The notes beneath the pieces were generated by a model. It was not told where the DNA came from and did no database searches. It worked only from the letters and a program-made list of their open reading frames with translations. A stretch of DNA of 64,000 bases from NCBI RefSeq assembly GCF_000400935.1, contig NC_021280.1, forward strand, positions 806,001-870,000, given 5' to 3'. The stretch is from Spiroplasma chrysopicola DF-1 (lineage in GTDB: Bacteria; Bacillota_I; Bacilli_A; Mycoplasmatales; Mycoplasmataceae). Both the position numbers and the translations under genes were made by a program. Of this stretch, positions 1 through 64,000 are shown one piece after another (the stretch's first letter is position 1; each line of letters starts with the position of its first letter).

Positions 1-617
1 CCACTTGTTCCAATTCGACTAGCACCAGCCGCAATCATTTCCAGGGCATCTTCTTTTGTGCGAACTCCCCCAGCCGCTTTAACTTTAATCTGGTCACCAA
101 CCGTTGTAGCCATTAGTTTAACATCTTCAACTGTTGCTCCGCCTTTATTAAAGCCAGTTGAGGTTTTAACAAAATCCGCTCCAGCTTGTAAAACTATTTG
201 AGAAGCTAAGACAATTTCTTCTTTTGTTAATAAGCATGTTTCAATAATAACTTTTAAAACGTTATTTTTTAGCACCGCTTTACAATTAGCAATATCTGTT
301 CGCACTGTATTAAAGTCTTGTGATTTAAAAGCACTGATATTCATTACCATATCAATTTCATCGGCGCCATTTTCAAGCGCATTAGTAATTTCAAAAACTT
401 TTGTTGGGGTTGTATTTGCGCCTAATGGGAAACCAATTACAGTGCAAACTTTAACATCACTATTTTTTAATAATGTTGCTGCTAACTTAACATATGTTGG
501 ATTAATACAAACCGAAGCAAAATCAAATTTTAGTGCCTCTTTACATAAAATATTAATTTCTTTGGCGGTTGCTTCTGGTTTAAGTAGGGTATGGTCAATA
601 TATTTATTTAATTTCAT
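1..617 (-). CDS. deoC: Deoxyribose-phosphate aldolase, 3' end outside window
   Basis: Class I aldolase that splits 2-deoxyribose 5-phosphate into acetaldehyde and glyceraldehyde 3-phosphate, in deoxynucleoside salvage. The visible part (about 205 residues) begins [16 protein letters not shown] and contains the Schiff-base lysine motif VKTSTGF and the later KAAGGVRT segment; only the C-terminal end is cut off by the window edge. Its ATG lies inside the last 14 bases of the upstream oxidoreductase gene, so the two are translationally coupled. Family assignment is firm. Confidence 0.95.
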
Positions 618-1599
618 TAATAAATTCTCCTTGCTGATTTTGATTGCGGTCAATAGCTTCCAATGCTGCGATTGCATTAATTGTTAAATCTAGTAACCGT
701 TCCATTTCTTTAAAATTATTTGTATTAATAAGACTAAGAAAAGCATTTAATTCATATACCATTTTATTAGTACTACTAGATGATGTTGTTAAATATTGAT
801 AATCATCTTGCTCTCGGCTATGGAGAGCTAAGTTATTAAGGCTAGTTAAATTATTAAAAGTAATTGTATAATCATAACTTAAAATTTCACTATCATTTTT
901 ACCATTTGTTGCCTTTGAACAAACGATACTTGTAAAAATATTATTTTGATGACGTAATAAAACAATATTATTGATATCAACACCATTTTTTAACTTATGA
1001 CTCATGGCTTTAACTTCTTTAATCGGGCCAAATAATGCCCCTGCTAACTCAACAGGATAAATTAAGGCATCATATAATGAACCTCGTCCTAATATTTCAT
1101 CAAAAATTGATGGATATTCATCATTTAAGACATCTTTCATCCGGCTCGAATATTTACTCCAGTTAAAATTAGCTAAAAATGGTTTAATTTCATCAACGGT
1201 TTTTTTTAAAATTTGAAACTCAGGTAAATGAATTGGTTTAAAGGCCTCCATTAAAATAACATTATTCATTAAAGCAATATTTTTTAAATCAATAATTTCA
1301 TTTTGTAAAAAAGTTGCTGGTTTTTCCAGTAAAACATGTTTTTGTTGTTGTAAAAAATACTTTGCTTGCTGATAATGTAACCCATTTGGTGAGGCAATGT
1401 AAATTATATCAATGTAATCTAACATTTCCTCAAAATTATCAACCATTCGGACTTGTAAATTATTTTTTAAACTGAAAATTTTTGCTTTATCTAAACTACG
1501 CGAATAAAGACAAGTAAATTCAACTTCCTTATTTTCCCGGCAGGCATTAATAAACTCACTAACGATCATCCCAGTTCCAATTGTGCCAATTCTTAACAT
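604..1599 (-). CDS. Gfo/Idh/MocA-family oxidoreductase
   Basis: NAD(P)-dependent sugar or polyol dehydrogenase-like protein, 331 aa. The N-terminus has a Rossmann fingerprint (IGTIGTGMI, residues about 4-12) and the family EKP signature (LLEKPATF) near residue 93, followed by the usual C-terminal substrate domain. GAGGTGATAAA before the ATG is a good ribosome site. The stop overlaps the deoC start by 14 bases, so it is probably first in an operon with deoC. The substrate cannot be told from sequence. Confidence 0.85.
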
Positions 1600-1629
1600 T
1601 TTATCACCTCAAATAATCCTGGTAATTTC

Positions 1630-2208
1630 TTATTCTTTTATTTTACTCTCTGTGTCATCTAAAAAGGGATTTGCATTAGGGCTTTTACTTTTAACGCTAG
1701 TAAAGGGTGAATCATTTTTCGTTTTTAATTGTGTTTCTTCTCAATCAGCTGAATCTTTTCACGCTTTTTTAACTAAAAAGATTTTTTCTTCTACTCTAAC
1801 AATCGATTCTAAAATTGAAATAGCAATTGATAAAACGAACACGATTGGAAATCAAACATATCAAAAAATAAGAATTCCAGTTTGATTTAAAATATTGGTA
1901 TTTGCCAAAATTAAATAAAATAAGGTTATTCCAAAAATAATATACTGGCCAATATAGAAAATTTGCATATAAACCAAGTGTTTTTTTGTTAATTGAAATG
2001 TTGTTTTATTTAATTCATGAATCCGAACAACATGATAAATAACAAATAAAACAATTCCAAAGCCAACTAAAACATAACAAATTTTATAAGTAGTTGCTGG
2101 GTCAAGGCTAATTTTATTAATTCCTAAAACCAAAAATACCAATAATAATGCTGTATATAAAATAATATTAGCTATACTAACAATTGATTTAATACTTAGT
2201 GATTTCAT
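1630..2208 (-). CDS. Multi-pass membrane protein, unknown function
   Basis: 192-aa protein when UGA is read as Trp (a standard-code reading stops early at 1861). About four hydrophobic segments fill residues 8-140, followed by a charged cytoplasmic tail of about 50 residues rich in Lys, Ser and Asp. AAAGGAGC lies a short distance before the ATG. It sits between rsmE and the oxidoreductase. I do not recognise the family. Confidence 0.7.
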
Positions 2209-2223
2209 CTTCTTCTGCTCCTT

Positions 2224-2940
2224 TTATAACTCTTTTTGATAAAGAATGGCGCTTAAAACTGCTAAACTTGCTGTTTCCGCCCGCAAAATACGAGATCCTA
2301 AAGAAACATTATCAAAACCTAGCTTTTGTAATTGATCAATTTCTTTAGGCGTTAAGCCCCCTTCTGGCCCAATCACAAAAGTAATTGTCTTGCCTGGTTT
2401 TGATAATACGTCATGTAGTCGAGCTCCTAAACTTGCATTTTCATAACAAACAAAATTAATTTTCCCACAAAATTTCTTAATTTCCGCCAGTTTATTCGTA
2501 ATTGGAAAAACTGTTGGAATTTCATTACGGTAAGACTGTTCACTAGCTTCTTTACAGATCTTTTGTCAGCGGGCTAATTTGTTAGTGCTATTTTCATTCT
2601 TTAATTGTACCACAGAACGTTCAAACTTAAATGGAACAATTACACTAACGCCTAATTCTGTTGCCTTCTGCAATAAAAAATCTCATTTTGGCCCCCGAAT
2701 TAAGCCGGCAATTAAAGTTATTTTAACTGGTGATTCATGTTTTGATAATAGCGGTTGAACTAACATAATTGTAATAGAGTTATTATCATAGTTAACAGCC
2801 GCTTCATAATGTTGACCATCAAAAATACAAATTAAATGTTCTCCTTGACGAAATTTTAAAACTGTTTTGATTTGTTTTAAATCATCTTGTTCTAAGGTAA
2901 AAAAAGTACCATCAAAATTTTGGGCAAAAAAGCGATGCAT
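2224..2940 (-). CDS. rsmE: 16S rRNA (uracil1498-N3)-methyltransferase RsmE
   Basis: SPOUT-fold methyltransferase that modifies U1498 of 16S rRNA, 238 aa, the normal family length. The N-terminal PUA-like part starts MHRFFAQ; the C-terminal SPOUT knot shows IGPEGGLTPKE and then LGSRILRAETAS, the SAM-binding signatures. Its start lies 3 bases after the coaE stop, so the two are probably co-transcribed. Confidence 0.93.
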
Positions 2941-2943
2941 TAA

Positions 2944-3516
2944 TTATTTCCTTCCCATCTTGACCATTATCTGGTCAATTTCATTGCATAGTTCTTGTTC
3001 AAAAGTATTATTTATTATTTTAAAATCATATTTTTCTCTAGTAAATAATTCTTCTTGAATTGCTAATAATGAATTAATTTCCTCTGTTGTTCAAGTAGTA
3101 TTTCGCTCTTTAACTCTTTTAAACAAAATTTCCGGTGGCGCAGTAATAAAAATCTTATAATCAAGGACTATCTTTAAATTCTTAAATGCTACTGCCTCAA
3201 TTACAATATTTTGATTTTGCCTAGCAGTAATTATTTCCTTAATTTTATTACCCACCAAGGGTCATAAAAAATCACGAATCTTTTCATTGGCATTTTGGTT
3301 AATAAATAATAATTGACGAAGTTGTGTTTTATCATAACTTTGTTCAGTAATTACTTGTGGATAATGTTTAGCAAAAAAATCCATTGTTGCTTTACTAGCC
3401 ATGATTGTTTGCGCAATTTGATCAGCTGATAAATAATGATAATGATAATTCTCAGCAAGATAGTGACATAAAGTTGATTTTCCAGCCCCAATTGGTCCAT
3501 ATACCCCAATAATCAT
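2944..3516 (-). CDS. coaE: Dephospho-CoA kinase
   Basis: Last step of coenzyme A synthesis, phosphorylating dephospho-CoA with ATP. The protein is 190 aa, beginning MIIGVYGPIGAGKST, which contains the P-loop. I chose the ATG at 3516 because AAAGGGTT lies before it and the P-loop then sits at residues 7-15 as in the family; a longer reading from 3624 adds 36 unrelated residues. The gene ends just before rsmE. Confidence 0.93.
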
Positions 3517-3529
3517 TTCATAACCCTTT

Positions 3530-4219
3530 CTAATTAATTTGTAATAAATTATCAGCAACAATTTTATTAAATATTGCTTGCGCAACTGCGCTAGTTTCTT
3601 GTTCAGTATAGTGAATACCATCATAGTTTTGATAATCTTCTTGATGGGGATTTGCTGTTAATTGTAAATTAACAACCCCAACTTGTTCATTAGCAAAATG
3701 TTCTTCAAAAATAGCTGGAAAATTTGTTAATAATTCCCCTTCTGTTTTGGTAACAACTTTGGGAGGGCAAATAATTAACTCCTGATATTTTTGACTACCC
3801 TCACTGCTGCCTACCAAACTTGCCATTTGTTTTAATAACTTTGATAAATTATCAACAATTGTTTTAATAATATCTATATTTTTTTCACCGGTCATTTTTT
3901 GATAGGCATCTTCGCCAAAAAAGTCATTGGTTCCTAAAAAAACGATAAAAAGATCAAAATTACCAGCCTGTTGATATAATTTTGTTACTTGCGCTTGGCC
4001 ATTATCTTGGGGAAAACCAAAATCAATCCGTGGAGGAACAATTGTCCGCCCTGGTCAAGCATTAATAACTAAAGTAATTTCATAGTCTTGATAGTACTTT
4101 TGTAAGAAGTTTTTTAATTTTGCTGGCCAATTATCCCTTTGGGCCATTTGACCACGTCCCATTGGTAAATATCCAAAGGTTAAGGAATCACCTAAAATAG
4201 CTATTTTTTTCTGTTTCAT
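3530..4219 (-). CDS. SGNH/GDSL-type hydrolase
   Basis: Predicted esterase of the SGNH superfamily, 229 aa. It has block I (GDSLTFG, residues about 10-16, nucleophile Ser), block III (GTNDFFG) and block V (DGIHYTEQ, catalytic Asp and His). There is no signal peptide, so it is probably cytoplasmic. One UGA Trp codon interrupts a standard-code reading. Its stop is 13 bases before the coaE start. The natural ester substrate is unknown. Confidence 0.85.
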
Positions 4220-4234
4220 TATTTTTTCTTCTTT

Positions 4235-4591
4235 CTATTTTATTTTAACACTAATTATTTTTTCAAAAAAATTAATTATTCATGCCAACCCAAATAATCC
4301 TTTGACCATATTATCAAGGCTTTGGTGAGCTTTTAAATAACCAACAAAAGTGTAGCAAATAAAAAAAATAGTAATTAATCACGAGAGTAAAATTCAAAGG
4401 ATTAATAATAAGATAATAATAAATCATTCATAAGGTCCTTGTTCTAACTTATCAGTTAGTTGCTTGGCTGAACGATATTTCGCATAAAAATAACCAGCTG
4501 GTCAAGATAAAAAATATCATACATATAGTAATGGTAAAAATAAAATAAATAAAATAATTTTAAAAAATGTTACTTCTTTTTGGTTTGGCAT
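4235..4591 (-). CDS. Small membrane protein, unknown
   Basis: 118-aa protein with two or three hydrophobic segments (residues about 10-30, 55-85 and possibly 98-112), too rich in UGA Trp codons to appear as an open frame under the standard code. A strong GGGAGGA site precedes the ATG. It ends 15 bases before the SGNH hydrolase start, so it is probably co-transcribed with it. No family recognised. Confidence 0.65.
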
Positions 4592-4643
4592 TACCCTAAT
4601 CCTCCTCCCAAATAGTTGTTAATAATTAACTTTTTTACAAATC

Positions 4644-5294
4644 TTAGTAATATAATTTCCGTAAAGCATAAGCAACTGGGGGATAAATTAATATTGCTAA
4701 TATTAATTCTGGCAAAAAATTTGTTGCTAAAATAATTCAAGTAAAAGCTTTAAAAAAACTTTGTTGATCAGGATTAGTATATATTAGCGGTCCTAAAAAA
4801 TACATAAATGATAAAACAAAAAAAGTATTTAAGATTGTCGCTGTTGCAGCCACAATTACATCATAAATTTTATAAGAATAGCGCGTTAATCATGTTATTT
4901 TTGCTAACTGACTATTAAGCGCTTTTTGTTCTCTTTTTACAGCTGAATAATTTAACAACTGTGCTAAAGTTCCAACCATTACCCCCATTAATAAACGTGG
5001 AACAACGGAAAATAATGGATTAACAAAAATAAAAGCAGTTATATCTGGAAAAACTAGAACCTTTAAAAAAGATGACAAACCAAAGATTAAACCATAAATT
5101 GTTCCGGCAATAATTAAATTAACGCCAGCTGTTAAAAATAAAGCATACGTTCCTATTAAAAATAGAATGTGAACTAAAGTTAAAGCAACAGGACCAATCA
5201 TAATATACCCTAGTTGTGGAACAAAAGTAAATAGTAAAAAAATTGCAATAAGAATGCTATTGATTGTAATTACTCTTGTTGTCAATTTGCGCAT
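4644..5294 (-). CDS. ECF-transporter S-component-like membrane protein
   Basis: 216-aa integral membrane protein with about six helices. Its length, helix spacing and Gly/Pro-containing loops resemble substrate-binding S components of energy-coupling-factor vitamin transporters. No ECF ATPase or T component lies nearby, as is usual for group II systems. The start at 5294 follows GAAAGAGGGG. It lies inside the 3' end of hpt's transcription direction and is probably co-transcribed. Substrate unknown; other multi-pass families remain possible. Confidence 0.55.
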
Positions 5295-5316
5295 AATAGC
5301 CCCTCTTTCGTTTATA

Positions 5317-5898
5317 TTATTTTTCTCAAGTTCAAGTTTTGATTTTCTCAACATTAGCAATTGCAACGTATGGTAAATTACGCAAACGTTCTTCATAATC
5401 TAAACCAAAACCGATTAAAAAAGCCGCTGGTACATCAAAACCATATCAATCAACTGTTAAGTCAACTTTACGACCTGATTTTTTATCCAATAAAGTAACA
5501 ACTTTAACAGTCCGTGCTCCTTTTCCAAGTAAATAATCTTTGACTAACTTAATTGTCTTACCACTATCAATGATATCTTCAACAAGCAGAACATCACGAT
5601 CATTGACATCTGCTACTAAATCAAACATTATTTCTGGATTTAAATTACCAGCCACACCCCCACCATAGGATGAAACTGTCATATATTCTGTTTCAACTTC
5701 AATTTCTAAATCTAATAGCAACATTGCCATAAACGGAATGCAACCTTTTAATAATCCTAAACAGATAACCGTATTATCTTTATTGTGCTGGGAATTTTCT
5801 TGATAATATTGATTAACAACTTGAGCTAATTCTTTACACTTAGCAGTAATATCTTTACGTGTATATAAAACTTCTTTAACTAATGGATGAATTTTCAT
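5317..5898 (-). CDS. hpt: Hypoxanthine phosphoribosyltransferase
   Basis: Purine salvage enzyme making IMP (and GMP) from hypoxanthine (guanine) and PRPP, 193 aa. The PRPP loop VEDIIDSGKT is at residues 106-115, and the flexible-loop region SSYGGG is near residues 76-81. AAAAGAGG precedes the ATG. The end extends past two UGA codons to a TAA at 5317. Mollicutes rely on salvage for purines, which fits. Confidence 0.93.
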
Positions 5899-6058
5899 TT
5901 TTTACCTCTTTTATCAACTATTGTGTTTATTATATCTAAAATATTAAATTTTTTTAATTGAAATTACGAAAAACTTATTAATTATTAAAAAGAAAAAGAT
6001 ATAATAATAAAGATATTAGCAAGGGAAATATTAATATTAAAATAAAAAGGTGGGAAAC

Positions 6059-6799
6059 ATGTCAATATTTTTTATACAACTTAGTACTGAACTACTTGGA
6101 ACAGCTATTTTAGTTTTATTAGGAAATGGCGTTGTCGCAAATACTCTTTTAAAAAAAACAAAGGGAAATAATCAAGGTTTTCTAGCAATAACAGCCGGGT
6201 GAGGATTTGCAACATTTTTAGGAGTCTTAGTCGCTAGTTTATTAAACGGCGCAGCACAGTTAAACCCTGCTGTTACAATTGCTGTTATCATTCAACAAAC
6301 ATGGTTTATTGAACATGGATGATTTTTACTCCCAGCAATATTAATTGGCCAAATTCTTGGCGCAATAATTGCACAACTAATTGTTGATACAATTTATTGA
6401 AAGCATATTAAAGATACTGTTACAGATAATCCTGATTTTGTTTTAGCAATCCATTCCACAATTCCTACTTATCAAAATAAGTTTCTGAATTTTTTTACCG
6501 AAATGATTGGAGCTGCTTTATTAGTATTAGTAATTTTAGTTTTATCAGAACAAGATTCAAAAACAATTCATAATTTAGCTCCGTTATTTGTTGGATTCAC
6601 TGTTTTTGCCATTGGCTTAGGAATTGGTGGACCAACTGGTTATGCTATTAATCCGGTTCGAGATCTTATTCCTCGAATTATTTATACTTTTTTACCGCTA
6701 AAAGAAAAAAATAAGGCACAATGAAATTATAGTTGAATCCCTGTTTTAGCCCCAATTACTGGAGGAATTATTGTTAGTTTAATTTTCTGAGCATTATAG
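6059..6799 (+). CDS. glpF: Glycerol facilitator / aquaporin (MIP family)
   Basis: Six-helix channel of 246 aa. The first half has the canonical NPA motif (AQLNPAV); the second is NPVRD, where the Asp after Arg is the mark of glycerol-conducting members, while Ala to Val is unusual but seen in aquaglyceroporins. AAGGTGGG precedes the ATG. It converges with eno; the terminator between them is split by IS copy 1. Role: glycerol entry, an inference from family. Confidence 0.88.
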
Positions 6800-6826
6800 T
6801 AAATTAAAAGGGTTAGGTACTTAGTT

Positions 6827-6893
6827 GAATACCTAAAATAAAATAGACACATAAAAAGTTACTTATGTGTCATAATTTTATTGAAAGGTATTC
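6827..6893 (+). promoter_or_regulatory. IS left-end long hairpin covering the transposase start region
   Basis: Three paired blocks make a 25-bp imperfect hairpin: GAATACCT with AGGTATTC, AATAAAAT with ATTTTATT, and GACACATAA (6846-6854) with TTATGTGTC (6863-6871). The Shine-Dalgarno-like GAAAGG lies in the 3' arm. A transcript entering from outside would carry both arms and could hide the site; one starting at the circle-junction promoter would lack the outer arm. The same sequence is in the other copies. Confidence 0.7.
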
Positions 6894-6900
6894 TTTTATT

Positions 6901-8076
6901 ATGGGAACAAAATGATTTACAAAAAACGAAAAACTTAATATTTTAAAATATTACAAAGAAAATGGTTGAGCAAAAACAATTAAAAAATTTGAAATTTCAA
7001 CACCAACTTTATCTCGTTGAAAAAAGGCAGTTAAAATTAGTGGAGAAAAAGCGTTAGAACCAGGAAATGGTCTACAATCTAAAGGAATTCGTCGACCAGG
7101 GCGTCCAAAAAATCTTAATTTTGAATTAATGACAAAAAAAGAATTAATTGAGTATATTGAAATGATTCAAGATGTAAAAAAGTCCTTGCCCAAATCGAAA
7201 AAGAAGAAATTTCAAACGATTTGGTCCTTAAAGAAAAAATACAAAATTAAATATTTATGCAAAATTTTAAATGTTTCTAGAGCTGGTTATTATAAATGAT
7301 TTAATGCTGGAATGAAACTTTTTAATAAATGGAATAATACAATTGCAAAAATAGTTAAAACGTTATTTCTAACTTTTAAGAAAATTTATGGATATAATAT
7401 GTTAACACTAATTATTAATAAACTATATAATTGAAATTTAAAACCTCATATTGTCTATAGATATATGAAAAATATGAATTTAAAATCAATTATTAGAATA
7501 AAAAAATTTAATTATAAATTATCTTCTGGTAACAAAAGACATGAAAATATCATGAATCAAGATTTTTCAACCACAGATATTAATCAAAAAATAGGAACAG
7601 ACATAACATATTTATTAACAAGCGACAAAACCTATTTTTTATCAATAGTAAAAGACTTTCATACTAATGAAATTTTGGACTACCAAATCAGTAATAATTT
7701 AGAAAAAGAATTTGTCTTTAAAAACATAATTAATTCTTGAGTAAAAGCTGGAAAGCCATCAACTTGAGTTCTACAATCAGATCAAGGTTTTCATTATACA
7801 AATTCTGATTATGAAAAATTATGCAATTATCTTGGAATTACGATTTCAATGTCCAGACGTGGAAACTCTTATGATAATGCCCATACAGAATCATGATTTG
7901 GTACTATGAAAACTGAATTTTTATATCATATAAAAAGAAAAAAACGAACAGCCAAATGAATTATTGAAAATCTACCTAAATATATCTATTTTTACAATAA
8001 TTTTAGACCACAAGCCAAATTAAAAGGAATGAGTCCTGTTCAATACAGAAAATCATCCCTTCAAGTAACTTTTTAA
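6901..8076 (+). CDS. IS3-family transposase, in-frame OrfAB fusion (copy 1)
   Basis: 391-aa DDE transposase with an N-terminal helix-turn-helix (about residues 6-50), a short coiled-coil-like stretch near residues 76-95, a Lys-rich joint, and an rve integrase core. Catalytic residues are D234 (GTDITY), D294 (QSDQG) and E330 (TESWFG), with the usual 35 residues between the last two. UGA is used repeatedly for Trp, so it is adapted to code 4. The tract A AAA AAG at codons about 92-94 is a -1 slippery heptamer; slipping would end in a short OrfA-like tail. Confidence 0.95.
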
Positions 8077-8145
8077 TTGTCTATTTTTCTTGACATATTC
8101 AAGTACCTAACCCTTTTCTTTAACAAATAACTGATTGTTTAAAAA

Positions 8146-9522
<1,377 letters not shown>

Positions 9523-9555
9523 TTCTATTTTTCTCCTTTTTAACCTAATAAATCT

Positions 9556-9584
9556 ATTATATTCCTTGTCTTTCAAATAGTAAA
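9556..9584 (-). promoter_or_regulatory. eno promoter
   Basis: On the minus strand TTTACT (9579-9584) and TATAAT (9556-9561) are separated by 17 bases, about 30 bases before the enolase ribosome site. The -10 is a perfect consensus match and the -35 matches 4 of 6. Confidence 0.7.
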
Positions 9585-9585
9585 T

Positions 9586-9620
9586 AAGTTATTTAAAAAA
9601 AGCATTTTTTTAAATAACTT
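9586..9620. terminator. Perfect 16-bp hairpin upstream of eno
   Basis: Arms of 16 bases (9586-9601 and 9605-9620) with loop GCA; the stem ends in A7/T7. It lies between the mgtA terminator and the eno -35 box and probably acts as a second terminator behind mgtA that insulates eno. Confidence 0.6.
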
Positions 9621-9634
9621 CGTCAAAAAAATAA

Positions 9635-9659
9635 AAAAGTTTAATTTAATTAAACTTTT
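9635..9659 (-). terminator. mgtA terminator
   Basis: Stem AAAAGTTTAA/TTAAACTTTT with a 5-base loop, followed on the minus strand by a T-rich run. It overlaps the last bases of mgtA. Confidence 0.7.
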
Positions 9660-12360
9660 ATAATCATTTTTTAAAGATTTTAATATAACCCATTTTGACT
9701 AACTGACTAAGTAGACAGTAACTTATAATTATGGCAATTACAATTCCAATAAATGAATATGGTGGTGAAACCATGCTCATATTTGCTCCTAAAACTGTAA
9801 ATGGTATTGTAAAGCCTATTGCACATAATAGTCCGGTCATGACATTAACTGGCCATGGTGAACGCGATTGAATAAATGGAATTTTTTCTGTTCGGAACAT
9901 TTGAACAACTAAAATTTGTGTTAATAGTCCTTCGATAAATCATCCGGCATTAAACATTGCTATTGCTGATGGGTCATCAACATGATTTTTAACATCATAG
10001 CCAATATATAAAACAGCAAAGGTCACAATATCAAAAATTGATGATACTGGGCCGTTAATTAAGGCAAATGGTAAAAAGTCTTTTGTGGTTCAACGCTGGG
10101 GTTTTGCTAAAAAGCTACTATCAACCCGATCAAAGGCAATCGCAAATTGGGAAATATCATATAATAGATTTTGGAATAATAATTGAACTGGCATCATTGG
10201 GGTAAATGGTAATCATGCTGAAGCAACTAAAACACTAAAGACATTACCAAATTGCGAAGCAATGGTAATTTTGATATATTTTAAAATATTACCAAAGACT
10301 TTTCGCCCTTCAACGATTCCTTCTTCAATTACATTTAAAGATTTTTCTAATAAAATTAAGTCTGATGCTTCTTTAACAATATCAGTGGCATTATCAACTG
10401 AAATTGCCACATCACTTTGGCGAAGAACTGGGGCATCATTAATTCCATCCCCCATATAACCAACAACATGGTTATTCATTTTTAAAGCTTTAATAACTTC
10501 AACTTTTTGAATTGGTGTTAATTTAACAAAAATGTTATTTTTTTCAACAATTTTTGCTAACTGTTCAGGGGTCATTTTTTCAATTTCACTTCCTGAAATT
10601 ACCCCTTTGATTTTTAAATTAATTCGTTTACAAATAGCGCGAGTTACTTGTTCATTATCCCCTGTTAAAATTTTCAAATCAACTCCATAATGGGCTAATG
10701 ATTTAATCATTCCCGCGGCTGATGCTTTTGGTGTATCTAGAAAACTAGCAAATCCACAGAAAATTAATTCTCCTTCAGCGCTATCAATAAAATCATCAGT
10801 TTTAGCCTGTAAATTTTTGTATGCTAATCCTAAAACACGTAAACCTTGTGAATTTTGATCATCAACAGTACTTTTGATCTGACGCATCATACTATCATCT
10901 AATGGCACTATTTTACCTTGATATTCAACATACTTACATGTACTTAGAATTTCTTCAACAGCTCCTTTACTAATGACAATTGATTCATCGTAAGCTGTTT
11001 TAACAATTATTGTTAAGCGACGACGGTGAAAATCAAAAGGAATTTCATGAATTTTTTGATAAGCATTAGTTGTAATAGTTAAATTATTTTTATCAATATA
11101 ATTTGTAATAGCTGAATCTAATGGATTACGAATTCCGGTTTGATAAAAGGCATTTAAATATAATAGTTTAAGCAAATGTTCATTATTTTTATTATCTAAA
11201 GTACGATAATCAACTAGTTCAATATTGTCATTTGTAATTGTCCCTGTTTTATCGGTACATAAAACATCAATTGCTCCTAAATTTTGAATTGCACTAAGAT
11301 TTTTAGTAATAATTTTTTGCTGGCTTAATTTTTTTGAACCACGGGCTAAATTTGATGTAACAATCATTGGCAACATTTCTGGTGTTAACCCAACCGCTAT
11401 TGAAATCGCAAAAACTAATGAAGTTGTTCAATCATTTTTTGTTAATCCATTTAAAACTAAAACAATTGGCACCATTACTAACATAAAAATAATTAATAAG
11501 AATGTTACTTTTTTAATTCCTTTGGCAAAACTAGTTTGCGGGCGGCGTTCAGAAATTGTTTCAGAAATTGATGAGAAATAAGTATTCTCTCCCGTAGCAA
11601 CAACAACTCCTAAAGCATTTCCTGAAACAACAGTTGTTCCCATTAGACAAATATTTTCAAAATCAATAAAATTATTTGTTTCCTGATAAAGATCTTGTTT
11701 TTGAACTGGTAAAGATTCTCCTGTTAAACTTGACTGATTAATTAATAAGTTATTACTTAAAATAACTCGCACATCAGCTGGGATAACATCACCAGTTGCT
11801 AAATGAATTAAATCTCCTGGAACTAATTCATTCGCGCTCATCTCTGTTCCATATTTAATAAATTCAAACTCATTATTACGATTAATTTCATTTGTTGTTA
11901 AATATGGTTCGCGAATGACAATCGTTTTTTTACTAATAAACTTTGTTAATTTTTTTGCAATTAAATTACCACGAATTGTTTGAATGTAAGTAAATGTTCC
12001 ACTTAATAAAATCATTCCTCCAACAATACAAGCTGCTACTAAATCAAAAATTGAAGGTTCATCTTCTGAAAAGTAACTATATAAACTGTAGGTAGTAATT
12101 AAAAGCAAAATGATATTAAACGGACTAAAATAACTTTTAAGAAATTCCCATCCCCAAGGAAACTTTTTTTCCTTAACTTCATTTTTACCATACTTGGCTT
12201 GACGATCTTGCACTTCTTTTTCGCTTAATCCATAACTGGCAATTTTAAATTCATTTAATAGTTCTTCTTGACTAGCTTTGGCATTTTTTCGAATTTGTTC
12301 TTCATAAGCATAAATATGCTTTTTCTTTTTATGTTTATGAAAGAAATTAGTTTTTCTCAT
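9658..12360 (-). CDS. mgtA: P-type Mg2+ transport ATPase, MgtA/MgtB type
   Basis: 900-aa P-type IIIB ATPase importing Mg2+ across the membrane; length matches MgtA (about 898). Visible: the TGES actuator loop (SSLTGESLPVQ), the phosphorylated Asp at residue 370 in TDKTGT, the nucleotide-domain loop LTGDNEQVTRAI, the hinge GDGINDAP, and membrane helices at the N-terminal third and the C-terminus. Several UGA Trp codons split it under the standard code. Start 12360 follows GAGGGAG. A structured leader with a small ORF lies upstream (12435-12540). Confidence 0.95.
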
Positions 12361-12434
12361 ATTTAATCTCCCTCTAGTACTTGATGTTCATCAGACTTTA
12401 TAGGGAACCACAGAAAAATATTAGTTTACAACAA

Positions 12435-12530
12435 CTAAAAAAGTGGTTTTACCGCAGTAACCTCTGAATCACATCAATTAATTAAATTAATGTCTGATAA
12501 TTTCCTTTCGGAATAACCGGATACTACCAT
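12435..12530 (-). CDS. Putative 31-aa leader peptide upstream of mgtA
   Basis: The ORF begins MVVSGYSERK and ends TAVKPLF, reading one UGA as Trp. Its ribosome site AAAGGAGGTG is a full anti-SD match 7 bases from the ATG, stronger than that of mgtA itself. It begins a few bases after the predicted transcription start and ends 74 bases before mgtA. Its first and last bases pair with each other, so its translation would change the RNA fold. I know no homologue, so it could instead be a structured RNA with a chance ORF. Confidence 0.5.
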
Positions 12531-12540
12531 AAAACCACCT
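12441..12540 (-). promoter_or_regulatory. Structured mgtA leader RNA (candidate attenuator or riboswitch)
   Basis: An 11-bp helix joins the leader SD region (AGGTGGTTTTA, 12530-12540) to TAAAACCACTT (12441-12451), which is followed by six T residues. It encloses two hairpins: TTCC-GAAA-GGAA with a GNRA loop (12502-12513) and a 9-bp stem (12471-12493). A second GTGGTT at 12406-12411 could compete for the AACCAC arm. I could not match it to the M-box consensus. Confidence 0.5.
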
Positions 12541-12557
12541 CCTTTAACACTTTTTTT

Positions 12558-12586
12558 ATTTTAACAAAATTTAGAGGTTATTGCAA
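12558..12586 (-). promoter_or_regulatory. mgtA promoter
   Basis: TTGCAA (12581-12586) and TAAAAT (12558-12563) are 17 bases apart on the minus strand, placing the RNA start about 10-15 bases before the strong leader SD. Confidence 0.7.
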
Positions 12587-12638
12587 CCATAATTTAAAGA
12601 TTGATGGAATAAATTATGTGGTTGTTGAGGCATATTTT

Positions 12639-12669
12639 TAAATGCTTATTTTTGCATTATAAGCATTTA
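12639..12669. repeat. 11-bp inverted repeat with 9-base loop
   Basis: TAAATGCTTAT (12639-12649) and ATAAGCATTTA (12659-12669). Neither side is followed by a T-run, so it is not a clear terminator. It lies in the roughly 260-base gene-free stretch between the mgtA promoter and the UPF0236 relic, where I see no other gene. Confidence 0.6.
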
Positions 12670-12788
12670 GAAGATGAATAGTCTTATTTACTTATATTTA
12701 TTAAACCATTTTTAGTAAAAATTACAAGACAAAAAAGCACTAGTTTTATAAATTAGTTAATAATTTATTAAATTGCTAAATTAATATG

Positions 12789-14286
12789 TTAATTTTTACT
12801 AGTTAATGTATGTCGAACTGCCCTGGCAAATGCTCTGTTCTTTGATTTTAAAATTGGTACAGAACCTTGCTTTGGAATATATTCTTCATCAATATTGTTC
12901 TTTACTCAAATATTTTGAAAAAAATAATTCTTTCTAGCTTTAATTTCATCATTATAGTCATTGATAATAATTTCAATTGGATCTCATCCATTTACTTTGG
13001 CTATTCTCATACTTAACATATTGGAAAATGTTCTTTTACTATATGCCTTAACACTAAGACTTTAAAGATTTAACATTATGTGAAATTTGAGATTCAGTTT
13101 GTGAACCAATATAGTATTTTTTACTATAATTACTAATTCCTTCTTTGTTATTTTTAACATATTTTAAAAGTTCTTGAATTTGAGCATTTTTATGTCTTAA
13201 AAACACAAATTTATTTTGATAAAGTGGTGTTAATAAATCTTCAATGTATTTTATTAAATTAGTTACATCACCATTCTTAATAAATGCTTCCAAAGTCATA
13301 ATATATTGCTCGCTTTTTAATTTCGACTGAATTTAAATAACCTTTTGTTTTTAGTTTAAACCTACGAAAACTAAAACATTGATGTAAATATTTTTTTAAA
13401 TGAAATTCATCTAAAACAATATCAGAATGAAATTGAGATGCAATTGTTTTAATTCATGATGCACCATCCCCTAGAATAATAAGTTTTTTATTTTTTAATT
13501 CATAGTTTTCATTTAGAAACTTATACAATTTTTGATCATAATTGTGTAATTCATTTTTTCCTTTATCATTTAAAATCATAAATAATTTTTTATCTCTTAA
13601 AAATCTACGATTATTAATTGACTTTTTTTCATCAAAACCGGTATGGGCATACGCCATCCGGATTGTACTTTTACTAATTTCTTTCTTTCGTAATTTTTTG
13701 TTGTAATTAAAAATATTGGTGTACGTATCATCAACTCCCACATACAAATATTTTTCTTTGGACTTAATTTTTTCTTATCAAAATTAGCACAAAAATTATT
13801 ATACTCTTACAAATTAATACTTCGATTAATGTTTGAAATTGTCATTAATGAAATTTCTGAATACTTATATTTATCTAAAATATCGCGGTAGCGTTTACCA
13901 CTATCTAATTCTTTCAATATTTTAATATATAAGTCAAAGTGTAGTCGCTGATAAGGTTTACGGCCAATTTCAACATCTAACAAAAATGCATATTTATGTT
14001 TATACTCTTTTCGATCATAATATCGGAATCTTGTTCTTTCATAAGTAACTGGTCCTCATTCAATAATTAAAGTGGCTGGACGCTTACCATAAAGAATATA
14101 TCCTTTATTATTATTTGAGTATTTTTTACGTAAATGTAAATCTAACTATTCATAGTACTCTTAAATAGCTTTTCTAGTTTTATTTTTAACTTCTTCTTCA
14201 AAATCTTCGAACATTTTAATTTGTTTAAAGATATTTTGGGAATAGTCATTTTGATACAAAGAAAAGTTAATACTATTTTGGTACAT
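12789..14286 (-). pseudogene. Degenerate UPF0236 / Mbov_0401-type transposase-like gene
   Basis: Pieces in different frames add up to one protein: N-terminus from ATG 14286 (MYQNSINFSLYQND), stops near 14160-14170, then a segment with YGKRPATLIIEWG, a core with VGVDDTY and GDGASWIK followed by VLDEFHLKKY, a frameshift near 13300, another near 13050, and a C-terminus ending at 12789. The D-x-D, GDGASW and DEFH pattern is that of the UPF0236 proteins found in mollicute integrative elements. It is certainly inactive. No companion ICE genes are here. Confidence 0.75.
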
Positions 14287-14402
14287 AATATTTTTTACCC
14301 CTATTCTGATTTGATTGAATCCTAATATTTTATTTTCTTTGATACATTCTGTAATCTATAATTATCTGTAAATAGTCATTTTTATCTTAACATAAAATAA
14401 AA

Positions 14403-14427
14403 AAATCCTATTTAATAAATAGGATTT
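14403..14427 (-). terminator. Terminator after the surface-protein fragment
   Basis: Stem AAATCCTATTT/AAATAGGATTT with a 3-base loop; seven T residues follow on the minus strand, 16 bases after the stop at 14443. Confidence 0.8.
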
Positions 14428-14442
14428 AAAATTAAGAATTAT

Positions 14443-15400
14443 CTAATTTTTTTTATGTCGACGGATAATAAACCAAGTTAGAAATATTCCTAAACCTACA
14501 ATTGGTAATAAAATTATTGGCAATAATCATGATAGATATTTATGTTGGAAATTAACAACCAGATTATTTGGGTCAGGCGGAGTTGAAGGGTCTGGCGGAA
14601 CAATTTCAGACTCAGGATCATTTATTAATGTATATTCTGAATAACCAGTTGTTTTATCACTTGTTGAAGCTGAATAAACAAATAGCTTTAAAGTTGAAAC
14701 AGCAGTTTCTACCTTTAAAAATTCATTTAAAATGACATCTGATAAATCTCCTGGTGTATTTGCATGTGTTTCGGGATTTTCATCAGGAATTTTATTTGCT
14801 GAAATTCCATAGTCTTCGTTTAAATCAATACCATTATTTTTATAGCTAGCCATGTAATTTTCAACATCTTCATCAATTCAATTTCTTAATTGCTCAGCAC
14901 TAAACTTAGAAAAATTATATTGATAATTTTTAAACTGAATTGCACTTAAATCACAACTAGTTTCTGGATTATAAGTTGAAGAATTACGGATTGACAAAAA
15001 CGCGTTACCAATTAAAAGTGTTGAAGTAACTAAAGTATTAACTGAAACTGTTACAAATTGTAGATTATCCTTATTATTTAGCAAAGGTTCTAACCCGGAT
15101 GCGTTAACTGTAATATCTTTACCATCAGGGGTTTTAATCTGATAATCAATTCCTAGAACAGCTTTATCAGTAAATTTGTTAATGTATCTTTTAACTTTAT
15201 CAATAATTGCATCACGAATAGGATTAACTTCTTCTTCATTTAATTTTAAAACATCAATATTATCACTAATATCTTGGTAATTTTCTGGTTCTGGATTAGG
15301 TGGGATTCTTTGAACAATAACATTACTTTTATAGTCTTTTCAATATGTAGTGACATAAGAACATAAAAATTTTAACACCAACTGAAGCTGTGTTAAAATT
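14443..15400 (-). pseudogene. 5'-truncated surface protein fragment with C-terminal membrane anchor
   Basis: An open frame of about 300 codons (UGA as Trp) runs from about 15400 to a TAG at 14443. It has no plausible start, RBS or signal peptide. It contains an extracellular-looking region, a Pro/Asp-rich stretch (PPDPSTPPDP), a single membrane helix (LLPIILLPIVGLGIF) and a short basic tail RRHKKN, the layout of Spiroplasma adhesin-like surface proteins. The frame begins inside the hairpin at 15365-15403, suggesting the 5' half was lost. Relationship to known adhesins is a guess. Confidence 0.55.
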
Positions 15401-15403
15401 TTT
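15365..15403. terminator. 14-bp hairpin at the truncation point
   Basis: AAAAATTTTAACAC (15365-15378) against GTGTTAAAATTTTT (15390-15403), loop 11 bases. It looks like a terminator in either direction and lies where the surface-protein frame begins. The 200 bases between it and 15604 hold only the terminator at 15538. Confidence 0.6.
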
Positions 15404-15537
15404 AAAAGAGTATCTCGTCTTAAATGTCTGTGGTACTTTACAAAAAATTTGGATTTAAATGTTTAATTTTATTTAAATTGTGCTTTAATACATAATAACT
15501 TTTTAAACTTATACATATAGCAAAAATAAATGTTTTC

Positions 15538-15559
15538 AAAAAATAAGTGCTTATTTTTT
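15538..15559 (-). terminator. Terminator after the beta-propeller gene
   Basis: AAAAAATAAG (15538-15547) against CTTATTTTTT (15550-15559), followed by a T-run on the minus strand, about 45 bases past the stop at 15604. Confidence 0.65.
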
Positions 15560-15603
15560 AATTAATTCATCAGAAAAAATAATATATATTAAAATAATTA
15601 ATT

Positions 15604-17673
15604 TTATATATTATGTAATTCATAAATAATATTACTTTTACTTTTTACACCAAAAATATTGCCAGTTGCATTTTGAACAAAATGAGAAATTTTTTCATTG
15701 TAAACTTGTTCTGAATCTATGTACATGCCATCTTCATTCAAATGGTGAATATATTCGCCTCCACTTATTAATAAAATAATACCATTTTGTAATTTAAGAA
15801 CATCAGTTACACCAACAAATCCGTAACTTAGTTCTTTTATTAATTCACCCTTCATATTTAATATAAAAAGTTTTTCATCAGCAACAGCAAAAAGTTTATC
15901 ATCTTCTAATTTTATAAAAGATATTATTCGGCCAGCTGGTAATTTTGTAATTGGGTCATCACTAATCATTTTTCCAGATGAATTTAAATGATAAATATAT
16001 CCAAACTCATCATTCGCTAAAACCAAATCATCTTTTACTTGAAAAAATGAATAAAAAGAAATATTACTATTATTTTTAATAATTTCAATAACTGAGCCAT
16101 CTTCATTCAAATGATAAATCACATTTTTTTCATTTTCTCCATAATCAGGAATATATGAAGCTAAAATTGTATTATCTGATAATTGCATTAAGAAATTAAA
16201 TTGTTTATTTTGAATCTTACAATCAGATAACTTTTTTTTAAGAGTTCCATCAGAATTCAACAAATAAAGTCCATTATTTGCTGCAACTAAAATAGTATTA
16301 TTTTTTAAATAAATCATTTTTGCAATGTTAGTCACATCATTGATTGTAGTTACTTCGCTTTTAATTTTACCAATATTAGGATTAAAGATACGAAAAAAAA
16401 CTTCAATTTTCTTATCATCAAAAATATAATCTTTACTATCTTTTTTAACTCTAATTAAAGATGATTTTTCTGTAATTGAGTCATTAAAAATTTCAATTTG
16501 CTCTAAATCCAATGAAGTGTTTTTCTCACCAACTTTATTTAAGATATTTTTTTCTTCTTTATTAATAACATCTCCAATATTTCGATTTATTAAAATTTCT
16601 GATAATAATTTTTTATTATTTTTAGTAAAATATATTTCTTCTTTAGAATTTGGCAAATAAATTGCACTATTCTCATTAGTAGTTATAACAGCCGAAATTA
16701 TTTTTTCTGTGTTTAAACGAATATTACCAATTTTTATTTCGTGTAATAATAAATCACTGTTAAACTTTTTGACAATTTGTAATAATACTGATGGCTCATA
16801 TGGACCTTCAGTCTCAGGTAATAAATTCGGAAAGTTAATTATTTTAAGATCTGTTGATAATGTTTTGTATTTAGGTATGAAAAAAACTTGTACAGAGGAG
16901 TCATATAAATATAAATTGCTTGAGGATTTTACTAAAACAGTAGCCGAAATAATAGTAATATCTTTAATATATAAGTCATCAACTTTTAAATTAGAATTTT
17001 TTTCCTTTGAGGCTGCTAAAATTGTTTCTTCACGATTATCTTTAATATTTCCCAGTTGGACACTCTTAAAATGTTCTGATAAATTAATCCGATTATTATT
17101 AACTGGTAAATCGTTGGAACCAGTTCTATTTTCTAGATTAATAAAATATCATCCTAAAGTTCCGCCAGCTGATATCAATAATAAAATAATGATCAAACCA
17201 ATACTTAGAATCATCTTTTTAATTTTGCTCATACGTAATAAATGCTGATGATTTATCACGGCCAGTTGTCGATTAAAACTTTTTTGCAAAGAATATTCAT
17301 TTTCATCAATTTGTTTTGTTACAATTGGCCCATTTTGTTCTTTTTTTACAACTAATAATTCATTAGTTTTCTTAATATTTTCAATTGTATCTTTTGATAA
17401 TTTAACACTATTATTTATGATTTTAATTTTACTTAAGCCATCAGCATTATACAAAGTATCTCTAGAAAAAAAAACATATGAATCATTTTTACAAGAAATA
17501 AAAGCCAATGGAACAACCCCATTATCATCATTAATAGTTCTTTTTTTGTCTATATAACAAGAAAACAAAACTAAATTATTTAAATTACCTTTAAATCCAT
17601 TAACTATTTTTTTAAAACTTTGTCTACACTCATAACACATGTTATTATAAAAAAATTTAACTTTATTTTCCAT
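15604..17673 (-). CDS. Membrane-anchored protein with extracellular beta-propeller-like repeats
   Basis: 689 aa when UGA is Trp. Residues 1-150 are predicted cytoplasmic and include a CYEC pair (Cys13, Cys16); one membrane helix lies at about 152-174; the rest would be outside (type II). The last 300 residues hold about six repeats of roughly 40-45 residues with the pattern hydrophobic strand, then HLNEDG / LNSDG / LNSSG / LNMKG, typical of propeller blades. The start at 17673 has CGGAGGAAA before it, though the frame stays open upstream. No known family; a sensor or binding role is inference. Confidence 0.65.
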
Positions 17674-17749
17674 ATTAATTTCCTCCGTATTATTGTATAT
17701 AAAATTGTTATTATATATTTTACAAAAAAAATAAAAGAAAATCAAGTTT

Positions 17750-18152
17750 TCTTTTATTCCGTCCCTTAAAGATTGATCTGGCTTTGGTTTTACAAAATTG
17801 CCATGACTAAATGTTCAATTAAATGGTTCTTCAATTAAATTTTTTGACAACATTTCATATTTTTCATTTGATGATGAAATTTTATCAAAAATCATTTGAA
17901 TAATATCACTTGTAAATTCATTACCTTCATTTAAAATTTAGTATTAATAATAATTGTCTCACCAGTTAATTCTGAGATATTTTCTTTATTATTAAAATTA
18001 TTATTTTGTAATAAGTTGATAGATTGATATAGTGATGGAATTGATGCTGTGAATAAGCTTATCCCACCAAGTAATAAAAATAACATACTATACACTATTC
18101 CTTTATACACAGTCAAAATATTAATATAAAATTTTAAATATTTATCATACAT
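17750..18152 (-). pseudogene. Frameshifted small membrane protein gene
   Basis: ATG at 18152 opens a 73-codon frame with one strong membrane helix (residues about 15-38) that stops at 17931. The neighbouring frame continues with protein-like sequence (NEGNEFTSDIIQMIFDKI) for about 60 more codons toward 17750. A single-base indel near 17935 explains both. It is unlike anything I recognise and probably belongs to the same accessory set as the genes on either side. Confidence 0.5.
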
Positions 18153-18192
18153 TTTTTATTATACAAAAAATATCAACTAAAACAAATAAAAA

Positions 18193-18211
18193 CACTAGAA
18201 TAAATCTAGTG
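18193..18211 (-). terminator. Terminator after the EIIC-like gene
   Basis: CACTAGA/TCTAGTG with a 5-base loop, followed on the minus strand by TTTTTATTT, 12 bases after the stop at 18223. Confidence 0.75.
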
Positions 18212-18222
18212 CCCTTATTTTA

Positions 18223-19785
18223 TTAATGATTAAATATTTCATGATATTGTCGTTTTGTAATACGAGGTAATATTTCTTCTTGATATCCAACAAGCGAAAG
18301 ATTATTTCATTTAACATAGCGGCAAACAACTGGTGTAATAACTGTAATTCAACAAATATTTAAAATGACAACTAAATGTAAATTACTAAATAAACCATGA
18401 TATTTAAAACCAGTAATTAAAAACAACACTAATCCCTGTGAATAATCAAGTGGGGCATACATCCCAAGACCAAACATAATTACTCAATTAAATAAATTAA
18501 TTGGTAAATACATAAGGCAATATAAGAATGGTGTCACAAACAAAAATAATAATTCTAATGGTCATAAATTACCCGTTAAAATTGTACTCCCTATAATTAA
18601 AATAATAATGCTAATTGTTGACAATCGATTTTCTTTTTTAGCAGTTAAAATTGATACAACCCCCATTGAAAATGCTAAAGAAAATGTTAAAGCATTTGTT
18701 TGATTATAATTAGCAGCTAAAATATCATTAATAGAACCTGAAGTAAATCATTCGGTAAATGGTGCTAATGTCCCTTTTGCATCAATTGGTAAATTACCAA
18801 CTGATAGTAAATTTATTCATGTTAAATTACTAAATTTTTTATTACCAAATGACAGATGTTGTAAATATTCTCATACCCTATTTAATTCTTCACTTACTAC
18901 ATTATTTTGATTATATCAGTTATTGGTAAACTGACTTAGTTTTCAACCGTGTTGATTTGCAGCATGTATAAAGTGTGATAAAAAACTATCATATGAATAC
19001 AGTGGTAAAAAAGCTCCCCCATTTTCAATTTGATCAAAGCCAAAAAACTTTATAAGCATCGAAATTAAACCAGCACCAATTAAATTACCAATATTATCAC
19101 TGCTTATTAGAATGTTATTAAATAATAAAATAATTTCATTAAATCCAATAAAAAGTAATACATATAAAAAATCAAAAACAATAATAATAGGAATTAAAAC
19201 TAGCGTTACAAAAGAGATTCCATTTAAAAATCCTATGTTCTTTGGTAATCGATATTCATGATATTTATTAAAAATATATGAAGATAAGACCCCCAAGATA
19301 AGACCCCCTACTAATGGTAATTTAAGATATATTAATCCAAAAATACTTGATAAATTAGCGGTGTTTAAATTAGTATAAAAAAATAGAAAACTTTTAAATT
19401 GAATATTTTTAACATCATAAGAATATTCAATAAAGAATTGTTGAAAACTAAAGAAAAATAATAACACAAAAAGACCTGTTATTATTGCTTTAATATTGTT
19501 AGTAATCGCAATAATTACTACTAAAAAGAAAATAACTCCTAAATTACTAAAAGTAATATTACCAATTGCCATTAAACCATTTCCTAATGATAATAAAATT
19601 GAAACTGAAGATAAATAAATTATTAATTTTCCAATTCCTGATAATAAGGAAACAATTGCTAGTAAAATAATCACTATTAATGATACTTTAATAAAACTAC
19701 TATATAATTTTCGTTTTTTTTCTCTATTATAATTTTTACCTTTTTTTTGCTTACGTACTTTATAGATTCTTGAATAATCTATCAT
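18223..19785 (-). CDS. PTS EIIC-like membrane protein lacking sugar-binding motif
   Basis: 520 aa, about ten helices, with no EIIB or EIIA domain. It aligns by eye with the EIIC part of the glucose-type PTS at 46921-49020: YHEYRLPKNIGFLNG corresponds to [15 protein letters not shown], and LTGNLWPLELLFLFVTPFLY to [20 protein letters not shown]. The invariant GITEP Glu is replaced (GNLWP) and no clear LHH motif remains, so normal sugar transport is doubtful. It follows a secreted-protein gene by 30 bases. Confidence 0.65.
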
Positions 19786-19815
19786 ATTTATTTCAAATTT
19801 ATATTTTTTTAGTTC

Positions 19816-20358
19816 CTAACTAAAAAAAACAATTTGTTCAAAATGGACATCATAAGAAAATACAGCTATTTGACTTACTCCATTTTGAACTACATAATTA
19901 CCTGCTAATAATAATTTTTTACTATTTGCATCTACATACGCGCTAAAAGATAAATCAAATTTGGCATTAAAACCATCAAATTTTAATGTACTTAAATCAT
20001 AACCATTTGGTAATGATAAATCTTTAGTATTAAAAGGTCTTGATAAATCATCTTCTTTTTTGTCTAAATATGCATCCATTTTAACTGTTGTATTTGAAAA
20101 TGTAAATTTTGGATATTTTGCCACAAATTCATTTCAATTTGTCATAATTGGTGCAAGATCATAAGAAATTATTCCATCATTTACTTTACCATTTTTAACT
20201 TCAGATGAATATTCAAATGATCTTTTTTCCGAAAAATTTAAAGTTAATATTGCCTCTTCTGATTTAACACTATTATTTGTTGTTATTACATTTGCCAATG
20301 CAGGAACACTACTAAATGAGATAACAGCAGGCATTAAAAAAGTTAATATTTTTTTCAT
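19816..20358 (-). CDS. Secreted protein with Sec signal peptide, unknown
   Basis: 180 aa starting MKKILTFLMPAVISFSSVPA; a signal peptide likely ends after ALA near residue 22. There is no lipobox cysteine, so it would be released rather than lipid-anchored. The mature part is beta-rich with no recognised domain. AAAGGAG lies before the ATG. It is the first gene of the 14.4-20.4 kb accessory run, divergent from trpS. Confidence 0.65.
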
Positions 20359-20564
20359 TTTATATTTCTCCTTTAATTTAATTGATTAAACTAATTAAAT
20401 TATTTTAAATTATTATTATATCCTTGGTTTTTATCAATTTTGGCTATAAATGAATAGTCTAAAATAATTCTAACATAAATTATCAAAAAAATATTAATTA
20501 ATTTTTTGATATTAGTTATAATAGTTATGATATATCGTGAAAAATTACGACCTCAGGAGGAAAA

Positions 20565-21590
20565 ATGGAACAAAAACAACACCCAACAATCGTATCAGGA
20601 ATTACAGCAACTGGGAATTTAACATTAGGAAATTATATTGGTGCTATTAAAAATTTTATTAATTTACAAGAAGATAATAATTTAATTATTTTTGTCGCTA
20701 ATCTACATGCCATTACAATTCCAATTAGCAAAGAGGATTTACGCAAAAATATTAAAAGTATGGTGGCATTATATTATGCTTGTGGTCTTGATCCAGTTAA
20801 ATCAACAATTTTTATTCAATCTGATGTCCTGGAACACACCCTATTAGGTCATATTTTATTATGTAATACTACTGTTGGTGAATTATCACGAATGACCCAA
20901 TATAAAGATAAAGCAAATAAAATGAAAGCCGAAAATGGAACCGAATTTATTCCAACAGGATTATTAACTTATCCGGCATTAATGGCTGCTGATATTTTAT
21001 TATATGATGCCGATTTAGTTCCTGTGGGACTTGATCAAAAACAACATATTGAATTAACGAGAAATTTAGCTGAGCGAATGAATAATAAATACCAAACAAA
21101 TTTATTTAAGATTCCTGATGGTTTTATTCCCCCAATTGGGAATAAAATTATGGATTTACAAGACCCAACCAAAAAAATGAGTAAATCATCAAATAACCCA
21201 AAATCATTTATTGCCTTATTAGATTCACCAAATGAAATTATCAAAAAAATTAAAAGCGCTGTAACTGATTCAGAAGGGAAAATTTATTTTGACCCCGAGA
21301 AGAAACCAGGAATTAGTAATTTACTAGTAATTTATTCCGCTTTAAAAAATATTCCAATTCAAAGTGCAGTTGATGAATTAAAAGATTATGATTATGGACA
21401 ATTTAAAACAATTGTTGCCCAAACAATTATTGAAACCTTAAATCCTCTGCAAGCAAAATATCATGAATTAATTAATAGTCCAGCAATTGATGATTTAATT
21501 ACCACAGGGGCTCAAAAAGCACGTGAAATTGCTAGTAGAAAAATAATTAAAGTTAATAATGCCATTGGTTTAAACTATAAAAGAAAATAG
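20565..21590 (+). CDS. trpS: Tryptophanyl-tRNA synthetase
   Basis: 341 aa class I synthetase that charges tRNA-Trp; important here because both UGG and UGA are read as Trp. The HIGH-like signature is GNLTLGNYIGA (residues about 17-27), and KKMSKSS lies near residue 205. The ribosome site AGGAGG is 5 bases before the ATG. Monocistronic, ended by the hairpin at 21584. Confidence 0.97.
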   Translation: MEQKQHPTIVSGITATGNLTLGNYIGAIKNFINLQEDNNLIIFVANLHAITIPISKEDLRKNIKSMVALYYACGLDPVKSTIFIQSDVLEHTLLGHILLCNTTVGELSRMTQYKDKANKMKAENGTEFIPTGLLTYPALMAADILLYDADLVPVGLDQKQHIELTRNLAERMNNKYQTNLFKIPDGFIPPIGNKIMDLQDPTKKMSKSSNNPKSFIALLDSPNEIIKKIKSAVTDSEGKIYFDPEKKPGISNLLVIYSALKNIPIQSAVDELKDYDYGQFKTIVAQTIIETLNPLQAKYHELINSPAIDDLITTGAQKAREIASRKIIKVNNAIGLNYKRK

Positions 21591-21607
21591 CACGCAAGTG
21601 CTATTTT
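21584..21607. terminator. trpS / lipoprotein bidirectional terminator
   Basis: AAAATAGCAC/GTGCTATTTT with loop GCAA, T-rich on both strands, between convergent genes. Confidence 0.85.
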
Positions 21608-22512
21608 TATTTAACAAGATATTCTCCACTAATTTTTCATTCATAAATTTCCGTACCCTCACTTCTAACAATCAAAGTAAAAGTTTTTTTATTAGTTTGG
21701 GGTTTACTAGTATCTAAATTTTCAAACGCAAAAGTAAACGGTAAGGCAGTTAAATATTGATATAAATCATTAATATTAGTAATTTTAGTAATATTAACTA
21801 AATTAAAAGTAAAACTGGCATTATAAACTCCTGTTAATCAGTCTTTAATAATATCTTCTTCTCGAGCTGCAGTTTTAAATTCAAATGCAGGATTATTTTG
21901 AATTTCAGCAATTAAAAAGTTTTTTAAATCATTATTAATTTCATAATTTCAAAATACTCGACTATCTAAATTAAGGGAAATAAAAGATAAATCTCACTTT
22001 TCTTCTTCTCCATTTAAATCAAAAACAGATAAAGTTGTTTGTCCTGTTGTATAAGTACTAGTTGTTGTTTTTCCAATATACGAGAAAATTTCAACATCTT
22101 TATATAAAGATGGTGGTAATGGTAATAATTTCGGAGTAATTGCTAAATATAATTTTAAAATTACTTGGTTATTTGATAATTCAAAATTATTTACCTTTGT
22201 TTCATTGTTAATATCAAATGTAATAATTGGTTTACGCGTATGAGCTTCATGTTTTAACGAAAAAGAAGTAAAATCAGGTGTTACTTTATTATCTGTTCCC
22301 TGTTTCAAAGTAAAATTATATAGTCCTTCATCATAATCAACTACTTCTAAAAGATAATTATTGCTTAAAAAATTAGTAATTTCTGGTTCTAACCTTTGAT
22401 CTTGCTGAGGGAAATAATGTTTAACGGCGGTTTGACAACTAATTGTTAAACTAACAGGCAAAATTGCAAAACTACAAGTAATTAAAAATAGTATTATTTT
22501 CCGCATCAGCAT
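21607..22512 (-). CDS. Lipoprotein, unknown function
   Basis: About 301 aa with a signal peptide ending in a lipobox, LTISC (Cys near residue 26), so the mature protein would be lipid-anchored outside the membrane. The rest is beta-rich with no known domain. Three in-frame ATGs (22518, 22512, 22506) are possible; 22512 gives the best spacing to AAAGGA. Spiroplasma genomes carry many such lipoproteins. Confidence 0.7.
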
Positions 22513-22705
22513 TATCATCCTTTATATATTGTATTTGTGATTAATTATAACATAAATATATTAACTTTCTTGCCAAATGAGATTATTTATTTAGGGCTAT
22601 TAAATTTATTACTAAAATAACTTTTTACTAGAAAAAATGTCGGAAAAAATTTTAAATTAAAAAAATAAATGATAAAATAACTATAAATTACTAAGGAGGT
22701 AAAAT

Positions 22706-23260
22706 ATGCGACGAATTTGGATTAATTTAAATTTAAATTTTTTCTTAATAATTCTATTCCTAGTTTTTGCAACAATTTCATTTGCAATGACAAATTCATT
22801 AATCATGAAAGATACAACATGAGATTTAAGCACCTGGACTGACAAATATTTTTCACTAATAAATCAAACTTATGTGGTCAATTGAAAAGTTGGGGAAGTT
22901 ATTACCCTATTAATGGCAACAATTAGTGGAGTTCTAGCCTTCATTGGTATTAATTTACATTTAATTTTTATGATTAAAGATAAAGAAATATCAATTGAAA
23001 ATATTATCCTAACAGCAGTGACATGAATCTTTTTAGCAATTATTGTTGGATTCTATGTTACTCTTGTTTTTGATTTAACCAACTATAGTAGTTACTTAAA
23101 TACAAATGTGATGCGTAGTGGTAATGTTTGGAAATTAAATTTTGCAATTCAAACATTCACTGACATACAAGCAGGAATCTTTGAAGTTATTGCCATTAGT
23201 TTTACAGCAGCTTTAATTTCTGGCTTTATTGGTTACTACGTTTATACTTCACGAAAATAA
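22706..23260 (+). CDS. Four-helix membrane protein, unknown
   Basis: 184 aa with four membrane segments (about residues 8-28, 65-90, 100-122, 152-180) and a larger loop between helices 1 and 2. AAGGAGGT is 5 bases before the ATG. UGA Trp codons hide it from a standard-code reading. It converges with ackA, sharing the terminator at 23259. No family recognised. Confidence 0.65.
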
Positions 23261-23282
23261 AATGTTGCATTAGCAACATTTT
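23259..23282. terminator. Bidirectional terminator before ackA
   Basis: AAAATGTTGC/GCAACATTTT, loop ATTA, between convergent genes, with A- and T-rich flanks. Confidence 0.8.
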
Positions 23283-24471
23283 ATTTTTTTGTTAAATTAT
23301 AGGTATCTGTACAAATCATAATTTCTTCATCTGTACGAATTGCATAAATTGGTAAGATTGAACGCGTTGAAGAAATTAATTTTTCTGAATCATATTTCTT
23401 TTCATTTGCTATTGGGTCTAAATCAACTTTTAAGATTTTTAAATTATTAATAACCAATTGGCGCATTGCCGCTGAATTTTCACCAATTCCAGCTGTAAAC
23501 ACAATCGCATCAACTTCTCCATCAAGTTCGTTGGCATAAGCTAATAAATACTTTGCAATTCTTTTACTGCTCATTTTTAAAGCTAAGCGACTACGTTGAT
23601 TTTCTTTACTTGATGCAAAAACATCACGCAAATCAGAAGAAACCCCTGAGATTCCTAATAAACCAGATTTTTTATTTAAAATATCGGTAATTGTTGCTAA
23701 ATCTTGGCCCGTTTCTGTTGCAATATATTGATGAATTGATGGATCAATATCACCACTTCTTGTTCCCATAATTAAACCCTCCAATGGTGTTAAACCCATT
23801 GAAGTATCAAAACTTTTTCCTTTTTTAACAGCACACATTGATGCTCCATTTCCTAAATGACAAATGACAGCATTAACTTCCTCAACTGGTTTTTCTAAGA
23901 TTTTTGCTAAATGGTTTGTTATATAGCGATATGAAATCCCGTGAAAACCATAGCGGCGAACTTGGTGATCAGTATATCATTCATAAGGTACTGAATATAA
24001 ATAATTTTCTTCAGAAATTGTTGTATGAAATGATGTATCAAAGACCGCAACATTTGGAACAGCAATTATATTACGAAAAGCTTTGATTGCTGCAATCGCT
24101 GGGGGATTATGTAATGGCGCTAAGGTAATCATTTTTTTAATTTCCATAAAAACTTCATCAGTAATAATTGTTGATTGAGTAAATCGCTCACCACCATGAA
24201 CAATACGGTGACCGATTCCTTTAATATCAGAAAAATCATTAATTACCTTGTGCTCTTTTAGTTTATTAATTAAGACTTTTGCCGTAGCACTATGGTCAGG
24301 CAATTGTTCTTCGGTTTCAAATTCTTCCCCTTTATATTTAATTGTAAAACGGCCATCCAAATAAATTCGTTCGGCTAAACCTTTGCAAATAACTTCAAAA
24401 TCATTATTAGCATTAATTTTATAAAGTTGAAATTTCATTGAGCTGCTACCAGCGTTTATCACTAAAATCAT
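23281..24471 (-). CDS. ackA: Acetate kinase
   Basis: 396 aa ASKHA-fold kinase making ATP and acetate from acetyl phosphate, a main energy step in fermenting mollicutes. Signatures: NAGSSSMKFQ at residues 6-15, RIVHGGERF, DTSFHTT, GFHGISY and GTRSGDIDPS. The gene follows pta by 31 bases, forming the pta-ackA unit. Confidence 0.97.
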
Positions 24472-24502
24472 TGTTGTTTTCTCTTACTTTCTATTACTTT
24501 TA

Positions 24503-25477
24503 TTAATTTTTATTTTGATTATAAATATACATATATGCTGTAACAATAGTGGTAAAATAAATTTCTTCCCCCGTTGCTCCTCGTGAAAGGTCATTAACTG
24601 GCTTATCTAAACCAATAATAATTGGGCCAACTGCTTGATAACCCCCCATTCGTTGGGCAATTTTATAACCAATATTTGCCGCATTTAATGATGGAAAAAC
24701 ATAAATATCAGCACGATGAGTAATTGGTGAATTTGGTGCTTTAATCTTACGAATATTATCATCTCATGCCGCATCAAATTGAAATTCCCCATCAATTTGA
24801 CAAGGTAAATTTTTTTCCAACACTAATTGATAAGCATTACGAACTTTATCAACTAATGGCCCTTTCCCTGAACCTTTTGTTGAAAATGACAATAATACTA
24901 AATTTGGATTAATAAAATTAAAGATTTGACTTGCTTCATATCCTAATTCCGCAATATCTGCTAATTCTTCACTGGAAGGATCAATATTTAATGATCCATC
25001 GGTGAAAATATATTTTTCTTCCCCACGTAACATTAAAAAGAATGATGATACTAATTTAATTCCTGGTTTTGGTTTAATAATTTTTAAAGCTGGGCCAAGA
25101 ATATCTTTTGTATCATATTCGATTCCCCCAACCATCCCTTGGGCTTTATCTAATTTAACTCATAAAACCGCTAAATAATTACATTCTGTAACTAACCTTT
25201 GTGCTTCTGACAAAGTTAATTTTCCGTTTCGTAATTCAACTAAATAATTTGCTAATGCCGCTAAATCTTGTTCTTCAACAACAACAACTTCTAACTTTTT
25301 ATTTTCCAAAATTTCTGTTGAAATTTCAGCTCTTGTTTTAAAAACTAAAACGGGAATAATTTTTGTATTTGCAAATTTTGGTAAGATTTCTTGAATCCGT
25401 TTTGATTTTCCTTCTGGAAAAACAATTCGAATTGTTTCATTTTGTTCATTAATTTTTGCTACAATGTTTTCTAACAT
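24503..25477 (-). CDS. pta: Phosphate acetyltransferase
   Basis: 324 aa single-domain Pta converting acetyl-CoA to acetyl phosphate for AckA. It shows the family signatures VFPEGKSKRI, AQGMVGG, LSFSTKGSGKGP, and C-terminal FPSLNAANIGYKIAQRMGG. First gene of pta-ackA; a palindrome lies upstream (25574-25594), shared with the divergent SDR gene. Confidence 0.96.
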
Positions 25478-25573
25478 AAATAAAATCCTTTCATTACATT
25501 TTTTTGCTTAACGATTTCATAATACGGGCATTATGTGACCTATTTAATTTATAATGGTTTAATTATATTCTAT

Positions 25574-25594
25574 TTTTAGCAATTTTTGCTAAAA
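25574..25594. promoter_or_regulatory. Palindrome between pta and SDR genes (possible operator)
   Basis: TTTTAGCAA (25574-25582) and TTGCTAAAA (25586-25594) around TTT. On the minus strand it contains TTGCTA, close to a TATAAT on the pta side, so a protein bound here could affect both divergent genes. The regulator is unknown. Confidence 0.45.
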
Positions 25595-25672
25595 TCTCAC
25601 CAAATGGCAAAAAAAATTTTTACCAAAATTATTTCTTTGTTTTCGCTATAATTATTATAAAGGAGGGAAAAT

Positions 25673-26404
25673 ATGCAATCAAACCGAAAACATTTAGTTA
25701 TTATTACAGGAGCTTCATCAGGGATTGGGGCTGCTTGTGCAAAACTTTTTAGTGCCCACGGTTATCCCTTATTACTAATTGCCCGTCGCAAAGAAATTTT
25801 AGAAAGTTATCATTTGCCTAATACAATTTGTGCGCAAGGTAATGTTAACAACTTTCAGCAATTTAAAGCTGCTGTTGAACAAGCCGAGGCAGTTTATGGA
25901 CCTGCAGATCTGTTGATTAATAACGCTGGGATTATGGCTTTAGACTATTTTATAGACTTAACTTTAGATCAACAATATGAAATGATTGAAACAAACTTAA
26001 AAGGAGTAATTAATGGCATAAATCTCGTTTTACCACAAATGAAAAAAGTCCATCATGGAACTATTATTAATATTTCATCCGTTGCTGGACGTTATACATC
26101 GGAAACTAGAAGCATATATAACGCCACAAAGTTTGGAGTTCATGCATTATCTGAAAGTGTTCGTAAGGAGGTCGCACCAGATAATGTCCGTGTGCTTTTA
26201 TTTGCCCCTGGAATTATTGATACCAATTTATTAACTTCAGTTAAAAATGAAACAATTTTAAAAGATTATCAAAAAGTTAAGGCAACTATTGACCAAGGAT
26301 TAACAGCCCAAGAAGCGGCGGAAATTATTCTTTATACTTATCAATTACCTCAACATATCGCTTTAAAAGAAATTTTATTATCTCATACGAAACAAAAAAT
26401 CTAA
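25673..26404 (+). CDS. Short-chain dehydrogenase/reductase, classical type
   Basis: 243 aa NAD(P)-dependent oxidoreductase. Cofactor loop TGASSGIG at residues 12-19, NNAG near 83, catalytic Ser in NISSVAG and YNATK (Tyr, Lys). AGGAGGG precedes the ATG. Members near this sequence act on small hydroxy acids or 3-oxo compounds, but the substrate is not predictable. It stands alone, divergent from pta. Confidence 0.88.
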   Translation: MQSNRKHLVIITGASSGIGAACAKLFSAHGYPLLLIARRKEILESYHLPNTICAQGNVNNFQQFKAAVEQAEAVYGPADLLINNAGIMALDYFIDLTLDQQYEMIETNLKGVINGINLVLPQMKKVHHGTIINISSVAGRYTSETRSIYNATKFGVHALSESVRKEVAPDNVRVLLFAPGIIDTNLLTSVKNETILKDYQKVKATIDQGLTAQEAAEIILYTYQLPQHIALKEILLSHTKQKI

Positions 26405-26426
26405 CGAATTAATCGTTAGATTTTTT
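26394..26426. terminator. SDR / cutC bidirectional terminator
   Basis: A 14-bp perfect stem AAAAAATCTAACGA/TCGTTAGATTTTTT with a 5-base loop, covering both convergent stop codons. Confidence 0.9.
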
Positions 26427-27080
26427 GTTTCTAAATTGTTGTAATAAGGTTAAATCAATTGGCTCATTCCAACTTTGGTTAAAGCGAACAGCACTACCAA
26501 CATGAATTGCATCAACAACTGGTAAAACTGTTTGAAAATTAGTTAAATTAACCCCACTTCCCCCTTGGATTTGAACCCCATTACCCTTGATTTCCTTAAA
26601 AGTTGTCAAGTTTGCCAAAATTGGTGTTTCACCCCCTTGGGTTAAAACTGTTTTCACACCAAGGTTCTTTAATTGTATGATTGCTTGTTTTTTATCTTTA
26701 ATTAAATCAAAAGCCCGGTGAAATGTTACATTTAACGGATAGGATAAATTAATCAATTCTTGCATTCGCGCAATGTCAATTTCATTCGTGGCAGTTAAAA
26801 TTCCAATTACAATCCCATCAGCGTTCGTCGTTTTAATGAACTCAATATCTTTTTTGATCTGTTCATACTCTCACGCTGGGCAATAAAAATTTTTATCACT
26901 ATGACGAACTATGACACGGATTGGCAAATTAACTTTGGCACAACACTCCTTAATAACTTCATAATCAGGTGTATAACCGCCATGTTCTAAATTAGCACAT
27001 AATTCAATGCGATTTACATTTCCTGCTAAGGAAATTGTTTCACAATCCTCTAAACTTGTTCCAATTACTTCTAAAAACAT
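26409..27080 (-). CDS. cutC: CutC-family protein
   Basis: 223 aa TIM-barrel protein of the CutC family, historically linked to copper homeostasis but of uncertain biochemical role. Signatures: RIELCANLEHGG, PIRVIVR, VTFHRAFD, VLTQGG and the C-terminal VGSAVR. Its ATG overlaps the dnaE stop by one base (TAATG), so it is translationally coupled to dnaE. Confidence 0.92.
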
Positions 27081-30000
27081 TATAATTCACCTTGCTTTCT
27101 AATTAGCTTGATTCGATTAATAATCCCATTAATTTTATCTTGATATGTTCCTAATCGAATATTAACCAATAAGATATTGCCTTCTAGTAATGCTTCATGA
27201 TGGTCTTGATATGTTCCGGCAAAAGCTGTTAAACTAATTTCACTACTTTCATCATAACAATCTAAAAAAGCCATCTGTCTATTATTCTTATCACTAATAA
27301 CCCGAATTCTTCGAATCGTTATTAATATATTTGTTGTTCCTTGTGCTAATGTCAAATTTTTAATTAACGTTGTTTTATTTTGATAACCTTCTTTTTCCCG
27401 AATATACTTTAAAGGATGATTTGATAAATAAAATCCTAAGCACTCATATTCTTTTTCAATTATAAAAACTTCATCATCACGAACATTAACTAATGTTGGC
27501 TGTTCAGCAAGGCTTTGATCAACGATTAAACTTTCCCGTTGTTCTTCAACTTTAATTAATTCTAAATAATTAACAATTGTTTGATAATTATTAAACATCG
27601 TTGTACGACTTAATTTAAAACAATCTAAAGCCCCTGAAAAAACTAGCATTTCATATGTTTTACGATTTAATCCTTTTTTGTACAAGCGAATAAATAAATC
27701 ATAAATATCTTTAAATGGACCATTACTATTAAATTCCGATAAAATTTTATTAAAAAAGGCATATCCAATTTGTTTAATTACTAATAATGGTAAGTGAATA
27801 TTTACCCCCATTGTTCGATAACGATCAGCTGGGAAATTTATTGCGGGGGCAATAATTTTCAAATTATTTTGACGAGCTAACGCTAAATAATCATTGGTTT
27901 TAACTTCATCACCAATAACATTGCTTAATAAAGATGCTAAAAATTGGGATGGATAATTGGCTTTTAGATATGCCATTTGATATCCTAATAATGAATATGC
28001 CACAGCATGACTACGATTAAAACCATATTCGGCAAACTTAGCAATTAAATTTCAAATTTCTTGCGCAGTTATTAAAGTGTAACTATTTTTAACAGCTTCT
28101 TGCATAAATTCTGTTTGCATTAGGTTCATAATTTTTGCATCTTTTTTTCCCATTGCCCGGCGTAAAACATCTGCTTTTGCTAAACTAAAATTAGCAACTA
28201 ATTGTGCAATTAACATTACTTGCTCTTGATAGACAATAATCCCATATGTTGGAGCTAAAATATCTGCTAATCGCTGGTCCAAATAATTAATTGGTGCTTG
28301 TTTTTTCTTACGTTGAATAAACAAAGGAATATTTTCTTGTGGTCCTGGACGATATAATGAAGAGGTTGCAACAATATCTTCTAATTTATCAGGTTGCATT
28401 TCAATTAGAACTTTAGTCATTCCCGGCGATTCTAACTGAAAAATTCCTTTTGTATCACCCGTTGCTAATAAGGCAAAAGTTTTTGAATCATTCAAGGGAA
28501 TTTTTTCTATCGCAACATGTTGGCCTAATCCCGTTGCTACTTCGTCAATAATATTATGTAAAATCGTTAAATTTCGCAATCCCAATAAATCCATTTTTAG
28601 TAAACCTAAATCTTCTAGATAATTCATTGAATATTGAGTTTGAAAAATACCATTATAACCTTCTTTAATTGGAATAATTGTTTGGAGCCTTTGATTAGTT
28701 AAAATAACCCCTGCCGCATGCGTTCCCGTTTGCCGGGGTAACCCAATTAATTCTTTTAAGTACAAAAACAATTGTGGATATTTTTTTTGAAAAAAACTTA
28801 GAGCATTATTACTTTGCATTGCTAAATCATAATCAAAGTTTGCTTCAATTTTAACTGCTTTACTCATTTTATCAGCCTCATCCAACGGGATTTCAAAAAT
28901 TCGGGATAAATCTCGCAAGGCCATTTTCATCCCAATTGTTTGAAAAGTTACAATATGGGCAACATGATCAACCCCATATTTCTCAAACAAATATTCTACT
29001 ACCATTTCCCGTTTATCATCTTGAAAATCAATGTCAATATCTGGCAAGCCATTTCGTTCAGGATTTAAAAAACGTTCAAACAACAAATTATATTCCAAGG
29101 GATCAATTGCGGTAATGTCTAATAAGTAACTAACTAAACTCCCGGCGGCACTTCCTCGTCCTGGTCCAACATAAATATTATTTTTTTTCGCAAAAGCAAC
29201 ATAATCTCAAACAATTAAAAAATAATCATTAAAGCCCATTTTATTAATAACATCTAATTCATATAATAAACGATCAAGATATTTTTGCGAAACCACTTTT
29301 CCTTTTTTAAATTCTAATCCTTGTTTACAAAGGGCTTTTAAATATTCGCGCGCACTAATGTTTTCAGGGGTTGGAAATTGTAATAAATTATCAACAACTG
29401 TTCCCTTTGCTAACGAATATTGTTCAATATCAGCGATAAATTTAACAATATTTTCAAAATAAACTGTGTATTCTTTAATAACCTTCGTTCAGGCATAATT
29501 ATCGCTTAAACGGTTATCTTTAAATAATGTTTGAGTTTTAATTGCATCAATCATTTTAAAAGCGGTAAAATTATCCGAAGTAAAATACTGAATTTTATTA
29601 TTTCAAATAATTTGGTCTGCGGGCATAATTTTTTGGAAAGTTTCTAACAATGTTAAATTATTATTATTTAATCCTAAATATAAATTATTAGAATTTTCTA
29701 ACTGTGTTTGTAGAAAAGTAAATAATTGTGAATCATAGTTATCGCTAGTATAATTAACAATAATTTTAAGACCTGTTTTAAAATATTGTAAAATATCAAC
29801 TAATTGAATTTTATTGATTTTTTCATTATTGGCCAGAATTGTTGAAGAAATCTCAACCAAATTAAAATAGCCTTTTTGATTTACGGCAAAAAGATTTAAA
29901 TTATAGGATTTGTCATTATAAATTAAATTAACATTTAATCCTAAAATTGGCTTAATATTATTTTTCTGGCATAAAGCATGAAATTCATAAACCCCAAACA

Positions 30001-30127
30001 TATTACTGTCGCAAATTGCCAAGTTTTTTAAATTATTGTTTTTAGCAAAGGATAAGTAATTTTCTAATGTAATTAATGAAGATAAAAGGCTATAGCTTGT
30101 CCGAACATTTAAATGGGTTATCAACAT
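27080..30127 (-). CDS. dnaE: DNA polymerase III alpha subunit, DnaE type
   Basis: 1015 aa, a short DnaE typical of Firmicutes and mollicutes, where it works beside PolC at the fork. Visible: N-terminal PHP domain, polymerase active-site PDIDIDFQDD, palm/fingers GTHAAGVI and FQLESPGM, YRPGPQENIP, and a C-terminal OB fold. The PHP motif is HLNV rather than HxH, so the PHP metal site is probably dead. ATG 30127 is preferred over GTG 30133. It follows the small membrane-protein gene. Confidence 0.95.
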
Positions 30128-30169
30128 TATCACATCACTTTCTAATCATATTTTAACAAAAATAATTTA

Positions 30170-30189
30170 AAAATCCTTTACAGGATTTT
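30170..30189 (-). terminator. Weak terminator before dnaE
   Basis: AAAATCCT/AGGATTTT with loop TTAC, followed by T residues on the minus strand, at the end of the small membrane-protein gene. It may reduce read-through into dnaE. Confidence 0.6.
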
Positions 30190-30523
30190 ATTTACCTCCA
30201 AATTTGATAATAATGATTGTAATCATTGTAATAATTAAGATTGCCAAAATCATAAAAAAGATATACTTAAAAAAGCGGTTTTTCTTTTTTTGAGGAGCTT
30301 CTTTTAGTAGTTCTTGCTCTAAATCAATTGCATTTTCATTATAAAAATTATTATTGGCCATTTTAATGACTTTAATATTATCATCTTTAAAATCTTTGAC
30401 AATTGAATAATCATCATCAATAATTATTGTTTCTTCTAATAAATTAGTTTTACTTTGCTCAATAATTTTATCTAGTGCTTGTTCAGAGTGTTTTTGTTTT
30501 TTTGAGAAATTAATTTTCTTCAT
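30188..30523 (-). CDS. Small C-terminal-anchored membrane protein
   Basis: 111 aa: a charged cytoplasmic region (about 85 residues, many Lys, Asp, Glu) then one hydrophobic helix (YIFFMILAILIITMITIII) and a short tail, a tail-anchored layout. ATG 30523 is chosen because AAGGGAG lies 9 bases before it. It overlaps the end of thiI by 14 bases, so it is coupled to it. Function unknown. Confidence 0.65.
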   Translation of the reverse strand: MKKINFSKKQKHSEQALDKIIEQSKTNLLEETIIIDDDYSIVKDFKDDNIKVIKMANNNFYNENAIDLEQELLKEAPQKKKNRFFKYIFFMILAILIITMITIIIIKFGGK

Positions 30524-31706
30524 ATATTTCATCTCCCTTAATGACATAAGTTACAATATGTTTCTCAATAATTACATTTATTATATCTTCTCATAATAAA
30601 TTTTTTTCTTGGAATTCAGCTGAACGTAAGCGTGGTTTTGTGACCGGGTTTTTTGGGACAAATAAACTACAACAATCTTCAAAAGGCAAAATTGATGTTG
30701 TATAAGTATCAATCTGTTCAGAAATACTAATAATTTCATTTTTGTCATAACACAGCACTGGACGTAAAACAGCCATTTGTGCAACAGCATTAATAACATT
30801 AATGCTTTCAATTGTTTGGGAAGCAACTTGTCCTAATGATTCTCCCGTAATTATCGCCTGACTCTTATTATGGCGTGCAATAATGTTAGCAATTCGGTAA
30901 AACATCCGACGCATAATTGTAATTCGATATGAACTATCAGGAATATGCATTAACTCATGTTGTAACATTGAAAAATTAACAACATGTAAACGTTGTGTTT
31001 TTGTCCCCGCATATGGTAATAATTTTTGAACTAATGTTTTAACCTTTTCTAATGCTTCAGGCCCAGTATGGGGTGGTGTTGTAAAGTGTAAATATTCAAC
31101 CGCCATTCCACGTTTCATCATTAAATAAGCTGCAACTGGGGAGTCAATTCCCCCTGATAACATTACCATTCCTTTCCCTGATACCCCAACTGGTAAACCA
31201 CCAAGGGCTTTAATTCTTTTAATAAATAAATAGGTAAAATCACGGCGAACTTCAATATCAATTTGCATTTCAGGATCATGGACATCTACTTTAACCTCAG
31301 TATTTTTTAAAATAATTGGTGCCAAATATTGTTTAATTTCTGTTGAATTTTTGGGAAATGTTTTATCACTACGACGAGCTTCTAACTTAAAAGTTTTTGG
31401 CTTGTAGTATTTAACGATTTCAACAGCCATAGCCCCAACAACATCTAAATCTTTTGCTAATTTTTTAGCAAACGAAAGCGATGAAATTCCATAAATCTGT
31501 TGCATTAAAGCTAAAATTTCTTCAGCATATGAGGGTTCTAAAATTTCTATAAATAAGCGATCAAATTGTTTATCAATTTGATAAAATCCCTGATATTTTT
31601 CTAATCTATTTTTAATGTTTTTAACTAAAACGTTAATAAAATCATTACGATTTTTTCCTTTAATTGTTAATTCACCATAGCGAACTAAGATGACGTCAAA
31701 ATTCAT
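30510..31706 (-). CDS. thiI: tRNA 4-thiouridine synthase ThiI
   Basis: 398 aa, the standard short ThiI with no rhodanese domain. It adds sulfur to U8 of tRNA. It has NFLD and THUMP domains (residues about 1-165) and an ATP-pyrophosphatase PP-loop MLSGGIDSPVA near residue 182. The true C-terminus runs past a UGA to TAA at 30510. It lies 6 bases after ezrA; the ezrA-thiI neighbourhood is conserved in Bacillus. Confidence 0.95.
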
Positions 31707-31712
31707 GCTTTT

Positions 31713-33461
31713 TTAACTCCCTTTCCCTGATTTCCCTATTTTTGCTTCTGTTAAAACCTTTAGTGAAACAAATAACGAACTATCATAATCTCCGCTTCGG
31801 TAAGAGATTTCGGCATTCTTTAATTGATTTTCTATGGCATCATTTGTTAAGCTATATTTTTGGGCATATATTAATGCTTCTTGGGCTAATATATCTAATA
31901 AAATATTATTTTTTATTTTTTCAAATAATTTTAAAACATCTGTTTTTAACCGATCTAATTTAGCGGTTACTTCTTGGACTTCCTCTTTTTTAGTTACATC
32001 AAATGAAATGCTTTTAATTTTATCTAAACTTTTGCGATAATCATTAATTACCTTTTCATATTTTCCTAATAATTTTTTATATTCTAATTGATTTAATCTT
32101 ACTTCTGCTTGTAATAAAACAACTTCTAGTAAATGAATTGTTTTACGAATTTCTGTTTCAGCAAAATTACGTTTTTCAATAATTTTAACAACCCCAGCAA
32201 TTGCTTCATGGGTCGTAATCCCATTCTCTAGCAATTTTACTAGTTCGTTATTAAACTTAACATAATCTTTCCCATTTTTATTAATTTCTAAAACTAAATA
32301 ATTTGTATCATGGGTTAACTGTTTGGTTTTGGCCATTGCTTCGCGATAAATCCCATCTTCTTTTGGGGTCAAAATTGATGAACTCCGTAAACTTTCAATT
32401 TGGCGCGAAACAATGTTAAAACTTCGTTCAATTTTATTAATATAATCCATAACAATTTTATAATACTTTTTAAAGCATGAAATAATTGCTTTTTGATGTT
32501 CAATTGTATTATCAAAATCATTAATACTATTAATAATTTCAATCGTTTTTTTTGTCGCTTTTTTATACTGTAAATTATCAATATGTTTTGAAATTAAAAT
32601 TTTAATTTCATCAATATTTGTCGTTAATTCATCAAAACTATATTTTAAAATATCTTTACTATTTTCATCTTTATTAAAAAGAACATATTTATCTTTTAAC
32701 AATGATAATTTATTGGGAACAACTTTTGTTAAGAGAATTTTAATTTGGGGAATGTTATCCAAAATTTCAACAAAAATTGTTAATGATGTTGTAATATTCG
32801 ATAGAATTTGATCGGTACGACTAAAATCCCCCGCTGATAAAAATTCTTCAAATTCGTTAAACATACTTTCAATATTACGTTGAAAATCATTAAATTTATT
32901 TTCATCTAATGAAACATTCATTTGCAATTTTGCCGCATCTTCTTGTAATGCTGTAAACATAATTTTATGGGCCAAAATATAATCGCGTTGTAATAGTTCT
33001 ATTTGCAACTGCTTATCAATTTCCCCCAGCAATTTACGTCCTTCATCTTCTAATAACGCTAATTCTTTATATAACGGTTGTAATGTTTTATAATTTGGAT
33101 GACTTTGTTTTGTTTGGCCATTAATTTTAGTTGGTAGGTATAATTTTTTTAAAACTTCTAAACAGCTAACCAGTTTTTTTTCATATATTATTTCATATTT
33201 TGTTCGTCAAATTACTAGGTCTTTTGCATAAGCATTATTATTACGCGCAATTTCTGATACCCGAAAAATCTTATATTTTAATGGTAGTCGCTTTAAAATA
33301 TCAATTTTTTGCAAGATTTTAATCTCCAATTTTTTTAAAGTGATTTTTTTCCCTCATAGTACTAATAACCCAGTCAAAATAATAATTAAAACAATAAATA
33401 AAATAAATAGTGTTAATTTAATTGGATTATTTCAAAAATTATTAACAATTGTTAAAATCAT
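31713..33461 (-). CDS. ezrA: EzrA-like septation ring regulator
   Basis: 582 aa, close to Bacillus EzrA (about 562). One N-terminal membrane helix (residues about 16-38) is followed by coiled coils to the end, the EzrA layout. EzrA curbs FtsZ ring assembly at the membrane. Sequence identity is too low to be certain by eye, but position between rpsD and thiI matches Bacillus and Staphylococcus gene order. GGGGG lies before the ATG. Confidence 0.75.
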
Positions 33462-33539
33462 TATTCGACCCCCTAAATAGTTATATCCAATTGAATTATA
33501 GCATTTGTTAAAAATATTACATTAAAAATTAGAAAAAAC

Positions 33540-33568
33540 TTGTATTTGCTAGTCAGTTATTATAAAAT
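33540..33568 (+). promoter_or_regulatory. rpsD promoter
   Basis: TTGTAT (33540-33545) and TAAAAT (33563-33568) separated by 17 bases; the same box pair occurs before rimP-nusA. It implies a leader of about 170 bases. Confidence 0.7.
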
Positions 33569-33574
33569 AACTTA

Positions 33575-33745
33575 GACAACACTGAGAAGCAGCAGTTTTG
33601 TATAAAAATGTTCTTAGTCTATTAATTTTTTTATAGTTAGATAGTAACCCTAGCTGTTAGGGCGAACAAAATAGACTTCCATTTTTAGAACAAAATATAT
33701 GAATCTTTTTGTATGTCAATTTGCTGATATATAGGAGGTTTTTTT
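33575..33745 (+). promoter_or_regulatory. Structured rpsD leader, candidate S4 autoregulatory site
   Basis: The leader contains a closing helix AGTCTATT (33616-33623) with AATAGACT (33670-33677), inside which CCCTA (33648-33652) pairs with TAGGG (33658-33662), and an upstream hairpin around AACACTG/CAGTTTT. In other Firmicutes S4 binds its own mRNA leader. The match here is by position and structure only. Confidence 0.5.
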
Positions 33746-34360
33746 ATGTCACGTTATTTAGGAAGTACTTTTAAAAAGTCACGTCGTTACGGGTTTAGTA
33801 TCTTAGAAAATGATAAAGAATTTTCAAAAGGGAAAAAAAGAACTACAGCCCCAGGTCAACATGGTCAACGTCGTAGTAAATTATCAAACTACGGTTTACA
33901 ATTAAATGAAAAACAAAAAGTTAGATATATGTATGGATTAACAGAACGTCAATTCCGTAACACTTATACAAAATCAAAAAAAATGAAGGGAATTACTGGG
34001 ACTAACTTCTTAATTGCCTTAGAATCACGTTTGGATAACTTAGTTTACCGAATGGGATTAGCATTAACACGTGCTGGAGCAAGACAATTAGTTAATCACT
34101 CACACATTTTAGTTAATGGAAAAAAAGTTAATATTCCTTCATACAGCTGTAAACCAGGAGATGTAATCACACTGAAAGAAGCTGCACATAAGAATGTTAA
34201 AATTTTAGAAAGTTTACAAAGCCAAGTAAGTACATTAGACTTTGTTAAATTTGATAAAACAAAATTCACTGGAACATATGTTCGTTTCCCATTACGTGAA
34301 GAACTAAATGTTAATATTAACGACGCGTTAATTGTTGAATGATATAACCGTTTAGTATAA
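33746..34360 (+). CDS. rpsD: 30S ribosomal protein S4
   Basis: 204 aa primary 16S-rRNA-binding protein. N-terminal [19 protein letters not shown], then the S4 RNA-binding domain with [20 protein letters not shown] and [14 protein letters not shown]. The end extends past one UGA (IVEWYNRLV). AGGAGG precedes the ATG. Monocistronic with its own promoter and leader. Confidence 0.97.
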
Positions 34361-34367
34361 TTTAAAA

Positions 34368-34405
34368 CAATAAAAAAAATAAGCATTTGCTTATTTTTTT
34401 TATTG
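34368..34405. terminator. rpsD / nagB terminator, perfect 18-bp stem
   Basis: Arms 34368-34385 and 34388-34405 are exact reverse complements with a 2-base centre, with T8 and A8 in the stem. It serves both convergent genes. Confidence 0.9.
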
Positions 34406-34423
34406 TCCCAATCAGTTTTGATT

Positions 34424-35155
34424 TTATTGTTTTGTTAATAATGATGCTGCTTTTTGATCAATTACAATTGTAACATCTTGATGTGTTTGTAAGGCTGTAC
34501 AAGGCCATAAGTTACTAATTTCTCCTTCAACCAAATGTTTAATTGCTTGAGCTTTCCCTTCCCCATCAGCAATTAAAACAATTTTACGGGCATTTAAAAT
34601 TGATTTAATCCCCATTGAAACTGCTTGTTTTGGTACATCATTAATTGAATCAAAAAAACGGGCATTAGCTTGGAATGTTGCTTCAACTAAATCAACAACT
34701 CCTGTTAAAGAATCAAAATCAGCAGGTGGTTCATTGAAGCCAATGTGACCATTTGTTCCAACCCCTAATAATTGCAGATCAATTCCGCCAGCCATTGCAA
34801 TTTTTTCATCATATTGTTTTGCTAACGCAACATAATCACCAACACCAGAAGGAACATATGTATTTTCTTTCTTAATATTAATGTGGTTAAATAATTTTTC
34901 ATTCATAAAATAACGATAACTTTGAGAATGAGTTGGCTCTAACCCTATATATTCATCCAAGTTAAAAGTCTTCACATTGCTTCAATCAGTATGGTTTGCT
35001 TGGTAATCTTCAATCAAATATTGGTACGTTAATTCTGGGGAAGAACCAGTTGCTAACCCAAAAATTACCTTTGGATTATTTTTTACCGCATCAACAAACA
35101 TTTGACCAACAGTTTGACCAATCGCTACTTTATCATCAACAATAATTACTTTCAT
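34424..35155 (-). CDS. nagB: Glucosamine-6-phosphate deaminase
   Basis: 243 aa enzyme turning glucosamine 6-phosphate into fructose 6-phosphate plus ammonia, feeding amino sugars into glycolysis. Signatures: LATGSSPELTY, NLDEYIGL and GVGTNGHIGFNEP (catalytic His). AAAGAGGAA precedes the ATG. Monocistronic. Suggests use of N-acetylglucosamine, with uptake by a PTS here or elsewhere. Confidence 0.96.
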
Positions 35156-35218
35156 ATTATTCCTCTTTTCTTTTTAAATAAGTACATTTTAAATTATAGC
35201 CGTTTTTTTAGTTATTTG

Positions 35219-35932
35219 CTATTTATTATTTTTTGTTAAAAAATTTAAATTATCTGGTATTTTTTTATAATTAAAATTAACTTTTTTCTTCCCTAAACTA
35301 CGATATAATAAGGCTAAAATTAAAGTATTATTATTTTCTCTCAATAAATAACACTTATTATTAACAACAATTTTAATTCCAATATCTAAATCTTCAACTT
35401 GTTCAATTGTATTAATATCAAATTCAAGGGCTTTTTTTGTCTCAAAATTATCCTTAATCCCATCAATAATGATCCGCTTATTAGTAATCAATAATACTCC
35501 TTTACAAATAAACTTAATTTCATTATCTTTTGTCAATTGATGAATATTAACATCATTATTTTTAAAGTGACATTTTTCTTTTGGTTCTAATTCATAATAA
35601 ATTGGTAATTCTTTTAACGGTCGTCATAAGGTAAAGTTAACTTCTTCGACATTATAAATAAACTCTTTTTCTTTTTGGTTTAATGTTAATCCCAGTTTTC
35701 GAGATAAACGGTAAAAACGATGAATAAATTCTTGGGTATAAGCAAAATTTTTAATAATCCATCGCTTAAAAATTCAAAACTTAAAATTATTAAAATTTTC
35801 TTTTCCCATTTTTCGTTCATAGCGGTAGAGAATAAATCTTGGTTTAAAGCGAACATTGTCTTCATTTAACTGATATTTTCATTCTTCGCGCTTATAATAA
35901 AATAATAAATCTTTTGTAAAACGTGCAAACAT
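35219..35932 (-). CDS. Hypothetical protein with PH-like C-terminal segment
   Basis: 237 aa, no signal peptide or membrane helix. The N-terminal half is very basic and aromatic; the C-terminal half contains GVLLITNKRIIIDG, the strand pattern of bacterial PH-like domains, followed by alternating strands. UGA codons split it. The 65-base gap after it leads to nagB. Function not predictable. Confidence 0.6.
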
Positions 35933-35970
35933 TAAATCACCCAGAGTAATTATAACGAAAAATATAAAAA

Positions 35971-36001
35971 ACTCCAAACTAATAAATAATTAGTTTGGAG
36001 T
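35971..36001 (-). terminator. tRNA-cluster terminator
   Basis: 13-bp stem ACTCCAAACTAAT/ATTAGTTTGGAGT with a 5-base loop, followed by T6 on the minus strand, 29 bases after tRNA-Phe. Confidence 0.9.
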
Positions 36002-36029
36002 ATAAAGTTATTTTTTCAGCTAAATTCAA

Positions 36030-36105
36030 TGGTGGTTCAGGACGGAATTGAACCGCCGACACTTTGAGCTTCAATCAAATGCTCTACCAACTGAGCTACT
36101 GAACC
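36030..36105 (-). tRNA. tRNA-Phe (GAA)
   Basis: 76 nt with encoded CCA; acceptor GGTTCAG/CTGAACC, anticodon loop TTGAAGC giving GAA. Last of a ten-tRNA operon on the minus strand. Confidence 0.97.
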
Positions 36106-36110
36106 ATTAA

Positions 36111-36186
36111 TGGCGGTCTTGACGGGACTTGAACCCGCGATCTCCTCTGTGACAGAGAGGCATGATAACCACTTCACTACAAGACC
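36111..36186 (-). tRNA. tRNA-Asp (GTC)
   Basis: 76 nt with encoded CCA; acceptor GGTCTTG/CAAGACC, anticodon loop CTGTCAC giving GTC. Confidence 0.97.
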
Positions 36187-36189
36187 ATT

Positions 36190-36265
36190 TGGTTGCGGGG
36201 GCAGGACTTGAACCTACGACCTTCGGATTATGAGCCCGACGAGCTACCAACTGCTCCACCCCGCG
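36190..36265 (-). tRNA. Initiator tRNA-fMet (CAT)
   Basis: Begins CGCGGGG and ends CCCCGCAACCA, so position 1 and 72 are the unpaired C-A of initiators; the anticodon stem has the GGG/CCC-type pairs (TCGGG CTCATAA TCCGA). Confidence 0.96.
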
Positions 36266-36327
36266 ATAAAATTTACTAAGTTAATACTAACATAAATTAC
36301 TGCTAAAATGCAAATAATTCTTATAAA

Positions 36328-36420
36328 TGGCGGAAGATGAGGGATTCGAACCCCCGCGCGGCTTTCACCGCCTGTCGGTTTTCAAGACCGATCCCTTCAA
36401 CCAGGCTTGGGTAATCTTCC
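36328..36420 (-). tRNA. tRNA-Ser (TGA)
   Basis: 93 nt with the long variable arm of class II tRNAs; anticodon loop CTTGAAA giving TGA; acceptor GGAAGAT/ATCTTCC, encoded CCA. Confidence 0.96.
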
Positions 36421-36456
36421 AAAAAAATGTTTCTGATAAAGAATTCTACTATAAAC

Positions 36457-36533
36457 TGGTGGACCCTACTGGACTTGAACCAGTGACCATCCGGTTATGA
36501 GCCGGATGCTCTAACCAACTGAGCTAAGGGTCC
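36457..36533 (-). tRNA. tRNA-Ile2 (CAT, lysidine type)
   Basis: 77 nt; acceptor GGACCCT/AGGGTCC and D-arm closely resemble Bacillus tRNA-Ile(CAT). With anticodon CAT it would need TilS to read AUA. Assigned by resemblance rather than anticodon. Confidence 0.85.
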
Positions 36534-36536
36534 ATA

Positions 36537-36613
36537 TGGTAGCGGAAAAGAGACTTGAACTCTTGACCTCCCGGGTATGAGCCGAGCGCTCTAACCAGCT
36601 GAGCTATCCCGCC
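36537..36613 (-). tRNA. Elongator tRNA-Met (CAT)
   Basis: 77 nt beginning GGCGGGA and ending CCGCTACCA, the elongator-Met pattern known from Bacillus; anticodon loop CTCATAC. Confidence 0.88.
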
Positions 36614-36657
36614 ATTTGAATATATTTTGTTTTTTGTAGAATACTTTATTAATAAAA

Positions 36658-36733
36658 TGGTGGACCCGAACGGGATCGAACCGTCGACCCCCTGCGTGCA
36701 AGGCAGGTGCTCTCCCAGCTGAGCTACGGGCCC
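36658..36733 (-). tRNA. tRNA-Ala (TGC)
   Basis: 76 nt; acceptor GGGCCCG/CGGGTCC, anticodon loop CTTGCAC giving TGC; encoded CCA. Confidence 0.97.
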
Positions 36734-36751
36734 AATTAATTACTAAAATAA

Positions 36752-36828
36752 TGGTCGGAAAGACAGGATTCGAACCTGCGACCCCTCGGTCCCAAACCGA
36801 GTGCTCTACCAAGCTAAGCTACTTTCCG
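36752..36828 (-). tRNA. tRNA-Pro (TGG)
   Basis: 77 nt; acceptor CGGAAAG/CTTTCCG, anticodon loop TTTGGGA giving TGG; encoded CCA. Confidence 0.97.
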
Positions 36829-36840
36829 AAAAAAAATAAA

Positions 36841-36917
36841 TGGCGCGCCCAGAAGGATTCGAACCCTCAACCTTTTGATCCGTAGTCAAACGATCTATCC
36901 AATTGATCTATGGGCGC
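36841..36917 (-). tRNA. tRNA-Arg (ACG)
   Basis: 77 nt; acceptor GCGCCCA/TGGGCGC, anticodon loop CTACGGA giving ACG (A34 normally becomes inosine). Confidence 0.97.
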
Positions 36918-36944
36918 ATAAATGTGAAATTGTAATAATCTAAA

Positions 36945-37020
36945 TGGAGGCACTAGTCGGACTCGAACCGACGGTCGGGGAGTTGCAGTCCCATGCCTTA
37001 GCCAACTTGGCTATAGTGCC
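36945..37020 (-). tRNA. tRNA-Cys (GCA)
   Basis: 76 nt; acceptor GGCACTA/TAGTGCC, anticodon loop CTGCAAC giving GCA. First gene of the tRNA operon; the order Cys-Arg-Pro-Ala-Met-Ile-Ser-fMet-Asp-Phe is one described for Spiroplasma. Confidence 0.97.
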
Positions 37021-37107
37021 ACGAGTTTTAGACCCTTTATATATTATCATAATTATAATACTTTTCAAGAAAATTTGCTAAAAAATAATGATATTATTTA
37101 AGAAATT

Positions 37108-38727
37108 TTATTCAACAGCTATTAAGAACGGATATAATTGTTGTTCCCCATTTACAAATTCATATTCAACATCATAGCTTTCATCTAATAACTTTTTAAT
37201 CATGTTGATATCTTTTGTTTCAGCATCTTCACCAGTAAAAATTGTAATAATTTCGCTAGTTTTTGTGATTGATTTGGCAAATAATTGTTTAAGAGTTTGG
37301 ATTAATGTTGGATGTGAACAAACAATTTTTTTATTTAAAACCCCTAAATATTCCCCTTTAGTAATCTTAACGCCATCAATTGATGTTGTTTTTGCCGCTT
37401 GGGTAACTGATAAACTAGCCACATTTTTTAACGCTGCTTTTAAAGTTGAATAATTCTTTTTCGCTAATTCTCCTTGCTCAAAAGCTAATGTTGCCACCAT
37501 TCCTTCCTGAACTGATGAAGTTGGGATAACATAAACATTTGATTTTTTTTCAACTTTTGCGGCCTGTTGAGCTGCCAAAATGGCATTACTATTATTTGGA
37601 AGAATAAAGACATCAACTGCATCAACTTCTTCAATTGCTTTTAAATAATCATCAGTTGAAGGGTTCATTGATTGTCCGCCATTAACTGTTGCTTGAATAT
37701 TTAAATCAGTTTTAAAGAAACGAGCAATTCCAACACTTGGTGTAACAGCAATAATTGCCTCTTTATTTTTAAGTTCACGGTCAGCTTTAATTGTTTTAAC
37801 ATGTTTTTCCGCTTGTAAAGTCATATTTTCAACTTTAATATTTTTAAATTCACCATGTTTTTGTAAAAATGTTAAAATCAGCCCTGGTACTAATGTATGT
37901 ACGTGCACTTTTAAAATATCTTTATCAACAACAGCGACAATTGACTGTCCACCTTGATCTTCTAATGTTTGACGAACATTGTTAACATCAATATTTTTTT
38001 CATAATATTCATTTAATATGACAATTGTTTCAGTACAATAACCAAATTCTTCATTTTCTAGATTCATTGCGACATTATTTCCAGTATTTTCAGCATGTTT
38101 TTTCCGTTGGGCAACTACTTTACCTGTTTCTAAATATTCAGTCATTCCTTCAAAAACTTTAACTAAACCAAATCCTCCTGAATCAACGACACCTACTTCT
38201 TTTAAAACTGGTAATAATTCTGGTGTCCCTTTTAATGATTCATTTGAAAAAACGACAATTTTACGAAATAAGGCTGGTACAGTCAACTCTTCAGTAATTT
38301 TTTCAACATTTTCTGCTGTTTCACGAATTACCGTTAAGATTGTCCCCTCTACTGGTTTCATTACTGCTTTATAAGCTACTTCTTTCGCTTGAATCATTGC
38401 TGTTTTAACAGCTGCTGCTGAAAATTCGTCTGTTTCTTTTAAACCATTAGCAAAACCACGAAAAATTTGAGAAAGAATAACTCCTGAATTCCCTCGTGCT
38501 CCCATTATTAAACCACGCGCAAAAGCATCAGCAAGTTTACTTACTGAATCTCCTTCTAAATCTCTAATATCTTTAATAGCATTTGTCATTGTTAAATTCA
38601 TATTAGTTCCTGTATCACCGTCGGGAACAGGAAAAACGTTTAACTTATCAATTTCTGGATAAAAATTGTATAAGTTATTATATCCACTAATTAGTGCATT
38701 CTTAAAAGATTTGGCATTAAATTCCAT
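37108..38727 (-). CDS. fakA: Fatty acid kinase FakA (DAK2 domain)
   Basis: 539 aa. The N-terminal DAK2-type ATP-binding domain shows VFPVPDGDTGTNMNLT near residues 32-47 and ARGNSGVILSQIFRG near 78-92; middle and C-terminal domains match FakA/YloV. FakA phosphorylates fatty acids held by a DegV/FakB protein, giving acyl phosphate for phospholipid synthesis. A DegV protein is encoded at 60801-61625. It follows the asp23-type gene, as yloU-yloV do in Bacillus. Confidence 0.92.
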   Translation of the reverse strand: MEFNAKSFKNALISGYNNLYNFYPEIDKLNVFPVPDGDTGTNMNLTMTNAIKDIRDLEGDSVSKLADAFARGLIMGARGNSGVILSQIFRGFANGLKETDEFSAAAVKTAMIQAKEVAYKAVMKPVEGTILTVIRETAENVEKITEELTVPALFRKIVVFSNESLKGTPELLPVLKEVGVVDSGGFGLVKVFEGMTEYLETGKVVAQRKKHAENTGNNVAMNLENEEFGYCTETIVILNEYYEKNIDVNNVRQTLEDQGGQSIVAVVDKDILKVHVHTLVPGLILTFLQKHGEFKNIKVENMTLQAEKHVKTIKADRELKNKEAIIAVTPSVGIARFFKTDLNIQATVNGGQSMNPSTDDYLKAIEEVDAVDVFILPNNSNAILAAQQAAKVEKKSNVYVIPTSSVQEGMVATLAFEQGELAKKNYSTLKAALKNVASLSVTQAAKTTSIDGVKITKGEYLGVLNKKIVCSHPTLIQTLKQLFAKSITKTSEIITIFTGEDAETKDINMIKKLLDESYDVEYEFVNGEQQLYPFLIAVE

Positions 38728-38853
38728 CTTGTTATCACCCTTACATTTCTGTATCTATCATAAATTAATTCGATCGTTCTTAAGTGATATTCTATTTATA
38801 AATCTTTATCTAAATAATATCTCATTTTTTATAATTTTTCATATTTTATATTT

Positions 38854-39183
38854 TTATACTAGTAAGTCTTGAATATGAACATTAACTATAAAATCAGTTG
38901 GGAAAGAATCAAGTTTTTCCAATTCATATTTGATTCGGATTTGTACCTCTTGACTAACATCTCTAATATTAGAACCTTCTAATAAAATTAAAAAAATATC
39001 AATAACATACTTACCCTCAACTTGCTTTAATTTAATTGATTGTGAATAATCTGTAATTAATAATGTGGCACTCTCTTCGTCACTGTCATCTTCTGATAAT
39101 CTTGCAAAACCAGCTACACCAGGTACCGTAATAACAGCACTATAAACAATGTTAGCAATTGATTCAAAACTATTTTTTTCCAT
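38854..39183 (-). CDS. Asp23/Gls24 family protein (YloU)
   Basis: 109 aa alkaline-shock-type protein. It has the family pattern IANIVYSAVITVPGVAGFA near the N-terminus and the EVQIRIKYELEKL region toward the C-terminus. Paralogues locate to the membrane and help envelope homeostasis. It is transcribed with fakA from the promoter at 39216. Confidence 0.88.
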   Translation of the reverse strand: MEKNSFESIANIVYSAVITVPGVAGFARLSEDDSDEESATLLITDYSQSIKLKQVEGKYVIDIFLILLEGSNIRDVSQEVQIRIKYELEKLDSFPTDFIVNVHIQDLLV

Positions 39184-39215
39184 TTTATCACCTACTAATT
39201 AAATTAACATATTTA

Positions 39216-39243
39216 ATTATATCCATAAAATATTAGAAAGCAA
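39216..39243 (-). promoter_or_regulatory. asp23-fakA promoter
   Basis: TTGCTT (39238-39243) and TATAAT (39216-39221) spaced by 16 bases on the minus strand, about 35 bases before the start codon. The rest of 39184-39476 shows no gene. Confidence 0.65.
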
Positions 39244-39476
39244 TATTTTATAATATAAAAATTTCAATATTTATCTTGATTATCAATATAAAATCAAGTT
39301 TTCAAGGAAAATTTACCACTAATGTTAATTTTTAAATCAATATTCCTTCTAGTTATAATTTTACTATATTTTTTAAATTTTTACCCTATCTTAAGGAAAA
39401 AAATACAGATTATGATAAATTTTTTTCTAGCTTACTACTCTTAAAAGACTAAAAACCAATGGTTTGGCCTTTATAA

Positions 39477-39863
39477 TTAAGATTTTGATAATAAAAATGT
39501 TGTTTCATATTCGTTTTGATCAAATCAAGATCCTAAATGTAATTCCTGAGCAATTTGCGGATTGGCAAAGTTTGTTATAATTGGTGTTCCCTTTTTTTGA
39601 ACAACTAGTAGTTTTAAAATTCCCTTGCCAGTTTGAACAAAAATCCCTTCTTCGTCGCGGTTAATAATTTCTCCTGGGAAAAAAATCTTCATTACGCTAA
39701 TAAAACTTTCGGTTGGAAGAACAACACGAACTTTAATAATATTTCATTGTTTATTTTTTAGAAATGTATATCATGGGGCTAATTTGTTTTTATCAGCATC
39801 ATTAATTAGAACTGCTAAAGTTTTTGCATCTAAATGCCATTTGATTCTTCATGGTTCTGTCAT
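39477..39863 (-). CDS. Stand-alone Fmt C-terminal-domain protein
   Basis: 128 aa with UGA as Trp. Segments WRIKWHLDAKTLAVLIND, PWYTFLKN and PGEIINRDEEGIFVQTGKG, then LKLLVVQKKG, follow the C-terminal OB-like domain of methionyl-tRNA formyltransferase, which binds the tRNA. The catalytic formyl-transfer domain is absent and the frame starts cleanly at an ATG. In Bacillus fmt lies near rlmN-prpC, so this may descend from that locus. It could bind tRNA or be a decaying remnant. Confidence 0.6.
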
Positions 39864-40021
39864 ATTTATCATCACCTTTACTATTGTGATTTATTATAGC
39901 ATAAAAGATCAAAACAAAAAGAACAATGAAATTAACTATTTTTAAAAAAAGATAAGAAATCATTGCAATTAATTTAAAATTTCGTTATTATTTTATAGTA
40001 TGACTATAAAGGAGTGATATT

Positions 40022-40219
40022 ATGGCAAGAAAATGTGAAATTACAGGTAAAGCAGCGCTTTCAGGAAACAAACGCTCACACGCTATGAATGCTTCACGTC
40101 GTAAATGAAATGTAAACTTACAAAAAGTTCGTATTGTAGTTGACGGTGAAGTAAAAACATTACGTGTAGCAACTAGAACCTTAAAAACATTAAAACGTAA
40201 AGGTCAAATTGCACAATAA
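40022..40219 (+). CDS. rpmB: 50S ribosomal protein L28
   Basis: 65 aa, the normal length. Starts MARKCEITGKAALSGNKRSH and contains RRKWNVNLQKVRI. AAGGAGTG precedes the ATG. Placed between thiN and the asp23-fakA pair as in Bacillus, but on the other strand. Confidence 0.97.
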
Positions 40220-40239
40220 TTTATTTTATTGATGATAAT

Positions 40240-40277
40240 AAAAAAGTAAGAATATCTTTGATTATTCTTACTTTTTT
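40240..40277 (+). terminator. rpmB terminator
   Basis: 14-bp stem AAAAAGTAAGAATA/TATTCTTACTTTTT with an 8-base loop and a T-run, 21 bases after the stop. Confidence 0.9.
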
Positions 40278-40319
40278 TTCGAAAATAAGTTATTATGTAT
40301 ATATGAGAATAAGTTCTAT

Positions 40320-40404
40320 GCCCGTATGGCGGAATTGGCAGACGCAGTAGACTCAAAATCTACCGAAGAAATTCGTATCGGTTCGACCCCGATTACGGGT
40401 ACCA
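40320..40404 (+). tRNA. tRNA-Leu (CAA)
   Basis: 85 nt class II tRNA with long variable arm; acceptor GCCCGTA/TACGGGT (G1-U72 wobble), anticodon loop CTCAAAA giving CAA; encoded CCA. Stands alone between rpmB and thiN. Confidence 0.95.
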
Positions 40405-40436
40405 TTAAATTTAGTTATTCTCAAAAAAACGAAAAT

Positions 40437-40460
40437 AAAACTGCTTTTAGCAGTTTTTTT
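40437..40460. terminator. tRNA-Leu / thiN bidirectional terminator
   Basis: AAAACTGC/GCAGTTTT with loop TTTTA, T8 after it, between convergent units. Confidence 0.85.
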
Positions 40461-41068
40461 TATTTTGAATAAATGACAATCACTTTACCACTATTAACAA
40501 CAACTGTTCCTGGATGGCCAAGTAATTCATTACTAATAGCATTTGGTGATAACAATGATAAAACAAAATCCGTAACATTATATTTACAATCTTTAATTGT
40601 AATAACAGCTTGTTCATAAGCAATTATTGAAAAATAACGAAAACCCTCTCGGGGGTTGATAACATTCTCTCCCATTTCTAATTGATAAACATAGTTATGT
40701 TCGTTTAAAAAGATAATATTATAATTAATAATTAGTCATAAACAAGCTAAATCCATGTCAAAACGTGGTCCATCTGCTACAAGAACGATTTGGTGAGGAT
40801 TAAGCTTAATTGCCGCTTGAACAGCTAATTCAGCATCTAAATAGTCTTTTTCGGCTGGATAATGGTAAAGTTCTGTTGCAATAGCTTTAATTTGTTCATA
40901 TTCTGGTTGTGAGACCGAATCAAAGTCAGCGCAAGCCAAATCAATTTGATTGAAATTTTTAAGTAGCGCTAAACACCCTTGTTCAACACCAATTTTAAAA
41001 TAGTCCTGATAAGGTTGTAAATTAGTCATTTTGTCTGTACAAACTATTAAAACATTACTTTTTCCCAT
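40460..41068 (-). CDS. thiN: Thiamine pyrophosphokinase
   Basis: 202 aa enzyme making thiamine pyrophosphate from thiamine and ATP. CADFDSVSQ (substrate Asp), YPAEKDYLDAELA and the C-terminal hairpin region SNELLGHPGTVVVNSGKVIVIY follow the family. Its start overlaps the rpe stop by 14 bases. Same position as Bacillus yloS/thiN. Confidence 0.9.
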
Positions 41069-41732
41069 CAGTTAAAGCCTCTAAACGTTCTAATAAATCA
41101 GGGTGCCCAAATAAATAACTTCCTGCTACTAAAATATCAACACCAAAATCTTGACAAATTTTTGCTGTTTGGTTATTAATTCCTCCATCAACAGAAATTA
41201 AAGTTTTTAATTTATTTTTATCAATAAATTTTCGAAGATGGGCGATTTTTTCAGCGGCATCCGGTAGAAAAGCCTGACCACCAAAGCCTGGTTCAACAGT
41301 CATAACAAGAATAAGATCTAAAAACGGTAAAAATGGTAAAATTTTTTCAACATTAGTTGCGGGGTTAATTGCTAAACCAAATTTAAGCTCATATTTTGTT
41401 TTCAAAGCTAAGAATTCATTAATTTGTTCGGTAGTTAAAGCCTCATAATGAAGCGTAATAGCATTTGCTTTTGCCTCAATAAAGGGCTTTAAATAATCTT
41501 CAACACTGCCATTTTTAATCTTGACCATTAAATGACAATCAACAAATAAATTATGTTTATTAGTAATATCATTTAAAATTTTTGGGCCGAACGTTAAATT
41601 TGGCACAAAATCACCATCCATAACATCAAAATGGATTCAAGTAACTCCACCTTGTTCAATTAAAATTAATTCTTGATCTAGATTTAAAAAATTAGCGCTT
41701 AAAATGCTAGGGGCAATAATAAATTTTGACAT
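41055..41732 (-). CDS. rpe: Ribulose-phosphate 3-epimerase
   Basis: 225 aa TIM barrel of the pentose phosphate pathway. APSILSANF at the N-terminus, HFDVMDGDFVPNLTFG, DCHLMV, TVEPGFGGQ and VDGGI are all present, including both catalytic Asp and the metal His. Its start is 2 bases after the rsgA stop. Confidence 0.96.
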
Positions 41733-41734
41733 AT

Positions 41735-42619
41735 TTATTTCCTTTCTGTTAATTCACTCATAATTTTACAATAATCATTGTAAAAAAATGTTGGAATTAT
41801 TTCAGTTGTTACTAACTCTTTTATTTTACAATGGGGTTCATTTAGATGCAAACAATGACGAAATTTACAAAAACGGCTATTTTCGGTAAAAAGATGATAC
41901 GAAATCGCTAATTGTTCTGGTGTAAATTCCCGTAAATCAAAGGATGAAAAACCTGGGGTATCAATCACAATCCCATTGCTAATCTCATACATTTTATTAT
42001 TTGTTGTCGTATGTTTTCCACGACCTAATGCCTTAGAAATTTCTTGGGTCTTAATTAAATTTTGTTCAAGTAACGTATTAATTGTTGTTGATTTACCACT
42101 CCCAGTTTGACCAGTAAAAACAGAAATCTTATTAATTAAGGTCGCTTTAAAAGCATCTCATTCTGATGGTGAAGGAACATTATTACTTAAAATAAAAGTT
42201 TGATAGCCCATTTGTGGATATCATTTTAAATACTTATGATGTAAATCATCATCTTGGGCAAGTAAATCATTTTTTGTAAACACAATAATTGGCGTAATTC
42301 CCTTATATTCAATAATTGCTAAAAACTTATTTAATAGATAACTACTAAAATTAGGGCTCTGTAAAGATGTAATTATCACAGTTTGATCTATATTGGCAAT
42401 TTTTGGACGATATAATTCGTTTTTACGAGGGTGAATTTTTGTAATTGTCCCTTGTTCATTATTTTGAACAATAAAATCAACATGATCACCAACAAGCGGA
42501 CGCTGATTATGATGGCGAAATAAACCTTTACTTTTACATTCATAAATAACATTGTTATTAGCTTCTTTTACATAGCAAAACTCACTAATCACTGAAACAA
42601 TTAAACCTGTTTTTTCCAT
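41735..42619 (-). CDS. rsgA: Ribosome small-subunit-dependent GTPase RsgA
   Basis: 294 aa circularly permuted GTPase in late 30S assembly. Order: N-terminal OB fold, then G4 (FTKND), G1 (GQTGSGKST), G3 (DTPGF) and a C-terminal zinc site CKFRHCLHLNEPHC. ATG 42619 is chosen; the nearer candidate 18 bases upstream is TTG inside the kinase gene's end. It overlaps the kinase stop by a few bases only. Confidence 0.95.
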
Positions 42620-42620
42620 C

Positions 42621-43625
42621 TTAAACAAAAACTCCAACTAATAAAACACTAATTGCCAATAAAAGTAACGCTAAAATTAAAAATACTCATGTTTTACTAA
42701 AATAAACTGGCAATGATAAATAACGATCTTGTAATTTACTACGATGATTTTTGATTGTTACCCAGTTTTTTAATTTAATTGGTTTATCATGTTGATGGTC
42801 CTGGCTATCAATTACTTTTAATGCACTATTAAACTCAGCAACTGTTTCAAACCGTTCACTAGGGTCCTTCGCAATCGCTTTTAGAATAATATTTTCTAAC
42901 ACTTGATTAATTTTATTATTAATTAATTTTGGTGCTAATGGTAATTCTTTTACATGCTTAACAGCTACTAATGTTGGATTTTTACCGACAAAAGGAGTTA
43001 CCCCAACTGCTAATTCATATAACATAATACCTAAAGCATATAAGTCACTTTTTTTTGTTGCTGGACGAGATTGGACAATTTCTGGGGCCATATATTTTGC
43101 TGTCCCAATTATTTTACCATTTTCACTATCTTCACTATTTTCTAAAATAGCAACCCCAAAATCAGCAACTTTAATTTTGCCATCATATGAAATTAGGATA
43201 TTTTCTGGTTTGATATCACGGTGAATAATGTCATTTTTATGGGCTTCAATAATTGCTTGATTTATGGCATCAAAAAAATAAATTAGTTCCTTATTTGTAC
43301 ATGGCCCTAAAGTTAACAAACGATCTTTTAACGTATATCCCCGTACTAGTTCTAAAACAATACACTGGCGATCAAATGCTTCAAAAGTTCCATAAACTTT
43401 AACAACATTTGGATGAGAAAATTGGGCAATTGAATTATATTCTTTATTAAAACGATCAACAGCTTCTTTATTTTTTGATAAACTAACTGACATCATTTTA
43501 ATTGCCACATAACGTTTTAAAATTAAATCATAGCCCTCGAAAACTTCGGCCATTCCTCCGTCAGCAATTTTATCAATTATTTGATAACGTTCATATAAAA
43601 TCGTACCACTTGTTATTTTTCCCAT
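42621..43625 (-). CDS. Ser/Thr protein kinase, PrkC-like without PASTA domains
   Basis: 334 aa. A Hanks kinase domain fills residues 14-275: glycine loop KIADGGMAEVFEG, Lys43, HRDIKPEN (135-142) and DFG (155-157), APE motif YMAPE. After a basic linker a single membrane helix occupies the last 22 residues. The extracellular PASTA repeats of Firmicute PrkC are missing, in line with the lack of a cell wall. It forms a pair with the upstream phosphatase gene. Confidence 0.93.
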
Positions 43626-43688
43626 TATTTCACCCTGTTATATCCTTAACAATATCATAGCATTATAATTTAATAAATTAGCAAAGAT

Positions 43689-44450
43689 TTAATCAATTTC
43701 AAAAATTAACCCCGTTAAGTTATCAGTTGATAAGTTTTCTAGAGCACGATCAATTAAAATTTTAACTTTATCATTTAATTTATTTGAAGAAGATAAAACA
43801 TCAACTAAATCAGTGTCATCAACATAATCATGAATCCCGTCTGTTGTTAATAAATATGTTCCCGCAATATCTTCAATAACGTATGTATCAATTTTTAATG
43901 TTTTAGTCGGCCCTAAGGCACTTGTTAAAACTTTCCAAAAAGTATGAACATTATATTGTTTTTTATACTGTCCTTGAAATTCTAGTTCTTGGCGTTCACG
44001 ATATTCAACTGAATTTTCCATATTTTGGTCTGTTGTAATTTGATAAATCTTATGATGATGTAATTTATACAAGCGAGAATCACCAATATTAATAATATAA
44101 ACTTTTTGATTAGCAATTAAGGCAGCAACAACCGTTGTTCCCATATCACTTGTATCAGGATGAATTTTTGCATAATTAATCATCTCATTTTGAATCACAA
44201 GAATTGTATTACGAAATCATTGGTTGATTTCTTCATCTGACATCGCATCAAAATTAACATTGTGAAAATAATGAACCATTTCTTCAACAGCTATTTTACT
44301 GGCAACTTCACCATGTTGGTGACCACCCATACCATCACAGACAATTGCCAAATGATTATTATAATTGTTTGTGGCAAAATCAAAATTATCTTGGTTACTA
44401 CTGCGATATGCCCCAATATTTGTTTTAAAACCAAAACGTACATTTATCAT
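43689..44450 (-). CDS. PP2C-type protein phosphatase (PrpC/Stp)
   Basis: 253 aa metal-dependent phosphatase. Motifs NQDNF, VCDGMGGHQHGE (metal Asp), TTVVAALI, NIGDSRLY, LLTTDGIHDYV and LSTDNLTGLIFE occur in order. It opposes the kinase encoded next to it. Its ATG overlaps the rlmN stop by one base (TAATG). Confidence 0.95.
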
Positions 44451-45487
44451 TATTTTTTTAATACTCCTTCATTTTTTGCACGTAATTGCCCACAGGCAGC
44501 ATCAATATCATGACCAAACTCACGACGAACAATACAATTAATGCGGTTATTTTGTAATGTTGTAAAGAACTCTTCAATTCTTGTACTACGTTGATAATCA
44601 TTTTCTGTAACAGCATTATATGGGATTAAATTAACATAAGCATTTATTCCACGAATTAATTTTGCTAATTCAACAGCATTTTCCCGACTATCATTAACAT
44701 TATTAATTAAAATATATTCAAAAGTGATTCGACGGTTTGTCTTTTCTAAATAGTAATTAATTGCATCCCTTAATTTTTCCAATGGATATACTTTATTAAT
44801 TGGCATTAATTGATTACGGATGGTATTATTTGGAGCATGTAATGAAATTGCTAAGTTTACTTGTAAGTTTAAATCCGCAAATTGCTTAATTTTTGGTACC
44901 AACCCACAAGTTGAAATCGTAATGTGACGAGCCCCAATTTGGTACCCTTTTGGATCATTAATTACTTTTACAAAGTCAATCACATTTTCAAAATTATCAA
45001 ATGGTTCACCAATTCCCATCACAACAATGTGGCTTACACGTTCTTCGGCTTTCTGTAAATAACGATTAACCATCATAACTTGAGCCACAATTTCTCCCGT
45101 TGATAAATTACGGGTTTTTTTTAATAATCCTGATGCACAAAAAGTACATGCCATATTACAACCAACTTGGGTTGTTACACAAACTGAATTACCATAATTT
45201 TGGCGCATTAAAACTGTTTCAATTTTTAAACCATCTTTTAATACAAATAAAAATTTAACCGTTCCATCTTTTGATTCTTGTTCAATAACAATTTCTAATT
45301 CTGATAAGGTATAAAATTCTTTTAATTTTTCACGGTCCCCTTTCGAAATGTTTGTCATCTCATCAAATGATAAAATGTTTTTAACATAAACTCAGTCAAA
45401 TAACTGATCAGCTAAATATCGCTTAAAACCGTTTTCCACTAAACTAATTTGTAACTTTTCTTTTGTAAAATCAAAGAATGATTGCAT
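44450..45487 (-). CDS. rlmN: 23S rRNA / tRNA adenine-C2 methyltransferase RlmN
   Basis: 345 aa radical-SAM methyltransferase acting on A2503 of 23S rRNA and A37 of some tRNAs. The iron-sulfur cluster motif is [20 protein letters not shown] and the C-terminal [18 protein letters not shown], with the second catalytic Cys, are present. First gene of rlmN-prpC-prkC-rsgA-rpe-thiN; IS copy 2 lies 140 bases upstream. Confidence 0.96.
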
Positions 45488-45626
45488 ATTTTTTCTACCT
45501 CACCTAACTTTATTTATTTTATCATAAAAAGGCATTATCTATTTGTTTCAATTACATTTTTCATCAAATGATGACTAAAAATAGGGTTTTATCTCTTTGT
45601 AAAAAAAAAGAAAAAGATTAACATTT

Positions 45627-46902
45627 TGAATACCTAAAATAAAATAGACACATAAAAAGTTACTTATGTGTCATAATTTTATTGAAAGGTATTCTTTTAT
45701 TATGGGAACAAAATGATTTACAAAAAACGAAAAACTTAATATTTTAAAATATTACAAAGAAAATGGTTGAGCAAAAACAATTAAAAAATTTGAAATTTCA
45801 ACACCAACTTTATCTCGTTGAAAAAAGGCAGTTAAAATTAGTGGAGAAAAAGCGTTAGAACCAGGAAATGGTCTACAATCTAAAGGAATTCGTCGACCAG
45901 GGCGTCCAAAAAATCTTAATTTTGAATTAATGACAAAAAAAGAATTAATTGAGTATATTGAAATGATTCAAGATGTAAAAAAGTCCTTGCCCAAATCGAA
46001 AAAGAAGAAATTTCAAACGATTTGGTCCTTAAAGAAAAAATACAAGATTAAATATTTATGCAAAATTTTAAATGTTTCTAGAGCTGGTTATTATAAATGA
46101 TTTAATGCTGGAATGAAACTTTTTAATAAATGGAATAATACAATTGCAAAAATAGTTAAAACGTTATTTCTAACTTTTAAGAAAATTTATGGATATAATA
46201 TGTTAACACTAATTATTAATAAACTATATAATTGAAATTTAAAACCTCATATTGTCTATAGATATATGAAAAATATGAATTTAAAATCAATTATTAGAAT
46301 AAAAAAATTTAATTATAAATTATCTTCTGGTAACAAAAGACATGAAAATATCATGAATCAAGATTTTTCAACCACAGATATTAATCAAAAAATAGGAACA
46401 GACATAACATATTTATTAACAAGCGACAAAACCTATTTTTTATCAATAGTAAAAGACTTTCATACTAATGAAATTTTGGACTACCAAATCAGTAATAATT
46501 TAGAAAAAGAATTTGTCTTTAAAAACATAATTAATTCTTGAGTAAAAGCTGGAAAGCCATCAACTTGAGTTCTACAATCAGATCAAGGTTTTCATTATAC
46601 AAATTCTGATTATGAAAAATTATGCAATTATCTTGGAATTACGATTTCAATGTCCAGACGTGGAAACTCTTATGATAATGCCCATACAGAATCATGATTT
46701 GGTACTATGAAAACTGAATTTTTATATCATATAAAAAGAAAAAAACGAACAGCCAAATGAATTATTGAAAATCTACCTAAATATATCTATTTTTACAATA
46801 ATTTTAGACCACAAGCCAAATTAAAAGGAATGAGTCCTGTTCAATACAGAAAATCATCCCTTCAAGTAACTTTTTAATTGTCTATTTTTCTTGACATATT
46901 CA
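45627..46902 (+). mobile_element. IS3-family (IS150-like) element, copy 2, intact
   Basis: 1276 bp with the same ends as copy 1 and the direct repeat TTT (45624-45626 and 46903-46905). Nearly identical to copies 1 and 3, so recent. Its transposase reads toward the PTS gene, antisense to it. Inserted in the loop of a terminator. Confidence 0.96.
45702..46877 (+). CDS. IS3-family transposase, in-frame OrfAB fusion (copy 2)
   Basis: 391 aa, the same protein as at 6901-8076, with D234, D294 and E330 intact and the A6G tract unchanged. One synonymous Lys codon (AAG) differs from copy 1. Likely functional. Confidence 0.95.
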
Positions 46903-46920
46903 TTTATTAATCTTTTTTCC

Positions 46921-49020
46921 TTATTTTGTTTTTAAATTTGGATTATTAACCCGCATTTCTTGTAGTAATTCACGCATATATGGTTTTAGAACTTCTTGCT
47001 CTCCCCCATAAACACATTGAACTGATTCGCCCCGAATTAAGACACCATTACATCCTCCTAAGGATTTAATACCATCAGCATTAACAAGGCTGTTATCACT
47101 AACTGTAACTCTTAGCCGTGAAGCACATGAGTCAACCGCTTTAATGTTATCCGGTCCTCCTAAGAATTCAATAATTTTACGAGCTTTTTCTCGCTTCTGT
47201 TCATCAGCACTAGCACGAACGGTTGTTAAATCATCATTGTTAGGAGTTTGCACTCCTTTTGCTTTAAAATCAGCTTTTGAATATAATTTCATATCTCCTT
47301 CATCACGACCTGGCAATTTAATTTTTCCATATTTAATCGCAAAGAAGAAGGCAAAGAAGTAAATTGGGGCATAAGCTGCTCCGACAACAAGGATTCAATA
47401 GAAATTAGTTCCTTTATTTCCAATAAACGGTACTACTCCAAAAACAATAAAGTCAATTGTTCCTCCTGATACTGTCATTGTTGTATGAACATGTAGTAAG
47501 CCCATTAACATAAATGAAATGGCACATAATGGCATATGAACCCCATAGAATAATCAAGGGGCAACAAATAAGAAAGTAAATTCAATTGGTTCAGTAATTC
47601 CTGTCAAGAAACATGTAAAGGCTGCTGAGAAGTAAATCCCCATTACTTGTTTACGATTTTGTTTTGGCACACTATATCACATTGCCACGGCGGCAGCTGG
47701 TAAGCCAAACATCATGAACGGGAATTTTCCTGATTGGAAACGACCTAAGTTTAATCCCATATGTTGAACCATTGTGAAAGTAATATTATCATCAGCTAGG
47801 ACTTTATACATAATTGTTTGGTCCCCAACAGCTGAAATTGTTTCGGCATTTAATTTTGATACTCAAGCCGCAATATAAGGTTGTACTAACCCTGGGTCAG
47901 TAATTGATGATAAATCTATGTTTGAATCAATAAACCCAGCATTTTGTAAGTCTTTTAAGAAATCAATGTATTGTAATGGATTAGTTAAAACATTTTGAAT
48001 TAAGTCAGGCATTGACCCCCCCGCTTGTGTTCATCATAATGGTGAGTAAAACACATGGTGAAGACCAAAAGGAACTAGTGATCGTTCAAAAACTTCAAAA
48101 ATTAATGAATCTAATCCTCCTGGTAATTTTCCTGAGTTATTTCCAAATCATGCTAATCCGGTTCCAATTAATGGTCATAACATCATAAAAATGAATGCCA
48201 ATGGGATTACAGCAATAAAAGTAATAATTGGTACTAATTTAGTTCCACTAAAGAAACTAATTGCGGATGGAAGTTGTGTTTTGTGAAAACGATTATATGC
48301 AAAAGCAGCAATCGCCCCAACAAAAATTCCAGCAAAGACTCCAGTATTTAGTGAATTAACCCCTAAATTACTTGTCAATAGTGTTCCTTTAACAGCTCAA
48401 ACATCACCAGTATAAAATAATAGATTATATGAATCATTAATTACTGATGATCCTTTAATGACAATTTCAACATTATCACCTTTAACTAATTCTGAATAAA
48501 TTGGACTATGTTTCATCCATTCCAATAAGGCATTTGCATCCATTAAAACAGGATTGGCTAATGAATCACCATTAACTGTTAGCCCTGTAATTGGGTTAGC
48601 AATGCCATTAATATCAACAGTGTATTGAATATGAGAAAATGCTCCACTTAATAGTGACATTTGAATGGCATTAAAAACTAAGAATCCAACCACTGATGTC
48701 AAGGCCGCAACCCCAGCATCTTCGGTATAAGCCATCGCCACGGAAATACAGAATAATACTGGTAAATTCCCAAAGGCGATATCACCCATTTTGTTTAGGA
48801 AATTACCAAAAAATCAGATTCCAGTATTTGCATCAACTTTTGAAGTAATTGTCGCGCCAACGCCAAGAAAAATTCCGGCAATTGGTAACAAGGCAATTGG
48901 TAATAAAAAAGCTTTACTTAATTTACTCAATGTTGCCATTGTTTTTTGGTTTGAACTTTTTCATCACCTGCGTGAAATAAAAGGCTTCGCTTTTTTAATA
49001 GCGCCAGTTGTATTTTTCAT
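46921..49020 (-). CDS. PTS sugar transporter EIICB, glucose/N-acetylglucosamine type
   Basis: 699 aa. EIIC (about residues 30-560) has the sugar-site motifs [13 protein letters not shown] and [15 protein letters not shown] (about 610-690) has the phosphorylated Cys632 in [11 protein letters not shown]. There is no EIIA. It imports and phosphorylates a hexose; glucose or GlcNAc cannot be separated by eye. The small membrane gene at 49066 precedes it by 45 bases, and a divergent RpiR regulator gene lies beyond. Confidence 0.93.
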
Positions 49021-49065
49021 TGTTATTTTCCTTTCTAACTCTTTTTAAAATTTTAGTAAAAGTTA

Positions 49066-49311
49066 TTAATTTAGCGAGGATATCAAAAGAATTAATCCTG
49101 TTACGGCAATTACATAAAAGAAAAAAGCAGCATAAATCAAAATATTTCTCTTAATATATGTTCATAAATCAAGACTTAAATTTGATTTTTGATAATACTG
49201 ATTGCTTTGAGCTAGTTTTTTTCGCAAAAATAATCACAATAACAATAGAATCGTTGCTACTACAACCGAAAATAAAAACACCAATAAATAAGTCAATGTT
49301 TCAGCTTTCAT
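49066..49311 (-). CDS. Small two-helix membrane protein
   Basis: 81 aa with helices at about residues 5-28 and 57-79 joined by a basic loop. GAGAGGG precedes the ATG. It starts the PTS transcription unit, so it may help the transporter, but no family is recognised. UGA codons hide it in a standard-code reading. Confidence 0.6.
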
Positions 49312-49489
49312 ATTTTTAATATCCCTCTCTGTCATTTTGATAAATAATTAATATTTTACTAATCATTTAATAGATTTATTATAAACCTAAAAAATTTATA
49401 AAAAAGTTCCCCTGATTAAAAAAAAAATTTTAACAAATTATTTCCTAGAAATTGCTATTTTTCAAATATATTATAAAATAAATATGACC

Positions 49490-49512
49490 TTTTTGAAAAT
49501 TATTTTCAAAAA
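49490..49512. promoter_or_regulatory. Palindrome before rpiR, probable sugar-phosphate regulator operator
   Basis: Ten-base arms TTTTTGAAAA (49490-49499) and TTTTCAAAAA (49503-49512) around TTA. It lies just downstream of a possible promoter (TTGCTA about 49452, TAAAAT about 49474) and 26 bases before the rpiR-type ATG, a fit for autorepression and control of the divergent PTS unit. Confidence 0.5.
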
Positions 49513-49538
49513 TCAACGAACTTAGAGAAGGGAAAATT

Positions 49539-50381
49539 ATGGCAAATAGATTACTAAATTTTAAGGTGGATAATTTAACTGATGCAGAATTATCTGTTGT
49601 TAACAAGATTATTGAAAATCCGGAGTTTTTTATCAGTAGAACAATTACAGAACTAGCAAAAGAATATTATGTTTCGGAATCAACAATTACTCGGCTAGCA
49701 AAACACCTTGGTTTTCAAAATATTAAAAAGTTACAAATGCATATTTATAATCGTGCCCATTTTTTAAACCAAAATTATGAAACAAATGATAGTTTAAATT
49801 TAAAAAGTATTGCAAACAATATGAGGGTTTATTATTCTTATAGTATTCATGAAACAGTTGATAACATTGATTTAAATGCTTTAGATGGTTTAATTAATGA
49901 CTTGATTATTAAAAAACGAATTTTTATCTTTGGAATTGGTAGCAGTTATTTAGCGTGTCGCGTATTAAATAGTAATTTAAATTTAATTGGTTACACTAGT
50001 TTTAGTACCGAGGATATTCATGCCTTAATGGTTATGATTCAAAATATTACCCCCGATGATTTATTAATTATTTTCTCCCGTTCAGGGCGAACAAAAGAAG
50101 TACAAAATGTTATTGCCCTAGCGGAAAAATTAAATCTAGTAATGGCAATCATTACATCTAATCGAGACTTAAAACAACTATATTCATTTAAACATTTTAT
50201 TTCTTTTGAAATTCACAGTGAAGACAAACAACGTTTTCCGGCGGTATCATCCAAAATAGTCCAAATGTTAGTTGCAGATATTATTTTTAACAGTATTTTA
50301 AAAATTAATCCGCGCTTAAATGATAAAATTATTGCGGCTAATGATCTAACTGAGCAATGAAATAATATTGATAAAAAATAA
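49539..50381 (+). CDS. MurR/RpiR-family transcriptional regulator
   Basis: 280 aa. N-terminal helix-turn-helix (FFISRTITELAKEYYVSESTITRLAKHLGF spans residues about 31-60) and a C-terminal SIS sugar-phosphate domain (FGIGSSYLA, IIFSRSGRTKE). It likely senses a sugar phosphate made by the divergent PTS. AGAAGGG lies before the ATG. Confidence 0.9.
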
Positions 50382-51029
50382 AAAAGATGCTTCTTAAATA
50401 CCTAAAATAAAATAGACACATAAAAAGTTAGTTATGTGTCATAATTTTATTGAAAGGTATTCTTTTATTATGGGAACAAAATGATTTACAAAGAACGAAA
50501 AACTTAATATTTTAAAATATTGTAAAGAAAATGGTTGAGCAAAAACAATTAAAAATTTTAAATTCCAAACTCAACTTTTGAAATTTTGAACTATCAAATC
50601 AGTAATAATTTAGAAAAAGAATTTGTTTTTAAAAACATAATTAATTTTTGAGTAAAAGCTGGAAAACCATCAACTTGAGTTCTACAATCCGATCAAGGTT
50701 TTTATTATACAAATTCTGATTATGAAAAATTATGCAATTATCTTGGGATTAAGATCTCAATGGCTAGACGTGGAAACTCTTATGATAATGCCCATACAGA
50801 ATCATGATTTGGTAATATGAAAACAGAATTTTTATATCATATAAAAAGAAAAAAATGAACAGCCAAATGAATTATTGAAAATTTACCTAAATATATCTAT
50901 TTTTACAACAATTTTAAGTCTCAAGCCAAATTAAAAGGAATGAGTCCTGTTCAATACAGAAAATCATTCCCTCAAGTAACTTTTTTATTGTCTATTTTTC
51001 TTGACATATTCACATAGCGCATCTTTTTT
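50380..51029. terminator. rpiR / ABC bidirectional terminator split by the IS remnant
   Basis: AAAAAAGATGC (50380-50390) and GCATCTTTTTT (51019-51029) form an 11-bp stem, now separated by a 618-bp IS remnant. Both neighbours converge on it. Confidence 0.75.
50395..51012 (+). mobile_element. IS3-family element, copy 4, internally deleted remnant
   Basis: 618 bp: both ends of the same IS survive (left tip TAAATACC, with G to A; right tip intact), but about 660 bp are lost between the first 40 codons and the segment before D294. Many point changes relative to copies 1-3 show it is older. The 3-bp flanks (TCT and CAT) no longer match. Confidence 0.93.
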
Positions 51030-51879
51030 ATTCACTTCATCTTCAACGATAAGTTGTTAAACCAATACATACGACAATTAAACTGCATGAAACGGCAAGA
51101 TTAATAATATTTTGTGTTGTCATAACAATATTACCCGTTGTAAAAATATCTAAAAATGGTTTAGCACAGTACCAATATGGTGAAATATAAACCAAATATT
51201 TCAACTCTGGGGCTGCTAAGATATAATCAATTGGAATTAAAGCTCCAGTGAAGAACAATGAGGGCGTAAATAATAACCCTGAAAAGGCTCCCAATACGGC
51301 ACGGCTAGTAAAGAAACTAGCTAATAATAATCCAATTGCACTTGATAAAATCAAAACTATCAGCATAAATAATAGTGAGATTCCAAATGATTGGGGAAAA
51401 GCAACTTCTCAGCCATAACTTCAACCATAGAATAATCCCCCACATAAAAAGGTTCAAAAAAGACCAATTGTCGTCATTACAACTGAAGCTGATATTACAG
51501 TAAAGATAAACATATATGGTTTAACACTTGTGGCCCCAATCCGTTTAAATAAAACGGAATCTTTAATTTCAATTAAAGTAAAGGGAACAACAAAGACTCC
51601 AACTGAAATGGCAGGCATTAAAGCCATTGCTCCAATAATTTGTTGTAATTTCCCAAATGTTTCTGCTTGTGAGACATTAGGTAAATTAATATACACTAAG
51701 CCCTCTAGTAATAGTAAACAAAATGGCATAATTGTTACATATAATATTCCTGGTCCTCCCAAAAAGACCATTTTAAAAGTTAATTTAAAAAGTGGTAAGA
51801 TTTTAACGTTAAAGTTAGGAGTTTTTACCTTTTTCTTATTTTCTGTCATCATATTGACATTTTGTTTTATTGTTGTCAT
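51028..51879 (-). CDS. ABC-2 type transporter permease
   Basis: 283 aa, six helices, ABC-2 exporter fold with the family-typical FKRIGATSVKPYMF cytoplasmic helix and PIDYILAAPELKYL near the C-terminus. Paralogue of the next gene (KRIGATDLRPGFY), so the two probably form a heterodimer with the ATPase at 52738. Its ATG overlaps the partner's end by 13 bases. Substrate unknown. Confidence 0.85.
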
Positions 51880-52745
51880 TTTGTTAACACCCCCGCTAAT
51901 GTCCCAAATAAACCAATTAATCCTAAGGAAACAAAAATATTAACATAGAATTCTCAGTTAATCGTAATTTTTCCGGTTAATCATAGTTCAATCCCTGGGG
52001 TCATTGAATATTTAAACGGAATTAATCACCGAAGAATTTTTAGGACTTCAATTTGATCTAACAAGATAATTGGAATAAAGATCCCTAATAAAAATGATGA
52101 TAGATTACTTAAAATTGTTACTGACGCCTGTAAACCAGGCATTGTTTTAAAAATGGCAGCAAAAGTTAACCCTATTGTTGTGGCAATAAAGAAAGTTAAC
52201 AGATAAAAGACCATCATTAACGGTGTATGATTATTAAAAGCAATTGATCAACCAAATTGTTCACCGGTTTTACTGTCTTTAACTCATGCAAACATTAAAC
52301 CAGCTAATAATAGTGTTCAAAAAATGGCAATAATAACCATCACAAAGGTAATTAAGACATTAACTAAAATGTAAAAACCTGGTCTTAAATCGGTTGCCCC
52401 AATTCGCTTAATTAAAACGGAATTTTTAAAATCAATAATGGCTGGGGGTAAAAAGGATAAACCAATTCCTAATACTTCCATAATCACCATTGCATTAACT
52501 AACGAAGCAATAATTTCTCTTTCACTCATTCCAGGTGTTGCTGCTGCTAATGCTTTATAAGCAAAGCCTTCTAAAAATAATAAAATAACTGGAAATAATA
52601 AAGTAAAAAAGACATTCTCAATATTTTTCAAATAATATTTAACAACAATTATAGCTAATGGACCTGATTTTTGTAATTGCAAATGTAATTGTTTGCCTAA
52701 TCGTTTTCCAACAACCCTCTCTTTTTTAATTTCAGTATTATTCAT
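51867..52745 (-). CDS. ABC-2 type transporter permease
   Basis: 292 aa, six helices, same family as its neighbour. The true stop is at 51867, past a UGA Trp. It overlaps the ATPase gene by 8 bases and the other permease by 13, so all three are translationally coupled. Confidence 0.85.
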
Positions 52746-53475
52746 TATTTTTTCCTCCTACTGGAGTTGGTTTGATTCCTTTTTTATAGTAATCAAATTT
52801 TGCTTTTGTATAATTAAAAACACTACCATATTCCGCAATAGCTTTTTTGACAGTTGTTTCATCCTTGATTTCACCATCATGAAGATAAACTATTCGTTCA
52901 CAAAAACGTTGAATTTCTTCCATATTATGTGAAACAAGTAACATTGCTCGATTTTTTTTAACAATATTTGCTTCTAAAAATTCAAAAATAGTTTCTTTTA
53001 CTTCAATATCTAACCCTGTTGAAACTTCATCTAAAATTACCAAATCAGGACGGTGAATAACTGATAATAAAATATTTAATCTTTGTTGCTGGCCCCCTGA
53101 TAATCCTGAAATATTTTTTTTCGCAAATGAATCTAATTGATATGTTTTTAATAACGCCATGATTTCTTCTTTAGAATATTTAATATCAAAAGTATCACAA
53201 TAATATTTGATCATATCTAATGAAGAAATCCCAGAGGGATATTTTGAGTCTTGAAATTGAATTCCGATGACTAAATCATCTTTTTTAATAACTTCTCCAC
53301 TAGTTGGTTTACGAATTCCGGCAATAATTTCACTTAAAGTCGATTTACCACTACCATTGGCTCCAATTAATCCAATTCTTTCCCCGGCATTAATTTGTAA
53401 ATTTATATCTTTTAAAGCATACTTATTCTTATATTTTTTTGAGATATTTTTAATATCCAAAATCACTTCGCTCAT
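52738..53475 (-). CDS. ABC transporter ATP-binding protein
   Basis: 245 aa. Walker A GANGSGKST (residues 38-46), Q-loop, signature LSGGQQQR, Walker B LVILDEVS and switch His (VSHN). It drives the two ABC-2 permeases; preceded by a PadR regulator, the arrangement of many drug or peptide exporters. Confidence 0.94.
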   Translation of the reverse strand: MSEVILDIKNISKKYKNKYALKDINLQINAGERIGLIGANGSGKSTLSEIIAGIRKPTSGEVIKKDDLVIGIQFQDSKYPSGISSLDMIKYYCDTFDIKYSKEEIMALLKTYQLDSFAKKNISGLSGGQQQRLNILLSVIHRPDLVILDEVSTGLDIEVKETIFEFLEANIVKKNRAMLLVSHNMEEIQRFCERIVYLHDGEIKDETTVKKAIAEYGSVFNYTKAKFDYYKKGIKPTPVGGKNNE

Positions 53476-53521
53476 AACTTTTTCCCTTTCAATTTAACTT
53501 TTAAATAATTAAAGATGCTGT

Positions 53522-53836
53522 CTAATAATCACATTTCAATAAATCTTGAACTTTATGCATAAATTTTTTTCATTCCCCTTCAAGGTTCTCTAAATAGGCT
53601 CTACCCTTTTCGGTTAACCGATAATATTTTCGAATCGGACCATCGGATAATTCACCAATAAAAATCTCACAATAATTATTAATAATTAACTTTTGCAAAA
53701 TAGCATAAACGGTTGATTTATTGATTTCAAGACGGGTATTTATTTGGTTATTAATTTCATAGCCATACATATCTTGTTTATTAAGCATTTTTAGAATAAC
53801 CAGCTCAATAACACCCTTTTTTAACTGAACATCCAT
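53522..53836 (-). CDS. PadR-family transcriptional regulator
   Basis: 104 aa winged-helix protein: KKGVIELVILKMLNKQDMYGYEI, wing with GPIRKYYRLTEKGRAYLE. GGAG is 6 bases before ATG 53836. It probably represses the exporter operon that follows it. The true C-terminus passes one UGA to TAG at 53522. Confidence 0.9.
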
Positions 53837-53962
53837 TACTATCTCCATTCCTTTAATTATTTTCAATAGCATATTATCAAGACTAGTACATAAAGTCAAC
53901 TACTGAAATCATTTTTTTACAAAATAAAAAGGTTTTTATAAATAGAAAAACCTAATTAGTAA

Positions 53963-55834
53963 TTATTGTGCCACTTCTTTTTGCGTATAGGCTTCAATAA
54001 TATCATTTTCTTTAATATCATTATAATTTTTAATTAAAATCCCACAATCCATCCCGTTTTTGGCTTCTTTTAAATCATCTTTACCATGTTTTAATGAGGC
54101 AATCTCCCCTTGATAAACAATAACACCATCACGTAAAATATGAACTTTTGATTTACGGGGAATAACCCCATCAATCACGTGACAACCAGCAATTGTCCCA
54201 ATGTCTGAGTGGCGGAATGTTTGGCGAACTTCAGCTTGCCCAGTCACTTCTTCAACAACTTCTGGATCAAGCATTCCCTTGGCAGCAGCTTCAATTTCTT
54301 CCGTTACTTTATAAATAATTGTATGTAAACGAATTTCAACTCCTTCATCTTCTGCTTTTTTCCGAACATGAGCGGTTGGTCGAACATTAAATCCAATAAT
54401 AAAGGCATGACTCGCTAATCCTAATGTGACATCACTTTCTGAAATTCCTCCCACTGTTGCGCGAATAATATTGATTCGTACCCCCGAGATGTTAATTTTC
54501 ATTAAACTTGATTTTACAGCCTCAACTGTTCCTTGCGTATCTGCTTTTAAAATAATATTAATTTGTTTTAATTGTCCATCTTTAATTTGTTCTGATAATC
54601 GTTCCAATGAAAAAGCTTGATTTTTAAAACGTTTATTAATTGTATCGGTTGTTTTTCGTTTTGAAGCTACCTCACGGGCTAGTTTTTCATCTTGGAAAAC
54701 CATAAACTTATCACCGGCATTCGGAACTTCACTTAAACCATGAATCATCACTGGTTGAGAAGGCCCCGCACTTTTAATTTTTTTCCCAGATTCATCGGTT
54801 AAATCACGCACATAACCAAAACAATATCCAACAACTAAGGCATCTTTCATATTTAATGTTCCTGATTGCACTAATAGTGTAGCAACTGGTCCTAATCCTT
54901 TATCTAAATGCGATTCAATTACTGTCCCTAACGCAAAACGATTAGGATTTGCTTTAAGTTCACTAATATCAGCAATTAATAAAATTGTATCTAATAATTC
55001 ATCAATTCCTTGGCGCTGTTTGGCACTTCCTTTAACATAAGGGACAGAACCCCCTCATTCTTCAGCTGTTAATTCTTCTTGTGCTAACTGCATCATGACA
55101 TTATCAGGATTTGCCCCTGGTTTATCCATTTTGTTAATAAAGACAATAATTGGTACGCCTGCCGCTTTGGCATGGTCGATTGCTTCTTTGGTTTGGGGCA
55201 TTACCCCATCATCAGCTGCCACAACTAAAATAACAATATCAGTTACAGCACTTCCACGGGCACGCATTTGGGTAAAGGCCTCATGTCCTGGTGTATCAAC
55301 AAAAGTAATAAACTCATTATTTTTTGTTTTAATTTGATAAGCACCAATATGTTGGGTAATTCCCCCGTGTTCACCACTAACAACATCTGAATTACGAATT
55401 GTATCTAATAACGTTGTTTTACCATGGTCAACATGGCCCATAATTGTTACAATTGGTGGGCGTTTTGTTAATGTTTCAGCAGGATCATTAATATCAAAAG
55501 TTTCTAATAAATTTTCATGGGTTACTGATTTTTCTTTTTTAAAATCTAACCCTAATTCTAAACATAATTCCCCTAGTTGTTCTTCTGAAAGATAAGTATT
55601 TTGGTTGAGCATAATACCTTTCATAAAAAAATACTTAATAATTTCACTAACCGGTTTATTAATTTTTTTAGCAAAATCAGCAATTGTTAGTGCTTCTGAA
55701 TAAACAAAAACCCCCTCGTTAACGTGAGCCTCTACCACTTTTAATTGTGATTGAATTCGGTTTCGTTGGTTTTTTGCTTGCATTTTCTTATTTTTTTGAT
55801 TACTAGTATTTTTTTGATTATTTCTATTATTCAT
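53963..55834 (-). CDS. infB: Translation initiation factor IF-2
   Basis: 623 aa, a short-N-terminus form. After a basic Asn/Lys/Gln-rich start and an IF2-N domain come the G domain ([22 protein letters not shown]) and domains II-IV. It places fMet-tRNA on the 30S subunit. Last gene of the rimP-nusA-ylxR-ylxQ-infB operon; rbfA, usually next, is not here. Confidence 0.97.
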
Positions 55835-55864
55835 TCCATTACCCCCTTCTCTTAATATTTTTTG

Positions 55865-56164
55865 TTACATTGTGATCAATCCAATTATTTGTTTCGCTAA
55901 ATTAATATCAGTGATGCCAAAAACTTTGATATTATTTATCCCTAGTTTTTCATATAAGGTTGTTTCATTTAACAAATTAAAATACGGGATTTGGTAAAAA
56001 AAGCACTTTTGGGAAAATCGTTTTTCTTGCGTTTGACCCATTGTTTTGACTGATAACACTAAAAAAACTTTCTTTTTCTTAATATGTTCTAATAAAGTAC
56101 TACCGGTACTAATTTTTCTGGCTTTCATGGCAAGACCAAGATAATTATACCCCTTTTCGTCCAT
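55865..56164 (-). CDS. L7Ae-family protein YlxQ
   Basis: 99 aa ribosomal L7Ae/L30e/S12e-type RNA-binding protein (YNYLGLAMKARKISTG near the start). It begins immediately after the ylxR stop. Conserved in this operon across Firmicutes; exact RNA target in this organism unknown. Confidence 0.85.
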   Translation of the reverse strand: MDEKGYNYLGLAMKARKISTGSTLLEHIKKKKVFLVLSVKTMGQTQEKRFSQKCFFYQIPYFNLLNETTLYEKLGINNIKVFGITDINLAKQIIGLITM

Positions 56165-56440
56165 TTAATCTCATCCTTCAAGAACTTCTTGTTCTAATTG
56201 CTGATAAAATTCATCCGTTAACTTTACTTTCAAAGCGCGTTCTAAAGCATGATTCTTTTTGGCCAGTAAATAAACTTCTTTTGTTGGTCGTAAATAGGCT
56301 CCTCGTCCATTTGCTTTGCCTGTTAAATCAATCTTAACTTCTCCCGTTGGTGTTTTAACAATACGAATTAACTCTTTTTTTGGTAGCATTTGATTTGAAA
56401 CAACACATTTGCGTAATGGTGTAGTTTTTTGTTTTTGCAT
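56165..56440 (-). CDS. YlxR family protein (RnpM)
   Basis: 91 aa RNA-binding protein with the family motifs RKCVVSNQMLPKKELIRIV and GRGAYLRPT. Homologues bind RNase P RNA. ATG 56440 is chosen because GGAGG lies 6 bases before it. Between nusA and ylxQ in the standard order. Confidence 0.9.
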
Positions 56441-56460
56441 TGTAACCTCCAAATTATTAA

Positions 56461-57885
56461 CTATTTTTCATCATAGTATTCATCATAATCATCATAATTA
56501 ATTTCATCTTCTTCATCTTCGTTTTTTGCTGAATCCTCAAAATATGATAGATTATCTTCGATTGTTTGAATTTCCTCAGTTAAATCAACTGTTGGTGGTA
56601 CTTCAACATTTGATAAATCTTCAACATGAAAACCTTCTTCAGGAAGGGCCTTAATTTCTTCTGCTTCCACTAATTGTTCTTCAATAATTTCAAATGGTTC
56701 AGGTTCAAATTGTTCAGCTTCTTGTTGTAATTTCGCTTGATAATTTTTATCTTTTTCTTTGACTTTATCTTTTAAGCGAATTTTTAGTTCTTCTAATTCT
56801 CCTAAGTTAATATTACCATTTCATAAAATCTCTAAATTCCGATTTAATGCTTCTGAATAACTGATAATATTTAACTTTCATTTCGTTAGTTTTGCCACTA
56901 ATTTTGCAGCACTACCACCTTTACCAATTGCCAATGATAATTGCTCATCAGGAACAACAATATCAGCTTCTTTATTTTCTGGAGTTGTTGTAATTGAAAT
57001 TACCTTAACTGGTGAAAGCGAATTAATAATAAATTGTTGTTCATTTTCATCATAAATACAAATATCAATTTTTTCATTTTGCAACTCAGCTGTTACTTTA
57101 TTAATTCGGTTTCCTTTTGTTCCAACACAAGCTCCAATTGGGTCAATGTTTTTATTTTCACTATAAACAGCAATTTTACTACGGCGACCAGGGTCTCGGG
57201 CAATTGCTTTAACTTCAATTGTTTTTTCAAAGATTTCTGGGATTTCGCGTTCTAATAGACGGAATAAAAACTCATTATTTGTTCTTGTCCCCGTAATTTG
57301 ACCAGCATTTTTTGACTTAACAATATCTTCAGCTAAGAATAAAATGCGATCACCAACTTCGTAATGATCTGAGAAAATTAAGTTTTTGGCTGGAATATAA
57401 GCAAAAGTTCTTTCCACTTCTACTAAAACAAATTTTTCTTCCACAGCAATAACGATTCCATTCATTAAATGACCTTTTTGAATAATATACTCTTCAAAAA
57501 TTGAGTCTTTTTCTGCCTCTTTAATTTGCTGTTTAATAATTTGACCCACTTGTATAATTGCTAAACGAGAAAATTCAGCTGAATCAACATCTTCATAAAC
57601 TTTGTCACCAATTGTCACATTATCCCCAAAGCGTTTTTTGGCTTCATTTAAGCCTATTTCTAATAAATCATCTTCAACTTTTTTAACAATTGTTAATTCT
57701 TTTGTTACTTTAATTTGACCAGTTTGTTGATCAATTTCTACTTCAATTATTGCTTCTGGGTCAAAATGTTTTTCATAAGCTTTTTTAAACCCTTCCTTAA
57801 TTGATTCTAAAATTAATTCACGGGGAATTTGTTTTTCACTAACAATTTCTTCAATTGTTGTTAATAGTTTTGCTCCATCTATCAT
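56461..57885 (-). CDS. nusA: Transcription termination/antitermination factor NusA
   Basis: 474 aa. N-terminal RNA polymerase-binding domain, S1 domain (EYIIQKGHLMNGIVIAVE), two KH domains with GTKGNRI and IGKGGSAAKL, then an unusual acidic tail (last 60 residues mostly Glu and Asp, ending DEYYDEK) instead of a typical AR domain. It overlaps nothing but lies 15 bases after rimP. Confidence 0.96.
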
Positions 57886-57900
57886 TGTTTTCTTCCTCTC

Positions 57901-58386
57901 TTAAAATTTAACTGCACAACGGGCAAATTTGACATTATCATACCGAAAAGATAGTTTTTTTGGTTGACCTTTTTTAAAATATTTGATTGTTAATGTTTGT
58001 GTTGGTAAATCCACCGCCACTAATTGGCCGGTAATTAATGGTAATTTATCAACATTAGTAATAAATTCAACAAGAACTTCTTCATTTAAACGCCCAGCAA
58101 GTTCTTCAAAATTTCGTAATGGGCGTTCTGCTCCAGGTGTTGAAACTTCAACAACATATTCGGTTTGAATTAAGTCTAAATGATCAATAATTTGATTAAT
58201 ATCTTCACTAATTTTTACTAACCGATCTAAATCAATTACTGCTGCTTGGTCTTCAACTAATACTTGTAAAATATTTGTGTCAAATTCAACTAAAGAATTA
58301 AGCGAAAATAACATTAAATTATTTTGTTGTAAATATTCTTCCATTGCAGCCTTAATTACTGATTGGTGTTTTAACAATTCATCCAT
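57901..58386 (-). CDS. rimP: Ribosome maturation factor RimP
   Basis: 161 aa 30S assembly factor, first gene of the nusA-infB operon. VSTPGAERPLRNFEE is the family signature; the C-terminal SH3-like part follows. AAAAGAGGTG precedes the ATG. A terminator-like hairpin and a promoter lie upstream. Confidence 0.93.
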   Translation of the reverse strand: MDELLKHQSVIKAAMEEYLQQNNLMLFSLNSLVEFDTNILQVLVEDQAAVIDLDRLVKISEDINQIIDHLDLIQTEYVVEVSTPGAERPLRNFEELAGRLNEEVLVEFITNVDKLPLITGQLVAVDLPTQTLTIKYFKKGQPKKLSFRYDNVKFARCAVKF

Positions 58387-58417
58387 TTTTTCACCTCTTT
58401 TAAAATATCTTGGCATT

Positions 58418-58447
58418 AAATAAAGAGCACATTTGTGCTCTTTATTT
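58418..58447 (-). promoter_or_regulatory. Terminator-like hairpin in the rimP-nusA leader (candidate attenuator)
   Basis: 13-bp stem AAATAAAGAGCAC/GTGCTCTTTATTT with loop ATTT, followed by a T-rich run on the minus strand. It lies just after the predicted RNA start and 31 bases before the rimP ATG, where no upstream gene needs a terminator. It could be an attenuator responding to NusA, or a 5'-end stabiliser. Confidence 0.55.
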
Positions 58448-58454
58448 CGGTATT

Positions 58455-58483
58455 ATTTTAAATACATATTTATACTAATACAA
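58455..58483 (-). promoter_or_regulatory. rimP-nusA-infB promoter
   Basis: TTGTAT (58478-58483) and TAAAAT (58455-58460) with a 17-base spacer on the minus strand, the same boxes and spacing as the rpsD promoter. Confidence 0.7.
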
Positions 58484-58641
58484 ATCATTTAAAAATGCAA
58501 CAGGTTATTAACCTTTAAATTTAGTATTAAAATAATTACTATTTTATAAAATATTTTTAAAGGATTAAACCTGATAAGTTATAATATAGATATAGCAATT
58601 ACTAATTTTATTGATTAAATCGTTATTGAAAAGGAGTTAAA

Positions 58642-59511
58642 ATGGAAATTAATTATATTTTTATTCTCTATACATTTATTATTAGTTTAGGTTTAAACTT
58701 AGTCTTTTTTGCAATTGCTTTCTTATTAAAAAGTGATGCTTTTACAGATATTACTTATGCTTTAACCTTTGTTTTAACAACATCAATTATTTTGGGATGA
58801 AAACAAAATTTTTCATTATTCCAAATCGTTTTATATGTACTAGTTTTACTATGAGCAATTAGACTAGGGACTTACTTATTAATTCGAATTATTAAAATTA
58901 AAGTTGACCATCGTTTTGATAAAATGCGTAATTCATTTTGAAAATTCTTAGGTTTTTGAATTTTACAAGCTATTTCAGTTTTCATAATTGTTTTACCAAC
59001 AACATTTGTATTGTTTATTGATGGAAGTTACTTTGATAGTACAAACTATTACACTTTTATTTTTGTGGGAATTTCGCTATTTGGTTTACTATACGAAACA
59101 ATTGGGGATGCACAAAAATTCATCTTTTTCCAAAATAAAAAAGGCGAATTTATTCAAACTGGTCTTTGAAAAAATTCACGCCACCCAAACTATTTTGGTG
59201 AAATAGTTTTCTGAATGTTTTTAACAATTGCCTTTCTATTTAATCTAATTCTAAAAAACTATTCAGATAATAAAATGATTCTATTACAATTATTATGATT
59301 ATTATCACCTTTATACATTTTATTATTACTAAACTTTGTCTCTGGTTTGCCATTATTAGAAATTAGTGCTTATAAAAAATTGAAAGATAATGCTGCTTAT
59401 CAGACTTATGTTCAAAAAACTAGTGCTATTATTCCATATTGTGGTAAAAAAGGTCATATCTTACGAGTTAAAAAAATGATTAATGATAAAAAAATAAACA
59501 GTAATGCTTAG
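58642..59511 (+). CDS. DUF1295 / steroid-reductase-like membrane protein
   Basis: 289 aa, about six to seven helices, with the C-terminal signature GLWKNSRHPNYFGEIVFW shared by DUF1295, steroid 5-alpha-reductase and isoprenylcysteine methyltransferase folds. Probably acts on a lipid. AAGGAG precedes the ATG. Its TAG stop (59509-59511) is also the target duplication of IS copy 3, so the insertion left the gene intact. Confidence 0.8.
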
Positions 59512-60787
59512 TGAATATGTCAAGAAAAATAGACAATTAAAAAGTTACTTGAAGGGATGATTTTCTGTATTGAACAGGACTCATTCCTTTTAATTTGGCT
59601 TGTGGTCTAAAATTATTGTAAAAATAGATATATTTAGGTAGATTTTCAATAATTCATTTGGCTGTTCGTTTTTTTCTTTTTATATGATATAAAAATTCAG
59701 TTTTCATAGTACCAAATCATGATTCTGTATGGGCATTATCATAAGAGTTTCCACGTCTGGACATTGAAATCGTAATTCCAAGATAATTGCATAATTTTTC
59801 ATAATCAGAATTTGTATAATGAAAACCTTGATCTGATTGTAGAACTCAAGTTGATGGCTTTCCAGCTTTTACTCAAGAATTAATTATGTTTTTAAAGACA
59901 AATTCTTTTTCTAAATTATTACTGATTTGGTAGTCCAAAATTTCATTAGTATGAAAGTCTTTTACTATTGATAAAAAATAGGTTTTGTCGCTTGTTAATA
60001 AATATGTTATGTCTGTTCCTATTTTTTGATTAATATCTGTGGTTGAAAAATCTTGATTCATGATATTTTCATGTCTTTTGTTACCAGAAGATAATTTATA
60101 ATTAAATTTTTTTATTCTAATAATTGATTTTAAATTCATATTTTTCATATATCTATAGACAATATGAGGTTTTAAATTTCAATTATATAGTTTATTAATA
60201 ATTAGTGTTAACATATTATATCCATAAATTTTCTTAAAAGTTAGAAATAACGTTTTAACTATTTTTGCAATTGTATTATTCCATTTATTAAAAAGTTTCA
60301 TTCCAGCATTAAATCATTTATAATAACCAGCTCTAGAAACATTTAAAATTTTGCATAAATATTTAATCTTGTATTTTTTCTTTAAGGACCAAATCGTTTG
60401 AAATTTCTTCTTTTTCGATTTGGGCAAGGACTTTTTTACATCTTGAATCATTTCAATATACTCAATTAATTCTTTTTTTGTCATTAATTCAAAATTAAGA
60501 TTTTTTGGACGCCCTGGTCGACGAATTCCTTTAGATTGTAGACCATTTCCTGGTTCTAACGCTTTTTCTCCACTAATTTTAACTGCCTTTTTTCAACGAG
60601 ATAAAGTTGGTGTTGAAATTTCAAATTTTTTAATTGTTTTTGCTCAACCATTTTCTTTGTAATATTTTAAAATATTAAGTTTTTCGTTTTTTGTAAATCA
60701 TTTTGTTCCCATAATAAAAGAATACCTTTCAATAAAATTATGACACATAAGTAACTTTTTATGTGTCTATTTTATTTTAGGTATTCA
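59512..60787 (-). mobile_element. IS3-family (IS150-like) element, copy 3, intact, inverted
   Basis: 1276 bp in reverse orientation, direct repeat TAG (59509-59511 and 60788-60790). It carries the same AAG codon as copy 2, so 2 and 3 are the closer pair. Inserted in the loop of a terminator between convergent genes. Confidence 0.96.
59537..60712 (-). CDS. IS3-family transposase, in-frame OrfAB fusion (copy 3)
   Basis: 391 aa, the same protein as in copies 1 and 2, DDE triad intact and the A6G tract kept (T6 on the plus strand). Likely functional. Confidence 0.95.
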
Positions 60788-60800
60788 TAGCCGTTACTGT

Positions 60801-61625
60801 TTATTTTTTTCAAATACTAAAAGCTAATGTCTCTGGGCCGGTATTAACTAAAATTGTTTTGGGTAATTCACTTCATAAATTGATTTTAAACCCAGCTGTA
60901 GTAATTATCTCTTTAACTTTTTCAACTGTCTCATCATCTAAATAACCATATGCCACATCAATCATGTCAGTTGAACAAACCTCTTTTAAACTATTAACAA
61001 TAAACTTTACTGAGGCAAAAAAACCACGGTGTTTACTATCAAAAACAATCTTATCATCTTGAACTTTTAAAACTATGTTAATTTTTAATGTTGTAACAAG
61101 TATTGCCTTAATCCGACTAATACGCCCTGATTTAACAAAGGTATCTCAAGATTTTGGTAAAATATAACATTGATATGCATTATTAATTGCATTTATTTCT
61201 GCTAAAATTTCTGGGCCGGTTTTTCCCTGTCCAATTAAATCAACAATCAGGGCAATTTCATGTTCTAAAATAATGCTAACCCCATTACTATTAATAATAA
61301 AAACTTTATCTTTAAATTGGGGTTCTTCTGCAGCAAGAAGATAGCCATTATGTTGCCCTGACAATGACTTTGCCAATCCACAAACAACAATTTGATCGTA
61401 TTCTTTTAATAAATTATCATATAATTCAATAATTTTTCCAATTGGAGTTTGACTTGTTTTTAAGCTGTTTTTCTTGATCAAGGTTAAAAACTTTTCTTTA
61501 GTAAACTCAGGATTATCTTCAATACTCTCTGTACCATCTAAATTAATTAACAAAGGGGCAATATATAAATTATCGTATAATTTCCCTTTTCCATATGAAG
61601 AATCTGTAACAATGGCAATCTTCAT
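60801..61625 (-). CDS. DegV-family fatty-acid-binding protein (FakB-like)
   Basis: 274 aa. DegV signatures: AIVTDSS at the N-terminus, TSQTPIGK and SGRISRIKA. DegV/FakB proteins hold a fatty acid for phosphorylation by FakA, which is encoded at 37108-38727. Its last codons form the arm of the terminator interrupted by IS copy 3. Confidence 0.9.
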
Positions 61626-61754
61626 CTTTTTTCTCCTTTTCCGTAGTGTTGTATTCTTCTTTAGATTAATATATTTTTGTTCTACTACTTAAATTTTAGC
61701 AGATAAATCAATTAAAATTTCAGGAATTATCATTCTTACTAGTTTTAGCAAAAT

Positions 61755-61788
61755 AAAAAATAGGTAAACAAAAGTTTACCTATTTTTT
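61755..61788 (-). terminator. Terminator after the YwaF-type gene
   Basis: 15-bp perfect stem AAAAAATAGGTAAAC/GTTTACCTATTTTTT, loop AAAA, touching the stop at 61787. Confidence 0.9.
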
Positions 61789-62560
61789 ATCTAATTTTAT
61801 AAAAGTTGATTTTTGCAAAAGCTTTTTCTCATAATGTATCACGTAATTTAATCTGATTTCTTACTTTTCAATTTATTTCATAAATTGGTTTAAAGAAATA
61901 AATCACTGTTCAACTAACTGTTAAGAAGACTGGGCCAGCAACGCATAGAACAAAGAGGAATTGTCATCCTTGTGGTCATTGATCTTGTCCAATCGCTCCA
62001 ACAATATCTTTGAAAATATAATTTGCATTATTTCCAAATGTTAAATTATAGACTTCAACTAAAGATAAAATTAATGTCCCTGTTAAAACTGATCTCGAAA
62101 TTAACTGTTTTGAAAACTTGAATTTTGTTTGCCCATATAAATAAATATAAAAATAGGCATACATTCCAACTAAATGACCAAAGTAAAATTGATAATATCA
62201 AAAATTACTAAACACTAACGAATTTCAATCTTTTGGGATTAAAATAGTTAACGCTGGTCCAATGATTGCTAATGGAAAAAATGTATCCATTTGAATTTTG
62301 GTTGGAAAAATCAAAATAATAATTGCTGATCATCCAACCATATTACATAATTCCAAATAAATATATGAATTAATGTCATGTGGATTATCTATTATCCGAT
62401 TAATAATAAAATACAATTGGGTAATTAATAATCAAATAATACTTGTTACTCTAATTGATATATTAACATATTTGTTAGCATAAAATTTTGTAAACATAAA
62501 TAAACTTGCCATGACAATAAATGAAATAATTACGGCAATAATATGGGCAAATGTAATCAA
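61787..62560 (-). CDS. YwaF-type (TIGR02206-like) integral membrane protein
   Basis: 257 aa, about seven helices. The pattern LELCNMVGW, FYFGHLVGMYAYFYIY and the NANYIFKD/PQGWQF region matches YwaF proteins, which are of unknown function. The likely start is TTG 62560, 9 bases after GGAG; the first in-frame ATG would drop about 15 residues. Monocistronic. Confidence 0.65.
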
Positions 62561-62733
62561 AATATTCTTCTCCTTTTCCTTTTAAAATATCCCCACATAC
62601 ATTATAAAAAATTTAAAAATAAAATAAAGGAATTTATACAAAAAAATAAAACTTCAATTTAATTAATATTTAAAATTTTTTGAAATATTTACCAACAATA
62701 ACCACTTATCTAATTATCTTAAATTCAAAATAA

Positions 62734-62771
62734 AAAACTAAGCTACCATACTTTCTGATAAACTTAGTTTT
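62734..62771 (-). terminator. Terminator after the last membrane-protein gene
   Basis: AAAACTAAG/CTTAGTTTT with a 20-base loop and T6 after it on the minus strand, 14 bases past the stop. The rest of 62561-62784 shows no gene. Confidence 0.6.
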
Positions 62772-62784
62772 AAATTTGTTCTTT

Positions 62785-63990
62785 TTATTTATTAATTGCT
62801 TCCTTATTTTTTTTCGCTTCAACTTTTAAAATATTACTTTTAATTTCGCTAATTTCTGCGACATCAACTACTTCATTAAATAAATGATATAGCATATAGT
62901 TCGCTTCTTTGGGTTTTTTAAAGTGTTGTTCAATAAATTTAGCCCCATCTTCTAAAGTATCCATTAATTCTAAAGCTTGTTTTGTTGTAATTGCTTTGGC
63001 TGCTAATGATTTTTTAATTAATGGGGGCAGTTGAGTAACAAAAGTATAATCTTCTAAAGTTTTTTCTTGTTGAGTATAATAGAAAATCCGGAAGGTTGCC
63101 ACTTTGCTCCCAATTGTTTTAATTGCATTGCGAACAGCTGTCACTTTTGTTGATAATAAGTTCTTAATAAAAACAGCAATAATAACAGTAATTGTTCCAA
63201 TTGGAATAATAATTTGGAGAATTAAATCTAAATTAACCCCAAATTTAGCAGAAAAAATTGATTTAATTAATGTGTAACCATTTTGGATTATTAAAACTGT
63301 TGCAAAAAATGCAAAGTTTGATGCTTTTCATCATTTATGTGGCACTAAAACTTCTGTTTTATTTTTAAGAATATATCAGAAAAAATATGATACTAATACC
63401 AAGACTGCCCCATAAGCTAAAGCAATAATTGTTGTTAAAAAGTTAAAGAAACTAAAAATAATTGTTAAGTTTGTAATAAATGTTAAATAGATTTTAGTAT
63501 TGAAAATTGGTAAATCATTTTGGTAATTTGTTGCTAACCCATAACGTCATTGAAAACTACGATAACGAAAGATTTTGATATTAATCACAATATAATAGCA
63601 TAAGCCAATAATTGCAATTACAGCTGTAATAAATAAATATGAATAAGCTAAATTAATACTTGTTTCTCGTTGTGTTCATGCTACTCCTCAATCAGAAATT
63701 TGCGTAGTACTTGCCGCAAAAAAAGTAAATGATAATAAGGAGAAATCAATTAATGGATATTTAATATTCATTAACATCTGATATACCGCTTGTGCATCTT
63801 GCCCGGTTGTTGTACCATTGGCAATATCAGCAAGTTTTTTGGTCACATCATATTTGTCATTAACACTTTGCCGTTCATTTAAAAATAGAATTAAAAATGT
63901 AATAATAACAGCTGTTAAAATTAATCAAAAGATCATCATTACAAAATACTGTGTACCAAGCAAACTACGCTGCTTTTTTTCTTTTGTCAT
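62785..63990 (-). CDS. Six-helix membrane protein with cytoplasmic tail, unknown
   Basis: 401 aa: about six membrane helices in residues 15-280, then a mostly helical, charged cytoplasmic tail of about 120 residues. GGTGG lies before ATG 63990, so the gene is complete. Several UGA Trp codons. I recognise no family. Confidence 0.65.
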
Positions 63991-64000
63991 TAAATCCACC

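Follow-up and report, generated by a model that had tools for sequence, protein, structure and literature searches.

A conserved leader open reading frame and competing RNA helices suggest translation-coupled attenuation of the magnesium importer gene mgtA in Spiroplasma chrysopicola and its relatives

The mgtA locus and its leader

The window analyzed here is the whole 64,000-nt stretch from positions 806,001 to 870,000 of the Spiroplasma chrysopicola DF-1 genome, which consists of one contig of 1,123,322 bases. On the minus strand of the window lies mgtA (9658..12360, translation table 4; start codon ATG at 12360), which encodes a magnesium-translocating P-type ATPase of 900 aa and is an equivalog of NCBIfam TIGR01524 (1048 bits vs. 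a cut-off of 611). Directly upstream of the mgtA promoter region are short adjoining ORFs that look like broken pieces of a transposase (12789-13983, minus strand), and a 403-aa ORF resembling an IS3-type transposase with an integrase core (6865-8076, plus strand) neighbors eno (8146-9576, minus strand). S. chrysopicola also possesses two further mgtA-like genes (L037, 944895-947570, and L043, 664461-667115) for which no leader ORF was found; three Mg2+-type P-ATPases thus occur within a 1.1-Mb genome.

The initial annotation of this DNA had described a promoter, a near-perfect Shine-Dalgarno sequence (SD), a 31-codon ORF, a helix, a T6 run and two inner hairpins ahead of mgtA, and all of these elements are present on the minus strand. 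The promoter is of the sigma-70 type, with a -35 box (TTGCAA, 12586-12581) separated by 17 nt from a -10 box (TAAAAT, 12563-12558). This call is supported by comparison with Spiroplasma syrphidicola, since sequence agreement between the two species begins at approximately the -35 box and does not extend beyond it in the upstream direction. The leader SD, AAAGGAGGTG (12545-12536), is of full strength, and the leader ORF, MVVSGYSERKLSDINLINWCDSEVTAVKPLF (12530-12435), comprises 31 codons and is open only if TGA is read as Trp. Like the T6 run and the SD of mgtA itself (below), the promoter and leader SD are assigned on the basis of sequence.

The leader SD, its spacer and the start codon (region 1, 12543-12525) can pair with the end of the ORF (12456-12438, part of region 2) in a helix termed P1, and this pairing is supported by covariation among 13 groups of leaders and within a set of 21 leaders. 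In S. chrysopicola, P1 comprises 18 bp with one mismatch (duplex -20.3 kcal/mol, z -5.5), and the 11-bp helix between SD and ORF end in the initial annotation, although real, is only its middle portion. The T6 run, a possible intrinsic-terminator tract, is present at the 3' end of P1 (12442-12437); it lies partly within P1 and extends into the leader stop codon. The inner hairpins are TTCC-GAAA-GGAA (12513-12502) and ACATTAATT...AATTGATGT (12493-12471), and the 3' arm of the latter doubles as the first segment of a second long-range helix, P2. The 5' strand of P2 (region 2) consists of TTGATGT (12477-12471), TCAGA (12467-12463) and AACCAC (12448-12443), which pair with ACATCAA (12387-12381), TCTGA (12395-12391) and GTGGTT (12411-12406), respectively, in its 3' strand (region 3). 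The competing GTGGTT noted previously is therefore real, but constitutes just one of three segments. The P2 duplex is predicted at -24.7 kcal/mol (z -2.9) in S. chrysopicola and -26.1 kcal/mol (z -4.4) in S. syrphidicola. Its 5' strand (12477-12443) overlaps the P1 3' strand, and by computation the two helices are mutually exclusive. Overlapping the 3' region of P2 is an anti-SD, TTCCCT (12402..12407), that can pair in a predicted helix, P3, with the mgtA SD, AGGGAG (region 4, 12368..12373), which is located seven bases ahead of the ATG. The segment 12420-12560 of the minus strand folds at -42.0 kcal/mol, compared to -22.1 +/- 3.2 kcal/mol for dinucleotide shuffles (z -6.27, 0/200), and the leader fold is not due to chance.

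Conservation of the leader ORF and of helices P1 and P2

A scan of contigs gave hits only in Mesoplasma photuris and at a single distant locus of Clostridia, so the comparison set was built by searching genomes. It contains 46 mgtA leaders from the family of S. chrysopicola, divided by sequence into 13 dissimilar groups; relatives of mgtA were present in all 60 genomes of the family. Upstream of these genes a common layout recurs: a TATAAT-like -10 box, a strong, extended SD, an ORF of 23-44 codons, and ~17-100 nt to mgtA. In most leaders of the family the -10 box precedes the leader SD by about 20-25 nt and the extended SD, GAGGTG(A/G)T, is conserved. This layout is not shared by the first-copy mgtA leaders of the Citri clade, in some of which the ORF is broken. 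Citri-like first-copy leaders (L009-L014, L016, L019, L020, and L041) instead have a different conserved long hairpin, TTTAGGA...TCCTAAA, whose arms lie ~100-130 nt and ~52 nt before mgtA, and no leader ORF is common to all of them. This hairpin is possibly a second, unrelated type of mgtA leader in the same genus.

The frame that begins at the leader start is open for at least 23 codons in 46/46 leaders, compared to six for the +1 frame and three for the +2 frame. In the large groups, alignment gaps inside the ORF are multiples of three, apart from a lone gap of one column within the 3' strand of P1; a few further non-triplet gaps fall in the spacer before the leader ATG. The peptide itself is only weakly conserved, a point against the attenuator reading developed below. 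A recognizable copy of the S. chrysopicola leader peptide was found elsewhere only in S. syrphidicola (84% identical), which left layout and base pairing as the criteria for conservation. Between these two species the leader ORF shows four amino-acid changes and zero silent ones, and one extra T alters the end of the ORF. The ratio pN/pS was ~0.3 over codons 2-14 in three small groups (F, D, and L025/L026) and 0.7-1.3 in the two largest groups, A and C, where no strong selection on the peptide was found. Across leaders, the residues D, E and P account for 18% of codons 2-16 vs. 7% of later codons. Motifs like that of MgtL (DSPES, DNPES, EGPESES, DFPDPES, PEPEPGE, DNPEPYS, and DTPDS), ending near codons 12-15, occur in groups E and J. 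Early acidic/proline enrichment is clear in these groups and weak in the S. chrysopicola peptide, whose only early acidic residues are E8 and D13 and which has no early proline.

Helix P1 was found in all 13 groups. Summed over 13 group representatives, the cognate duplexes reach -202 kcal/mol, compared to -141 +/- 11 kcal/mol when 5' strands are matched with the 3' strands of other groups (0/20000), and base pairs in the spacer (positions -7 to -1) interchange between A-U, U-A, G-C, C-G, and G-U. P2, which joins the distal part of the ORF (the 3' strand of P1 included) to the stretch just before the mgtA SD, sums to -210 to -223 vs. -126 to -130 +/- 12 for permuted strands (0/5000). Within 21 leaders of the Apis-clade/Mesoplasma type, covariation scores were 0.251 vs. 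0.161 for P1 and 0.274 vs. 0.175 for P2 (each 0/500 shuffles), and both exceeded slid controls. In this set, part of codons 2-4 also pairs with the P2 5' strand, i.e., the intercistronic strand mimics the start of the ORF. The initial annotation would have been refuted had ORF and helix proved unconserved in other Spiroplasma mgtA leaders; the ORF frame, P1 and P2 are all conserved. Since peptides vary freely while layout and pairing are kept, the leader set amounts to a natural experiment on what the switch requires.

P1 recurs, with different peptides, in 13 mgtA leaders from three further families of the order (-178 vs. -116 +/- 10, 0/20000), although several of these are individually weak. 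Among leaders of families f3 and f7 (L089, L090, L091, L097, L099, L101, L102, L108, L109, L112, L115, and L116), the SD is again sealed by the distal ORF and the peptides differ, including MKKNDGERSYLL..., MNTHLSEQSSDYY... and MDICSHSSQPDEYYS.... In L099 and L101, GGTGAGC within the ORF pairs with a downstream GCTCTCC that is alternatively able to pair with the mgtA SD. When a covariance model built from the Apis-clade/Mesoplasma leaders was run against 15 chosen genomes, nine were reached, each with a single strong copy, located at mgtA. The model failed to reach the leaders of Spiroplasma, g9, g11 or g12; on sequence grounds, a single origin for all groups is therefore not established, and they may have converged.

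Ribosome position and the mode of control

The cost of opening the mgtA SD was computed along the leader ORF, holding all RNA upstream of the ribosome's front single-stranded. Masking of a single ribosome footprint was dropped, because P1 closes around the footprint and the mask has little effect at mid-ORF. Without a ribosome, the predicted opening cost was 6.8 kcal/mol in S. chrysopicola and 6.9 kcal/mol in another leader of the set, L034. With ribosomes confined to codons 1-13 the cost was 1.4-5.3 kcal/mol in S. chrysopicola; early-codon ribosomes gave 0.1-0.8 kcal/mol in L034 and 0.3 kcal/mol in L029 and L031. In general, the cost drops by 2-7 kcal/mol with a ribosome up to codon ~12 and rises once the ribosome front has passed codon ~14, the start of the 5' strand of P2; in groups E, the switch flips near the codon at which the acidic/proline motif ends. 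Such switch-like behavior was predicted for 15 of 37 leaders, including that of S. chrysopicola, compared to 11 of 296 chimeras in which a leader's own 3' part was joined to a foreign ORF part (group-level Wilcoxon, P 0.006 and 0.002). The scan revealed no opening of the mgtA SD by early ribosomes in groups A, B2, C, and J. Reading these data as a switch is weakened by these four groups, by the deviating Citri-clade leaders, and by the fact that in S. chrysopicola the P2 state still costs 1.4-5 kcal/mol to open the mgtA SD. From the overall pattern we infer that full translation of the leader corresponds to off and early abortion or arrest to on.

A translation attenuator should have three alternative helices that share strands, and the leader does, P1 and P2 being conserved and P3 predicted. 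A ribosome early in the ORF should also free the second SD while one at its end should not, which is fulfilled by computation only, in S. chrysopicola and 14 other leaders. Translation-coupled attenuation, one of two readings offered by the initial annotation, is well supported, with compensatory changes preserving P1 and P2 alongside the ORF frame. We think it likely that the leader is a conserved attenuator of this kind, built of four RNA regions and controlling a Mg2+ importer gene. In the mechanism that we propose, the leader SD and start (region 1), the distal ORF (region 2), the post-stop stretch (region 3) and the mgtA SD (region 4) would engage in competing helices 1:2 (P1), 2:3 (P2), and 3:4 (P3). 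With no ribosome, P1 would form, P2 would be blocked and P3 would hide the mgtA SD; P1 and the T6 run might also terminate transcription. The very strong leader SD would keep ribosome entry high and so break P1. A ribosome finishing the ORF would then cover region 2 and prevent P2, such that mgtA stays off; one that aborts or stalls in the first ~12 codons would leave region 2 free, allowing P2 to form, P3 to break and mgtA to be expressed. Where the ribosome stops on the leader ORF thus probably decides whether the pump is made. The likely signal would be low Mg2+, under which ribosomes would drop off at early acidic/proline residues. That Mg2+ is the signal is inferred from the identity of the controlled gene, the presence of an M-box at the same place in a sister family, and enteric precedents. 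Abortion at early acidic/proline codons is likewise an inference, weakest for the S. chrysopicola peptide, and, in the absence of expression, ribosome-profiling or Mg2+ data, so are translation of the leader and the direction of regulation.

A transcription attenuator is the rival to be taken most seriously, although we consider it rather unlikely. Here P1 and the T run would form an intrinsic terminator, a ribosome at the leader SD would prevent P1 and allow the polymerase to continue, and the mgtA SD would not be the control point. In groups A, B2, and C every tested member has a run of T5 or longer at the P1 3' end, and so does S. chrysopicola's own group H, compared to only 13-15% of random positions in the same leaders; P1 is able to form once the ORF has been transcribed, and early opening of the mgtA SD is absent from A, B2, and C, among others. 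However, the T run is missing from groups D, E1, E3, F, G, I, and J and from the g16 leader, P1 encloses ~60-100 nt, which is long for a terminator loop, and the conserved P2 would be left without a role. In groups A, B2, and C, where SD control is lacking but P1 ends in T5-T6, the output may lie at the level of transcription. In S. chrysopicola, the SD switch and T6 occur together, and we infer that output may be both transcriptional and translational.

The remaining alternatives concern what is sensed. That translation-coupled attenuation answers not to Mg2+ but to a general translation signal, such as shortage of amino acids or charged tRNA, an antibiotic, or ATP, strikes us as improbable. 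Leader-ORF attenuators commonly respond in this way, and the leader peptides have no universal motif. Salmonella mgtM and mgtP were reported to be responsive to ATP and charged tRNA-Pro (PMC8092293). On the other hand, the peptides have no run of a single codon, the controlled gene is always a Mg2+ pump, and mgtA was the site of the one strong copy in each genome that the covariance model reached. Still less credible to us is a new riboswitch, with Mg2+ or some other ligand bound by the RNA itself and the ORF reduced to an incidental or secondary role. Short conserved stretches, e.g., ATTCC(T/A)TCC, in Apis-clade/Mesoplasma leaders could be taken to favor it, but part of that stretch is accounted for by P1 pairing, no conserved core is common across groups, and the reading frame is kept open in every leader of the set. 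The sister family does have mgtA under a true riboswitch, the M-box. No Rfam family accounts for the present leader, however: an Rfam scan of the 64-kb stretch and 20 leaders revealed no riboswitch at the mgtA leader, and the M-box model (RF00380) had no match at E up to 1 in positions 11000-14000 and found nothing in the 60 family genomes, whereas control genomes gave matches. The initial annotation was thus correct that the M-box does not match; its other suggestion, in which the RNA alone would sense the ion, lacks direct support, yet is not excluded.

Relation to known magnesium leaders and attenuators

In the sister family of the same order, the M-box precedes mgtA with scores of 107-134 bits. 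Genomes of this family (f5; L077-L080 and L084-L087; 1.0-2.1 Mb) have two mgtA copies, some with an M-box and others with a leader ORF (MTDSDSIYN...) and P1, while L085 and L086 retain only a terminator-like hairpin. One of them, G102, combines an M-box copy (L087) with a second copy (L080) whose leader, read only in part, resembles the leader-ORF type of L077-L079. More tentatively, and with the balance of evidence falling just short of even, we suggest that Mollicutes possess an order-wide class of leader-ORF Mg2+ switches, independent of MgtL and MgtQ, in which the ribosome is the Mg2+ sensor and which replaces the M-box or stands beside it before mgtA. Mollicutes have few transcription regulators. 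If correct, this would be a ribosome-based Mg2+ switch for a Mollicutes importer, convergent with the enteric one, and a riboswitch and a leader-ORF attenuator would be documented at the same place before the same gene. No description of a leader of this kind from Mollicutes emerged from a literature search that did not extend to subscription journals. The switch also appears to be carried by L113, apparently Mesoplasma florum, a safe, near-minimal model in which it could be tested.

The M-box (ykoK leader) shares with the present leader its gene and its place in the sister family; it differs in having no leader ORF, and RF00380 is unmatched in S. chrysopicola. Translation attenuators of the erm/cat type in Gram-positive bacteria have a leader ORF with its own SD, and the position of the ribosome selects helices that hide or free a second SD. 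The mgtA leader, as proposed here, resembles them in both respects, although erm and cat answer to antibiotics and the genes and sequences differ.

The closest parallels in operation are enteric. In the case of MgtL, low Mg2+ causes ribosome drop-off at EPDP, which turns mgtA on, while completion of the peptide leaves it off (PMC11282234). As in Salmonella and E. coli, the present ORF, whose translation is inferred, lies directly upstream of mgtA, and many of the leaders show early acidic/proline enrichment, weak though it is in S. chrysopicola. In contrast, its sequence is unrelated, its helices are other ones, and its SD is sealed by its own 3' end. Enteric output also relies on Rho-dependent termination, a feature for which S. 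chrysopicola offers no support: its genome gave no match to Rho above the family cut-off, only weak ones of 40 and 25 bits that we take to be F-type ATPase subunits. With no detectable Rho, an output of the MgtL kind is unlikely. In Salmonella mgtQ, of the mgtCBRU operon, stems 1:2, 2:3, and 3:4 together with acidic residues control mgtB (PMC8092293). The topology is the same as that proposed here, a ribosome in region 1, as predicted here, frees the ribosome-binding site of a Mg2+ transporter gene, and acidic residues promote this in mgtQ (PMC8092293). However, mgtQ has 8 aa and is intercistronic, whereas the ORF described here comprises 23-44 codons, opens the mRNA at its 5' end, is unrelated in sequence, reads TGA as Trp and often has a T run after stem 1:2. 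The earlier statement that enteric mgtA leaders are unrelated in sequence thus holds: the mgtA leader of S. chrysopicola probably works like mgtL and mgtQ, and by sequence is a member of neither.
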